In this document: one piece after another, positions 1-33,672 of the stretch | Position numbering within the stretch: position 1 is the stretch's first letter | Layout: each line of letters starts with the position of its first letter | DNA from: a virus | Reading direction: 5' to 3' (one strand) | Virus record (IMG/VR): IMGVR_UViG_3300042923_000444 | Span: 1 to 33,672 of that record | DNA: 33,672 bases | Translations under genes and position numbers: made by a program | The notes under the pieces: model-generated | What the model was told of the DNA's origin: nothing | Seen by the model: the letters and a program-made list of their open reading frames with translations, nothing else | Database searches by the model: none

Positions 1-170
1 GTCAGCACAACGTGTACGCGTTCCGCGAGTCGCTGCATGGCGGCGGTTCATTCGGTGGTGGTGCGGGGGCTGTCATCAACCAGACCATTCAGCCGGCGCC
101 GGGCATGTCTGAGGAGCACATCGGCCAAATCGCTGCGGAGAAGGCGGCGTTCATGATGCGGAGGGTGTGA
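1..170 (+). CDS. Tail tape measure protein, C-terminal end (partial)
   Basis: The reading frame is open from the left edge and stops at 168-170, giving about 55 residues. It contains a Gly-rich stretch, then INQTIQPAPGMSEEHIG and a basic C-terminus (AAFMMRRV). This kind of ending is common in siphovirus tape measure proteins, and the next gene looks like a distal tail protein, which normally follows the tape measure. The tape measure sets tail length and is ejected into the cell. The call rests on position and C-terminal style because the body of the protein lies outside the window. The stop overlaps the next ATG (TGATG). Confidence 0.6.
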   Translation, partial: QHNVYAFRESLHGGGSFGGGAGAVINQTIQPAPGMSEEHIGQIAAEKAAFMMRRV

Positions 171-583
171 TGCAGGCAACGGTCGATGGGCTGACGTTCT
201 ACAGCGATGCCACTACCGCGGTGACGTACACGATTGAGTCGCTTACCGGGTGGTTTGAGGGTGTCGGGGTTCGGTTCGATCGGACCCCGCGCCCGACCGC
301 CGATGGGGTGTTCGACTCTCCGGGTTACCTCGACGGGCGGTTGATTTCGTTGCAGGGGCTTGTGCTGACGAGTTCGGAGGCCGCGTTCGAGGCGGCGCTG
401 GAGGCGCTGTCGGATATCCCGGTTCATGACCTTGTGGAGTTCACGGTGACGACGGGTTCGGGGACGAAGGCGGCGATGGTTCGTCGTGCGGACAAGCCCG
501 ATATCGCGGTGAACGTGTGGGGTTTCTCTGCTGCTTACCGGTTGTCGTTGTTCGCGCCTGATCCCGCCCTGTACGTGCCCTAG
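170..583 (+). CDS. Distal tail (Dit-like) / minor tail protein
   Basis: 137 residues. I chose ATG 170, which overlaps the upstream stop, over the GTG one codon earlier. The protein is beta-rich, with a Dit-like pattern: an early segment with GVRFDRTPRP and YLDGRLISLQG (a loop common where the hub ring is built), followed by short beta-strands and a C-terminal FSAAYRLSLFAPDP strand. It lies directly after the tape measure end and 8 bp before a baseplate-hub-like gene, the usual Dit place. It probably forms the ring joining the tail tube to the tail tip. The function is inferred mainly from order and fold style. Confidence 0.6.
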   Translation: MQATVDGLTFYSDATTAVTYTIESLTGWFEGVGVRFDRTPRPTADGVFDSPGYLDGRLISLQGLVLTSSEAAFEAALEALSDIPVHDLVEFTVTTGSGTKAAMVRRADKPDIAVNVWGFSAAYRLSLFAPDPALYVP

Positions 584-591
584 GAGGTTTC

Positions 592-1698
592 ATGGTTGAC
601 GAGTGGGTGAACCGGATTTACGAGACCACCACCGGCAACCTTGTTGCGACGGTCCCGTGTTCGTCGTCGAATTGGATGACTCGTATGACGGGTCAGGGTG
701 CGGGGACGTTCACGATCCAGGTGGGGGACTGGGGGGTCTCGAGGGCTGACCTTGAGGAGTGGACGACTCCGAATGAGTACACGATCACGCAGGAGTGGGC
801 GCCGACTGACCATGTCGTGTTCGCGGGTGTGATTCAGGAGGACGACTGGGACGACACGTCGGATACGGTGACGGTGTCTGCGGTGGAGTTGCGGGGCGCG
901 TACTTCAATAACCGGATGTTGTGGCCGTTGTCGACGTATAACACGACCGGTGGGGGCGGGACGGCTACGGCGTTGGCCGTTTCGAGTCGGTCTCGGGCGG
1001 CCGCGGTTCGTGCTGTTCTCAGTACGGCGCAGTTCGGCGGGGCGGCTGCTGCGGTGTTCCCGTTGGATCTTCCCGCGGACGCTTCCGGTGACTTCTCTGC
1101 GGAGTGGTTGTACAACGAGCGCCTGTTCGTTGAGGACCATCTGACGCAGATTGAGGAGGACGGGTGCGAGGTGTATTTGCGCCCGTACCGGTCGTCGGGG
1201 AACCTCCGGTATGAGGTGAAGGTGCAGGATGGGCGCCTGAAGTACGGGACGGTCACGTCGTTCCCGATCCGGGGTGCGAGCTCGCCTGTCCGTAACCTGC
1301 GGGTGAAGCGGGACGGCATCAACCAGATGACTGGTGTGGGTGTGTTCGGTGAGGGTGGCAAAGAGGCGCTGATGCAGTGGGGGCCTGACCCTATCCCGGC
1401 GACGTTCCGTATCCCGTTGCGGGATGTGTGGATCAACCGTTCGGACCTGGACACTGAGTCGCGGCTGCGGTCGGTGGGTAACCAGCAGTATGCGGTGTTG
1501 CAGTACCCGTCGTCGGCGTGGCGGTTCGACCTGCACGTCTACCCGGGTGGGCCTGAGTTCGCTGGGGTTGGGCGTGAGTTGTGGATGAACGTCGGCACGC
1601 ATCCGCGGTTGACGAACGGTGACCACAAGAAGCGGGTTATCGCGCTGAAGGGTGACATGGGGTTCTTTGTGACGCCGGAGGTGGACGATGCCTACTGA
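592..1698 (+). CDS. Tail protein, siphovirus ReqiPepy6 Gp37-like (baseplate hub)
   Basis: 368 residues; ATG 592 is preceded by TAGGAGG (583-588 area), a strong Shine-Dalgarno. It resembles the Gp37-like/Tal N-terminal hub family of actinophages: an early 'W..R....GAGTFTI' segment where the protein grips the tail axis, then VVFAGVIQEDDWDD and TVTVSAVELRGAYFNNR, which are typical hub-domain strands. Known members sit after Dit and form the tail-tip hub through which DNA leaves. It overlaps the next gene by 11 bp. No protease or lysozyme domain is visible at the C-terminus. Confidence 0.7.
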   Translation: MVDEWVNRIYETTTGNLVATVPCSSSNWMTRMTGQGAGTFTIQVGDWGVSRADLEEWTTPNEYTITQEWAPTDHVVFAGVIQEDDWDDTSDTVTVSAVELRGAYFNNRMLWPLSTYNTTGGGGTATALAVSSRSRAAAVRAVLSTAQFGGAAAAVFPLDLPADASGDFSAEWLYNERLFVEDHLTQIEEDGCEVYLRPYRSSGNLRYEVKVQDGRLKYGTVTSFPIRGASSPVRNLRVKRDGINQMTGVGVFGEGGKEALMQWGPDPIPATFRIPLRDVWINRSDLDTESRLRSVGNQQYAVLQYPSSAWRFDLHVYPGGPEFAGVGRELWMNVGTHPRLTNGDHKKRVIALKGDMGFFVTPEVDDAY

Positions 1699-2488
1699 TG
1701 ATTTCCTGGACCCGGCGCAGGAGTCCCGCAGGTTGAAGAAGGCGCAGCAGCGGGCGTGGGTGTCCGGTGGCAGTAGCGGTGGCGATAGTGGTCACGCGGG
1801 GGCGGGTAGTAACTCGATAGTTCTTCCCGCGTCGGCGCAGGCCACCGATTACGGGGCTGTGGCGATTGCTGCGTTCGCGGAAGCCACCGGGTACGCGGCG
1901 GTGTCTATCGGTGAATCGTCGCAAGCTGACGGTGATTACTCGGTGTCGTTGGGTGAGTTCGCGAACGCGCAGGGTACGCGGGCGTTGGCGTTGGGGAAGT
2001 CGTCTGGTGGGGACGCGTTCGGTGCGACGGCGTGTGGTGCTGCGACGTTTGCGGGTGCGGCGCAGTCTTCCGCGTTCGGGTACGGGGCGGTTTCGTCGTT
2101 TGAGTCGTCTACGGCGATTGGGACGGGTGCGGCGACGACGGCTGCCGATCAGATCATGTTGGGGACGGCGTCGGACACGGTTGTTGTGCCGGGGACGTTC
2201 TCTGACCCGTCCGCGCGTCGGTTGAAGCAGAACATTGAGCCGGCACCTGAGCTCACGTCGGTTTTCCCTGAACTGTTCGAGTGGGAGTACATCGGCGGGG
2301 ATGGCCGGCGGCGGATCGGGCCGATGGCGGACGACCTTGTTGGGACGGACGCTGAACGGTTCCTGGTGCGTGACGACGACGGCGAACCTGCGGGTATCGA
2401 CAAGACCGGGTTGCACACGGCACAGATCGCGGCGCTACTGGCCCGCGTCGAACGTCTTGAGGCTGAATTGAGGGAACGACATGGCTGA
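1688..2488 (+). CDS. Tail fibre with YadA-like head repeats and S74-type C-terminal chaperone
   Basis: 266 residues. Residues about 45-160 are short Ala/Gly/Ser repeats (ATDYGAVAIAAFAEATGYA, ADGDYSVSLGEFA, ALALGKSSGG) spaced about 14-16 residues. This matches the YadA/trimeric-adhesin head motif that builds a left-handed beta-roll. From residue 172, SDPSARRLKQNIEP followed by RRIGPMADDL matches the intramolecular chaperone (peptidase S74) signature 'SD.RLK.NI...GP.A.d'. Residues 245-264 form a short coiled coil. In the family this chaperone drives trimerisation and then cuts itself off before the RLK segment. It is likely a receptor-contacting trimeric fibre. Self-cleavage here is inferred. 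Confidence 0.7.
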   Translation: MPTDDFLDPAQESRRLKKAQQRAWVSGGSSGGDSGHAGAGSNSIVLPASAQATDYGAVAIAAFAEATGYAAVSIGESSQADGDYSVSLGEFANAQGTRALALGKSSGGDAFGATACGAATFAGAAQSSAFGYGAVSSFESSTAIGTGAATTAADQIMLGTASDTVVVPGTFSDPSARRLKQNIEPAPELTSVFPELFEWEYIGGDGRRRIGPMADDLVGTDAERFLVRDDDGEPAGIDKTGLHTAQIAALLARVERLEAELRERHG

Positions 2489-2870
2489 CGTGTTCATCGA
2501 CCCCACCGCGAAGAAGGTCTACGGCGGTGACGCTTGGTCGCAGCCGTACTACTTCGGAGACTTCGAGCTTGACGCTGACGGTAACGCGGTCCTCGACGAG
2601 AGCGGCGAACCGGTAGGCGCTCGCGAAGACCTGTCGAGTTACGGCGGTTGGGCGGCTCAGTGGCGCACAGCCGCGAACGCGGACGAAGCGATCACGCTGA
2701 CAGTTGACGCAACGGATGCGGCCACAGGGGTTCTCCTAATCTCTGCGACGTCGGCGCAGACGCGCGCGATGGGCGCAAATGGGGTGTTCGACATCCAGGC
2801 GTCTACGCCGGAAGTGCGGACGTTTGTGCGAGGCAAGACCAAGTGGACTCTGGATGTGACTCGTGACTGA
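2481..2870 (+). CDS. Small minor tail protein of unknown family
   Basis: 129 residues, ATG 2481, overlapping the upstream gene by 8 bp. An acidic N-terminal part (DADGNAVLDESGEPVGARE) is followed by YGGWAAQWRT and beta-strand-like segments ending FVRGKTKWTLDVTRD. The pattern resembles immunoglobulin-like or baseplate-upper-type modules found beside tail fibres, but I do not recognise a specific family. Its position between two fibre genes argues for a virion tail-tip role. The downstream collagen-like gene starts inside its end at GTG 2863, so the two are translationally coupled. Confidence 0.55.
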   Translation: MADVFIDPTAKKVYGGDAWSQPYYFGDFELDADGNAVLDESGEPVGAREDLSSYGGWAAQWRTAANADEAITLTVDATDAATGVLLISATSAQTRAMGANGVFDIQASTPEVRTFVRGKTKWTLDVTRD

Positions 2871-3672
2871 CGCTGTTGGTGTGCCGATCGTTGAGACCAG
2901 GGGTGTCGCGATCCCTACTGGGCAGAAGGGTGGACCCGGCGCGTCGGCGTATGACATCGCGTTCGCGGCTGACCCGTCTGTGGGTACTGAGGTGGAGTGG
3001 CTTGCGTCGCTTCAGGGCGCGGACGGCGAGGATGGCGCGCCGGGTGCTGACGGTGCCCCTGGTGCGGATGGAGCGCCCGGCGCCGATGGTGCTCCGGGGG
3101 CGGACGGTGCGCCCGGTGAGGACGGTGCGTCGGCTTACGAGATCGCAGTTGCGAACGGGTTCGTAGGCACCGAAGCGGCATGGCTTGACTCTCTGGTTGG
3201 CCCTGCCGGTGCGGACGGTGCTGATGGTGCTCCTGGCGCTGACGGTGCCCCGGGCGCACCGGGCGCGGACGGGGCCGATGGTGCGGACGGTGCTCCCGGT
3301 GTCGGTGTCCCCACGGGCGGCACGACAGGTCAGGTACTCGCGAAAACCTCGAACACCGACTACGACACCGCATGGGTTGACGTTGCTTCTGGTGGCGGAA
3401 TGGACGCCGAGGGTGTCCGGGACACGATGGCTGCGGCTCTCGTCGCCGGCTCGAATGTCACCATCACTCCGAACGACGGTGCTGACACCATCACGATCGC
3501 GGCGTCCTTCACGGACCTGGCCGTGGCGGCTGGTTCCGCGAACAACCCTCACACAACCCAGGCCGCGACACGTAACAGTGACCTCCCGAAGAATCACTGG
3601 CGCTACGCGGGCACCGAGGGCGTGGACGACCCGGACAACTGGGTCGACGGCGACGAATGGATCACAGTCTGA
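2863..3672 (+). CDS. Collagen-like tail fibre protein
   Basis: 269 residues. The start is GTG 2863 (GTGACTGA, overlapping the upstream stop). Two Gly-X-Y tracts, residues about 52-88 and 113-147, are built from GADGAPG units. Each is preceded by a duplicated module, SAYDIAFAADPSVGTEVEWL and SAYEIAVANGFVGTEAAWL, so the protein has an internal module-plus-collagen duplication. A GGTTGQVLAK motif (about 152-161), common in phage fibres, follows. Collagen tracts trimerise and act as rigid, length-variable rods. It is likely part of the host-contacting fibre. The repeats make it prone to length changes. Confidence 0.75.
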   Translation: MTDAVGVPIVETRGVAIPTGQKGGPGASAYDIAFAADPSVGTEVEWLASLQGADGEDGAPGADGAPGADGAPGADGAPGADGAPGEDGASAYEIAVANGFVGTEAAWLDSLVGPAGADGADGAPGADGAPGAPGADGADGADGAPGVGVPTGGTTGQVLAKTSNTDYDTAWVDVASGGGMDAEGVRDTMAAALVAGSNVTITPNDGADTITIAASFTDLAVAAGSANNPHTTQAATRNSDLPKNHWRYAGTEGVDDPDNWVDGDEWITV

Positions 3673-4502
3673 TGGCTATTCGATACGCGGTCGCTTCGGG
3701 CCTGTGGTCAGCGACGGCGACGTGGGACGGTGGCACGCTCCCCGCTTCCGGTGACGACGTGTATGCCAACGGGTTCACGGTCTCTATCGACCAGTCCATT
3801 ACGGTGAACTCGTTGCGGAAGACGACCAACGCAACTCCCGGGATTGCTGGTGGCGGAAACTTCAACGTGACCGCGTCAGTGACGATCACCATCACTGATG
3901 GCATCCAGTCGAGCCACAGCGCGACGAACACTTCAGCGGTGCTGAACATCTCGACTGGCACGCCCACCGTGACGGTGAACGGAAACATTGCGGGCGGTGC
4001 GGGTGCGAGTCGTCGCGGCATCACTGTCTCGGTTGCGGCGGACGTCACGATCAACGGTGACCTGACCGGCGGGACGGGTGGCGGTTCCGTGGGTCTGCTG
4101 CTCTCCGGGGCCGCTACCGTCACGATCAACGGTTCGGTGACGGGTGGTGGAGTCGCGTCCACCTATGGCATCAACGGGACCAGTTCGTCGTCGCGGTTGA
4201 CGATCGTGGGGCCTGTGGTGATGGGTGGGTCTGCGGATTCGGCTTTCGGTGTCTACTCGAGCGGGGTTGTGCGTCTCGACGCTGATCTTCAGTTCGGGTC
4301 CGGGGGTTGCCCGCCGGTTCAGACGGTGGGGACCAAGCCGATGTTCGTTCGCGGGGGGTCCAATCTCGCGTTCACTGCCCCATCGGACGATAACTGGCCG
4401 CTTGCGACGGGTGCTGACATTTCGCTTGTTGAGTCGGGCGGTGGTGGGGTTGCCCCGAAGCGGTTCCTGAACGTGGCCGGTGTTGCGACGGCTATTCAGT
4501 AG
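3672..4502 (+). CDS. Putative beta-helical tail fibre protein
   Basis: 276 residues; ATG 3672 overlaps the upstream TGA. Starting MAIRYAVASGLWSATATWDG, it continues with many short repeats in which VTING or VTVNG alternates with Gly-rich turns (residues about 60-180). This is typical of a right-handed parallel beta-helix or beta-solenoid. The N-terminal 'W...ATWDGG.lP..GDDVYANGFTV' segment is frequent in phage surface-binding fibres. It closes the tail operon: the next gene has its own promoter. The role in host recognition is inferred from fold and position. Confidence 0.65.
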   Translation: MAIRYAVASGLWSATATWDGGTLPASGDDVYANGFTVSIDQSITVNSLRKTTNATPGIAGGGNFNVTASVTITITDGIQSSHSATNTSAVLNISTGTPTVTVNGNIAGGAGASRRGITVSVAADVTINGDLTGGTGGGSVGLLLSGAATVTINGSVTGGGVASTYGINGTSSSSRLTIVGPVVMGGSADSAFGVYSSGVVRLDADLQFGSGGCPPVQTVGTKPMFVRGGSNLAFTAPSDDNWPLATGADISLVESGGGGVAPKRFLNVAGVATAIQ

Positions 4503-4555
4503 CTCGTTGTATCAGGGGTCGTGGGTGGGTGCTCTGCGTGTTATGGGAAAGCCTA

Positions 4556-4584
4556 TTGTGAACCGTAACGACAACCAGTACAGT
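4556..4584 (+). promoter_or_regulatory. Putative promoter for a leaderless transcript
   Basis: TTGTGA (4556-4561), a 17-bp spacer, then TACAGT (4579-4584); the ATG at 4591 lies only six bases after the -10. This is the same geometry as the promoter at 12480-12508, and implies an mRNA starting at or next to the initiation codon. There is no Shine-Dalgarno before that ATG, which fits. Confidence 0.55.
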
Positions 4585-4590
4585 GCAGAC

Positions 4591-4743
4591 ATGGAGACCG
4601 TGATGCTGGACCTCGACACAACCCAGTTCGTCGCTCACTGGCGGCACATGGACGACGAGTCCGTGTGTGACCGTCCCGAGGTTTGCGGGCGTGACACGTA
4701 TGTGCGTGGCGGGCGTCCGGACTTCGGTACGTTTGCTGGGTGA
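4591..4743 (+). CDS. Small protein of unknown function (moron-like cassette gene 1)
   Basis: 50 residues starting METVMLDLDTTQFVAHW; acidic N-terminus and two cysteines (VCDRPEVCGRD). I prefer ATG 4591 because a good promoter ends six bases upstream; an in-frame ATG at 4543 would lie inside that promoter. The stop overlaps the GTG of the next gene (GTGA). Its own promoter and the terminator after gene 2 suggest expression independent of the late operon, possibly during lysogeny. I do not recognise the family. Confidence 0.6.
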   Translation: METVMLDLDTTQFVAHWRHMDDESVCDRPEVCGRDTYVRGGRPDFGTFAG

Positions 4744-4934
4744 CCGCACGTGGCACCGTGACCGAAACCGACATCGCCCTACTCGAACGCGCACGTGCGG
4801 CGAAGGATGCTGCTGATGCTGAGTGGCAGGCTGTGATCCTCGCCCTCGCGGAACGGTCCAGCATCCGTGAAGCCGCGAAAGCCGCCCGTATCAGTCCTGA
4901 CACGATCGTCAGGTGGCGTCGACAATCCAAGTAG
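4740..4934 (+). CDS. Small helix-turn-helix protein (cassette gene 2)
   Basis: 64 residues from GTG 4740. The C-terminal half (SSIREAAKAARISPDTIVRW) reads as a homeodomain-like helix-turn-helix: helix, turn (ARIS), recognition helix ending VRWRRQSK. The N-terminal half is a charged helix. It is likely a DNA-binding regulator or resolvase-type HTH lacking a catalytic domain. It is coupled to the preceding 50-residue gene and is followed 11 bp later by a strong terminator, so the pair forms a self-contained transcription unit between tail and lysis genes. Confidence 0.65.
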   Translation: MTARGTVTETDIALLERARAAKDAADAEWQAVILALAERSSIREAAKAARISPDTIVRWRRQSK

Positions 4935-4945
4935 ACCAATAGGCC

Positions 4946-4994
4946 GCGAAGCCCCCGGGTAGTCCCCTCCCCATGAGGACCCGGGGGCTTTCGC
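4946..4994 (+). terminator. Intrinsic terminator-like hairpin
   Basis: GCGAAGCCCCCGGGT (4946-4960) pairs with ACCCGGGGGCTTTCGC (4979-4994) with one bulged T and an 18-nt loop. The stem is very GC-rich and stands between the HTH gene and the endolysin, ending the small cassette. There is no long T-run, as is usual in high-GC actinobacteria. Confidence 0.7.
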
Positions 4995-5027
4995 ATGCCC
5001 GGGCCGTCCGGGGGAAAGGAGACGGTC

Positions 5028-5726
5028 ATGGGTGGAATCCCTAACGGCCGGCTCGACGAGTCCACGATGGTGAACCTCGGGTCAGGGTGGGACAAGTACG
5101 GGCAATGGTTCCACCTCGCCCCTCCCGGCACCGCCGCACGCTGGCAGGAACTCGTGCGCCTCGCACACGAGAAGTACGGTGTGCGCCTGCGCGTCACCCC
5201 CGGATGGAACATCTACCGCCCCCTCCGCATCCAATACCTGTACCGCGCCGACCTGGGCATCTGGGCGGCAGTCCCCGGCACGTCATCCCACGGCGGCGAG
5301 TATCAGGGCCGTGAGTGCTGCGCGATCGACGTTCAGAACTGGGGCGACCTCGGCTGGGCCAGATTCGTAGCCCTCTGCCGCATCGTCGGCCTCACCGTCA
5401 ACTTTGTAAAGCCGCAAGAGCTGTGGCATGTGGGGGACTTCAACCCGTGGACGGTGCCGCAGTTCGCGGCGATCAACATCAAACCGCTCCCCATTATTCA
5501 ACCCGAACCCGAGGAGGACGAGATGGGCTTCTACTACGGACCAACGGACGGGTCTAAGCCGTTCATGTTCTTCAACCAGGCGCGGGGGAAGTCTCGCAGC
5601 ATCAGTTCCGCGGAGTGGTCGATGCTGCGCGCGTTTCAGCGTGGCGCCGCCCCGGTGCTTCCGATGGACGTTCACATGGTGTCGACGTACTGGTACGACG
5701 AGGCTGTGCGTCTGGGGACGTACTGA
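5028..5726 (+). CDS. Endolysin, peptidase M15 (VanY/D-Ala-D-Ala carboxypeptidase-like)
   Basis: 232 residues; ATG 5028 follows AAAGGAG at seven bases. The zinc-peptidase M15 triad is visible: SSHGGEYQG (His88), AIDVQNWG (Asp101) and ELWHVGDF (His134), with the usual SxHxxG..D..WH order. The C-terminal 65 residues after a Pro/Glu linker (PLPIIQPEPEEDE) likely form a wall-binding domain (GFYYGPTDGSKPFMFFN, SEWSMLRAFQ-like). It cleaves peptidoglycan peptide cross-links during lysis. A good RBS-like GAGGAGG before the in-frame ATG at 5523 could also yield the C-terminal domain alone. The stop overlaps the next lysin start. Confidence 0.8.
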   Translation: MGGIPNGRLDESTMVNLGSGWDKYGQWFHLAPPGTAARWQELVRLAHEKYGVRLRVTPGWNIYRPLRIQYLYRADLGIWAAVPGTSSHGGEYQGRECCAIDVQNWGDLGWARFVALCRIVGLTVNFVKPQELWHVGDFNPWTVPQFAAINIKPLPIIQPEPEEDEMGFYYGPTDGSKPFMFFNQARGKSRSISSAEWSMLRAFQRGAAPVLPMDVHMVSTYWYDEAVRLGTY

Positions 5727-6676
5727 TGGGTTACAACGCGATCCATGGGACGCGTACCACTGTTGAGATCCAAACGTTCCTGAAGACCGCGGGCCTGTAC
5801 ACGGGTGCGGTGGATGGGCGTTGGGGTCCGATGACCGACGCCGCTGTCATCACCTACCAGAAGTCGAAGTTCATCACGGCGGACGGAATCTGGGGTATCA
5901 CGACGGATGGGTTCGCGTTCCCCCCGGCAGGGTCCACCCACGGGGTTGACTATTCGTTTTCCCGCCCCGACCCGACCATGCTCGCTTCCCGTGGGGTGAA
6001 ACTCGCGGGCCGGTACCTGTGGGCGGAGAAGTACCTGGACGGGCGCACCAACAAGGGCATCGGCCCGACCGAGCTCATCGCACTCACCAGCGCGGGGATT
6101 GACGTGTTCTTCATCTATGAGGAGGACGGTAAGGAACTGTTGGGCGGGTTCGACGCGGGTGTCCGTGTCGCGAAAGCCGCCGAAGCGTTCCTGAACAAGC
6201 TGGGCCTGCGCTGGTTCCCCATCTACTTCAACGTGGACTATGACGCACCGGCTACGGACATGCCGAAGATCCTCGCCGCGCTGGACGGTATCGCCTCCGT
6301 GATCGGCCTGGACCGGACTGGACTGTACGCCGGCCTCGGCCCCCTTAAGGTCGCGTTTGATGCGGGGAAGATCCGGTGGGGCTTCCAAACGTACGCATGG
6401 TCCGGTGGGGTCTGGGACTCGCGGGCACAGTTGCAGCAGTGGTCGAACGGTCAGTGGGGCAACACGGTTGACTTCACCCGGGCGATGGTGGGGGAGTACG
6501 GGCAGAACCCGGTCATCCCCCCGGTGGTGACGGACAGGCTCGCGCTCGAGGCAGATCTGGCGACGATCACCGATGTTGTGGACCGGATTGTGGATGCGTC
6601 CGCTTCCATCTCGGCACAGTTGCTCCGCGCCCGTCAGGTGCAGGCGCACCTCCGTGACGTGCTGGACGAGACATGA
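5726..6676 (+). CDS. Second endolysin: peptidoglycan-binding plus DUF1906 glycoside hydrolase-like domain
   Basis: 316 residues; ATG 5726 overlaps the upstream TGA. Residues 12-60 are a peptidoglycan-binding domain 1 repeat (EIQTFLKTAGLYTGAVDGRWG...GIWGI). Residues 73-275 match DUF1906 (Rv2525c-like, TIM-barrel): GVDYSFSRPDP, GVKLAGRYLWAEKYLDG, IDVFFIYEEDG, IYFNVDYDAP, WGFQTYAWSGG, LQQWSNGQWG. The acidic residues on the strand ends suggest a hydrolase. A C-terminal helical tail follows (285-316). With the M15 enzyme it gives two different bond specificities. DUF1906 activity itself is not established for this protein. Confidence 0.75.
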   Translation: MGYNAIHGTRTTVEIQTFLKTAGLYTGAVDGRWGPMTDAAVITYQKSKFITADGIWGITTDGFAFPPAGSTHGVDYSFSRPDPTMLASRGVKLAGRYLWAEKYLDGRTNKGIGPTELIALTSAGIDVFFIYEEDGKELLGGFDAGVRVAKAAEAFLNKLGLRWFPIYFNVDYDAPATDMPKILAALDGIASVIGLDRTGLYAGLGPLKVAFDAGKIRWGFQTYAWSGGVWDSRAQLQQWSNGQWGNTVDFTRAMVGEYGQNPVIPPVVTDRLALEADLATITDVVDRIVDASASISAQLLRARQVQAHLRDVLDET

Positions 6677-6987
6677 ACGAGGACGCCACGCCCCCGATGC
6701 GCCCCCAGGACCAAACCGTGTTCCTGCTGGGGCAACTGTCAGGCCAGTTCACCGCGTTCCAACAGTCCATCGAAGCGCGGGACACGACGCAGGCTGAGGT
6801 CAACGGGACGTTCCGTGCCGCGATCGAGCGGGCACAGTCCACCGCTGACCAGGCGATGTCTCATTCGCAGCTTGTGGCGCAGCGTATCCCTGCGAAGACG
6901 CCGTGGCATCAGTACGCGTCGGGATATGCCGCGATTGGGGCGATTGTGTTGGCGGGGATTGCCCTGCTGCGCGTCGTGTTCCCCTAA
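6673..6987 (+). CDS. Lysis-cassette membrane protein with one C-terminal TM (holin-like)
   Basis: 104 residues. A long polar helical region (residues 1-75, probable coiled coil) precedes a single hydrophobic segment (ASGYAAIGAIVLAGIALLRVVF) at the very C-terminus. It overlaps the upstream lysin by four bases (ATGA) and precedes the holin. Such single-TM tail-anchored proteins in actinophage lysis cassettes are often called holin-like or holin regulators (antiholin or pinholin partner). Topology is visible; the precise role is inferred. Confidence 0.65.
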   Translation: MNEDATPPMRPQDQTVFLLGQLSGQFTAFQQSIEARDTTQAEVNGTFRAAIERAQSTADQAMSHSQLVAQRIPAKTPWHQYASGYAAIGAIVLAGIALLRVVFP

Positions 6988-7006
6988 CCCCCATCTCACT
7001 CTTTAG

Positions 7007-7027
7007 CGCCGTCCGATGTGGGCGGCG
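7007..7027 (+). terminator. Short GC-rich hairpin between lysis genes
   Basis: CGCCGTCC (7007-7014) pairs with GGGCGGCG (7020-7027) around a 5-nt loop, followed by TTCGTCGTTTCT. It lies between the single-TM protein and the holin and could be a leaky terminator or a 3'-end stabiliser setting holin levels. Confidence 0.45.
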
Positions 7028-7049
7028 TTCGTCGTTTCTAGGAGGACGA

Positions 7050-7262
7050 ATGTCGAAGTACGCAAACAAGGCTTTCTGGGTCGACGCGTTCGACCGTGCC
7101 GTGTCCACTGTCGCTCAGGCCGCTGTTGCCACGCTCACCGCTGGGGTGACGGGCATTCTCGAGGTCGATTGGGTTGGGGTTCTGTCGGTTGCGGGTCTGG
7201 CTGGTGCCGTGTCGGTGCTGACGTCGATCGCGTTCCGTGGCAGCGAGAAGGGTGAGGCCTGA
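7050..7262 (+). CDS. Holin (phage r1t-type)
   Basis: 70 residues with AGGAGG eight bases before ATG 7050. The N-terminus KAFWVDAFDRAVSTVAQAA matches the start of r1t-family holins ('FW.d..ERa..T.aqa'), followed by two hydrophobic segments (about 19-38 and 40-62) and a short charged C-terminus (RGSEKGEA). It forms membrane lesions that release the endolysins at the programmed time. Its stop overlaps the start of a 24-codon frame. Confidence 0.8.
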   Translation: MSKYANKAFWVDAFDRAVSTVAQAAVATLTAGVTGILEVDWVGVLSVAGLAGAVSVLTSIAFRGSEKGEA

Positions 7263-7336
7263 TGCTCCCGATGCCTCACCCGCGGACCAACAGCATCCGC
7301 CTACTCCGCATCTTCCGATTCCTGTTCTGGTTCTAA
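7262..7336 (+). CDS. Tiny basic-hydrophobic peptide coupled to holin
   Basis: A 24-codon frame starting at ATG 7262, which overlaps the holin stop (TGATG). It encodes a Pro/Arg-containing N-terminus and an amphipathic tail ending IRLLRIFRFLFWF. The overlap gives direct translational coupling, and composition is what a membrane-active or holin-modulating micropeptide would show. It could instead be chance, since only position and composition support it. Confidence 0.4.
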   Translation: MLPMPHPRTNSIRLLRIFRFLFWF

Positions 7337-7369
7337 CCCGAAACTCGTTTACCCACTGAGGAGGGTGCT

Positions 7370-8566
7370 ATGGCTTACAGCAAGCAGACGTGGGTGAACG
7401 ACGACCCGTCGAAACCGCTCAGCGCCGGGCGGATGACGCACCTTGAAGACGGTCTCTTCATCGCCGCGGCCACGGCTGATTCCGCGGCTGGCGGTGTGAC
7501 CACCCTGAACACGCTTGTCAACTCCGGGCGACTGTCCGAGACTGAACTGGCGAACACCATCGTTGACCAGGCAGTCAGCGCCCGCAACGGACACAAGAAC
7601 GTCTTCCTGGCCGGCGTCATCCGCAACGACGGCGCAGAGTGGGACGTTCTGCCGATCGGCACCAACCACCGCCCGGTGAACATCGACAGCGTGGAGACGC
7701 TCACAGACGGGGACGGAGTCAACGGCTACATCCAGATCAACTACGCCAGCCTCGGAGCGAACACGACGGTCGCGTTCCTCGCAGTCCCTGACGAGACGCT
7801 CGCCTCCCACGGCTTCATCATGGGCACCTCGGTCACCGAGACGAGCACCGCCATCCGAATCTCACAGTCCGCGCGCGCAGCGTCGGATTACGTCTACTAC
7901 GACGGCACGAACTGGGTTTCGCAGGATGGCGTGTTCACGACGATCGCGTTCGATTCCGCGACCGGCAAGCTGGCCCTGACGCATGGGGCTCTCGCCATCC
8001 CGGAGGCGGCGCAGTACGCGGTGAGCATCGCACCGCGCACGAACAAGTACGTCTTCCATGTCGCGGAGAGCAGCAGCCCATTCGCGTCCAACCGGATCGA
8101 CATTCAGATTCGGGACAACACCCCGGAGATCGAGGGCTACGTCAGCTACAACGGTACCGACTGGGTGCTGCCGGCCGCGTTCACTGCCGCGTCTTTCTCG
8201 GCGGGCGTGCTGACGCTGACGCACGCCAGCATCCCCTCGGCCGACGCGCAGAAGGTGGTGCTGACCGGGCGGGGCGCGTACACCCCGAAGGTGAGCACGG
8301 CGAGCTCCCCGACGACGTCCACGCAGGTCAAGGTCGAGTTCTATGACGCATCGGGCGCGCTTGTCACCGTTCCTGACACGTCGTGCCGCGCATACATCCG
8401 CCGTGGCGGCAGCACGCGGCCCCTGGTGACCGCTCCGACCACCGACATGAAGTTCACCGTGACTCACGGTGGCGGTGTCCGCCGCGTGCACCCGGCAGAC
8501 GTGACGACGGCGCTCTACCCGTCGAGCAACATCTGGCTCTTCGGCGTGATGGAGATGCCCGACTAG
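7370..8566 (+). CDS. Tail fibre / receptor-binding-like protein located after lysis genes
   Basis: 398 residues; GAGGAGG precedes ATG 7370. The N-terminus (SKQTWVNDDPSKPLSAGRMTHLEDG) is a conserved attachment segment seen in actinophage minor tail proteins. A beta-rich body holds two related modules: YVYYDGTNWVSQ... with LALTHGALAIPEA (175-212), and YVSYNGTDWVLP... with LTLTHASIPSADA (257-294). It sits downstream of the holin, separated from the main tail operon. Codon choice (more C-ending codons) differs from the tail genes to the left, consistent with mosaic acquisition. It was probably gained or swapped to change host range. Confidence 0.65.
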   Translation: MAYSKQTWVNDDPSKPLSAGRMTHLEDGLFIAAATADSAAGGVTTLNTLVNSGRLSETELANTIVDQAVSARNGHKNVFLAGVIRNDGAEWDVLPIGTNHRPVNIDSVETLTDGDGVNGYIQINYASLGANTTVAFLAVPDETLASHGFIMGTSVTETSTAIRISQSARAASDYVYYDGTNWVSQDGVFTTIAFDSATGKLALTHGALAIPEAAQYAVSIAPRTNKYVFHVAESSSPFASNRIDIQIRDNTPEIEGYVSYNGTDWVLPAAFTAASFSAGVLTLTHASIPSADAQKVVLTGRGAYTPKVSTASSPTTSTQVKVEFYDASGALVTVPDTSCRAYIRRGGSTRPLVTAPTTDMKFTVTHGGGVRRVHPADVTTALYPSSNIWLFGVMEMPD

Positions 8567-8718
8567 ATCGCGGGCGACTGCTGGTCCAGCACCGCGTGTT
8601 CCTCGTTGCAGTACACCTGCATGGGAAGCACGCGGAAGCCCTCATCTTCGGGAACGTGCGCACCGCACTCCGCGCAGCGGGTGGCGGTCTTCCCGAGTAG
8701 CAGCTCCTTCAGTCCCAT
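8563..8718 (-). CDS. Small zinc-binding protein, convergent gene next to attP
   Basis: 51 residues starting MGLKELLLGKTATRCAECGA, with CAEC (15-18) and a second C..H pair (YCNEEH, residues 37-41), a typical treble-clef-like small zinc site. The stop overlaps the stop of the convergent fibre gene by two bases. There is no Shine-Dalgarno before the ATG, but TACGCT lies seven bases upstream, so a leaderless message is possible. It is the only leftward gene in the left half apart from the immunity region and lies beside attP: the position expected for a lysogenically expressed (moron) gene. Function unknown. Confidence 0.65.
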   Translation of the reverse strand: MGLKELLLGKTATRCAECGAHVPEDEGFRVLPMQVYCNEEHAVLDQQSPAI

Positions 8719-8757
8719 GGGCGCCAGCGTAGCCCATCTATCGGACGCAATACTATT

Positions 8758-8797
8758 GACGCCCCGCGTCTCACCTTCGGGTGGGGCGCGGGGCGTC
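8758..8797. terminator. Strong hairpin terminator with TTCG tetraloop
   Basis: Eighteen base pairs (8758-8775 with 8780-8797, three G-T wobbles) enclose a TTCG loop and are followed by TTTCGCGTTTT. It isolates the small leftward gene and the fibre gene from the attP region, and could work in both directions. Confidence 0.85.
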
Positions 8798-8855
8798 TTT
8801 CGCGTTTTGTGCTGTACAGACGGCTACAGGATCAAAGGTGCACCGTAAGGGGTCT

Positions 8856-9109
8856 CGGCTCACGTCCGGGCTTACGAACCCCCGCCCGCGCTGACTGTCC
8901 CGTATGTGCTGAGAGGCCCCTTCCCTAGTGTTTTCTAGGGAAGGGGCCTCTTCTGTGTTGTGCCCCCGACAGGAATCGAACCTGCGACCTTTGGTACCGG
9001 AAACCAACGGAATGGGGTAGGATGAGAGGGTGAGCCGCGGAAAATCAAGGGATTCGGCTCACGTAGAACCCTATAGGCGGGTATAGTATGGCTTACGCGA
9101 TGGCTTACG
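8856..9109. other. attP: Phage attachment site (attP) with core and integrase arm-type sites
   Basis: The core 8961-9009 is, on the minus strand, the 3' part of a tRNA-Arg(CCG): anticodon stem TTGGT/ACCAA with loop TTCCGGT, T-arm GCAGG-TTCGATT-CCTGT, acceptor strand CGGGGGC and discriminator A. No D-arm or 5' acceptor strand follows, so it is not a whole tRNA. Flanking it are repeated octamers GGCTYACG: 8857-8864, 8869-8876, 9056-9063, 9090-9097 and 9102-9109, plus an inverted copy at 9030-9037. These are candidate arm-type sites. CGGCTCACGT is perfect at 8856-8865 and 9055-9064. The integrase gene starts 0.7 kb away. The site is uninterrupted, meaning non-integrated DNA. Confidence 0.8.
8913..8950. 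terminator. Perfect 16-bp hairpin terminator beside attP core
   Basis: GAGGCCCCTTCCCTAG (8913-8928) pairs perfectly with 8935-8950 around a TGTTTT loop, followed by TTCTGTGTTG. It ends ten bases before the tRNA-like core. After integration it would insulate the host tRNA side from phage transcription. Confidence 0.85.
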
Positions 9110-9203
9110 TTACGTCGGAGGCCAGGAGTACCCTCAGAAACAGAAGAAGCCCCCGACCCGATACCGCGGGCCGAGGGCAAGAGCCGACTAGTAAGGAGTC
9201 GAC

Positions 9204-9638
9204 ATGACAGAGTCTACCGAACCGCAGACGCAGCGCATACAACTCTCCCGCCGCGCGGGATGGAAGATGCCCGAGGATGCCGTAAAGGTCAGTCGTGGAA
9301 CGTGGCTCGGTAACCCCTTCCGCGTGTACGAACATTGCAAGGGCCGTGACGGCGACTGGGGCGTGCAGGACACGGGCCGGTTCAACACGAACGTCGGACA
9401 CGGCTGGACGAAGCTCGGCGCGGTGAACTTCGCCATCGCCTGCTACAAGCAACAGTTCGATGAGCACTTCCCGCCCGGGTCCAGCATCCGTGCGCACGTC
9501 GGCGTCTCCATGTACGGCAAGAAGCTTGCGTGCTGGTGCAGACTGGACGACCCGTGCCACGCCGACTTCCTTGTCAGTGTCGCAGAAGAGTGCCGAGACC
9601 TGGCGGCAGCACTCGCCGCCGCCGAGGGGAGTGAGTGA
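9204..9638 (+). CDS. DUF4326 family protein (copy 1)
   Basis: 144 residues; AAGGAG is five bases upstream of ATG 9204. DUF4326 hallmarks are present: 'VSRGTWLGNPFRV' (about 29-41) and the Cys/His cluster 'LACWCRLDDPCHADFL' (about 109-124). The family is widespread in phages and bacteria but has no settled biochemical role; the CWC..CHAD cluster suggests metal binding. A second, shorter copy lies at 18417-18794. It is the first gene right of attP, so it stays next to the host tRNA after integration. The C-terminus ends AAEGSE, encoded by a junction sequence repeated twice more downstream. Confidence 0.75.
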   Translation: MTESTEPQTQRIQLSRRAGWKMPEDAVKVSRGTWLGNPFRVYEHCKGRDGDWGVQDTGRFNTNVGHGWTKLGAVNFAIACYKQQFDEHFPPGSSIRAHVGVSMYGKKLACWCRLDDPCHADFLVSVAEECRDLAAALAAAEGSE

Positions 9639-9790
9639 TGCCCGACAACGTTCGCGAGTTGATAGGCGAGTTGCGGAGACGCGCAATCGAGTACGGTGAC
9701 GGCGGCACCACCCAGGCGTTGCTGTACCGCGCAGCCGAGGCGCTTGAAGCTCTCACCGCCCGCGCCGCCGAGGGGTCCGCTGATGCCTAG
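9638..9790 (+). CDS. Small helical protein between DUF4326 gene and integrase
   Basis: 50 residues (MPDNVRELIGELRRRAIEY...); ATG 9638 overlaps the upstream TGA. Charged and Ala-rich, predicted all-helical, with a second helix YRAAEALEALTARAAEG. The pattern is typical of small 'unit' proteins in actinophage operons. No family recognised. It is supported by the overlap, the strong GC preference at third codon positions and the ribosome-site-bearing junction upstream. Confidence 0.6.
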   Translation: MPDNVRELIGELRRRAIEYGDGGTTQALLYRAAEALEALTARAAEGSADA

Positions 9791-9810
9791 GCCGTTGCCG
9801 CGGAGCCACA

Positions 9811-10965
9811 ATGAGTAAGCCGTACCGGAGGGGTAACGGACTCTGGGCACAAGCCATAGAACTCCCCCCCACCATCGACCCCGAAACCGGGAAACCCAAA
9901 CGCCGCCGCAAAGTCATCTCCCACAAAGACAAAGGCACCGTCATCCGACGCGCCCGCCAAATGCTCCTCCAACTCGAAGAACACGGCGACCTCCCCACCG
10001 ACAACATGACCGTCAACCAATGGTTCGACTACTGGGTGAGAGAGTACGCAGCGAAAACGAGACGCCCGAAAACCCTCGCCTCCTACCAATCCATCATCCG
10101 CAAACAGATCCTCCCCACCATCGGCCACGTGAGGCTGGACAAGCTCACCCCCACCACGATCCGCAAAGTCACCACCGCCATGGACGACGCCGGCCGATCC
10201 TCCACGTATCAACGAAACGCGCACTCCATCATGGCGGCAGCGTTCAAAGACGCGGAGAGGGAAGGACGCATCCGACGCAACCCCGTCGAGCTCGTCCAAG
10301 CCCCCGTCAAAGCCGTCCCCAAACTAGAAGCGCTAACGCTGGAAGAAGCGATCGCGCTCCTCGAAGTGTTCTCCCAATCACCCGAGGGGGCGCTGTGGGC
10401 GACCTTCATCCTCACCGGGGCGAGAAGGGGCGAAGTCATCGGCCTCGAGTGGGACAGGGTCGGAGACGTCCTAGACCTGTCGTGGCAACTCCAACGCATC
10501 ACCAGTGGCGCGCCGATCCCCCCCGGGTTCGAGTACCGGCACCTCACAAACGGGCTGTACCTCACCCGCCCCAAGACGCGTGCAGGGTGGCGTGTGGTGC
10601 CCCTCGTCGACCCCCTCAAGTCCATCCTCGAACGGTACCGGGCAACATCCACGAACCCATACGGGCTACTGTTCACCCGCCCGGATGGGACACCGTTCGA
10701 CCCGGACCACATCACGAAGACGTGGCCCCTCATCCTCGAAGCCGCCGGCATCAACAAGAAGATTCGTTTGCATGACGCCCGACACACCACTGTCGACTTG
10801 CTCTATGCGGCAGGGGTGGACGAGAACGACCTGACCGCGATCATTGGCCACTCGTCTCGGGTGATGTCGCGGGCGTATAAGTCGAAGGCGAGCGTGGACA
10901 GGTTGCGGACTGCGATGTTGCAGCTCTCCGCATCCCTCGGCCATGTCGCCGAGGGGAGTGAGTAA
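9811..10965 (+). CDS. int: Tyrosine-family site-specific integrase
   Basis: 384 residues. Domains: N-terminal arm-binding region (1-60, basic, KRRRKVISHKDKG); core-binding SAM-like domain (65-160, TVNQWFDYWVREYAAKTRRPKTLASY); catalytic domain (175-375). Catalytic residues read as Arg205 (TGARRGEVIGLEW), Lys255 (RPKTRAGWR), His321-x-x-Arg324 (LHDARHT), His347 (IIGHSS) and Tyr356 (SRAYKSK). It recombines attP with the host tRNA-Arg gene; the arm-type repeats at attP suit its N-terminal domain. It is transcribed rightward toward the immunity region. The Xis candidate is at 12715. The first third uses strongly C-ending codons. Confidence 0.95.
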   Translation: MSKPYRRGNGLWAQAIELPPTIDPETGKPKRRRKVISHKDKGTVIRRARQMLLQLEEHGDLPTDNMTVNQWFDYWVREYAAKTRRPKTLASYQSIIRKQILPTIGHVRLDKLTPTTIRKVTTAMDDAGRSSTYQRNAHSIMAAAFKDAEREGRIRRNPVELVQAPVKAVPKLEALTLEEAIALLEVFSQSPEGALWATFILTGARRGEVIGLEWDRVGDVLDLSWQLQRITSGAPIPPGFEYRHLTNGLYLTRPKTRAGWRVVPLVDPLKSILERYRATSTNPYGLLFTRPDGTPFDPDHITKTWPLILEAAGINKKIRLHDARHTTVDLLYAAGVDENDLTAIIGHSSRVMSRAYKSKASVDRLRTAMLQLSASLGHVAEGSE

Positions 10966-11348
10966 TGACGCTCCGCCTCGTGTCACACCCACTACCGGTC
11001 GCGTGGGACGGCCGCGAGGTGAAATGGAGCCGGTGGGAGTCGACAGATGGCATCCACATCTGCCCGCCTCCCAGTGCCCGCTGCGAATGCGGCTCTCCCC
11101 GCGCACCGTTCACTGCAATCGGTCTGCGGGCTGCTGATGTGGGTGCTGGGCGTTTCAAGCGGCGGCACGCGCTCCGCGACCTTCACGCCTGCCGGTGCCC
11201 GGGCTGCGGCCAGGTCGACGTGTGGGACATGGAATCTGACGAGTGGTGGACGCTCGACGAGTCCGACTACGGTCCGGGAGGGTCTACGCCTCCGCCTGAT
11301 TGGGCGGGCGGGCTGTTCGACCTCCTCCCCGCCGAGGGGAGTGAGTAA
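10965..11348 (+). CDS. Cys-rich protein of unknown function
   Basis: 127 residues; ATG 10965 overlaps the integrase stop (TAATG). Two CxC/CxxC elements, 'ARCECG' (about 39-43) and 'ACRCPGCG' (about 75-82), could bind zinc; an acidic aromatic stretch (MESDEWWTLDESDYGPGG) follows. The C-terminus ends LPAEGSE on the repeated gene-junction sequence. Probably a small zinc-binding accessory protein. Family not recognised. Confidence 0.6.
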   Translation: MTLRLVSHPLPVAWDGREVKWSRWESTDGIHICPPPSARCECGSPRAPFTAIGLRAADVGAGRFKRRHALRDLHACRCPGCGQVDVWDMESDEWWTLDESDYGPGGSTPPPDWAGGLFDLLPAEGSE

Positions 11349-11500
11349 TGAGCGCACAACTGGTCGAGGTGCGACTCCTCATCGACGGCAAGACATATGC
11401 CTTCCAGGGTGTCGGAGACGTAGGAGATTCCCTCTTTGCGACGAACGTCGGCCACGCCGTATCGGTAGCCATCCTCGAACACGCCGCCACCGACGTTTAA
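11348..11500 (+). CDS. Small protein of unknown function
   Basis: 50 residues (MSAQLVEVRLLIDGKTYAFQ...); ATG 11348 overlaps the previous stop within the repeated junction GCCGAGGGGAGTGAGTAATG. It appears as a small alpha/beta protein with a beta-hairpin start and a C-terminal helix (AVSVAILEHAA). It is the last gene of the integrase operon; its stop overlaps the end of the leftward RHH gene by four bases. Confidence 0.6.
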   Translation: MSAQLVEVRLLIDGKTYAFQGVGDVGDSLFATNVGHAVSVAILEHAATDV

Positions 11501-11688
11501 GCGCGTCTTTCTTGGTGGTCTCGCACGTGTTCCTCGAGGCAATCCCGGACCATCGCACTCACACCCGTAAACCCCTCCGCCTCCGCAACCACCTTCGAGT
11601 CATCCCACAACTCGTCAGGGACACGGATACCACGGATCGTTGTTGCGGGCTGGTTCGGCATCCTGGACAGCCGGCCTTGCGCGTTCAT
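11497..11688 (-). CDS. Ribbon-helix-helix DNA-binding protein
   Basis: 63 residues. TTIRGIRVPDELWDDSKVVA followed by GFTGVSAMVRDCLEEHV fits the Arc/MetJ/CopG RHH fold: beta-strand (RGIRVP), helix A, turn (EGFTG), helix B. An in-frame Met at position 10 is an alternative start. A near-consensus leftward promoter lies 34 bp upstream and GGGGAAGG is a plausible ribosome site. RHH proteins dimerise and bind operators; two adjacent palindromes at 11783-11812 are candidate sites. Likely a repressor or auxiliary regulator expressed in the lysogen. Confidence 0.8.
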   Translation of the reverse strand: MNAQGRLSRMPNQPATTIRGIRVPDELWDDSKVVAEAEGFTGVSAMVRDCLEEHVRDHQERRA

Positions 11689-11721
11689 ACAGCTTCACCT
11701 TCCCCTTCGGGGTAACCGCCC

Positions 11722-11750
11722 AACATACCCCCGTGCCGTGTGCCGTTCAA
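11722..11750 (-). promoter_or_regulatory. Leftward promoter of RHH gene
   Basis: On the minus strand TTGAAC (11750-11745), exactly 17 bp, then TATGTT (11727-11722). The start would lie about 25-30 bases before the ATG at 11688. A CCCC-TTC-GGGG mini-hairpin (11702-11712) overlaps the ribosome site and could modulate translation. Confidence 0.7.
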
Positions 11751-11782
11751 CAGGTCGCTAGCTAAGTTGTCCTACTAGCACA

Positions 11783-11812
11783 TCTGTTCATACAGACGTG
11801 AGCGTTCTCACG
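11783..11812. promoter_or_regulatory. Two adjacent palindromes, candidate operators
   Basis: TCTGTTCATACAGA (11783-11796) and CGTGAGCGTTCTCACG (11797-11812) are perfect inverted repeats abutting each other, upstream of the RHH promoter. A weak rightward promoter (TTGTCC 11767-11772, TACAGA 11791-11796) would overlap the first. They are good candidates for binding by the RHH or HTH protein. Confidence 0.5.
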
Positions 11813-11964
11813 GTACCCTCACGGGCCGTGATCAAATCGTTATCAACCCGTGTCGGTCATATGGGGGGCATCTGCGCATTCTGCTCGGAAATCGTTCCCT
11901 TGAATGTCGGCGGCATCCCATACCCTCACCTCAAGACCCTTCCGCCGGGACGCTCCCCACGAGT

Positions 11965-11992
11965 GATAGCCCCCCGACGACAGGGGGCTATC
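11965..11992 (+). terminator. Ten-bp hairpin upstream of a small Cys-rich gene
   Basis: GATAGCCCCC (11965-11974) pairs with GGGGGCTATC (11983-11992) around an 8-nt loop. There is no T-run. It sits 17 bp before ATG 12009, so it could be an attenuator or 5'-UTR element. Apart from the palindromes and this hairpin, I see no gene in 11689-12008. Confidence 0.45.
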
Positions 11993-12008
11993 CATACTCG
12001 GGGGAATC

Positions 12009-12173
12009 ATGGAAACGCGAACCTGCGCACCCAAATACGCTGCCTGCTACAGCCTCTGCCCACTGGCGGGCATGCAACAGGACTGCCCAACCGTACGCGA
12101 GGTGTACGAGGCGTGCGAAGCCGCTGGGGTCAGTCCTCTGACCGTTCTGCTCGCAACTGAGCTCGCAGCGTGA
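12009..12173 (+). CDS. Small Cys-rich protein in the immunity region
   Basis: 54 residues (METRTCAPKYAACYSLCPLA...), with five cysteines at about 6, 13, 17, 26 and 38 and a helical C-terminus (VSPLTVLLATELAA). GGGGGAAT precedes the ATG. Third codon positions are GC-rich as in real genes of this phage. The last 44 bp overlap, tail-to-tail, the end of the leftward HTH gene, so one of the two messages could act antisense on the other. Function unknown. Confidence 0.5.
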   Translation: METRTCAPKYAACYSLCPLAGMQQDCPTVREVYEACEAAGVSPLTVLLATELAA

Positions 12174-12414
12174 GTTCCTCCATCGTCAACCCGATCGCGT
12201 CGAGGATCGCGTAGACGGTCTTCAAACGAATGTCGGTCTTGCCGAGTAGGTTGTCTCGCAGGCTGTAGTAGTTCATCCCGATCGCATCCGCGACCTTCGG
12301 GACGGAAGATTCTGCCTTGACCGCTGCGTGCAGCTCAGCGACGAGGTCGTCAAGGTCGGGCGTTCGCATGGAGTTCATCGTATTCGCTTTCCGTGCGATC
12401 TTGATGGCGGTCAT
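12130..12414 (-). CDS. HTH transcriptional regulator, probable immunity repressor
   Basis: 94 residues from ATG 12414 (MTAIKIARKANTM...), or 82 from ATG 12378, which has GGAAAG upstream; a longer frame to 12522 would run through the opposing promoter and is unlikely. The HTH reads VPKVADAIGMNYYSLRDNLL, then GKTDIRLKTVYAILDAIGLT, as in small Cro/CI-like proteins. It is transcribed away from the Cro-like gene at 12515, the classic divergent repressor/Cro layout. It probably binds the inverted CCCCAAA sites in between. It has no dimerisation/cleavage domain, so induction would not be by LexA-type self-cleavage. Confidence 0.75.
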   Translation of the reverse strand: MTAIKIARKANTMNSMRTPDLDDLVAELHAAVKAESSVPKVADAIGMNYYSLRDNLLGKTDIRLKTVYAILDAIGLTMEELTLRAQLRAERSED

Positions 12415-12466
12415 GCACTGATAGAGGCAGGTTCTAGGGCCGCTGATACAAGCAGTTGGGTGTTTT

Positions 12467-12512
12467 CCCCAAAAAGTAGTTGACATGGGTGTAGCCCCCC
12501 AGTAGTTTGGGG
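12467..12512 (+). promoter_or_regulatory. Early rightward promoter with operator-like inverted repeat
   Basis: TTGACA (12480-12485), 17 bp, TAGTTT (12503-12508), and ATG 12515 six bases later: a consensus promoter producing a leaderless mRNA. CCCCAAA (12467-12473) and TTTGGGG (12506-12512) form an inverted repeat that brackets the promoter and includes part of the -10, a natural repressor target. Confidence 0.8.
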
Positions 12513-12514
12513 TT

Positions 12515-12715
12515 ATGACCAAGGTTCAACCCCCCGAGGAGCGGTTCGCGGCGGCTGTCGGCGCGAAGCTCGAGGAGCAGCAGCGCAGTGTTGCGTGGCT
12601 GTCCCGGCAGATCGGTGCCGCCCCGTCCACCATCGGCTACCAGTTGCGGAAGCCGGCGTCCCTCTCCCTCCGCCATGCGTGCGCTATGCGTGACGCGCTG
12701 GGGGTGGAACTCTGA
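12515..12715 (+). CDS. Cro-like HTH protein
   Basis: 66 residues (MTKVQPPEERFAAAVGAKLEE...). HTH: 'SVAWLSRQIGAAPSTIGYQL' followed by 'SLRHACAMRDALGVEL', typical of Cro/CI-type XRE domains. It is the first gene of the early rightward operon, starting six bases after the -10 with no ribosome site, hence leaderless translation. Divergent from the HTH gene at 12130. Probably opposes the repressor and favours lytic growth. Confidence 0.75.
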   Translation: MTKVQPPEERFAAAVGAKLEEQQRSVAWLSRQIGAAPSTIGYQLRKPASLSLRHACAMRDALGVEL

Positions 12716-12894
12716 TGTCCTCGATCGCTTACGACTATGAGGGTGCTGCTGCTCAGGCCGGCGTCGCCGTGTCGAAGATCAAACTCGCCGTCCGCGAGGG
12801 GACCCTTGCCGCGAAGTATTGGGGTAAGGACGTGCTGATTCAGCACACCGAGCTGGAGGCGTTTATCGAGTCGCTTCCGTCGGAGCGTGCGTGA
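12715..12894 (+). CDS. xis: Excisionase-like MerR/HTH_17 protein
   Basis: 59 residues; ATG 12715 overlaps the previous stop. 'YDYEGAAAQAGVAVSKIKLA' then 'VREGTLAAKYWGKDVLIQHT', 'ELEAFIESLP' is the classic winged-helix excisionase (HTH_17) pattern: A-a--aGVs...i..ai..G.l.A.r.g....I....L..ei. In phages such proteins direct integrase toward excision. It is second in the early operon, so it would be made on induction together with the Cro-like protein. The assignment to Xis, as opposed to another HTH_17 regulator, is by context. Confidence 0.75.
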   Translation: MSSIAYDYEGAAAQAGVAVSKIKLAVREGTLAAKYWGKDVLIQHTELEAFIESLPSERA

Positions 12895-13127
12895 TGCGCG
12901 CCGTGATCGCTGTCCTCGCGGTCGGGTTCCTCCTCGCGGGTGGGATCGGTTCGTTCCTCACGTGGGCGAACACGGACCCCGAACAGTGGGCACCGAACGG
13001 GTGGTGGCTGATCGCCGCTATCGGGGTCGTGTTGGCGTTCGCTGACTGGGTCGCGGAGGAACGTTCTGTGAATGAGCGTGCCCCTATTGCCCCGGTCGAC
13101 CCGGACTACCTGGAGGACTGGTCATGA
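12894..13127 (+). CDS. Small membrane protein (two TM segments)
   Basis: 77 residues; I choose ATG 12894 (overlapping the previous TGA) over the GTG one codon upstream. Hydrophobic segments at about 2-24 (RAVIAVLAVGFLLAGGIGSF) and 38-57 (WWLIAAIGVVLAFADWVA), then an acidic cytoplasmic-type tail (PVDPDYLEDWS). The next gene overlaps by four bases. Possibly a superinfection-exclusion type protein given the early-operon, immunity-adjacent position, but this is inference only. Confidence 0.65.
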   Translation: MRAVIAVLAVGFLLAGGIGSFLTWANTDPEQWAPNGWWLIAAIGVVLAFADWVAEERSVNERAPIAPVDPDYLEDWS

Positions 13128-13249
13128 GTGATCGTGAGGTGGCGTTCGGTCAGTTCCTCGCAACCCTCGAGCCGATGGGTGAACTGGCAACCGAACTGGC
13201 GCAGTGCATCTTCAACGCCGGCGCCGACTGGCAGGCGGCACAGTCATGA
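13124..13249 (+). CDS. 41-residue helical protein
   Basis: ATG 13124 overlaps the previous stop by ATGA, and its own stop overlaps the next ATG in the same way. The sequence (MSDREVAFGQFLATLEPMGE...) looks like an amphipathic helix pair. No family recognised; supported by two coupling overlaps. Confidence 0.55.
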   Translation: MSDREVAFGQFLATLEPMGELATELAQCIFNAGADWQAAQS

Positions 13250-13509
13250 ACGTCTCGGTTCTGGCGGCTGGTGCCCGCGTGTATCTGGTTCACAACACCC
13301 CGGAACACGCACACGACCGTGTCGCACCCCAACACGTCACCTACCTCGGAACCAACACGGTCGGCGCGGTTGTCGAGTCGCGGGGGACTGTGCACACGAT
13401 CCGGTGGGACGACCCGGACTGGTACATCGCGGACGTTCACACGTTGTCTGCGTTCACGGTCGGGGATGAGGAACCCGATTTGCGGGGAACACCCCCAGAC
13501 CTCGAATAA
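13246..13509 (+). CDS. Small protein of unknown function
   Basis: 87 residues from ATG 13246 (MNVSVLAAGARVYLVHN...). The protein is beta-rich: VGAVVESRGTVHTIRWDDPDW looks like a small SH3-like barrel of the kind found in many actinophage early genes ('V..I.WDD.....V....L'). Acidic tail. Coupled to the preceding gene by ATGA. Function unknown. Confidence 0.6.
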   Translation: MNVSVLAAGARVYLVHNTPEHAHDRVAPQHVTYLGTNTVGAVVESRGTVHTIRWDDPDWYIADVHTLSAFTVGDEEPDLRGTPPDLE

Positions 13510-13583
13510 CCCCGGTTTCTGCTGCCGATTCGTCGGTGGCTTGGCCACAGCACACCCAAAAACAAGCAAAAGGAGCAGGACAA

Positions 13584-13778
13584 ATGGCAGCAGGAGCAGC
13601 AGACCGCGCGAAGAACGCGGCAATGGCGGCGGACCTCAAGCGGCGTGGCATCTACCACGGGATGCGGCAGGGGCCGGGGCCTCGCCACAACAACATCCCC
13701 GTGAACGAGCCGGGCAGCGCGGCCTACCGGCGGCTCATGGCGAAGCTGCGGCATCCGGGCCGCGGCTACGGGAACTAG
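13584..13778 (+). CDS. Small basic protein of unknown function
   Basis: 64 residues; AAAAGGAG is eight bases before ATG 13584. Ala/Lys/Arg-rich N-terminus (GAADRAKNAAMAADLKRRG), then GPGPRHNNIPVNEPGSAAYR. Very basic; nucleic-acid binding is plausible but not shown. It ends the first early gene cluster: a 685-bp non-coding block follows. Confidence 0.6.
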   Translation: MAAGAADRAKNAAMAADLKRRGIYHGMRQGPGPRHNNIPVNEPGSAAYRRLMAKLRHPGRGYGN

Positions 13779-14463
13779 CCCACCTCGCATTGCCTCCACT
13801 TCTGGTGGACACCCGCGTCACGGCGGAGCAATGCACGCAAGACAACCAAATACTGCTGGCCCACCAGGGGCCGGGGACTCCCAAAAACCCTCACCGGGTC
13901 GGGATGCGAACCGGTCAACGATGGCGCGATTCGTACTGATGGATGACTCAATCCCCAGCACAAATCCCGGCCCCTGGCCCAGCAGGCGAAACAAGACTCA
14001 CAGGAAACCGTAGCTGTAGTGGGCAGGCGGGGGCGGGGTCGAAAGGGAAGAGCAGGAGTGACTTTGACGGGTCACCTGCTCAAGAGTCAGGCGTTATGAC
14101 GCCTGATACATATTTTGGCGCTGATGGTTCGGCTGCTGACTCCCTGGGCATAGGTCACTGAAACGCGACGGCGTGACGGTGTGATCGTTTGACTCCCGGG
14201 GCATAGGCCGATGAAGGCGCGCGGACGCGCAGGGCTGACGGTTCTTTCGTCGTGGTTCGACTCCACGAAGCCCGCGATGCAGCGAGCGGGACGCCTGGCT
14301 ACCAGTGCGGTAATCCACCCGCGACGTGTCAAACCGCGAGCTTGGCGGGCATCAGTGAAAGCACCCTAGCTGCGGGGTAACGCAGAGCCCTGGGACGGTA
14401 CACCGCTGTGCGAGTCAGCGGCAGGGCGCCACACATTCACTCCGCAACCGAAGGGAGCCCGTC
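13779..14463 (+). ncRNA. Non-coding block with many predicted hairpins (candidate structured RNA or control region)
   Basis: No convincing gene in 685 bp, exceptional in this packed genome. Seen: CCAGGGGCCGGG near 13862 inverted near 13957-13970; a bulged 11-bp hairpin (14050-14081, GAGCAGG...CCTGCTC); TCAGGCGT-TATG-ACGCCTGA (14087-14106) then a T-rich tail; two 26-bp direct repeats with four mismatches (14137-14162, 14190-14215); a compact three-way junction at about 14230-14276 containing the T-arm-like GTGG-TTCGACT-CCAC; and CCGCTG-N7-CAGCGG inside CCCTG...CAGGG (about 14389-14427). It could be one or more regulatory RNAs, a promoter/attenuator array, or an origin. Exact RNA ends are unknown. 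Confidence 0.45.
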
Positions 14464-14568
14464 ATGGGTGACATTGGCAAGCCGTTGAAGCACATCGAAC
14501 TTGAGCCCGTGGAAGCGCCGGCAACCGCGCCCGTCGAGGCTCCCGCAGAGGAACCGGTGCCCGCATGA
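14464..14568 (+). CDS. 34-residue acidic Pro/Glu/Ala peptide
   Basis: ATG 14464 is preceded by GAAGGGAG. Starts MGDIGKPLKHIELEPVE and continues as a Pro-Ala-Glu tail ending EEPVPA. Short peptides of this style are recurrent in actinobacterial phages and prophages, often just before the protein type encoded next. Its stop overlaps the following ATG (ATGA), so the two are co-translated. Likely disordered; role unknown. Confidence 0.6.
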   Translation: MGDIGKPLKHIELEPVEAPATAPVEAPAEEPVPA

Positions 14569-15293
14569 GCAGCGAAGAGTTCAGTGGCGTTGATTTCGCC
14601 GCGGGTACCGTCCGCGGTACCCGGTCGTTCAAGGTGGACAAGCTGGGGCGCCTCACGGGCGTTTCCTACGAGCAGGTGTGGACTCCTGGCGAGAACCACG
14701 CCGAGTGCCGGAAGGGCGAAGACCCGTACTCGCAGATGATACGCGGCATGTTCGACTACCGCTCCATCGCGTTCGGGTCGAGCGCGATGGCGGGCGGGTC
14801 CGTCGCCATCGGCAGTTCGGCGGCGAAACGATCCTGGGTTGACGCGATCCTCGGCGCGCCATCCACGACTTCTGCTGTCGAAGACGCAGTCGCGAAGGCG
14901 AAGGCAGAAGAGGAAAAGCGGATCGAGGATGAGAAGCGCGCTGAGGAAGAGCGGCGACGTCGCGACTCCCTCAGCGACTGCTCACACGGGTTCTACGGCT
15001 ACTACGACGGCTCCAACGACTACTACAAGGCGGGAATGGTCATGGGAGTCATCGAGGGATACGGGGAGACCGTAATCGGCACCCGCGGATTCCGGTGCAT
15101 GAAGGCGCGGATCGTTGCTATCCGCATCCCGAAGCACGTCCCGGATCGGCTGCGGAAGCTGGTCATCCGCAACTACCCGGACCTTCCGGTGTTCGACACG
15201 TTCAAGGCGATGGTGGCGGAGTTCCCGCCCGACGACGCCGGGGCAGGGTTCACGCCTGAGAAGGACCCTGACTTCTGGACACGGACGATCTGA
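14565..15293 (+). CDS. Conserved actinophage protein of unknown function (CSHGFYGYYDG type)
   Basis: 242 residues. N-terminal segment GVDFAAGTVRGTRSFKVDKL and GRLTGVSYEQVWTPGENHAEC, a helical charged linker (AKAKAEEEKRIEDEKRAEEE, residues about 110-130), then the conserved C-terminal part DCSHGFYGYYDGSNDYY and VIEGYGETVIGTRGFRCMKA. Proteins with these two segments are frequent in actinobacterial prophages and follow a short EPVPA peptide, as here. A charged coiled coil splits the two domains. The function is not established; nothing suggests an enzyme. Confidence 0.65.
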   Translation: MSSEEFSGVDFAAGTVRGTRSFKVDKLGRLTGVSYEQVWTPGENHAECRKGEDPYSQMIRGMFDYRSIAFGSSAMAGGSVAIGSSAAKRSWVDAILGAPSTTSAVEDAVAKAKAEEEKRIEDEKRAEEERRRRDSLSDCSHGFYGYYDGSNDYYKAGMVMGVIEGYGETVIGTRGFRCMKARIVAIRIPKHVPDRLRKLVIRNYPDLPVFDTFKAMVAEFPPDDAGAGFTPEKDPDFWTRTI

Positions 15294-15299
15294 CAACCC

Positions 15300-15431
15300 A
15301 TGCGTGATCCTCTCGCGTGGGTTGGTAATCGCCCCCCGTGGGCTGTACGTCAACGCCGGCGTGTTCTCGGACGCGCCATAACAACCGGGCTCCTCATCAT
15401 GGCAGCCCTGGTCTACGGAATCACCGGATAG
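15300..15431 (+). CDS. Small single-TM protein
   Basis: 43 residues from ATG 15300, seven bases after the previous stop. Basic N-terminus (RDPLAWVGNRPPWAVRQRRR) followed by a hydrophobic helix (ITTGLLIMAALVYGITG) at the extreme C-terminus; positive-inside rule predicts N-in topology. It fills the gap between two genes. No clear ribosome site, so moderate support. Confidence 0.5.
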   Translation: MRDPLAWVGNRPPWAVRQRRRVLGRAITTGLLIMAALVYGITG

Positions 15432-15439
15432 GAACCACC

Positions 15440-15694
15440 ATGAACGTTGACCCTGCGGTCTCGGCTGCGGCCGACACCTACGTGAACCTCCCCGCCAACT
15501 TCGGGGAAGACACCCACCTGATCCGGTTGGCTGAGCGTGACGCGTTCATGGCCGGTGTGGCGTGGCGTGACGGGCACCCCCTCCCACCGATCACTGAGGA
15601 GATGGTGACGGCGGCGTATGAGGCGTTCGTCGCTGGTCCGACGAGTGCGCGCGATTCGATGCGTGCCGCGCTCGAGGCGGCGAGGCTCGCATGA
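15440..15694 (+). CDS. Small protein of unknown function
   Basis: 84 residues; TAGGAACC precedes ATG 15440. Contains 'ERDAFMAGVAWRDGHPLPPI' and 'TEEMVTAAYEAFVAGPTSAR', patterns seen in many actinophage early proteins that resemble small helical adaptor domains. Its stop overlaps the next ATG by four bases. No known function. Confidence 0.6.
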   Translation: MNVDPAVSAAADTYVNLPANFGEDTHLIRLAERDAFMAGVAWRDGHPLPPITEEMVTAAYEAFVAGPTSARDSMRAALEAARLA

Positions 15695-16050
15695 ACTGGT
15701 CGGCCATGGTTTCGGATGCTTCCGACCGTCTCCGCGAGGACCACGGACTAGCACAGGCCGCAGCAGAAACCCGCGCTTACGACCGGACCCGCATGGGCGT
15801 CTCCTACAAGACCGGTCACCGACGCGGGTTCTGGGACGGGGTGTTGTACGTCCTTCAACAGCAGGCGTTGTGGGATTCCCTCACGGAGGGGGAAGCGGTC
15901 GAAGAACTCCGCAAGGGTCAGGGCTCACTGTTCTGGCCCTTGTTTCGTGATGACCCGAAGATCCTCGCTGACTGCCCCCGCGACGGGAAAACCGCAGTCG
16001 GGACCGAGGGCCTGTGCGACCACTGCCTATACGACTTCACAAAGGACTAA
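15691..16050 (+). CDS. Small protein with C-terminal CxxC-like motif
   Basis: 119 residues. N-terminal helical part including 'GVSYKTGHRRGFWDGVLYVL' (a helical segment similar in style to the preceding protein's 'FMAGVAWRDG'), then a C-terminal Cys/His group: ADCPRDGKTAVG, GLCDHCLYDF, a likely zinc site. Coupled to the preceding gene. Function unknown. Confidence 0.6.
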   Translation: MNWSAMVSDASDRLREDHGLAQAAAETRAYDRTRMGVSYKTGHRRGFWDGVLYVLQQQALWDSLTEGEAVEELRKGQGSLFWPLFRDDPKILADCPRDGKTAVGTEGLCDHCLYDFTKD

Positions 16051-16060
16051 CGAGCACAAC

Positions 16061-16282
16061 ATGAATGAGCCCAATTCGACGCCTGAGCGGCGCTATGGCG
16101 TCTCCCGCGTCATCCTCCGAAGCGCGGACGGCGACATGCTGCTGCGCGGCGAACAGTTCTGCTGGTCACCCGTAGACGAACCGCCGCTGATCGAGGTTCC
16201 CAGTATCGGTCGGTGCTGGTATCGACAGGTGTGGATTGACCGCGGGTGGTCGATCCACGACGACGAGGAGGTGACGTCATGA
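16061..16282 (+). CDS. Small protein of unknown function
   Basis: 73 residues from ATG 16061 (MNEPNSTPERRYGVSRVILR...). Beta-rich with DMLLRGEQFCWSP and RCWYRQVWIDRGWSIH. The stop overlaps the start of the ERF gene (ATGA), so it is co-translated with the recombinase. Could be a modulator; no family recognised. Confidence 0.55.
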   Translation: MNEPNSTPERRYGVSRVILRSADGDMLLRGEQFCWSPVDEPPLIEVPSIGRCWYRQVWIDRGWSIHDDEEVTS

Positions 16283-16902
16283 GTGAACTCGCGAAGGCCC
16301 TCGCCGCGTTCCACGCGGATCTGCCGAAGGTCGGGAAGGGATCAACCAACCCCGCCTTCAAATCGACGTACGCGGACCTTGCCGACATCGTGTCCGTGGT
16401 CCTGCCGGCCCTCGCGAAGCAGGGGCTTGCGTGGATCACCACCCCCCGCGTGTCGGATGACGGGTTCACGCTCGAGTACGAGTTGCGGCACACGTCGGGG
16501 GAGGCGGTGACGGGTTCGTGGCCTCTCCCGGACCCGGAGAAAGCAACCCCGCAGCAGATGGGTTCGGCTGTGACGTATGCGAAGCGGTACGCGTTGTCGG
16601 CGGTGACGGGGATCGCCCCGGATGATGACGACGACGGGAACGCGGCATCGTCTGGGCCTGGTGCGGCGCCGCGTTCGAGGTCGACGCGGGTTGCTGACCC
16701 GAAGTCGAAGATCGCTGATGCCCTGCACGCGATTTCCATCGCGACCACGGCTGAACGTCTGGACGTGATCGAGACTCACGCGAAGCAGATCGGTATCGCG
16801 GGGGTTGCTGAGGTGAGCGCGGCGCTTGAAGCGAAGCGTTCCGAGCTCGGTTCGAGCCTCACCGACCACTGGGCCGCAGCACCTATCCCGGAGGGGTCGT
16901 GA
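16279..16902 (+). CDS. erf: ERF-family single-strand DNA annealing protein
   Basis: 207 residues; ATG 16279 overlaps the previous stop. The ERF domain is clear at residues 1-115: 'LAKALAAFHADLPKVGKGST' with NPAFKSTYADLADI, VLPALAKQGLAWITTP, TLEYELRHTSGEAVTGSWPL, TPQQMGSAVTYAKRYAL and GIAPDDDDDGN. ERF proteins anneal complementary single strands for phage recombination and genome circularisation. A low-complexity linker and a second helical domain (150-200) follow. The SSB (21738) and RusA-like resolvase (21228) downstream complete a recombination set. Confidence 0.9.
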   Translation: MSELAKALAAFHADLPKVGKGSTNPAFKSTYADLADIVSVVLPALAKQGLAWITTPRVSDDGFTLEYELRHTSGEAVTGSWPLPDPEKATPQQMGSAVTYAKRYALSAVTGIAPDDDDDGNAASSGPGAAPRSRSTRVADPKSKIADALHAISIATTAERLDVIETHAKQIGIAGVAEVSAALEAKRSELGSSLTDHWAAAPIPEGS

Positions 16903-17426
16903 TGAATCCGTTGGAACGTCTTGGTGACGCCCTCGCAGAACTCGAGGAACCCAACAACCCGATCGTGTTCAAGGAGGACACGGAATGGGTGGTGTTGTCG
17001 TTCGCCCCGTTCGAACGGCGCGTGTTTCCGTCGTGGAAGGAAGCGTATGCCCATGCGTACACGGTTGCGCGTATCCCGTTCGCAGTCATCGAAACCATAC
17101 AGGAATGCTCAATGAACAACGAAAGCGAGCGCGAGGCGCTGGCGGAGGTCGTCTACTACTGGGACGTCTCCGAAAACGTCGGCAGCAAGGCGTGGGACCA
17201 ACTGGCGGAGGGGCAGCGCGACGTGTGGCGTTCGGCCGCTGATGTCGTCCTCGCGGCTGGTTTCCGCCGACAGTGGCCGATCACTGCCGCGCGCCCCTAC
17301 TCCGAGTCCACTGACATCGCGCACGGTGCCTGGGAAACCGACGACCTCGAAGAGTTCGCGATGGACCTGATGGCCGTCGTCGTGCATCGACGCGCCGCTC
17401 TCGAAGCCGCGAGGGACGCGTCATGA
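16902..17426 (+). CDS. Two-part protein of unknown function
   Basis: 174 residues from ATG 16902 (overlaps the ERF stop). Residues 1-70 form a small domain (EWVVLSFAPFERRVFPSWKE). Residues 71-174 form another (EREALAEVVYYWD, TDDLEEFAMDLMAVVVHRRA). An internal Met at 17112 is preceded by AGGAA at seven bases, so the second part could also be made separately; the architecture looks like two ancestral small genes fused. Neither domain is recognised. Confidence 0.55.
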   Translation: MNPLERLGDALAELEEPNNPIVFKEDTEWVVLSFAPFERRVFPSWKEAYAHAYTVARIPFAVIETIQECSMNNESEREALAEVVYYWDVSENVGSKAWDQLAEGQRDVWRSAADVVLAAGFRRQWPITAARPYSESTDIAHGAWETDDLEEFAMDLMAVVVHRRAALEAARDAS

Positions 17427-17584
17427 CTTCCCCTATTGGTGATGCGGTTCGGTCTATGGCGTTCTCCACGTTCACGTGCGCCTGGTGCGGTGTGAACCCG
17501 ATGCGGGGGACAGCCCAGGACGTTGACGGGACCATGCTCCCCACCTGCGGAACACACGGAGACGACGATGACGACGACGACTGA
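17423..17584 (+). CDS. Small zinc-finger-like protein with poly-Asp tail
   Basis: 53 residues from ATG 17423 (ATGA overlap). 'FTCAWCGVNP' and 'PTCGTH' provide a C-x2-C ... C-x2-H set for one zinc. The C-terminus is a run of seven aspartates, encoded by GAC repeats that at the same time hold the start codon of the next gene in another frame. Confidence 0.6.
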   Translation: MTSPIGDAVRSMAFSTFTCAWCGVNPMRGTAQDVDGTMLPTCGTHGDDDDDDD

Positions 17585-17819
17585 AGACCTCGAGATCCTG
17601 CCAGCCGAAGTCGCGGTCTGGGAACCCTCGGACGATATCGTCCACGAAGGTTGCCCGCGTTGTACCCGCCGGCGCGGTCCCAGCAAGTCGTTCTGCGGTA
17701 TCGCCCTCGACTGGGAAGTGGTTCCCGGAAACGCGGGGATCGAGGCTGGTGAGCAGGAGTGCACGATGTGTTCGCTCATCAACGTTTGCCCGGAGTGTGG
17801 GTGGAGAGCGCGACGATGA
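17568..17819 (+). CDS. Zinc-ribbon protein, N-terminal paralogue of next gene
   Basis: 83 residues from ATG 17568 (MTTTTEDLEILP...). Three CxxC-type elements: GCPRCTRRRG, ECTMCSLIN and VCPECGWR, enough for one or two zinc sites. The N-terminus MTTTT-DLEIL is shared with the next protein, and both genes begin inside a perfect 22-bp repeat, indicating duplication. An earlier in-frame ATG would overlap the upstream gene extensively and is less likely. Confidence 0.6.
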   Translation: MTTTTEDLEILPAEVAVWEPSDDIVHEGCPRCTRRRGPSKSFCGIALDWEVVPGNAGIEAGEQECTMCSLINVCPECGWRARR

Positions 17820-18064
17820 CGACGACGACTGACAGTGACCTCGAAATCCTCATCCTCAACGGGGAAGGACCATCCTGCGAGTTCAAGCATGGTGCCACCC
17901 TCCCCTGCACCGACGACGTCACCCACCGTGTCATCGCCTGCCGACAGCAGGGGAACGTGTGTGCTGCGGCGGCTGAGTTGACCCGGTACCGGATGGAGAA
18001 CGGGGCAACGTGTTCCGGATGCCACCAGCCCGCCGGCGACTGCTGGTATCTGAGGCCGATCTGA
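17816..18064 (+). CDS. Cys-rich protein, N-terminal paralogue of preceding gene
   Basis: 82 residues from ATG 17816 (MTTTTDSDLEILILNGEG...). Cysteines at SCEFKHG, LPCTDD, IACRQQGNVC, TCSGCHQPAGDC. The start lies in the second copy of the 22-bp repeat and overlaps the stop of the preceding gene. The C-terminal CSGC...DC looks zinc-binding. The stop overlaps the ATG of the HNH gene. Confidence 0.55.
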   Translation: MTTTTDSDLEILILNGEGPSCEFKHGATLPCTDDVTHRVIACRQQGNVCAAAAELTRYRMENGATCSGCHQPAGDCWYLRPI

Positions 18065-18408
18065 TGGGCCGTGCTACACCGGTCCCCGCGAAAACCCGCC
18101 GCATCGTTGAAGAACGGTGCGGCGGTATCTGTGAGGGGTGCGGGCAACGGGAAGCAACCGAACTGCACCACCGCAAATACCGGTCCCGTGGCGGCGGACA
18201 CGAAATCACCAACCTCATTTTCTTGTGTGGGTGGGGCAACCATACGGGATGCCATGGGACCGCGCATTCCGCTGAGGGGCACGAGCTCGGATGGTCCGTG
18301 AACTCGTGGGCCGACCCCGCACTCACGCCCGTGTTGTGGCGGGGTGGGATGTCGTGGCTCACCGCGGATGGGCGTGTTGAACCTTCCGGCCTTGAGCCGA
18401 ACTTCTAG
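18064..18408 (+). CDS. HNH endonuclease
   Basis: 114 residues from ATG 18064. HNH signature: CEGCGQREATELHHRKYRSR (CxxC at 23/26, His35-His36), GGGHEITNLIFLCGW (Asn50, Cys55), then CHGTAHS (Cys63/His64, His68). All metal and catalytic positions appear intact. It sits in the early region among small zinc proteins, unlike the second HNH gene next to terminase, so it is either a free-standing nuclease used in recombination or a homing-type element. It overlaps the previous stop. Confidence 0.85.
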   Translation: MGRATPVPAKTRRIVEERCGGICEGCGQREATELHHRKYRSRGGGHEITNLIFLCGWGNHTGCHGTAHSAEGHELGWSVNSWADPALTPVLWRGGMSWLTADGRVEPSGLEPNF

Positions 18409-18416
18409 GAGCAGTG

Positions 18417-18794
18417 ATGCCTAAGCGTATTCAGATGTCCCGGCAGCGACCGTGGCGGGCGGAGAACCCGGATGCGGTGATCGTGTCGCGTCCGTCGAAG
18501 TGGGGCAACCCATATCGCATCACCAGGGATCGTCTCATCGACGGGACCATGGCCAACATCGTTCGGGGCAGTCATGTTCTGGGCGTGAGCGCGGACGCCT
18601 CCGAGGCTCGGGCGTGGGCGGTAGAGGCGTTCGAACTCCAGACCGGCCCGTTCGGCGCCCATGAGTATGACACCGAAACGCTCGCCCTCCTGCGTGCCGA
18701 GCTCGCGGGCCGTGACCTCGCGTGCTGGTGTCCGCTCGATCAGCCGTGCCATGCCGACGTGCTGCTCAAGCTCGCGAACGGAGACGATTCGTGA
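18417..18794 (+). CDS. DUF4326 family protein (copy 2)
   Basis: 125 residues; ATG 18417 preferred (AGGAG upstream). Family motifs: 'VIVSRPSKWGNPYRI' near residue 20-34 and 'DLACWCPLDQPCHADVLLKL' at about 102-121. It aligns by eye with the copy at 9204 at both motifs but differs in between (here an inserted segment TMANIVRGSHVLGVSADASE), so the two are anciently diverged, not a recent duplicate. Biochemical role of the family is not established. Confidence 0.8.
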   Translation: MPKRIQMSRQRPWRAENPDAVIVSRPSKWGNPYRITRDRLIDGTMANIVRGSHVLGVSADASEARAWAVEAFELQTGPFGAHEYDTETLALLRAELAGRDLACWCPLDQPCHADVLLKLANGDDS

Positions 18795-18985
18795 CTGATC
18801 CGTGGGTGATGAACCTTATCGGTATGGCGTCCGGTGCTGGCATCCCGGCACGTGACGCAGCAATCCGTGCCCTCTGGGTCAATCACGGGTTCACGGTGGA
18901 AGAGATCCATGAGGTGTGTTCCGTGGATTTGGGCGTTATCCGGTGGGCGCTGCTACACGCACCCACCATCCGAACAAACGACTAG
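18791..18985 (+). CDS. Small helical protein
   Basis: 64 residues from GTG 18791 (GTGA overlap). Helix-loop-helix pattern: GIPARDAAIRALWVNHGFTVEE followed by VDLGVIRWALLHAP, similar in spacing to an HTH of the sigma-like class ('FTVEEIHEVCSVDLGVIRWAL'). May be a small DNA-binding adaptor for the replication gene that follows after nine bases. Confidence 0.55.
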   Translation: MTDPWVMNLIGMASGAGIPARDAAIRALWVNHGFTVEEIHEVCSVDLGVIRWALLHAPTIRTND

Positions 18986-18993
18986 GGAGGGTC

Positions 18994-19647
18994 ATGCCAC
19001 GTGATTCACGCCTGTACATGACGTTCCCCATCGACGTGCACCGTCACCCGAAGTTCCGGCGACTGTCTGACTCCGCAAAGTGGGCGTTCGTCGAGATGAA
19101 CGGGGAAGCCCGGATCGCTGAGAACGATGGACGGTTCACGGCTGACGAGGCCGAGTTCATGTGGCCCGGTGACGTGCTGGCCGAGCTGACCGGTTCCCAC
19201 CCGACGAGACCGCTGGTGGCTCGTGACGGGTCGGATTACGTCATCCGGGATTATGCGGAGCATCAGTTCACGAAGGCGGATCGGGATGAGTTGACGCGGA
19301 AGCGTCGTGAGGCTGGGGTGCTGGGGGCCGCGAAGCGGGAAAGCAACCGGCAAGCAAGTGCCAAGCAAGTGCTTAGCAAAGTTGAGCAAAGCCAAGCAGG
19401 GATAGGGGTAGGGACAGGGATACCACCCTCTAAAGAGGGTGGGGCACCCGCGCCCTTCTGCCCTAACCATCCCGGTGGGACGGATCGTCCGTGCGGACCA
19501 TGCCGGACTGCGCGTCTCGCGTTCGAGTCGGTGCAGGTTGAGGTGAAGCGGAGGGCGTCGACTGTTCCGGAGGTGCGACGGGAACGAACGTGCACGGTAC
19601 ACGCGGAATACCCGCTGCCCTGCCACAGATGCGAAGAGGGAACATGA
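18994..19647 (+). CDS. Putative replication initiation/organiser protein
   Basis: 217 residues; GGGAGG is seven bases before ATG 18994. The N-terminal domain (1-110: RLYMTFPIDVHRHPKFRRLS, AKWAFVEMNGEARIAENDGRF, YVIRDYAEHQFTKADRDELT) is a winged-helix type typical of actinophage replication proteins of the DnaD/GP-O-like class. A Gln/Lys/Ser-rich linker (120-145) is encoded by iteron-like repeats. The C-terminus has a Cys/His group (CPNHPGGTDRPCGPC...CHRC), probably zinc-binding. It is expected to bind the origin and load helicase; no helicase gene is visible nearby. Confidence 0.6.
   Translation: MPRDSRLYMTFPIDVHRHPKFRRLSDSAKWAFVEMNGEARIAENDGRFTADEAEFMWPGDVLAELTGSHPTRPLVARDGSDYVIRDYAEHQFTKADRDELTRKRREAGVLGAAKRESNRQASAKQVLSKVEQSQAGIGVGTGIPPSKEGGAPAPFCPNHPGGTDRPCGPCRTARLAFESVQVEVKRRASTVPEVRRERTCTVHAEYPLPCHRCEEGT
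19340..19395 (+). repeat. Iteron-like tandem repeats inside the replication gene (candidate origin)
   Basis: CAAGCAAGTGC is perfectly repeated in tandem at 19351-19361 and 19362-19372. Related units flank it: AAAGCAACCGG (19340-19350), TTAGCAAAG (19373-19381), TTGAGCAAAG (19382-19391), then CCAAGCAGG. The shared core is AGCAA at a period of 9-11 bp, about one helical turn, and the stretch is clearly less GC-rich than its surroundings. It is followed by CCACCCTC-TAAA-GAGGGTGG (about 19423-19442). The arrangement recalls the lambda O gene, where the origin lies within the initiator gene. Confidence 0.5.
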
Positions 19648-20411
19648 GCCTGTATTACGAAGACGAGTACGTGCAACTCCACCACGGGGACTGCCTGGAC
19701 GTGATGCGGAAGATGGCTGACGAGTCGGTCGACATCGTGGTCACTTCCCCTCCCTACAACATGGGGCTGGTCCCCGGCGGCAACGGCCGCGGCATGTACC
19801 GGCCGGGCGCGAGCAACAAGGCCGGGCGGTTCCGTGACGGCTACGGCGAGCACGACGACGCGATGGAACAGTCCGACTACGACGCATGGCAACGCGAGGT
19901 TCTGGTCGAATGTTGGCGAATCGCCAGGGTGGGCGTCTTCTACAACCACCGCCCACGCGTCGAACACGGCGTTCTCCGCGATCCGCTGAGCAACGACTTC
20001 GGCATCCCGCTTCGACAGAGGATTATCTGGAACCGCGGCACCGGGATCGACGTCAACCTCCGCGCGTTCTGCACCCGAGGTGAGTACATCCTTCTGTTCG
20101 CTAAGCCTGACTTCAAGCTGGTGGACCACGCTGCGTCCGGTATGGGCGATGTGTGGGATCTCGGCATCGACCGTGAGATGACAGGTAAGCACCCGGCGCC
20201 GTTCCCTGTGGCGCTTCCCGCCCGTTGCATCGCCGCCACCGGCGCACAGTCCGTCCTCGATCCGTTCGCTGGGTCCGGGTCCACGCTGCGCGCTGCTGTC
20301 AACCTAGGAATTCGCGGCGTGGGCATCGAACTGGAACGCGGGTTCTGTGACCTGGCAGTGGGGCGTCTGGCGCAGCAGGCATTCGACTTCTCGGGACTCG
20401 AAGCGTCCTAG
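19644..20411 (+). CDS. DNA methyltransferase, N6-adenine/N4-cytosine (beta-class)
   Basis: 255 residues from ATG 19644 (GAGGGA upstream). Catalytic motif IV TSPPYN at 34-39 comes first and the AdoMet-binding DPFAGSGST at 206-214 last: beta-class order. LHHGDCLDVM (motif III-like) starts it and GIRGVGIELE (motif II) follows. It transfers a methyl group from AdoMet to an exocyclic amino group; the S/T-PPYN form favours N4-cytosine or N6-adenine, not resolved here. No restriction partner is beside it, so it is probably a solitary anti-restriction or regulatory methylase. Followed by a terminator. Confidence 0.9.
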   Translation: MSLYYEDEYVQLHHGDCLDVMRKMADESVDIVVTSPPYNMGLVPGGNGRGMYRPGASNKAGRFRDGYGEHDDAMEQSDYDAWQREVLVECWRIARVGVFYNHRPRVEHGVLRDPLSNDFGIPLRQRIIWNRGTGIDVNLRAFCTRGEYILLFAKPDFKLVDHAASGMGDVWDLGIDREMTGKHPAPFPVALPARCIAATGAQSVLDPFAGSGSTLRAAVNLGIRGVGIELERGFCDLAVGRLAQQAFDFSGLEAS

Positions 20412-20425
20412 ACCTAACAACCCCC

Positions 20426-20461
20426 GAAACGGTCCTCACTTTCCATGGTGGGGGCCGTTTC
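20426..20461 (+). terminator. Intrinsic terminator after the methyltransferase
   Basis: A 14-bp stem (20426-20439 with 20448-20461, two T-G wobbles), 8-nt loop, then TTCT. It separates the replication/methylase operon from the HTH/WhiB genes. Confidence 0.75.
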
Positions 20462-20484
20462 TTCTACCCCCATGGAGACCAACC

Positions 20485-20760
20485 GTGAGAATCATGGTCG
20501 ACCTAGACCCCCGCGACGTATGGCGGATACAGGAACAAGCCGAACGGCAAGGCATCACCCCCGGCGAAGTCCTCCGCGACGAACTCACCCGCCAACGCAG
20601 AGGCAGAGACCTCCCCGAAATCGTCCGCAACCGTGTCCAAGCCGGCATGTGCGACGCCGACATAGCCACCGAACTCGGATGGCCCACCGTCGCCACCATC
20701 GCCCACACCCGCCGAACCCTCGGCCTACCCGCAAACCCCCGATACAGGAGAACACGATGA
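20485..20760 (+). CDS. DNA-binding protein with RHH-like N-terminus and HTH-like C-terminus
   Basis: 91 residues from GTG 20485 (GGAGA upstream; ATG 20494 is an alternative). 'IMVDLDPRDVWRIQEQAERQ' then 'GITPGEVLRDELTRQR' resembles a ribbon-helix-helix; 'AGMCDADIATELGWPTVATI' then AHTRRTLGL resembles an HTH of the sigma-70 region-4 type. Two DNA-binding modules in 91 residues is unusual. It overlaps the WhiB-like gene start and is probably co-expressed with it as a regulator. Confidence 0.6.
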   Translation: MRIMVDLDPRDVWRIQEQAERQGITPGEVLRDELTRQRRGRDLPEIVRNRVQAGMCDADIATELGWPTVATIAHTRRTLGLPANPRYRRTR

Positions 20761-21095
20761 GCGGTGACCGTCCTAGCGCTTGCCCCCGATGCGGCATTGT
20801 CCGGCAGGTGAAGACCGGTGCGAACCGGACTGGCTACTGCCAGGACTGCACCACCCAACGCGGGCAGGGCACTGTTTCGCGGTCGTGGATGGATGACGCT
20901 GCGTGCGCGAACGTCGACCCGGAACTGTTCTTCCCGGAGGGGGAGGATGCGTGGTTCCCGACTCGGCAGGCGAAGCAGGTTTGCGCGTCGTGCCCGGTTC
21001 GTGGGATGTGCGCGGCGGATACCCCGGTGTGGGATCGGTTCTCTATCAGGGGTGGGATGACTGCCACGGAACGACGACGCAGGCAGGTCGCGTGA
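20757..21095 (+). CDS. whiB: WhiB-family Fe-S regulator with extra N-terminal zinc ribbon
   Basis: 112 residues from ATG 20757. WhiB domain at 44-107: Cys50 (ACANVDPELFFPEGED), Cys76-x2-Cys79-x5-Cys85 (VCASCPVRGMC) for the 4Fe-4S cluster, then the turn SIRGGMTATERRRRQ. An additional CPRC...CQDC (9/12/28/31) zinc-ribbon precedes it. WhiB proteins bind host sigma factor; mycophage WhiB proteins (for example TM4) interfere with host septation and superinfection. Its presence restricts the host to Actinobacteria. Coupled to a zinc-finger gene. Confidence 0.85.
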   Translation: MSGDRPSACPRCGIVRQVKTGANRTGYCQDCTTQRGQGTVSRSWMDDAACANVDPELFFPEGEDAWFPTRQAKQVCASCPVRGMCAADTPVWDRFSIRGGMTATERRRRQVA

Positions 21096-21346
21096 ACGGT
21101 CCTTTTCCGTGTCCCACCTGCCACACCACATTCACCTCGGCTGGGACGGTTCACGGGTTGCACGGTAACCCTCCCGGCCTATGGGAACTCCTAGAACACA
21201 TGCAGGAATGCACCAAAGGAACGAGCGATGAGCGCCTACCGACTGGTCACGTTCGACTGGCCCCGACCACCCCTGTCAATGAACCAACGCCTACACCGGA
21301 TGCAGGAAGCGAAGCTCACCGCAATGGTCAGACAGGCCGCAGCTAA
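21092..21346 (+). CDS. Small zinc-finger protein, long overlap with the RusA gene
   Basis: 84 residues from GTG 21092 (GTGA overlap). 'FPCPTCHTTFTSAGTVHGLH' and 'LEHMQEC' give a compact Cys2/His zinc site within residues 5-45. The last ~39 residues overlap the RusA-like gene in another frame for 119 bp and are Pro/Thr-rich with no obvious fold, so the C-terminus is likely a passive extension set by where the next stop lies. Confidence 0.55.
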   Translation: MNGPFPCPTCHTTFTSAGTVHGLHGNPPGLWELLEHMQECTKGTSDERLPTGHVRLAPTTPVNEPTPTPDAGSEAHRNGQTGRS

Positions 21347-21590
21347 CGCGTTCGCCACGTTCCCACCCTCACAGAAGGTCGACGTGACGATGACGTGGGA
21401 AGTCGCTGACCGGCGCCGGCGGGACGCGGAAAACCCCGTCGCAACCCTCAAAGCCCTATGCGACGGGCTCGTGGACGCCGGGATCGTCCCCGACGACACC
21501 CCCGAGTACATGGTGAAGCACATGCCTGTCATCCGTTACGAGAAGGGCACAACCCCGGCGGTGCGGCTCGAGGTCAGGCAGATCCCATGA
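21228..21590 (+). CDS. rusA: RusA-like Holliday junction resolvase
   Basis: 120 residues; AAAGGA is eight bases before ATG 21228. 'VTFDWPRPPLSMNQRLHRMQ', 'VTMTWEVADRRRRDAENPVA', 'TLKALCDGLVDAGIVPDD' match RusA: the acidic residues in 'RDAENP...KALCDGLVDAGIVPDD' supply the Mg-binding catalytic site. RusA-type enzymes cut four-way junctions during phage recombination and trim DNA for packaging. It belongs with ERF and SSB. Confidence 0.85.
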   Translation: MSAYRLVTFDWPRPPLSMNQRLHRMQEAKLTAMVRQAAANAFATFPPSQKVDVTMTWEVADRRRRDAENPVATLKALCDGLVDAGIVPDDTPEYMVKHMPVIRYEKGTTPAVRLEVRQIP

Positions 21591-21751
21591 ACCCAATCGT
21601 TGCGGGTTTGCTCCCGCTTCTCATAACCCTCGGGTTAGCCTCCACCGCTCTAGTCACGGTGGGGGCTTTCTCGTGGGTGTTTCTGCTCCGCCAGGCGCGG
21701 GGCGACTACGAACCAGACGACAACACAGGAGACGAAGATGGCGAAGATTGA
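21587..21751 (+). CDS. Small single-TM protein with acidic tail
   Basis: 54 residues from ATG 21587 (ATGA overlap). Hydrophobic segment about 4-36 (IVAGLLPLLITLGLASTALV and onwards) followed by an acidic tail rich in Asp/Glu. The end overlaps the SSB start by 14 bp. Function unknown; possibly a membrane-anchoring factor. Confidence 0.6.
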   Translation: MNPIVAGLLPLLITLGLASTALVTVGAFSWVFLLRQARGDYEPDDNTGDEDGED

Positions 21752-22136
21752 GTTCACGGGTTTCGTTGAGGAGATCCTGGAGGGCCGCAACGGCACCTAC
21801 GGGATCAAGGTCGCAGAACCCCACCGCCGCAAAGACGACAACGACCAGTGGCAGACCGTAGCCCGCACCTTCCACAGGGTCACCGGGGCCTACGGTGCCG
21901 ACATCCAGTGGGGCGGGTTCTCCAAGGGTGACCGGGTCGACGTGACCGGGAAGCAGGTCACCGACCCTTACACGGACAACAGTGGGAAGAAGCAGTACCC
22001 GCTGGTTGTGAAGGCTGGCACGGTCACGCCCGCCGCGAGTGGTCAGCAGCGGCCCGCCGTGGAGCCTGAGCCGTGGGCGACCGCTGATTCCTGGACGAGC
22101 CCCGGCACGTTCGGGGACGACTCAACCCCGTTCTGA
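21738..22136 (+). CDS. ssb: Single-stranded DNA-binding protein
   Basis: 132 residues. An OB-fold region (IEFTGFVEEILEGRNGTYGI ... VARTFHRVTGAYGADIQWGG ... FSKGDRVDVTGKQVTDPYTD) and the acidic tip DDSTPF, the hallmark C-terminus through which SSB recruits partner enzymes. It protects replication and recombination intermediates. The OB domain differs from the bacterial SSB type but the tip is decisive. GGAGACGAAG precedes the ATG. Confidence 0.85.
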   Translation: MAKIEFTGFVEEILEGRNGTYGIKVAEPHRRKDDNDQWQTVARTFHRVTGAYGADIQWGGFSKGDRVDVTGKQVTDPYTDNSGKKQYPLVVKAGTVTPAASGQQRPAVEPEPWATADSWTSPGTFGDDSTPF

Positions 22137-22139
22137 CCG

Positions 22140-22340
22140 ATGGGTAAGCGTCATTGGTCGGACCCGTCTAAGGAGACACGGGCGATGTTGAAAGCGATCC
22201 TGGAGGCCCCGGAGCCGCGTGACGTGTGCGGGCGGTGCAAGGGGTGTCATCCGGGGCGGCAGTTCGGGGGTGACCGGTTCTGTCACGTACCGGAATGCGG
22301 ATGCCACAGGGGAGGGGCTACTGGTGCCACGGATACTTGA
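22140..22340 (+). CDS. Small zinc-binding protein
   Basis: 66 residues from ATG 22140. Four-cysteine/His cluster: 'VCGRCKGCHPGRQFGGDRFC' then 'HVPECGCHRGG', like treble-clef zinc knuckles that accompany phage early enzymes. Overlaps the start of the cytosine methyltransferase by 17 bp. Confidence 0.65.
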   Translation: MGKRHWSDPSKETRAMLKAILEAPEPRDVCGRCKGCHPGRQFGGDRFCHVPECGCHRGGATGATDT

Positions 22341-23046
22341 TCTTTTCTGCTGTCAGGGCGGAGCCGGTACGGGATATCACCGTGCCGGCTTCGACGTTGT
22401 CGGGGTAGACATCGACCCGCAACCGAACTACCCGTTCCGGTTCCATCAGGGCGATGCGCTGGTGGTGCTGCGGGATCTGCTGCTGTCCGACATCCTCGGA
22501 ACCCCCGTGAAGCTCGGCGGGGAAGAATACGTCCTCACGGACTTTGATGCGATCCACGCGTCGCCCCCATGCCAGGCGTATTCCACGATCACCCCCGACA
22601 AGTCGAAGCATCCCGAGTTGATCGGGCCGGTTCGGGAGTTCCTGACCGAATCGGGGCTCCCGTATGTGATCGAGAACGTGGACGGGGCGAAACGGGAACT
22701 GGTCGACCCTGTGATGTTGTGCGGGTCGTCGTTCGGGTTGAGGGTTCGCCGGCACCGTTGGTTCGAGTCGAACATCCCGGTCATGTCGATGCCGTGCCAG
22801 CACGCAGCACAGGGGCAACCGGTCGGCGTGTATGGGGACCACCCGGACAAGAAGCAGGTCCTCCGCCCGGACGGTCGTTCCCGGGGCGCGAAGGCGACAT
22901 CGGTGGATGACGCCCGGGACGCGATGGGGATGCCGTGGGCTGACTGGGTTGGGTGTGCTGAGGCTATTCCCCCTGCGTATACGGAGTGGATTGGGAAGCA
23001 ACTGCTCGAGCATGTTCGGGCTGAGGGGGTTTCTAGTGTCGGGTGA
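22324..23046 (+). CDS. dcm: DNA cytosine-5 methyltransferase
   Basis: 240 residues; GTG 22324 chosen because GGGGAGGGG lies just upstream and motif I starts at once. Motifs: LDLFCCQGGAGTGYHRAGF (I), VVGVDIDPQPNYPF (II), ASPPCQAYS with catalytic Cys83 (IV), VIENVDGA (VI), LCGSSFGLRVRRHRWFES (VIII). The order is standard for C5 enzymes; the target-recognition region is very short, as in small phage methylases. It methylates cytosines, presumably to resist host restriction. No cognate nuclease is adjacent. Confidence 0.9.
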   Translation: MPRILDLFCCQGGAGTGYHRAGFDVVGVDIDPQPNYPFRFHQGDALVVLRDLLLSDILGTPVKLGGEEYVLTDFDAIHASPPCQAYSTITPDKSKHPELIGPVREFLTESGLPYVIENVDGAKRELVDPVMLCGSSFGLRVRRHRWFESNIPVMSMPCQHAAQGQPVGVYGDHPDKKQVLRPDGRSRGAKATSVDDARDAMGMPWADWVGCAEAIPPAYTEWIGKQLLEHVRAEGVSSVG

Positions 23047-23224
23047 ACAGAACGGCGACTACTTTGAAGGACTCGAAGAAGGAATCAGTATCGGGCGCCG
23101 CGAGGCGATCGAAGCCGCGGTCGCGGCGGCGCAACGGCCCGCGGGGAGTCGATTGCTCGACTTCCATGCACGTCAGGCGATCATCGTCAACCGTGTCCGC
23201 AACTGCCTGACGGGGGACTCATGA
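23036..23224 (+). CDS. Small helical protein
   Basis: 62 residues from GTG 23036 (GAGGGGG upstream). 'GDYFEGLEEGISIGRREAIE' then 'LLDFHARQAIIVNRVRNCL': amphipathic helices, a style seen in small actinophage proteins near methylases. Overlaps the preceding gene by 11 bp and the next by four. Family not recognised. Confidence 0.55.
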   Translation: MSGEQNGDYFEGLEEGISIGRREAIEAAVAAAQRPAGSRLLDFHARQAIIVNRVRNCLTGDS

Positions 23225-23844
23225 CGAACGAACTACTCGAAGCAGTCGACGAGCTCCGGAAGCGCAGCCGGAAACGAATCCGCAAGGGCAGCAACGCGCT
23301 CTGGTGCTCATGGGGACGCCACCGCACCTACAAACACCCCGAGCTCAAAGAGGAGTACCGCCACGGGTCGATCTGCCTGACTTGTCAGGTGGAGATCATG
23401 GCGAACCTCGAGAGCGTCGTCTACATGCCGCAACTGTCGGAGGCGATGCACGTCAAGGCGCGGAAGAAGTGGGAAACGAAGCGCGCACGGGAAGCGGCCG
23501 AGAAGCCGCTGCGGCGGAAGGCTCCCGACATGCTCGGGGTCGTCTACTACATCCGCATCAACGGTCAGGTGAAGATCGGTTACACGTCGAACCTCACGCA
23601 ACGGTCGCGGCACTACCCGCCCGGGTCGGAACTGCTGGCCGTTGAACCCGGCACCCGCGAGTTGGAGGCGAGGCGTCACCGCCAGTTCTCCCGCGACCTC
23701 GCAAGGGGCCGTGAGTGGTTCCACGAGTCAGACACCATCCGGGACCACGTCACCGCCCTTGTGGGCGAGTTCGGCAAGCCCGACGCGCTCATGTACCAGT
23801 ACACCGCTCACGAGGCGGCCCGGAAGGTGGGGCAGCATGCCTGA
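23221..23844 (+). CDS. GIY-YIG superfamily (T5orf172/MUG113-like) nuclease domain protein
   Basis: 207 residues. Residues 105-170 show the T5orf172 pattern: GVVYYIRINGQVKIGYTSNL, TQRSRHYPPGSELLAVEPGT, ELEARRHRQFSRDLARGREW(F), equivalent to the GIY-YIG fold's Tyr pair, Arg and Glu/His positions. An N-terminal zinc-like set (WCSWGRHRTY ... CLTC) and a basic coiled region (75-100) precede it. T5orf172 proteins are presumed DNA nucleases or DNA-damage factors; catalysis here is inferred from the family. Confidence 0.75.
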   Translation: MTNELLEAVDELRKRSRKRIRKGSNALWCSWGRHRTYKHPELKEEYRHGSICLTCQVEIMANLESVVYMPQLSEAMHVKARKKWETKRAREAAEKPLRRKAPDMLGVVYYIRINGQVKIGYTSNLTQRSRHYPPGSELLAVEPGTRELEARRHRQFSRDLARGREWFHESDTIRDHVTALVGEFGKPDALMYQYTAHEAARKVGQHA

Positions 23845-24418
23845 AGGTGACGTCGGGTATCTGACGGTGGACCAGTTCAACCGGTTCGGGTGGGCCATGC
23901 ACCACTCCCGCACCCTCATCAGTTGGTTGCGTGTAGCCGGGTACATCAAATCAGCGGACGCTGACGTGACCGTAGCCACCACACGGGACGGGCATATCGG
24001 CCTCCCCCCAACATGGTTGGCTGCCGACGCGATCAGCCGGCTTCTGTTCGACCTGAACGGGTACCCGGAGCTCGAGGACGCCGCCAACGACATCCAAGGT
24101 GCCGACATTGCGATGGTGTTCACCCGTGAGGTGGAGACCGCGCGGGCACGGTGGCCGTGGGAGGACCGCCCCCATTACGTGCAGTGGATCAGGTGCCCGG
24201 GATGCTCACACATGGCGCTCCGGTATCACCCGCCACGGTTCGACGGGGACCGGATCGTCGTGAAGTGCATGTTGTGTCAACACGTCGCGGAGGAGGACAC
24301 GTTCTCTGTCGCGGCCATGCTTCAGGAGATGGAACTTGCGGGACGACTGGGTGACGATGAAGCAGGCGCTCGAGCGGATACCTCGGGCGAGGCGGACGAT
24401 TTACCGTTGGGTGCGTGA
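23837..24418 (+). CDS. Protein with central zinc ribbon, unknown function
   Basis: 193 residues from ATG 23837. N-terminal half has a helix-rich part (TVDQFNRFGWAMHHSRTLIS) and 'DGHIGLPPTWLAADAISRLL'; residues about 120-155 hold a C-x2-C ... C-x2-C zinc ribbon (RCPGCSHMALRYHPP ... VKCMLCQHV). The end overlaps a small HTH gene by 83 bp. Proteins of this layout occur in actinophage early regions without known role; DNA binding is likely. Confidence 0.6.
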   Translation: MPEGDVGYLTVDQFNRFGWAMHHSRTLISWLRVAGYIKSADADVTVATTRDGHIGLPPTWLAADAISRLLFDLNGYPELEDAANDIQGADIAMVFTREVETARARWPWEDRPHYVQWIRCPGCSHMALRYHPPRFDGDRIVVKCMLCQHVAEEDTFSVAAMLQEMELAGRLGDDEAGARADTSGEADDLPLGA

Positions 24419-24518
24419 GGGCAGGGTGCGAACGATGCGCCCGATGCGGTCTTTGTGGCTCAATCTCCCGGATCTCCTGAAGGCCGAGAAAGAAACTCGG
24501 GGTCAGGGGTTGCGGTGA
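24336..24518 (+). CDS. MerR/HTH_17-type DNA-binding protein
   Basis: 60 residues. Start uncertain: TTG 24336 has AGGAG at eight bases and keeps the conserved DDWVTMKQA beginning; ATG 24357 is an alternative. 'MKQALERIPRARRTIYRWVR', 'EGRVRTMRPMRSLWLNLPDL' is the winged-helix pattern of small excisionase-like regulators. It ends the methylase/nuclease operon; about 109 bp without a gene follow (24519-24627), where I see no clear promoter. Confidence 0.65.
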   Translation: MRDDWVTMKQALERIPRARRTIYRWVREGRVRTMRPMRSLWLNLPDLLKAEKETRGQGLR

Positions 24519-24627
24519 AGTGGCACTTGTGGCACTATACGTAGTGATGGTGGTGAACTCTGTTCGCCGCCCTTTCTCATTTAACAGACCTCCTCGGTAG
24601 TCGTACGCGGCATAACCGGGTTGCAGG

Positions 24628-25005
24628 ATGGCACGCACAGGAGCGCGCCGGCACAACAGTGAGCCAAGACCGCGAACAGCGCGAGCTCCGTACAGGCCCG
24701 AGCCGGGTAAAGCCGTTGGCGGGCCACACCCTTTCTTTCCGTCGCTTCCCCTGCGTCGGGGGAGCCCAATCACGGGGGTAACCGTGGCACTCGACAAGCT
24801 CCGCGCCGACCTTGAAGAAGCGCGCCGACAGAAGCCCGCAACGTTCGCGGCATGGTTGGAAACCACCGACCCCGTAACCCGGGATCTCGTCATGGAGTAC
24901 ATCACTGACACGTCCGTGATGATTGACCCGTTGGTGGCGAAGTTGCGGAAGAACGAGATCCCGATTACGCGGGAGACGGTGGAGAAGTACCGTGACGCTC
25001 GCTGA
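24628..25005 (+). CDS. Protein of unknown function (start uncertain)
   Basis: 125 residues from ATG 24628, or 74 from GTG 24784, which has a better ribosome site (GGGGG five bases upstream). The C-terminal part is well-formed: 'LDKLRADLEEARRQKPATFA' then 'AWLETTDPVTRDLVMEYITD', ITRETVEKYRDAR, resembling a helical nucleic-acid-binding domain. The N-terminal 52 residues are Pro/Arg-rich and low-complexity. It overlaps the phosphoesterase gene by 14 bp, a likely functional pair. Confidence 0.6.
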   Translation: MARTGARRHNSEPRPRTARAPYRPEPGKAVGGPHPFFPSLPLRRGSPITGVTVALDKLRADLEEARRQKPATFAAWLETTDPVTRDLVMEYITDTSVMIDPLVAKLRKNEIPITRETVEKYRDAR

Positions 25006-26134
25006 TGACCTGGATGCGTTGACCGTCCCGACCCCGCCGAAGAAGTTCCAGCAGCACGCCGAGTTCGACGAGAGCGGCGGGACGGCGGCGACCGGCCCCG
25101 TCCGCAAGATGGTCACCGACTATCGGGAACTACTGACACTCGCCGGGCTAGACCCTGATGCGTTCCGCATCGTCGGAAAAGTCAGCCAGTGGAGTAAGAC
25201 CCACCACGACCGTGAAGACACGTACAGCTTCTTCTTCCAGTTCGAGCGGATCACGCCCGATGAGGAATCGCCCGGCGCGGAGTGGCTTGCGTCACTGATC
25301 CGCCCCGCGAAGCCCATGAAGCCGGCGAAGACCGTAGGTCTTCCGATGGTGGTGTGTCTCGCAGACGCTCAGCTCGGCAAGGACGGCCCGGACTCGACAG
25401 GCCCCGACGACCTCGAGAACCGGTACAAGCAGGCTCTTGCGAAGGTGGCTTGGAAGGTCAAGCAGCAGCGTCCGAGTGTTCTGGTGATCGCGGACAACGG
25501 CGACCCTGTTGAGGGTATTACGTCGTCGGCGCCGAATCAGATCGCGACGAACACGCTCGAGTTCCCGGAGCAGTTGCAGGCGTGGCAGCGTCGTCTCACC
25601 GAGGCGATCCTGACCCTGGCCCCGTATGCGGGTGAGACGCACGTCGCGGCGGTCCCGTCGAATCACGGCGAGGTTCGGAACGCGATGGGCAAGGTCGGCT
25701 ACGGAGACCACGGCATCGGGATCGCTAAGACGGTGGAGGAAGCGTTCGCGCTCCTCGCCCCCAACCGGTTCAACCTGACGTTCCACTATCCCCCGTCTAA
25801 GTACGACGTCGTCACGTATGTGGACGTCGCGGGGACGGTGGTGGCGTTCACTCACGGACACCATGCGGGAGCGTATGACCGCATCCCGCAGTGGGTTGCG
25901 AATCAGGCTGCGTCTACACGGTCTCCGATGGCTGATGCTCGGATAGTTTGCCACGGGCACTTCCACCAGCCCGGTTATCGGGAGTCGCGTGGTCGGGCGA
26001 TTGTGTCGTGTTCGATGTTCGACGCGGGTTCCGCGTGGTTCGAGAACAAGACCGGTGAGCACTCGAAGCCGTCCATTACGACGTTCACGGTGAAGGACTC
26101 AGGCGTGTACGCGCTGGAGTTCGTCGAACCGTAA
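24992..26134 (+). CDS. Calcineurin-like metallophosphoesterase / putative nuclease
   Basis: 380 residues from GTG 24992. After a 120-residue N-terminal region the phosphoesterase motifs appear: VVCLADAQLGKDG (motif I), VLVIADNGDPVEGI (motif II), AAVPSNHGEVRNAMG (motif III, GNH-E type), VVAFTHGHHAG (motif IV), RIVCHGHFHQPGY (motif V, GHxH). Motif I has DAQ where DxH is usual, so one metal ligand may differ. Family members include Mre11/SbcD nucleases; in phages they are thought to act on DNA ends. Conserved in actinophages, exact substrate unknown. Confidence 0.75.
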   Translation: MTLADDLDALTVPTPPKKFQQHAEFDESGGTAATGPVRKMVTDYRELLTLAGLDPDAFRIVGKVSQWSKTHHDREDTYSFFFQFERITPDEESPGAEWLASLIRPAKPMKPAKTVGLPMVVCLADAQLGKDGPDSTGPDDLENRYKQALAKVAWKVKQQRPSVLVIADNGDPVEGITSSAPNQIATNTLEFPEQLQAWQRRLTEAILTLAPYAGETHVAAVPSNHGEVRNAMGKVGYGDHGIGIAKTVEEAFALLAPNRFNLTFHYPPSKYDVVTYVDVAGTVVAFTHGHHAGAYDRIPQWVANQAASTRSPMADARIVCHGHFHQPGYRESRGRAIVSCSMFDAGSAWFENKTGEHSKPSITTFTVKDSGVYALEFVEP

Positions 26135-26230
26135 CTATCTTCCATCCGCCAAACCCCCGGCACAGAACACTACGGGCCTCGAGCCTGACCCTTTGGAAAG
26201 CGGGGACGAGGGCGGCGGATCGGACCTTCC

Positions 26231-26278
26231 CGACTACGAAAAGGTAATCAAGTTGGTCTGATTACCTTTTCGTAGTCG
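26231..26278. repeat. Perfect 20-bp inverted repeat, AT-rich stem
   Basis: CGACTACGAAAAGGTAATCA (26231-26250) pairs perfectly with 26259-26278; loop AGTTGGTC. The stem includes AAAAGGT/ACCTTTT, so it may act as a bidirectional terminator for the phosphoesterase operon, or be a protein-binding palindrome. There is no T-run downstream. The rest of 26135-26301 shows no gene. Confidence 0.65.
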
Positions 26279-26301
26279 CTTACCGCGAACGGCGGTGCGT
26301 C

Positions 26302-26523
26302 ATGGCGACGTGTTGGACGTGCGGAAACCCAGCCACCAAACGATGCGGGAAATGCATGGCAGACATCTGCCTCACCGATACCCGCTACTACGTAGACGAG
26401 GCGAACATCGCGATCACCATGAACGCGATCCCCGAATGTGTGATGTGCAGCCCGCCGAAGTATCCGCGCCCGTACATGCTGGTGCGGGCTGTGGCTCAGG
26501 GCGAGTGGGAACCCGACTGGTAG
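26302..26523 (+). CDS. Small double zinc-knuckle protein
   Basis: 73 residues from ATG 26302. 'TCWTCGNPATKRCGKCMADI' has two CxxC pairs (about 4/7, 15/18) like a B-box/HIT-type zinc finger; a third (ECVMCSPP) follows, and ICLTD lies between. Weak ribosome site. First gene after the 20-bp palindrome. Function unknown. Confidence 0.6.
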   Translation: MATCWTCGNPATKRCGKCMADICLTDTRYYVDEANIAITMNAIPECVMCSPPKYPRPYMLVRAVAQGEWEPDW

Positions 26524-26533
26524 GCGGTGGCTC

Positions 26534-26713
26534 ATGGACGACGACATCTTCGTGGCGTGCGACCAATGCGGACAACGAAGCTACTTCTTCGTCCTGCTCC
26601 CATCCGGTGCTGAGCTCTCGTTCTGTGGACACCACGGGCGGGAGAACCTGGACGCGTTGCGCGCTAAGGGTGCGATCGTGGACGACTACTCGAAGTACAT
26701 CGGGTTTTCCTGA
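26534..26713 (+). CDS. Small zinc protein, DUF7455-like
   Basis: 59 residues from ATG 26534. 'ACDQCGQRSYFFVLLPSGAE' then LSFCGHHGRENLDALRAKGA: two Cys/His pairs on a short beta hairpin, the layout of DUF7455 proteins common in actinobacteria and their phages. Stop overlaps the next ATG (TGATG). Confidence 0.7.
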   Translation: MDDDIFVACDQCGQRSYFFVLLPSGAELSFCGHHGRENLDALRAKGAIVDDYSKYIGFS

Positions 26714-26898
26714 TGTGGCGTTGGGTGACGATCGCCGCTGTCGGTATCGGCCTCATCACCGCGGCGGTGTGGTTGCTGTGCCTCCTCGTCCTCGCAGCAC
26801 CCGGGTTCCTGGCCCTGTTGTTCCTGTTGCCTGTGTTCCACGCGTCCGTGTTGCCGTCGTGGGAAGACGAACTCAAAGCCTGGCTGGAGAGACCATGA
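26713..26898 (+). CDS. Small membrane protein
   Basis: 61 residues from ATG 26713. Almost wholly hydrophobic from residue 3 to 43 (two TM helices: VTIAAVGIGLITAAVWLLCL and LAAPGFLALLFLLPVFHASV), then a polar tail SWEDELKAWLERP. Coupled on both sides. Function unknown. Confidence 0.65.
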   Translation: MWRWVTIAAVGIGLITAAVWLLCLLVLAAPGFLALLFLLPVFHASVLPSWEDELKAWLERP

Positions 26899-27097
26899 CG
26901 TCGAGGGCTGAGGATCTGACCGAAGCGCAGGCAAGCCCACAGGCTCAAGTCGCGCGAGTTAAGCCCTGTACCGCAACCCTGGTACTCGACTCGACTACGA
27001 CTCCCTCACCTGTTACCTGTCTGATGGTCACGCCGGCCCCCACAAAGGACGCGGCGAACACCACGTGTTCTTCTGGCAGTACGAGGTGATCCGGTGA
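26895..27097 (+). pseudogene. Frameshifted small gene
   Basis: From ATG 26895 the frame reads MTSRAEDLTEAQASPQAQVA, then from about 26960 becomes Thr/Pro-rich junk up to a stop at 27087-27089. A different frame, open from 26963 to the TGA at 27095-27097, encodes a convincing ending: LYRNPGTRLDYDSLTCYLSD ... HAGPHKGRGEHHVFFWQYEV. That frame has no start codon. The simplest reading is one ancestral gene with a one-base indel near 26960-26970, or a programmed frameshift, or a sequencing error. The next gene starts at GTG 27094, overlapping the second frame's stop. Confidence 0.55.
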
Positions 27098-27342
27098 GCG
27101 AGTCTACGAAGATGGCCCTCGAAGCCGCCATCGAAGCACACGTCCACGACGAATGCGACGGCGACCTCACAGGCGCATGGGTACTCGTCACCGAAACCAC
27201 CACCCTCGCAGACATGGACAACAACGACTCCGTGTTCTTCTGGGCCACCCGTGAGAAGCAGTCCTCGTTCATGACGGATGGGCTGTTGAATGCTGTGTTG
27301 CACCGGGAACGGTACGCACGCACAGACGAGGACGATGACTGA
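27094..27342 (+). CDS. Conserved small early protein, unknown function
   Basis: 82 residues from GTG 27094 (VSESTKMALEAAIEAHVHDE...). The core GAWVLVTETTTLADMDNNDS, VFFWATREKQSSFMTDGLLN has a style repeatedly seen in actinophage early proteins. The overlap GTGAG with the preceding frame supports translational coupling, and its stop overlaps the next ATG. No function known. Confidence 0.6.
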   Translation: MSESTKMALEAAIEAHVHDECDGDLTGAWVLVTETTTLADMDNNDSVFFWATREKQSSFMTDGLLNAVLHRERYARTDEDDD

Positions 27343-27686
27343 TGAAGTACCCACCTGACTACGAACTCTCATACATCGAGGGCACCGTCGAAGCCCTCAA
27401 CCTCCGCGGCCTCATCATCACCCCATCCGCGGTACTCCAAGGCCTGTGGATGATCGAAGCGCGCGGCCTCGAAGACGCCGACGCGGAAACGTCGCTCTAC
27501 GTGTTCCTGTACCGGCTGACACCGTTCCGCGCCGGACACCTCGAGCCGACATGGTTCCAAGGGTGGGAGGCCATGGCTAACGAACTCGCCGCGGCCAGCC
27601 TTGAAGAACTCGTACACCGGTTCGGGTATGACGCGGTGCGCGTGGCTGAGATCATCCGATCGCACTTCATGTCACGCACCAGTTGA
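27342..27686 (+). CDS. Protein of unknown function
   Basis: 114 residues from ATG 27342. Soluble, alpha/beta, with LSYIEGTVEALNLRGLIITP, GLWMIEARGLEDADAETSLY and a C-terminal helix LVHRFGYDAVRVAEIIRSHF. Last gene of the early operon; its stop overlaps the candidate -35 (TTGATT, 27683-27688) of the tmRNA-like RNA. No family recognised. Confidence 0.6.
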   Translation: MKYPPDYELSYIEGTVEALNLRGLIITPSAVLQGLWMIEARGLEDADAETSLYVFLYRLTPFRAGHLEPTWFQGWEAMANELAAASLEELVHRFGYDAVRVAEIIRSHFMSRTS

Positions 27687-27738
27687 TTCCCTCGGGGGTG
27701 GCTGTATCTCGTCGCGGTGACGACGCAAACCACACCAC

Positions 27739-27842
27739 GGGGCTGACAGGAAAGGCCCGACACCCGAAGACGCCGTAACCACCCGGCGCATTGACATGTC
27801 TTCGGTGGTCGGACACACCGGTTTCGATTACCGGCAGCTCCA
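27739..27842 (+). ncRNA. tmRNA/tRNA-like RNA with alanine-type acceptor stem
   Basis: A 104-nt fold: acceptor GGGGCTG (27739-27745) with CAGCTCC (27835-27841), giving a G3-U70 wobble (the AlaRS identity mark), and A27842 as discriminator. T-arm CCGGT-TTCGATT-ACCGG (27818-27834) with consensus loop. In place of an anticodon arm a long helix: CCGAC/GTCGG (27757-27761 with 27808-27812), 2x2 internal loop, CCGAAGAC/GTCTTCGG (27764-27771 with 27798-27805), and an apical GCCG/CGGC hairpin. The D-region ACAGGAAAGGC holds GG pairs but no D-stem. This is the tRNA-like domain of tmRNA without the tag-coding region. A weak promoter (TTGATT 27683-27688, TATCTC 27705-27710) and a downstream hairpin suggest a real transcript. 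CCA is not encoded. Confidence 0.5.
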
Positions 27843-27852
27843 CTCCTTACTC

Positions 27853-27883
27853 CCCGTTTATCCCTGTAACCGGGATTAGCGGG
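27853..27883 (+). terminator. Hairpin terminator after the tmRNA-like RNA
   Basis: A 12-bp stem with one mismatch (27853-27864 with 27872-27883), loop TGTAACC, followed by pyrimidine-rich ACTCTTACTCTTCCCTTT. It ends 35 bp before the HNH gene. Confidence 0.65.
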
Positions 27884-27917
27884 ACTCTTACTCTTCCCTT
27901 TCGACCCCGAGGTGCAC

Positions 27918-28262
27918 ATGCGCGTGTGCAACATCCCCGGATGCCCCACCCTCCACAACGGCAAGGGTGGACGCTGCCCACAACACGCCCGCCAAGCGGA
28001 CAAGGCGCGCGGCACCAGCAGGGACCGAGGCTACACAACCCCCGGACACCAGGCATTCCGCACGGCGGTACTCACACGAGACCCCATCTGCGTCCTCTGC
28101 CGCCGCGCATTCAGCACAGTAGCGGACCACTACCCACGGTCACGCAAAGAACTCCTCGAGCTCGGACTCAACCCCAACGACCCTGACGCTGGCCGCGGCC
28201 TATGCAAACCCTGTCACGACACAGAGACCGCACACAACCAGCCCGGAGGCTGGCACACCTGA
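27918..28262 (+). CDS. HNH endonuclease of the packaging module
   Basis: 114 residues; ATG 27918 (GAGGTG upstream) preferred over the in-frame GTG two codons earlier. An N-terminal zinc knuckle (VCNIPGCPTLHNGKGGRCPQ, His23) is followed by the HNH motif: ICVLCRRAFSTVADHYPRS (C58, C61, D70-H71), GLCKPCHDTETAHNQ (C96, C99, H100, H106). HNH proteins coded just before the small terminase are known partners of terminase in cos-type packaging. Its position upstream of the candidate cos region fits that job. Confidence 0.9.
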   Translation: MRVCNIPGCPTLHNGKGGRCPQHARQADKARGTSRDRGYTTPGHQAFRTAVLTRDPICVLCRRAFSTVADHYPRSRKELLELGLNPNDPDAGRGLCKPCHDTETAHNQPGGWHT

Positions 28263-28455
28263 ACGGATGTTCGACAGTCCGTCTTGAAGGGGTGGGGGAG
28301 ACCCCATCCAACCCCCCCGGCAAAGTACCGCCGGGGAGGGCGAAAGGGTGTCGGGCAGGTTCAAAGTGTTCTAAACCGCTCCTGTTCGTAGGGGTGTTCG
28401 ACTGTTCCGTGGTCGCGTGATGCGGCCGAGCGTGATGCTTAGGACGTGATGTCAC
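28263..28455. other. cos: Candidate cos / packaging-start region
   Basis: 193 bp without a gene between HNH and small terminase. Features: CCCCGGC (28315-28321) inverted as GCCGGGG (28330-28336) around AAAGTACC; GGGGT...ACCCC near 28291-28304; four TGTTC motifs within 41 bp (28367, 28383, 28395, 28403) plus one at 28268; TGTTCGACAGTCCGT (28268-28282) recurs as TGTTCGACTGTTCCGT (28395-28410). Repeats plus a G/C-clamped palindrome beside TerS resemble a cos with terminase-binding sites. Cleavage position cannot be read from the sequence. Confidence 0.5.
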
Positions 28456-28914
28456 ATGACTTCTGGTGGTGCTCGGGCTCGTAGTGGCCCCCCGGCTGAT
28501 CCGAACGCTTTGCGGCGCGATCGTGCGGGCGATAAGGAGTGGGCGACTCTGCCTGCTGAGGGGTTTCAGGGTGAGATCCCCGAGTTCCCGTTGCCCGACG
28601 CGTTGGCGGCTGAGGTGGCGTTGTGGGCGAAGCTGTGGCGGAAGCCGCAGGGTGTGATGTGGTCGCGTCTGGGCCTTGAGTTTCAGGTGGCGGCGTATGT
28701 GCGTGCGTTCCTTGAGTCGGTTCAGGAGAAGGCGTCTGCTGGTTTGAAGACGGCTGTGCTTCGCATGGAGGCGGAGTTGGGCCTGTCGACGGTTGGTATG
28801 GGTCAGTTGCGGTGGAAGATCGCGGCGGATGAGGTTGCTGAGCGGCGCGGGGAGGCGAATGCGCCTGCTGCCCGGCAGTCAGCTCGGGACCGGTTGAAGG
28901 CCCTCAATGAGTAG
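28456..28914 (+). CDS. terS: Terminase small subunit
   Basis: 152 residues from ATG 28456. An N-terminal Gly/Arg-rich tail (GGARARSGPPADPNALRRDR), a segment LPAEGFQGEIPEFPLPDALA, and helices AAEVALWAKLWRKPQGVMWS, VAAYVRAFLESVQE typical of the actinophage small terminase family. It recognises the packaging site and feeds DNA to the large subunit. It overlaps terL by eight bp. Confidence 0.85.
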   Translation: MTSGGARARSGPPADPNALRRDRAGDKEWATLPAEGFQGEIPEFPLPDALAAEVALWAKLWRKPQGVMWSRLGLEFQVAAYVRAFLESVQEKASAGLKTAVLRMEAELGLSTVGMGQLRWKIAADEVAERRGEANAPAARQSARDRLKALNE

Positions 28915-30541
28915 GCCGATGTTCGTTACGGCGGAGTGGATCGAGGCTCATTGTGTGATTCCTGATCAGGAGTCGCGTGGTGAGCCTTTCCTGTTGGGTG
29001 ATGACCAGTTGCGGTTTGTGCTGTCGCATTACTCGGTGAAGTCTGACGCGCTTCCGGCTGGGGCGATGGTTGCTGGGCGGCGGGTGAAGCCTGCTGATGC
29101 GTTCCTGTTCCGGCGGTCGCAGTTGGTGCGGGCGCAGAAGTGGGGCAAGTCTCCGCTGGTGTCGGCGTTCGTGTGCCTTGAGGGTGTGGGGCCGGCGACG
29201 TTCGCGGGGTTCGCTGAGCCCGGCGACGTGTACGACTGCCGTGACTTCGGGTGCCCTTGCGGGTGGGTGTACGAGTATGAGCCGGGCGAGCCGATGGGTA
29301 AGCCGTGGGTGACTCCGCTGATTCAGATCACCGCGACGACTGAGGATCAGACCGATAACACGTACGACGCGTTGCGGCCGATGATCGAGCTGGGGCCGTT
29401 GTCTGAGGTGATCCCGAAGACGGGTGAGGAGTTCATCAGGCTTCCGAACGGTGGCCGTATTGATGCGGTCACGTCGAAGGGCAACTCGCGTCTGGGTCAG
29501 CGCGTCACGTTCGTTGTTCAGGATGAGACGGGGCTGTGGCTCGAGACGAACGGCGGCTGGAACCTGGCGAAGAAGCAGCGTCAGGGTCTCGCCGGTATGG
29601 GTGGCCGTGCGATCGAGACGACGAACGCGTGGAACCCTGCCGATAACTCGGTGGCGCAGCGGACTTACGAGTCGAAGTCGAAGGACGTCAATAAGGACTT
29701 CGAGCAGCCCCCCGCGGATCTGGACTTCAAGAAAAAGTCGGATCGGGCGAGGATCTTCGCGTTCAACTACCGTGCAGCCCCGTGGGTGTCGCTCTCTGCG
29801 ATTGAGGGCGAAGCGGCGGAGATGTTGGAGACGTCGCCGGCTGATGCTGAGCGGTTCTTCGGTAACCGGATTGTGTCTGGGTCGGGTGCGTGGTTTGAGA
29901 TGCCGAAGTGGGATGCGAAGAGCGCTCCTGTGGAGGTGGCGCCGCGTACTCGGGTGTGTCTCGGGTTCGACGGGTCGGACAACAACGACTTCACCGGTAT
30001 CCGGTTGGAGACGTTGGACCAGTACCAGTTCACTCCGACGTATGGGGACGCGAACCGTCCGACGTTGTGGGAGCCGGGTGACTGGAACGGGCGTATCCCG
30101 AAGTCTGAGGTGAACGCTGCTGTTGACGAGCTCGCGAACCGGTTCGAGATTGTGCGTGCGTACTGCGACGTCATGTTCTGGGAGTCGGAGATCGACACGT
30201 GGGCGTCCCTGTACGGGGAGAAGGTGTTCATCGGGTGGCGCACGAACCGTGTGACGCAGATGCACGCCGCGCTCGAGCGGTTCCGGGGGGATGTGTACAA
30301 CCCGGATTCCCCGTTCCGGCATGACGGTGATCCGGTGACGACCACGCATGTGCGTAATGCGATTGTGCGGTCTCGTGCGTTGAATCCGCTCACGAAGGAG
30401 CGGCAGTACATCCTCGGGAAGCCTGAGGAGCATCAGAAGTTCGACTATGCGATGTCGTCGGTTCTTGCGCATGAAGCGGTCATGGATGCGATCGCGGATG
30501 GTGCCCTGGCTGCGAAGCCGGACAACTTCATTTATTACTGA
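28907..30541 (+). CDS. terL: Terminase large subunit
   Basis: 544 residues. ATPase: Walker A-like RAQKWGKSP (75-83), Walker B VVQDET with Asp206/Glu207, coupling ITATTEDQT (141-149). Nuclease: RNase H-like triad candidates Asp355 (GFDGSD), Asp421 (YCDVMFW) and Asp513 (KFDYA). A CRDFGCPCG zinc-like insert at 111-119. It motors DNA into the prohead and cuts the concatemer. ATG 28907 overlaps terS. Length is normal for the family. Confidence 0.95.
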   Translation: MSRPMFVTAEWIEAHCVIPDQESRGEPFLLGDDQLRFVLSHYSVKSDALPAGAMVAGRRVKPADAFLFRRSQLVRAQKWGKSPLVSAFVCLEGVGPATFAGFAEPGDVYDCRDFGCPCGWVYEYEPGEPMGKPWVTPLIQITATTEDQTDNTYDALRPMIELGPLSEVIPKTGEEFIRLPNGGRIDAVTSKGNSRLGQRVTFVVQDETGLWLETNGGWNLAKKQRQGLAGMGGRAIETTNAWNPADNSVAQRTYESKSKDVNKDFEQPPADLDFKKKSDRARIFAFNYRAAPWVSLSAIEGEAAEMLETSPADAERFFGNRIVSGSGAWFEMPKWDAKSAPVEVAPRTRVCLGFDGSDNNDFTGIRLETLDQYQFTPTYGDANRPTLWEPGDWNGRIPKSEVNAAVDELANRFEIVRAYCDVMFWESEIDTWASLYGEKVFIGWRTNRVTQMHAALERFRGDVYNPDSPFRHDGDPVTTTHVRNAIVRSRALNPLTKERQYILGKPEEHQKFDYAMSSVLAHEAVMDAIADGALAAKPDNFIYY

Positions 30542-30556
30542 GCCTTTGGAGGGCGC

Positions 30557-32014
30557 ATGGACGCGGATGCGGCCCGGAAACTGACTCAGCGGATTTACAC
30601 CCGCCTGAACAACCGTCGCCCGGATATTGAGCGGGCGGAGTCGTATTACGAGGGCGATCAGCCTCTCAACTTTGCGACTGATGAGTGGAAGAAGGCGAAC
30701 GCGTCCCGGTATGCGGACTTCTCCGACAACTGGTGCGGGACGGTTGTGAACGCTGAGGCTGAGCGGTTGAAGCCTATCGGTGTGACGAACATGCCGAAGG
30801 GTGCGGCGTCGAAGCTGTGGGATGCGTTGCAGATGAACGAGTTTGATGCTCAGTTCTCGCAGGGTGCGGTTACGGCTCTGACTGCTAAGCGGTGTTTCGT
30901 GATTGTGTGGGGCGACTCTGATGGGGAGCCGATTGTCACGTTTGAGCATCCGTCGTCGGTTGAGATTGAGTACGACTGGGAGAATCCGCGTTTGCGGACG
31001 GCCGCGTTGAAGACGTGGGTGGATGAGGACGACGAGTACGCGACCCTGTACACGGCGGATGACGTGTGGAAGTGGATTCGTCCGAGGGTGACGCCGGCTA
31101 ACGAGCTCGAGTCGATGTCGGAGCAGCAGCGGGAAGAGTACGCGGCATCGGGCGGGTGGAAGCCGCGTGAGGGTGCGGCTGACGACTCTTGGCCTGTGCC
31201 GAACAAGCTGGGTGTTGTGCCGGTGGTGGAGATCCAGAACCGTCCGACGTTGAAGGGTGACCCGCTGTCGGAGATTCAGGGTGTCATGCCGATGCAGGAT
31301 GCTATCAACCTGCTGTGGGCGTACCTGTTCCTGGCTGCGGATTACGCGTCGATGGATGCGCGGGTGATGCTTGGCACTCAGCCGCCCATGATCCCCATCC
31401 TGGATGCGGACGGTAAGCCGATCGGGCAGCGTCCGGTGGACATGAAGGATCTCCGGGAACGGCGCCTCATCACCATCACTGGGGATAACGCGAAGATCGA
31501 CTCGTGGAAGGCCGCGAGCCTCGACATCTTCACGGACACGATTGAGATTGCGGTGGGGCACATTGCGGCGCAGACCCGCACACCCCCGCACTACCTTGTC
31601 GCGAACAGGGGCATCTCGAACCTGTCCGGTGATGCGCTGAAGTCCGCTGAGATCGGCCTGAACAAGAAGGCTGGGGAGTTCATCACGTTCACTGACCCGC
31701 AACTGCGGGAGGTGCTGCGGCTGGTGGCTCTCGTGAAGGGCGACGCGAAGACGGCGCAGGCTACCCGGCTTGCGAAGATCGTTTGGGAGTCCCCGGAGAT
31801 CCGGTCTGAAGCGCAGTTGGCGGATGCTCTGGTGAAGAAGTCGCAGATGGGTTACCCGTTCGAGTACCTGCTGGAACTTGACGGGCGTTCCCCTGCGGAG
31901 ATTCGGCGGATCATGAAGCTGCGTCAGAAGGAACTCGACGAGGCGTTGGGTGCTGGGGTGCAGGCGGCGGTTCAGGGGGCCTTTGATGACGGCTCTGACG
32001 AGGTTGGCGAGTGA
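30557..32014 (+). CDS. Portal protein (SPP1 Gp6-like)
   Basis: 485 residues; GGAGGG is six bases before ATG 30557. N-terminal YYEGDQPLNFA, YADFSDNWCGTVVNAEAERL and the long helical C-terminal part (GDALKSAEIGLNKKAGEFI, EIRRIMKLRQKELDEALGAG) match the SPP1-type portal family. It forms the dodecameric vertex channel through which DNA is packaged. It directly follows terL and precedes MuF, the standard order. Confidence 0.9.
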   Translation: MDADAARKLTQRIYTRLNNRRPDIERAESYYEGDQPLNFATDEWKKANASRYADFSDNWCGTVVNAEAERLKPIGVTNMPKGAASKLWDALQMNEFDAQFSQGAVTALTAKRCFVIVWGDSDGEPIVTFEHPSSVEIEYDWENPRLRTAALKTWVDEDDEYATLYTADDVWKWIRPRVTPANELESMSEQQREEYAASGGWKPREGAADDSWPVPNKLGVVPVVEIQNRPTLKGDPLSEIQGVMPMQDAINLLWAYLFLAADYASMDARVMLGTQPPMIPILDADGKPIGQRPVDMKDLRERRLITITGDNAKIDSWKAASLDIFTDTIEIAVGHIAAQTRTPPHYLVANRGISNLSGDALKSAEIGLNKKAGEFITFTDPQLREVLRLVALVKGDAKTAQATRLAKIVWESPEIRSEAQLADALVKKSQMGYPFEYLLELDGRSPAEIRRIMKLRQKELDEALGAGVQAAVQGAFDDGSDEVGE

Positions 32015-33026
32015 CAGGCAGGCGCGGCTGGTAGCGACGTCCAATGGGGCGTCGCGGCTCGTTCTGCGGTTGTGGAATCGGACGCGTGGCGGTGACCTTG
32101 ACGCCGGGTGGGATGTGATTGCCCCGCAGGTGGAGCGGGTTGTCACGTTGGCGCAGGTTGCGGCGGCTCGTCAGTCTTCGGCGTATGTGCGGGAGGCTGG
32201 CGGGCTGCTGGGTGCCGATATGGAACCCGCGTCGTTGGTGCCGGAAGCGTTCGGTGGTGCGACGCGTGAGGGGCGGAGTATCGCCCCGGAGTTGTATGCG
32301 GCTGTGACGACCACGAAGACGCTGATTGGGCGTGGTGTGGGCGTTGGTGAGGCGTTCCGTGCTGGTGCGGCGTTCATGTCCGTGATGGCGGGGACGCTGG
32401 TGCGGGATGCTGGGCGGGCCGCTGACGGCACGTTGAGCGTCGGGCGGGGTGCCCGGTATTCGGTGCGTGTGATCCAACCTGGGGCGTGCTCGAGGTGCGC
32501 GATCCTCGCCGGCGTGAAGGGGTACCGGGTCGATTTCGACCGTCACCCTGGGTGTAAGTGCACGTCGATGTGGTTGTTCGATGATGAGGTGCCTGACGGG
32601 TTTCACCGTGACACGGGCGACTATTTCGAGTCGTTGTCGGCGGCGGAGCAGGAGCGGGTGTTCACGAAGGCTGGTGCTGAGGCGATCCGGTTGGGTGCTG
32701 ACCCGGTGAAGGTCGTCAATGCGCGTCGTGGCATGTACACGTATGCGAAGAAGCATCCGGACGGCACGTTCTCCCCTGCACGGTTGCGGCCCATCCAGAT
32801 TGGGACGTCTCGTGACGGTTCCCCGTTGATGGTGTATGCGACGCAGGAGGGTACGACGTCGCGTGGTGTGTGGGGTCGGTCGCAGGTGTTGAACGCGAAC
32901 CGGATCGGTAATGACCGTTACCGGCGCACCTCGACGTTGCGGCTCATGCCCGAGGCGATTATGAGCATGGCGACTTCCCCGGAGCGTGCCCGCGAACTGT
33001 TGCAGCGGTACGGCTACCTCCACTGA
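31986..33026 (+). CDS. MuF-like minor capsid protein
   Basis: 346 residues; ATG 31986 lies within the end of the portal gene (29-bp overlap), a longer frame from 31950 is less likely. Helical N-terminal two-thirds, and a Cys cluster 'PGACSRCAILAGVKGYRVDF'...HPGCKCTSMW (about 162-195) characteristic of the Mu gpF-like head domain in actinophages. Gp7/MuF proteins attach to the portal and can be ejected with the DNA. C-terminal region has no recognisable toxin domain. Confidence 0.8.
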   Translation: MTALTRLASDRQARLVATSNGASRLVLRLWNRTRGGDLDAGWDVIAPQVERVVTLAQVAAARQSSAYVREAGGLLGADMEPASLVPEAFGGATREGRSIAPELYAAVTTTKTLIGRGVGVGEAFRAGAAFMSVMAGTLVRDAGRAADGTLSVGRGARYSVRVIQPGACSRCAILAGVKGYRVDFDRHPGCKCTSMWLFDDEVPDGFHRDTGDYFESLSAAEQERVFTKAGAEAIRLGADPVKVVNARRGMYTYAKKHPDGTFSPARLRPIQIGTSRDGSPLMVYATQEGTTSRGVWGRSQVLNANRIGNDRYRRTSTLRLMPEAIMSMATSPERARELLQRYGYLH

Positions 33027-33068
33027 GTTTCCCGCGTGAAGCGGTGAATCACCCCGTATGGGGTGTCT

Positions 33069-33095
33069 AGGCGACCCGTGACGGGTCGCCTTTTT
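33069..33095 (+). terminator. Intrinsic terminator after MuF gene
   Basis: AGGCGACCCG (33069-33078) pairs with CGGGTCGCCT (33082-33091), TGA loop, then TTTTTCT. The T-run is unusually good for this genome. It lies between the packaging genes and the scaffold gene, so capsid expression may need readthrough or another promoter. Confidence 0.85.
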
Positions 33096-33122
33096 CTATC
33101 CCATCCATAGGAGTGATTCCAA

Positions 33123-33672
33123 TTGAACGAGACCGACGACGTTGAGACGACGGACGCGGAAGAGATCGCAGTCGACGGAACCGACACCGACACCTCTGAA
33201 GAAGAGGCGTCGGAGCAGGAAGACCCGACCGCAGGACTGAAGAAGGCTCTTGCAGCGGAGCGTAAGGCACGCAGAGACGCGGAAAAGAAGGCCCGCGACC
33301 TTGAGGCGGCACGCGCTGACGCGAACAAGGAGCCCGCTGAGCAGGCTCTCGAGCAGGCCCGACGCGAAGCACGCGAGGAAGCCCAGACGGCTTTCAATCA
33401 GCGGCTTGTGCAGGCCGAACTCAAGGCCGCACTGAAGGGCGCGGTGAACAACCCCGCCCTGGCAATGAAGGTGATCGACGTTTCAGAGATTGATGTCGAC
33501 GCCAATGGTGAGGTTGACGCGCAGTCCGTGACGGACGCGATCGAGGCAGCCCTTTCGCAGTACCCGGAGCTGAAGCCGATGGATCAGAAGAAGTTCACCG
33601 GCACCGCAGATCAGGGCGCGAAGGGCAAGGCTTCCCGACCGCACCAGCTTTCCCGTGAAGAACTCGCAGCAC
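33123..33672 (+). CDS. Capsid scaffolding protein, N-terminal part (TTG start, runs off the window)
   Basis: 183 codons to the right edge. The only possible start is TTG 33123: the frame has a TGA at 33114-33116 and AGGAG sits nine bases upstream. Very acidic N-terminus (ETDDVETTDAEEIAVDGTDT), then charged coiled coil (AERKARRDAEKKARDLEAAR, QARREAREEAQTAFNQRLVQ), then LKAALKGAVNNPALAMKVID: the classic actinophage/Gp20-like scaffold layout. It guides capsid assembly and is later removed. The gene continues beyond the window; the major capsid gene should follow. Confidence 0.85.
   Translation, partial: MNETDDVETTDAEEIAVDGTDTDTSEEEASEQEDPTAGLKKALAAERKARRDAEKKARDLEAARADANKEPAEQALEQARREAREEAQTAFNQRLVQAELKAALKGAVNNPALAMKVIDVSEIDVDANGEVDAQSVTDAIEAALSQYPELKPMDQKKFTGTADQGAKGKASRPHQLSREELAA

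Follow-up and report, generated by a model that had tools for sequence, protein, structure and literature searches.

Armless tRNA-like elements between actinobacteriophage genes as candidate RNase P processing signals

The virus record IMGVR_UViG_3300042923_000444, analysed here over positions 1 to 33,672 (the window, 33,672 nt in all), contains a 685-nt block in its early region, 13779-14463, that holds no gene, which raises the question of what this stretch of DNA does. The block is bounded by a stop codon ending at 13778 and by the ATG of the next gene at 14464, with genes running rightward on both sides. An earlier reading of the letters alone (the sequence-only reading) had already called the block gene-free, and this is confirmed, as a Pfam search with the ORFs inside it gave no significant match. 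Moreover, a 1-nt indel between the window and the relative L023, within a shared part of the block that is 98.8% identical, breaks the reading frames and argues against coding; a protein-coding block was rejected on these two grounds. The accompanying statement that genes overlap everywhere else was overstated, since a gap of 77 nt lies at about 13507-13583 and a larger one around the likely attP. The latter is a tRNA-Arg(CCG)-like 3' half (TTGGTTTCCGGTACCAAAGGTCGCAGGTTCGATTCCTGTCGGGGGCAC) on the minus strand at 8955-9010, about 0.8 kb before the integrase, which is common to L023 and has a similar form in L024. The block itself was rejected as attP because the tRNA 3' half next to the integrase lies outside it.

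As a whole, the block folds better than its shuffles (z -3.0, plus strand), and its first 400 nt reach z -4.35 on the same strand, the lowest among 44 window segments tested. The strong hairpins of the sequence-only reading are present, namely the first two structures in Table 1 and a pair within 14050-14110 (z -6.0), as are the two 26-bp direct repeats, spaced 53 bp start to start. The distant inverted repeat was recovered at 14055-14066 and 14432-14443 as a weak match (83%). What had been described as a three-way junction with a T-arm-like hairpin proved to be the first of two tRNA-like elements; the second had been overlooked, and the idea of a single T-arm hairpin was dropped once it turned up. 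No Rfam family, GOLLD, ROOL and riboswitches included, reached its gathering score in the window. Arrays of terminators or promoters were rejected for want of any excess over shuffles. The proposed antitermination or attenuation array is likewise unsupported, as the sole terminator-like match (14086-14107) has no real U-tract and such matches are no commoner than in shuffles, and nothing was found that points to the second origin that had also been suggested.

Table 1 Features of the block and the first gene downstream, in window coordinates
Feature	Position	Strand	Basis or remark
Three-helix junction at the 5' end (GCATTGC...GCAATGC)	13787-13834	+	fold z -3.0
Long hairpin, 133 nt, arms of 11 and 12 nt	13853-13985	+	z -5.1
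Conserved core, GTCGAA(A)GGGAA - two hairpins - CCTGATACAT	14033-14112	+	sequence comparison
TGTATCAG motif	14103-14111	-	also 12451 (-) and 4507 (+)
26-bp direct repeat, copy 1	14137-14162	+	repeat search
26-bp direct repeat, copy 2 (85% identical)	14190-14215	+	repeat search
tRNA-like element 1, GGGCT-GACGGTTCTTTCG-TCGTGG[TTCGACT]CCACGA-AGCCC, then G-C	14232-14273	+	script scan
tRNA-like element 2, GCCCTG-GGACGGTACA-CCGCTG[TGCGAGT]CAGCGG-CAGGGC, then G-CCA	14387-14427	+	covariance model R1
34-aa gene (MGDIGKPLKHIELEPVE...), first 3' of the block	14464-14568	+	ribosome site AAGGGAG

The two elements share a minimal fold in which an acceptor-like stem of 5-6 bp is followed by a 10-13 nt linker carrying GG close to its start and by a 6-bp T-arm with a seven-base T-loop; the acceptor 3' strand comes directly after the T-arm, and there is neither a D arm nor an anticodon arm. 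At a score of at least 9, a scan for this fold gave two matches in the window, both inside the block, against an expectation of 0.05 per strand in mononucleotide-shuffled sequence. A script match at 23571 (-) was judged false, since it alone has no C74 and it runs antisense to the genes. Element 1, whose linker is 13 nt long and includes an alternative small hairpin, scores modestly with the covariance models R1 (25 bits, E 0.0014) and R2 (28 bits, E 5e-5). Element 2 reaches 40.9 bits with R1 (E 4e-7), being itself part of the R1 seed. The 110-nt piece between them does not fold unusually (z 0.2). Relatives carry one to three copies at matching places, and in L025, L027 and L028 the T-stem of element 2 is rewritten from CCGCTG/CAGCGG to TCGTCG/CGACGA with pairing kept. 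In L003, the place of element 2 is taken at 5850-5866 by a perfect T-arm (CCGGGGTTCGAGTCCCCG) that has no obvious acceptor stem.

The relatives L003, L023, L025, L027 and L028, all uncultured, are viral contigs found through neighbouring genes, and about a dozen further viral contigs were reached through the ERF recombinase and the core pattern. In GTDB genomes, the ERF query returned nothing and the core pattern gave matches without any sign of kinship to the block. The 5' junction recurs in L025, L071, L077, L078 and L080; in the six versions compared, a small sample, one of its helices has compensatory changes at three of four pairs and 96.6% of cells paired. The long hairpin occurs in this phage only, with different sequence at that place in L023 and L025. 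The core is 94-98% identical in L023, L025, L027 and L028, and a pattern search recovered it from 15 viral contigs, of which about 14 are convincing and most have a tRNA-like element downstream; across these 14 or so it reads GTCGAAGGG - hairpin(s) - CYTGATACA. The strong divergence of relatives between junction and core suggests that the block behaves like an assembly of RNA modules that can be exchanged. Modules also swap around element 2, which is followed by different genes in the window, L023 and L025. Throughout the homologues no protein is conserved here, while compensatory changes keep the hairpins paired, so that the earlier suggestion of a regulatory RNA holds to the extent that this is a conserved structured RNA.

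Several further features of this neighbourhood were observed. Sites of the form (A/T)TGTATCAG lie within the block, upstream of the repressor gene (12451, minus strand) and ahead of a gene near 4537, with counterparts in relatives at several of these three places; the motif may be a repressor or regulator site. In L077 (1320-1420) and L081 (3705-3810), tandem repeats (GATGGAGTGCGGAACGGGC...GCCCCGGCATTGAA) with changing hairpin loops separate the core from the tRNA-like element. The 34-aa gene is conserved in several actinophage contigs. At the DNA level, the small gene that precedes the block (13565-13745) shares about 70-75% identity with the end of small Curtobacterium and Microbacterium phage genomes (16-18 kb), for example Penne and Evcara.

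The shared element was revealed by the blocks of relatives only, as the window's own block used as a blastn query gave no match among phages. The blocks of L036 and L020 matched short stretches, most of them unannotated, in phages of Gordonia, Streptomyces, Mycobacterium and Corynebacterium. When single elements served as queries, 70 and 291 records were matched, including 139 Streptomyces, 30 Mycobacterium and 14 Microbacterium phages with one query and 31 Gordonia phages with the other. All 60 listed matches of one query fell under no annotated feature, and some weak Gordonia matches lay inside annotated genes; matches in Klebsiella and other non-actinophage records may be ordinary tRNA genes or chance. 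A genome carries up to eight copies. R1 matched 16 of 16 records tested and R2 13 of 16, several of these records having supplied seeds, and R1 gave one weak match on 14 further viral contigs. Many of the actinophages tested, phiC31 among them, have no R1 or R2 match, which implies that this phage group does not need the element in general. A strong match occurs in only 6 of 246 actinobacterial genomes sampled, suggesting that the element is phage-borne, in phages or prophages.

We found no description of the element in the open-access literature, Rfam 15 or ARAGORN, and it is not covered by these sources as searched. The nearest Rfam model is mascRNA-menRNA (RF01684), which recurs on the elements at 15-19 bits, far below its threshold of 42.5. 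ARAGORN called no tRNA or tmRNA in the window or L003 and one undefined tRNA-??? in phage Trine. D and anticodon arms are absent from all 44 elements collected, in which a 10-13 nt linker stands instead, the scan having searched linkers of 8-14 nt. In phiC31 (AJ006589, L113), ARAGORN reports, at 31424-31511 between genes 13 and 14, a tRNA-Gly (ccc) whose anticodon arm is odd and which is absent from the annotation of the record.

The position of the elements relative to genes is largely regular, the usual layout being a stop codon, about 8 nt, the element, 30-50 nt and a start codon. In phages Konstantine, Cafasso and Joe, intergenic positions on the coding strand account for nearly all elements, and most elements begin 5-14 nt past a stop codon and end 30-50 nt ahead of a start codon; for most of those in Konstantine and Cafasso the distances narrow to 6-10 nt and 42-49 nt. 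An element occupies 6 of 7 gaps of at least 84 bp in the stretch of Konstantine examined and all 6 gaps of at least 94 bp in Cafasso, while a comparison of element and gene positions in Joe places eight elements in eight gaps of the leftward operon. A small hairpin often lies between element and start codon in Konstantine and Cafasso, and several elements are followed by such a hairpin and then a ribosome site. Exceptions are Trine, where three tandem copies overlap an annotated hypothetical gene, and MakoManhole, where one gap holds two elements and three shorter gaps have none.

The stems of the element covary strongly. In an alignment of 29 elements, standard pairs fill 97.3% of pair cells compared with 70.8% after shuffling, double changes occur in 9 of 12 pairs, and controls with slid pairing fall to 41-55%; the second subtype shows 100% pairing with double changes in 8 of 11 pairs. 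These counts are optimistic, because the alignments followed the structure and a stem search supplied most of the elements. Many elements were first found by sequence similarity alone, and orthologous and blastn-only copies give the same picture.

Most of the bases that bacterial RNase P reads are conserved as well. In 44 elements (45 scan hits minus one judged false), G1-C72 is present in 41, a purine at position 73 in 43 and C74 in all 44, none of which was among the scan criteria. The stacked acceptor and T stems comprise 12 bp in 25 elements and 11 bp in 19, the total being capped at 12 by the script, and the T-loop reads TTCRANY in most. C75 and A76 are not conserved, and the match to RCCA is thus partial. 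According to a review of RNase P, model hairpins made of acceptor stem and T-arm are substrates, D73-C74-C75 pair with a GGU of the enzyme, G1/C72 is contacted, and the 12-bp stack is a suggested ruler (PMC11143913). The conservation of most of these bases, together with the known use of minimal hairpins as substrates, favours cleavage by host RNase P at G1. We therefore propose, with a probability of about 0.6, that the tRNA-like elements are RNase P processing signals at which a polycistronic early transcript is cut; we infer its transcription, the cleavage and the enzyme from the features described above. That the T-arm element belongs to a widespread intergenic family also fits transcript processing better than an array or an origin.

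Under this proposal, the block would be the untranslated part of the early rightward transcript that separates the cro/xis-like genes from the recombination operon, with a structured leader RNA at about 13779-14230 followed by the two minimal elements. Each element would mimic the tRNA half bound by RNase P, an acceptor stem stacked on a T-arm, and the GG of the linker probably takes the part of the D-loop in docking on the T-loop. The most likely site of cutting by host RNase P is the 5' side of each element, and RNase Z or another nuclease may cut the 3' side. The two cuts would yield a structured leader RNA with a defined 3' end, a 110-nt middle piece and a recombination mRNA that keeps its own leader and ribosome site. 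Repeated between genes in other actinophages, the element would punctuate polycistronic phage mRNA.

The fixed position just upstream of gene starts would also suit structures in the 5'-UTR that remain uncut and stabilise the mRNA or control translation of the next gene, bound by a host or phage protein that knows tRNA elbows, since T-loop and GG linker could form such an elbow. However, this leaves unexplained why G1-C72 and R73-C74, which lie outside the elbow, are conserved and why the ruler is a constant 11-12 bp, and we regard it as doubtful. It is less probable still that a large, free-standing regulatory RNA, or a second origin, makes up most of the block and that the elements only mark its end: while the 5' junction and core hairpins are conserved in about 14 viral contigs, relatives diverge strongly module by module, no Rfam family matches, nothing in the block is origin-like, and other phages have the elements but not the block.

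Strong hairpins between genes, some with a second small hairpin behind, might be taken for terminators or attenuators between operon genes, yet they lack a U-tract, sit inside operons whose genes all run in one direction, and conserve a T-loop, GG linker and R73-C74 that termination does not need, making this very unlikely. Even slimmer is the case for recombination boundaries used in cassette swapping between phages, with RNA shape secondary. The swapping around element 2 agrees with it but can be a side effect, and stem sequences that vary with pairing kept are the opposite of what a homologous boundary needs. Least probable of all is an attachment site or decayed host tRNA gene, despite the likeness of the T-arm to a tRNA 3' end, given the attP-like tRNA-Arg(CCG) half near the integrase, the many copies without anticodon or D arm, and the lack of an ARAGORN call in the window or L003.

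The proposed cutting by RNase P has parallels in known systems. Model hairpins and natural substrates, which include phage M3 RNA, the C4 antisense RNA of P1/P7 and some mRNAs such as that of T4 gene 32, likewise place an acceptor stem on a T-arm and share the ~12-bp ruler, G1-C72 and R73-C74 (PMC11143913). The phage elements differ from them as a repeated intergenic family with many members per genome, in which a GG linker replaces the D and anticodon arms and cleavage is predicted. The tRNA-like module also resembles mascRNA/menRNA, of which mascRNA is cut by RNase P and RNase Z; those RNAs are longer, have further arms and derive from mammalian lncRNAs, and we claim no homology. In Cluster K mycobacteriophages, SAS and ESAS are likewise repeated intergenic elements just upstream of gene starts; they are 13-bp sequence motifs and 17-bp inverted repeats, respectively, with no T-loop described, and the authors saw little support for RNA pairing in ESAS (PMC3203893).

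In mitochondria, tRNAs between genes mark the cut sites in polycistronic RNA. The phage elements resemble this punctuation in that a tRNA shape between genes marks predicted cut sites, whereas they are not tRNAs, have no anticodon and are carried by phages. At roughly even odds, the armless tRNA-like RNA would be a general cut-and-start cassette for host RNase P in actinobacteriophages of several genera, which in the group of the present phage also frees a large, fast-evolving structured leader RNA. If true, this would assign a function to intergenic gaps in many published actinophage genomes and carry tRNA punctuation over from organelles to phages, and it would make the expression of phage operons dependent on a host ribozyme. 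The elements would then offer a clean set of minimal, naturally occurring RNase P substrates that can be tested, as well as a marker for phage operon annotation.

Follow-up and report, generated by a model that had tools for sequence, protein, structure and literature searches.

Whether a 104-nt stretch upstream of phage packaging genes encodes an RNA in its own right, and of what kind, is the question raised by positions 27739-27842 of a 33.7-kb IMG/VR virus record (63% G+C), which was analysed over its whole length of 33,672 nt and is referred to here as the window. The initial annotation proposed a compact tmRNA-like RNA of alanine identity adjoining the packaging genes, a description that the present analysis upholds. 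tmRNA is the bacterial ribosome-rescue RNA, and 27739-27842 is a real, conserved phage RNA resembling the tRNA half of tmRNA without the message half. Its parts are as follows.

27739..27842 (+): tag-less tmRNA-like RNA, 104 nt through discriminator A73 (fold, family CM, chance test)
27739..27745 (+): 5' strand of the acceptor, GGGGCUG, which supplies G3 of G3-U70 (sequence, fold)
27746..27756 (+): D-loop-like stretch ACAGGAAAGGC, 11 nt, stemless, with GG retained (fold)
27757..27812 (+): P2-like extended hairpin replacing the anticodon arm, with 5 bp, a 2x2 loop, 8 bp and a nested 4 bp (fold)
27813..27817 (+): linker ACACA joining P2 to the T-arm (family consensus AYACA)
27818..27834 (+): T-arm CCGGU-UUCGAUU-ACCGG, 5 bp, loop UUCGAUU (fold)
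27835..27841 (+): 3' strand of the acceptor, CAGCUCC, which supplies U70 (sequence, fold)
27842..27842 (+): discriminator A73 (sequence)

The MFE fold (-44.6 kcal/mol, z -3.2; equalled by none of 200 shuffles) contains the acceptor GGGGCUG/CAGCUCC with G3-U70, the T-arm, the stemless D-like stretch and the P2 helix, with neither D-stem nor anticodon arm, just as had been claimed, and it adds a nested hairpin of 4 bp, capping the 8-bp P2 helix, that the earlier description did not include. A 7-bp acceptor joined directly to a 5-bp T-arm with a UUCRA loop occurs at a single site on the two strands of the window, compared with a mean of 0.09 sites per shuffled window, and the same combination with G3-U70 and A73 was found in 0 of 300 shuffled windows. 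The RNA thus carries the alanine identity of tmRNA (G3-U70 plus A73), along with its T-arm, its stemless D-loop and a P2 where the anticodon arm would be. Pseudoknots are absent, as is any tag reading frame with a resume codon, the 104 nt and a single interior hairpin leaving no room for them, as anticipated. The D-stem and anticodon arm of a canonical tRNA-Ala are likewise missing from the fold; ARAGORN called neither a tRNA nor a tmRNA, Rfam gave no match at gathering level, RF00005 included, and a canonical tRNA was rejected on the silence of both. Because A73 (27842) is followed directly by CTCC, with no encoded CCA, CCA addition would have to be post-transcriptional. A coding sequence across 27739-27842 found no support either, as sister phages lack the cassette or differ wholly in its interior.

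The RNA lies among the following features.

27713..27736 (+): conserved leader CGCGGTGACGACGCAAACCACACC (34 IMG/VR contigs)
27912..28262 (+): HNH endonuclease gene, directly downstream of the RNA (PHROG 589, E 5.6e-17)
28907..30541 (+): terminase large subunit gene (PHROG 19179, E 2.9e-128)
9811-10965: tyrosine integrase gene, 17 kb from the RNA

Portal and head protease genes also lie downstream of the RNA. Terminase relatives in named genomes, at 45-53% identity, belong to Streptomyces, Gulosibacter and other Actinomycetota, and the host is probably an actinobacterium; an exact search of genome contigs with the leader gave no match to a host. The promoter-like and terminator-like pair once thought to bracket the RNA did not hold up, as there is no sigma-70-type promoter and the sole terminator-like match (27802-27821) lies inside the RNA. 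Between the HNH and terminase genes, the gene at 28456-28914, in the small-terminase position before the large subunit, matches PHROG 226 'minor tail protein' (E 3.9e-20), a label that may be wrong for it.

The contigs that share the leader all come from two metagenomes. Behind it, sister phages carry an RNA of the window type, genuine tRNAs (Thr in L229/L250 and a Gln type in L227, among others) or other tRNA-like RNAs, and tRNA-Asp, -Asn, -Trp or -Leu often come next in the slot. Members of the window family retain the acceptor, the D-loop GGAAAGC, the linker AYACA and the T-arm, and their P2 hairpins are unrelated in sequence yet self-complementary. The hairpins sort into several unrelated modules, some common to different acceptor/T-arm chassis (L025/L233; L010/L245), which points to exchange by recombination. 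Family acceptors with G3-U70 comprise GGGGCTG/CAGCTCC, GGGCCG/CGGTCC, GGGGCG/CGCTCC and GGGGCTC/GAGCTCC, the sole exception being GGGGTG/CATCCC in L008/L234. For most members, unedited MFE folds display the acceptor, P2 and the T-arm, the exceptions being L249, L321 and L008; for L249 and L321, whose folds do not take the family shape, membership is doubtful.

Compensatory changes in homologous phage loci, whose absence had been named as grounds for abandoning the proposal, proved abundant. All five T-arm pairs are altered on both sides within the family, and in the family alignment, for which hairpins were trimmed by hand, 96.2% of cells are paired versus 75.1% after shuffling, with a covariation score of 0.453 versus 0.105. 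The family CM (R1), also built with hand-trimmed hairpins, scores 48-80 bits on members and 67.6 bits on the window RNA, itself in the training set; support for P2 comes instead from the unedited folds and from a pairing test on 79 sequences given below. The cassette is clean and swapped among sisters: near-identical phages lack it, and in L003, with an 81% identical HNH, the flanks are present and the RNA is absent.

Several further RNAs were seen in these contigs. On the minus strand of L242 (824-881), a second tRNA-like RNA of 57 nt has the acceptor UGGUCAG/CUGACCA and a T-arm, no D-stem, a CGCG hairpin replacing the anticodon arm and no G3-U70. Another type, at L018:2833-3000 and in the same slot in L230/L232, has the 5' end GGGTAACCGCGAAGCC and ends in a T-arm/acceptor with a CCGG-loop-CCGG arm; ARAGORN made no call for it in L018. 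In the L235 slot and in L245 from ~2780, a tRNA-like gene opens with an ordinary D-arm-like segment, GATCGTCTAATGG, and has a large structured insertion at the expected site of the anticodon arm. Finally, downstream of the first RNA in L001 and L242, short stretches TGCGAG...GTTGCAACCCTCGCA, repeated in several contigs, combine an end stem of 7 bp with a core like a reduced T-arm.

Pattern scans of IMG/VR revealed that the window RNA has far more numerous counterparts, with more than 100 RNAs of 72-105 nt in many metagenomes. The first, loose scan returned mostly chance matches. A pattern for the alanine acceptor plus T-arm matched 108 stretches; among 105 instances examined, ARAGORN called only 7 as tRNAs, and most of the others were tmRNA-like RNAs with no tag, many of which have the D-loop GGnnTCGAC of tmRNA. 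A second pattern specified D-loop, linker and T-arm only, with D-loop TCGAC and GGAC built in and the acceptor left free, and at least 120 stretches matched it. Among the matches listed, 80 of 95 sequences had a 7-bp acceptor and T-arm, and every one of the 80 combined G3-U70 with A73, on 23 different acceptor helices. In 30 diverse members of this wide class, pair 3-70 is invariably G-U (30/30), whereas pairs 4-69, 5-68 and 6-67 vary freely, each with at least four pair types in the acceptor-free set. An invariant G-U amid freely covarying neighbours is the prediction of selection for charging by alanyl-tRNA synthetase. The same 30 members have 99.3% of cells paired versus 68.2% when shuffled, 172 double-change cells and a covariation score of 0.822 versus 0.163. 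Furthermore, in 79 distinct RNAs an average of 5.43 pairs form across the six outer P2 positions, compared with 2.57 (sd 0.14) when partners are shuffled. A search of 296 genomes from one phylum, the actinobacteria, with stricter filters, gave no clear tag-less copy; six of its best seven hits (41-44 bits) are real tmRNAs or tRNA-Ala by ARAGORN, and the seventh, L503, is without a proper acceptor.

Some traits recur within the wide class. The P2 cap, for example in L403:7989-8066, has the motif GUAARRCC-G...C-GG-A. Several of the RNAs, like the one in the window, adjoin terminase or capsid genes, and L395:2764-2841 sits between the terminase large subunit gene (1106-2530) and the next gene. 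One stretch, L363:8452-8531, matches the Rfam type II hammerhead ribozyme at 37.8 bits (gathering 37).

At least seven isolated phages encode such an RNA, and nearly all of these copies are unannotated. In the Streptomyces phages BRock, LuckySocke, GiJojo, pSt2308 and Alone3 the RNA lies inside tRNA arrays with RNA ligase genes close by, and in GiJojo a hypothetical protein has been annotated over it. The RNA of Pontimonas phage phiPsal1 (L486:3001-3079) precedes the capsid gene, and Stenotrophomonas phage Jojan60 also encodes one; in none of these seven phages does the annotation identify the RNA for what it is. In Arthrobacter phage Elezi, an unannotated relative of 77 nt (L264:2949-3025) with acceptor GGGGCGG/CCGCTCC and G3-U70 lies upstream of an HNH gene at the genome end; the closely related phage London shares the flanks but not the RNA. 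Hits in the phages SM1, Rb1 and GMA2 were set aside as resembling the ends of full tmRNAs, as was the fecal hit MT836032, which resembles a tmRNA end or an attachment site.

How these RNAs relate to tmRNA can be gauged with the Rfam tmRNA model RF00023, which has a gathering score of 47 bits. Most wide-class RNAs tested exceed it, and the model is matched end to end (1-374) by ~80 nt: L427 scores 70.8, L274 69.5 and L385 67.5 bits, and among isolated phages BRock scores 64.5, Jojan60 61.8, LuckySocke 57.1 and phiPsal1 54.6 bits; L269, L281, L292, L354 and Alone3 fall under the threshold. Full-length matches by RNAs of this size indicate that wide-class members are tmRNA minus the message domain. 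The window RNA itself went unmatched when checked, as had been proposed, against tmRNA and tRNA models, RF00005 and RF00023, the latter at gathering or at E<=10. Its nearest Rfam match is RF04321, the acceptor piece of permuted tmRNA, at 11.2 bits; a permuted two-piece tmRNA was rejected on the normal order of the acceptor strands and on the partial nature of this match. With a wide-class model built without it, the window RNA scores 27.4 bits, below the 30-44 bits of tRNA-Ala genes and real tmRNA ends, so that the score is not specific. The tmRNA D-loop motif UCGAC is also missing, and the tie to tmRNA rests on the anatomy and on the intermediates L269/L298, which combine the GGAAAGC D-loop of the window family with the cap motif and linker of the wide class. 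The window RNA is certainly tmRNA-like, and its derivation from tmRNA is proposed, from these sequence features, with moderate confidence. Alternatively, the window family might be a D-armless tRNA derivative that converged on the look of tmRNA, as its D-loop and linker are unlike those of tmRNA, RF00023 does not recognise the window RNA and the slot also holds tRNA-like RNAs with other acceptors (L242:824-880). However, L269/L298 bridge the GGAAAGC D-loop to the tmRNA-like class, L298 scoring 41.5 bits in a match that spans all of RF00023, and the window family agrees with tmRNA both in where GG lies and in having P2 instead of an anticodon arm. Convergence is unlikely, though it keeps a real share of the probability.

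The initial annotation's suggestion that such an RNA would be new was too strong, as a phage 'TLD only' tmRNA, DS6A, is already on record (PMC4131195, PMC11915505). It is likewise phage-encoded, with little beyond the tRNA-like domain of tmRNA and no tag frame, and the window RNA agrees with it in anatomy and context, as compared by description. By the same kind of comparison, the window family differs from DS6A, reported as a single case, in that its P2 is longer and hypervariable and its D-loop lacks the tmRNA motif. One-piece tmRNA (RF00023) has GGGGCUG/CAGCUCC, G3-U70, A73, the T-arm, the stemless GG D-loop and P2 for the anticodon arm in common with the window RNA, which, however, is 104 nt rather than ~350, has no tag frame or pseudoknots and is not matched by that model. 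In two-piece tmRNA, it is the acceptor piece (RF04321) that the window T-arm and acceptor 3' strand resemble, but the window gene is unpermuted and holds both acceptor strands within one short RNA. The full-length tmRNAs of phages such as Bxz1, Cosmo and Melnitz, the last a two-piece form (PMC9004378), are also phage-carried ssrA-like genes but retain the tag frame. The mitochondrial tmRNAs of jakobids and oomycetes and the ~65-bp plastid tmRNAs of Mallomonadaceae likewise have the tRNA-like domain and lack a reading frame (PMC3985003, PMC11915505); these are single-lineage reductions, whereas the window RNA is a mobile gene in phages of intact bacteria. Tag-less tmRNA was therefore already known from one phage and some organelles. 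As far as the literature searched shows, what is new is the abundance and host range of such RNAs in phages, the conserved alanine identity proven with an acceptor-free search, the presence/absence behaviour of the cassette, and the divergent branch with exchangeable hairpins seen in the window.

The function most in keeping with this picture, and one to which slightly better than even probability may be given, is that of a tmRNA mimic with no tag, probably alanylated, which would vie with the tmRNA of the host for SmpB and for stalled ribosomes. A molecule similar to DS6A is described as a strong inhibitor of tmRNA whether or not it can be charged, perhaps through SmpB titration (PMC4131195, citing Mao et al., 2009; PMC11915505). 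From sequence and fold, we infer the following course. The RNA gene would be transcribed together with late or tRNA-slot genes, RNase P would cut the precursor at G1, CCA would be added, and host alanyl-tRNA synthetase would charge the product through G3-U70. EF-Tu and SmpB would then bind the charged RNA, which would rival the host's own tmRNA in binding SmpB and in reaching ribosomes stalled at the ends of mRNAs and, once in the ribosome, accept the nascent chain and provide no resume codon, so that trans-translation would be inhibited during infection. No SmpB gene was found in 20 carrier contigs checked, so that host SmpB would have to do the recognising. Because charging is dispensable in the described inhibitor, yet alanine identity is strictly kept here, the natural RNAs may act inside the ribosome as charged competitors, and not simply soak up SmpB. 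More broadly, and more tentatively, with somewhat under even probability, phages of many hosts may carry mobile genes for alanylated tag-less tmRNAs that serve as ribosomal dead ends switching off trans-translation, an RNA-only anti-host device that current annotation has overlooked and whose P2 would be fast-evolving in the window family.

Other functions appear improbable to differing degrees. A chargeable, anticodon-less RNA might be a decoy or resistant substitute facing tRNA-directed host toxins, or a spare alanine donor; the slot is otherwise occupied by tRNAs, the Streptomyces phage copies lie in tRNA arrays near RNA ligase genes, and the P2 hairpin is hypervariable in the manner of an arms race. 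Against this, the RNA is without the anticodon loop at which such toxins usually cut, most wide-class members have no nearby tRNA gene (13 of 80 have one within 500 bp), and the class keeps the tmRNA-specific D-loop and linker motifs TCGAC and GGAC, although these were part of the search pattern; this reading is improbable. Less probable still is a minimal productive rescue RNA, in which alanyl-RNA and SmpB would enter stalled ribosomes, add one or more alanines, and aid release or mark the chain. The strict retention of alanine identity would fit, and tag-less mitochondrial tmRNAs, for which a similar role has been proposed in outline, persist alongside SmpB (PMC11915505); however, the only phenotype on record for such a molecule in bacteria is inhibition (PMC4131195). 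There is, moreover, no resume codon or stop to recycle the ribosome. That the locus is a functionless ssrA attachment-site remnant or decayed tmRNA gene, as the initial annotation allowed, can be given almost no weight: its 3' 25 nt resemble the attP of phages that integrate into tmRNA genes, and the phage encodes a tyrosine integrase, but attP in ssrA retains only the 3' part of the gene, whereas the window RNA still has, with covariation, its 5' acceptor strand, D-loop GG and P2, the acceptor helix is complete with compensatory change in both strands, the integrase (9811-10965) is 17 kb off, and the cassette, itself clean, has been traded among sister phages.

The tmRNA literature searched names a single phage precedent, DS6A, against more than 100 IMG/VR candidates here. 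If the RNAs inhibit rescue, interference with trans-translation would be a common phage strategy, an idea that is testable at once in the cultured phages BRock, LuckySocke, phiPsal1 and Elezi, the last against RNA-less London; if they rescue ribosomes instead, they would show how little of tmRNA suffices. Elsewhere in the window, an isolated T-arm, CGTGG-TTCGACT-CCACG, at 14234-14275 is followed by AAGCCCGC and has GGGCT upstream; it may be an attP lying in a tRNA gene, or else a further mini tRNA-like element.
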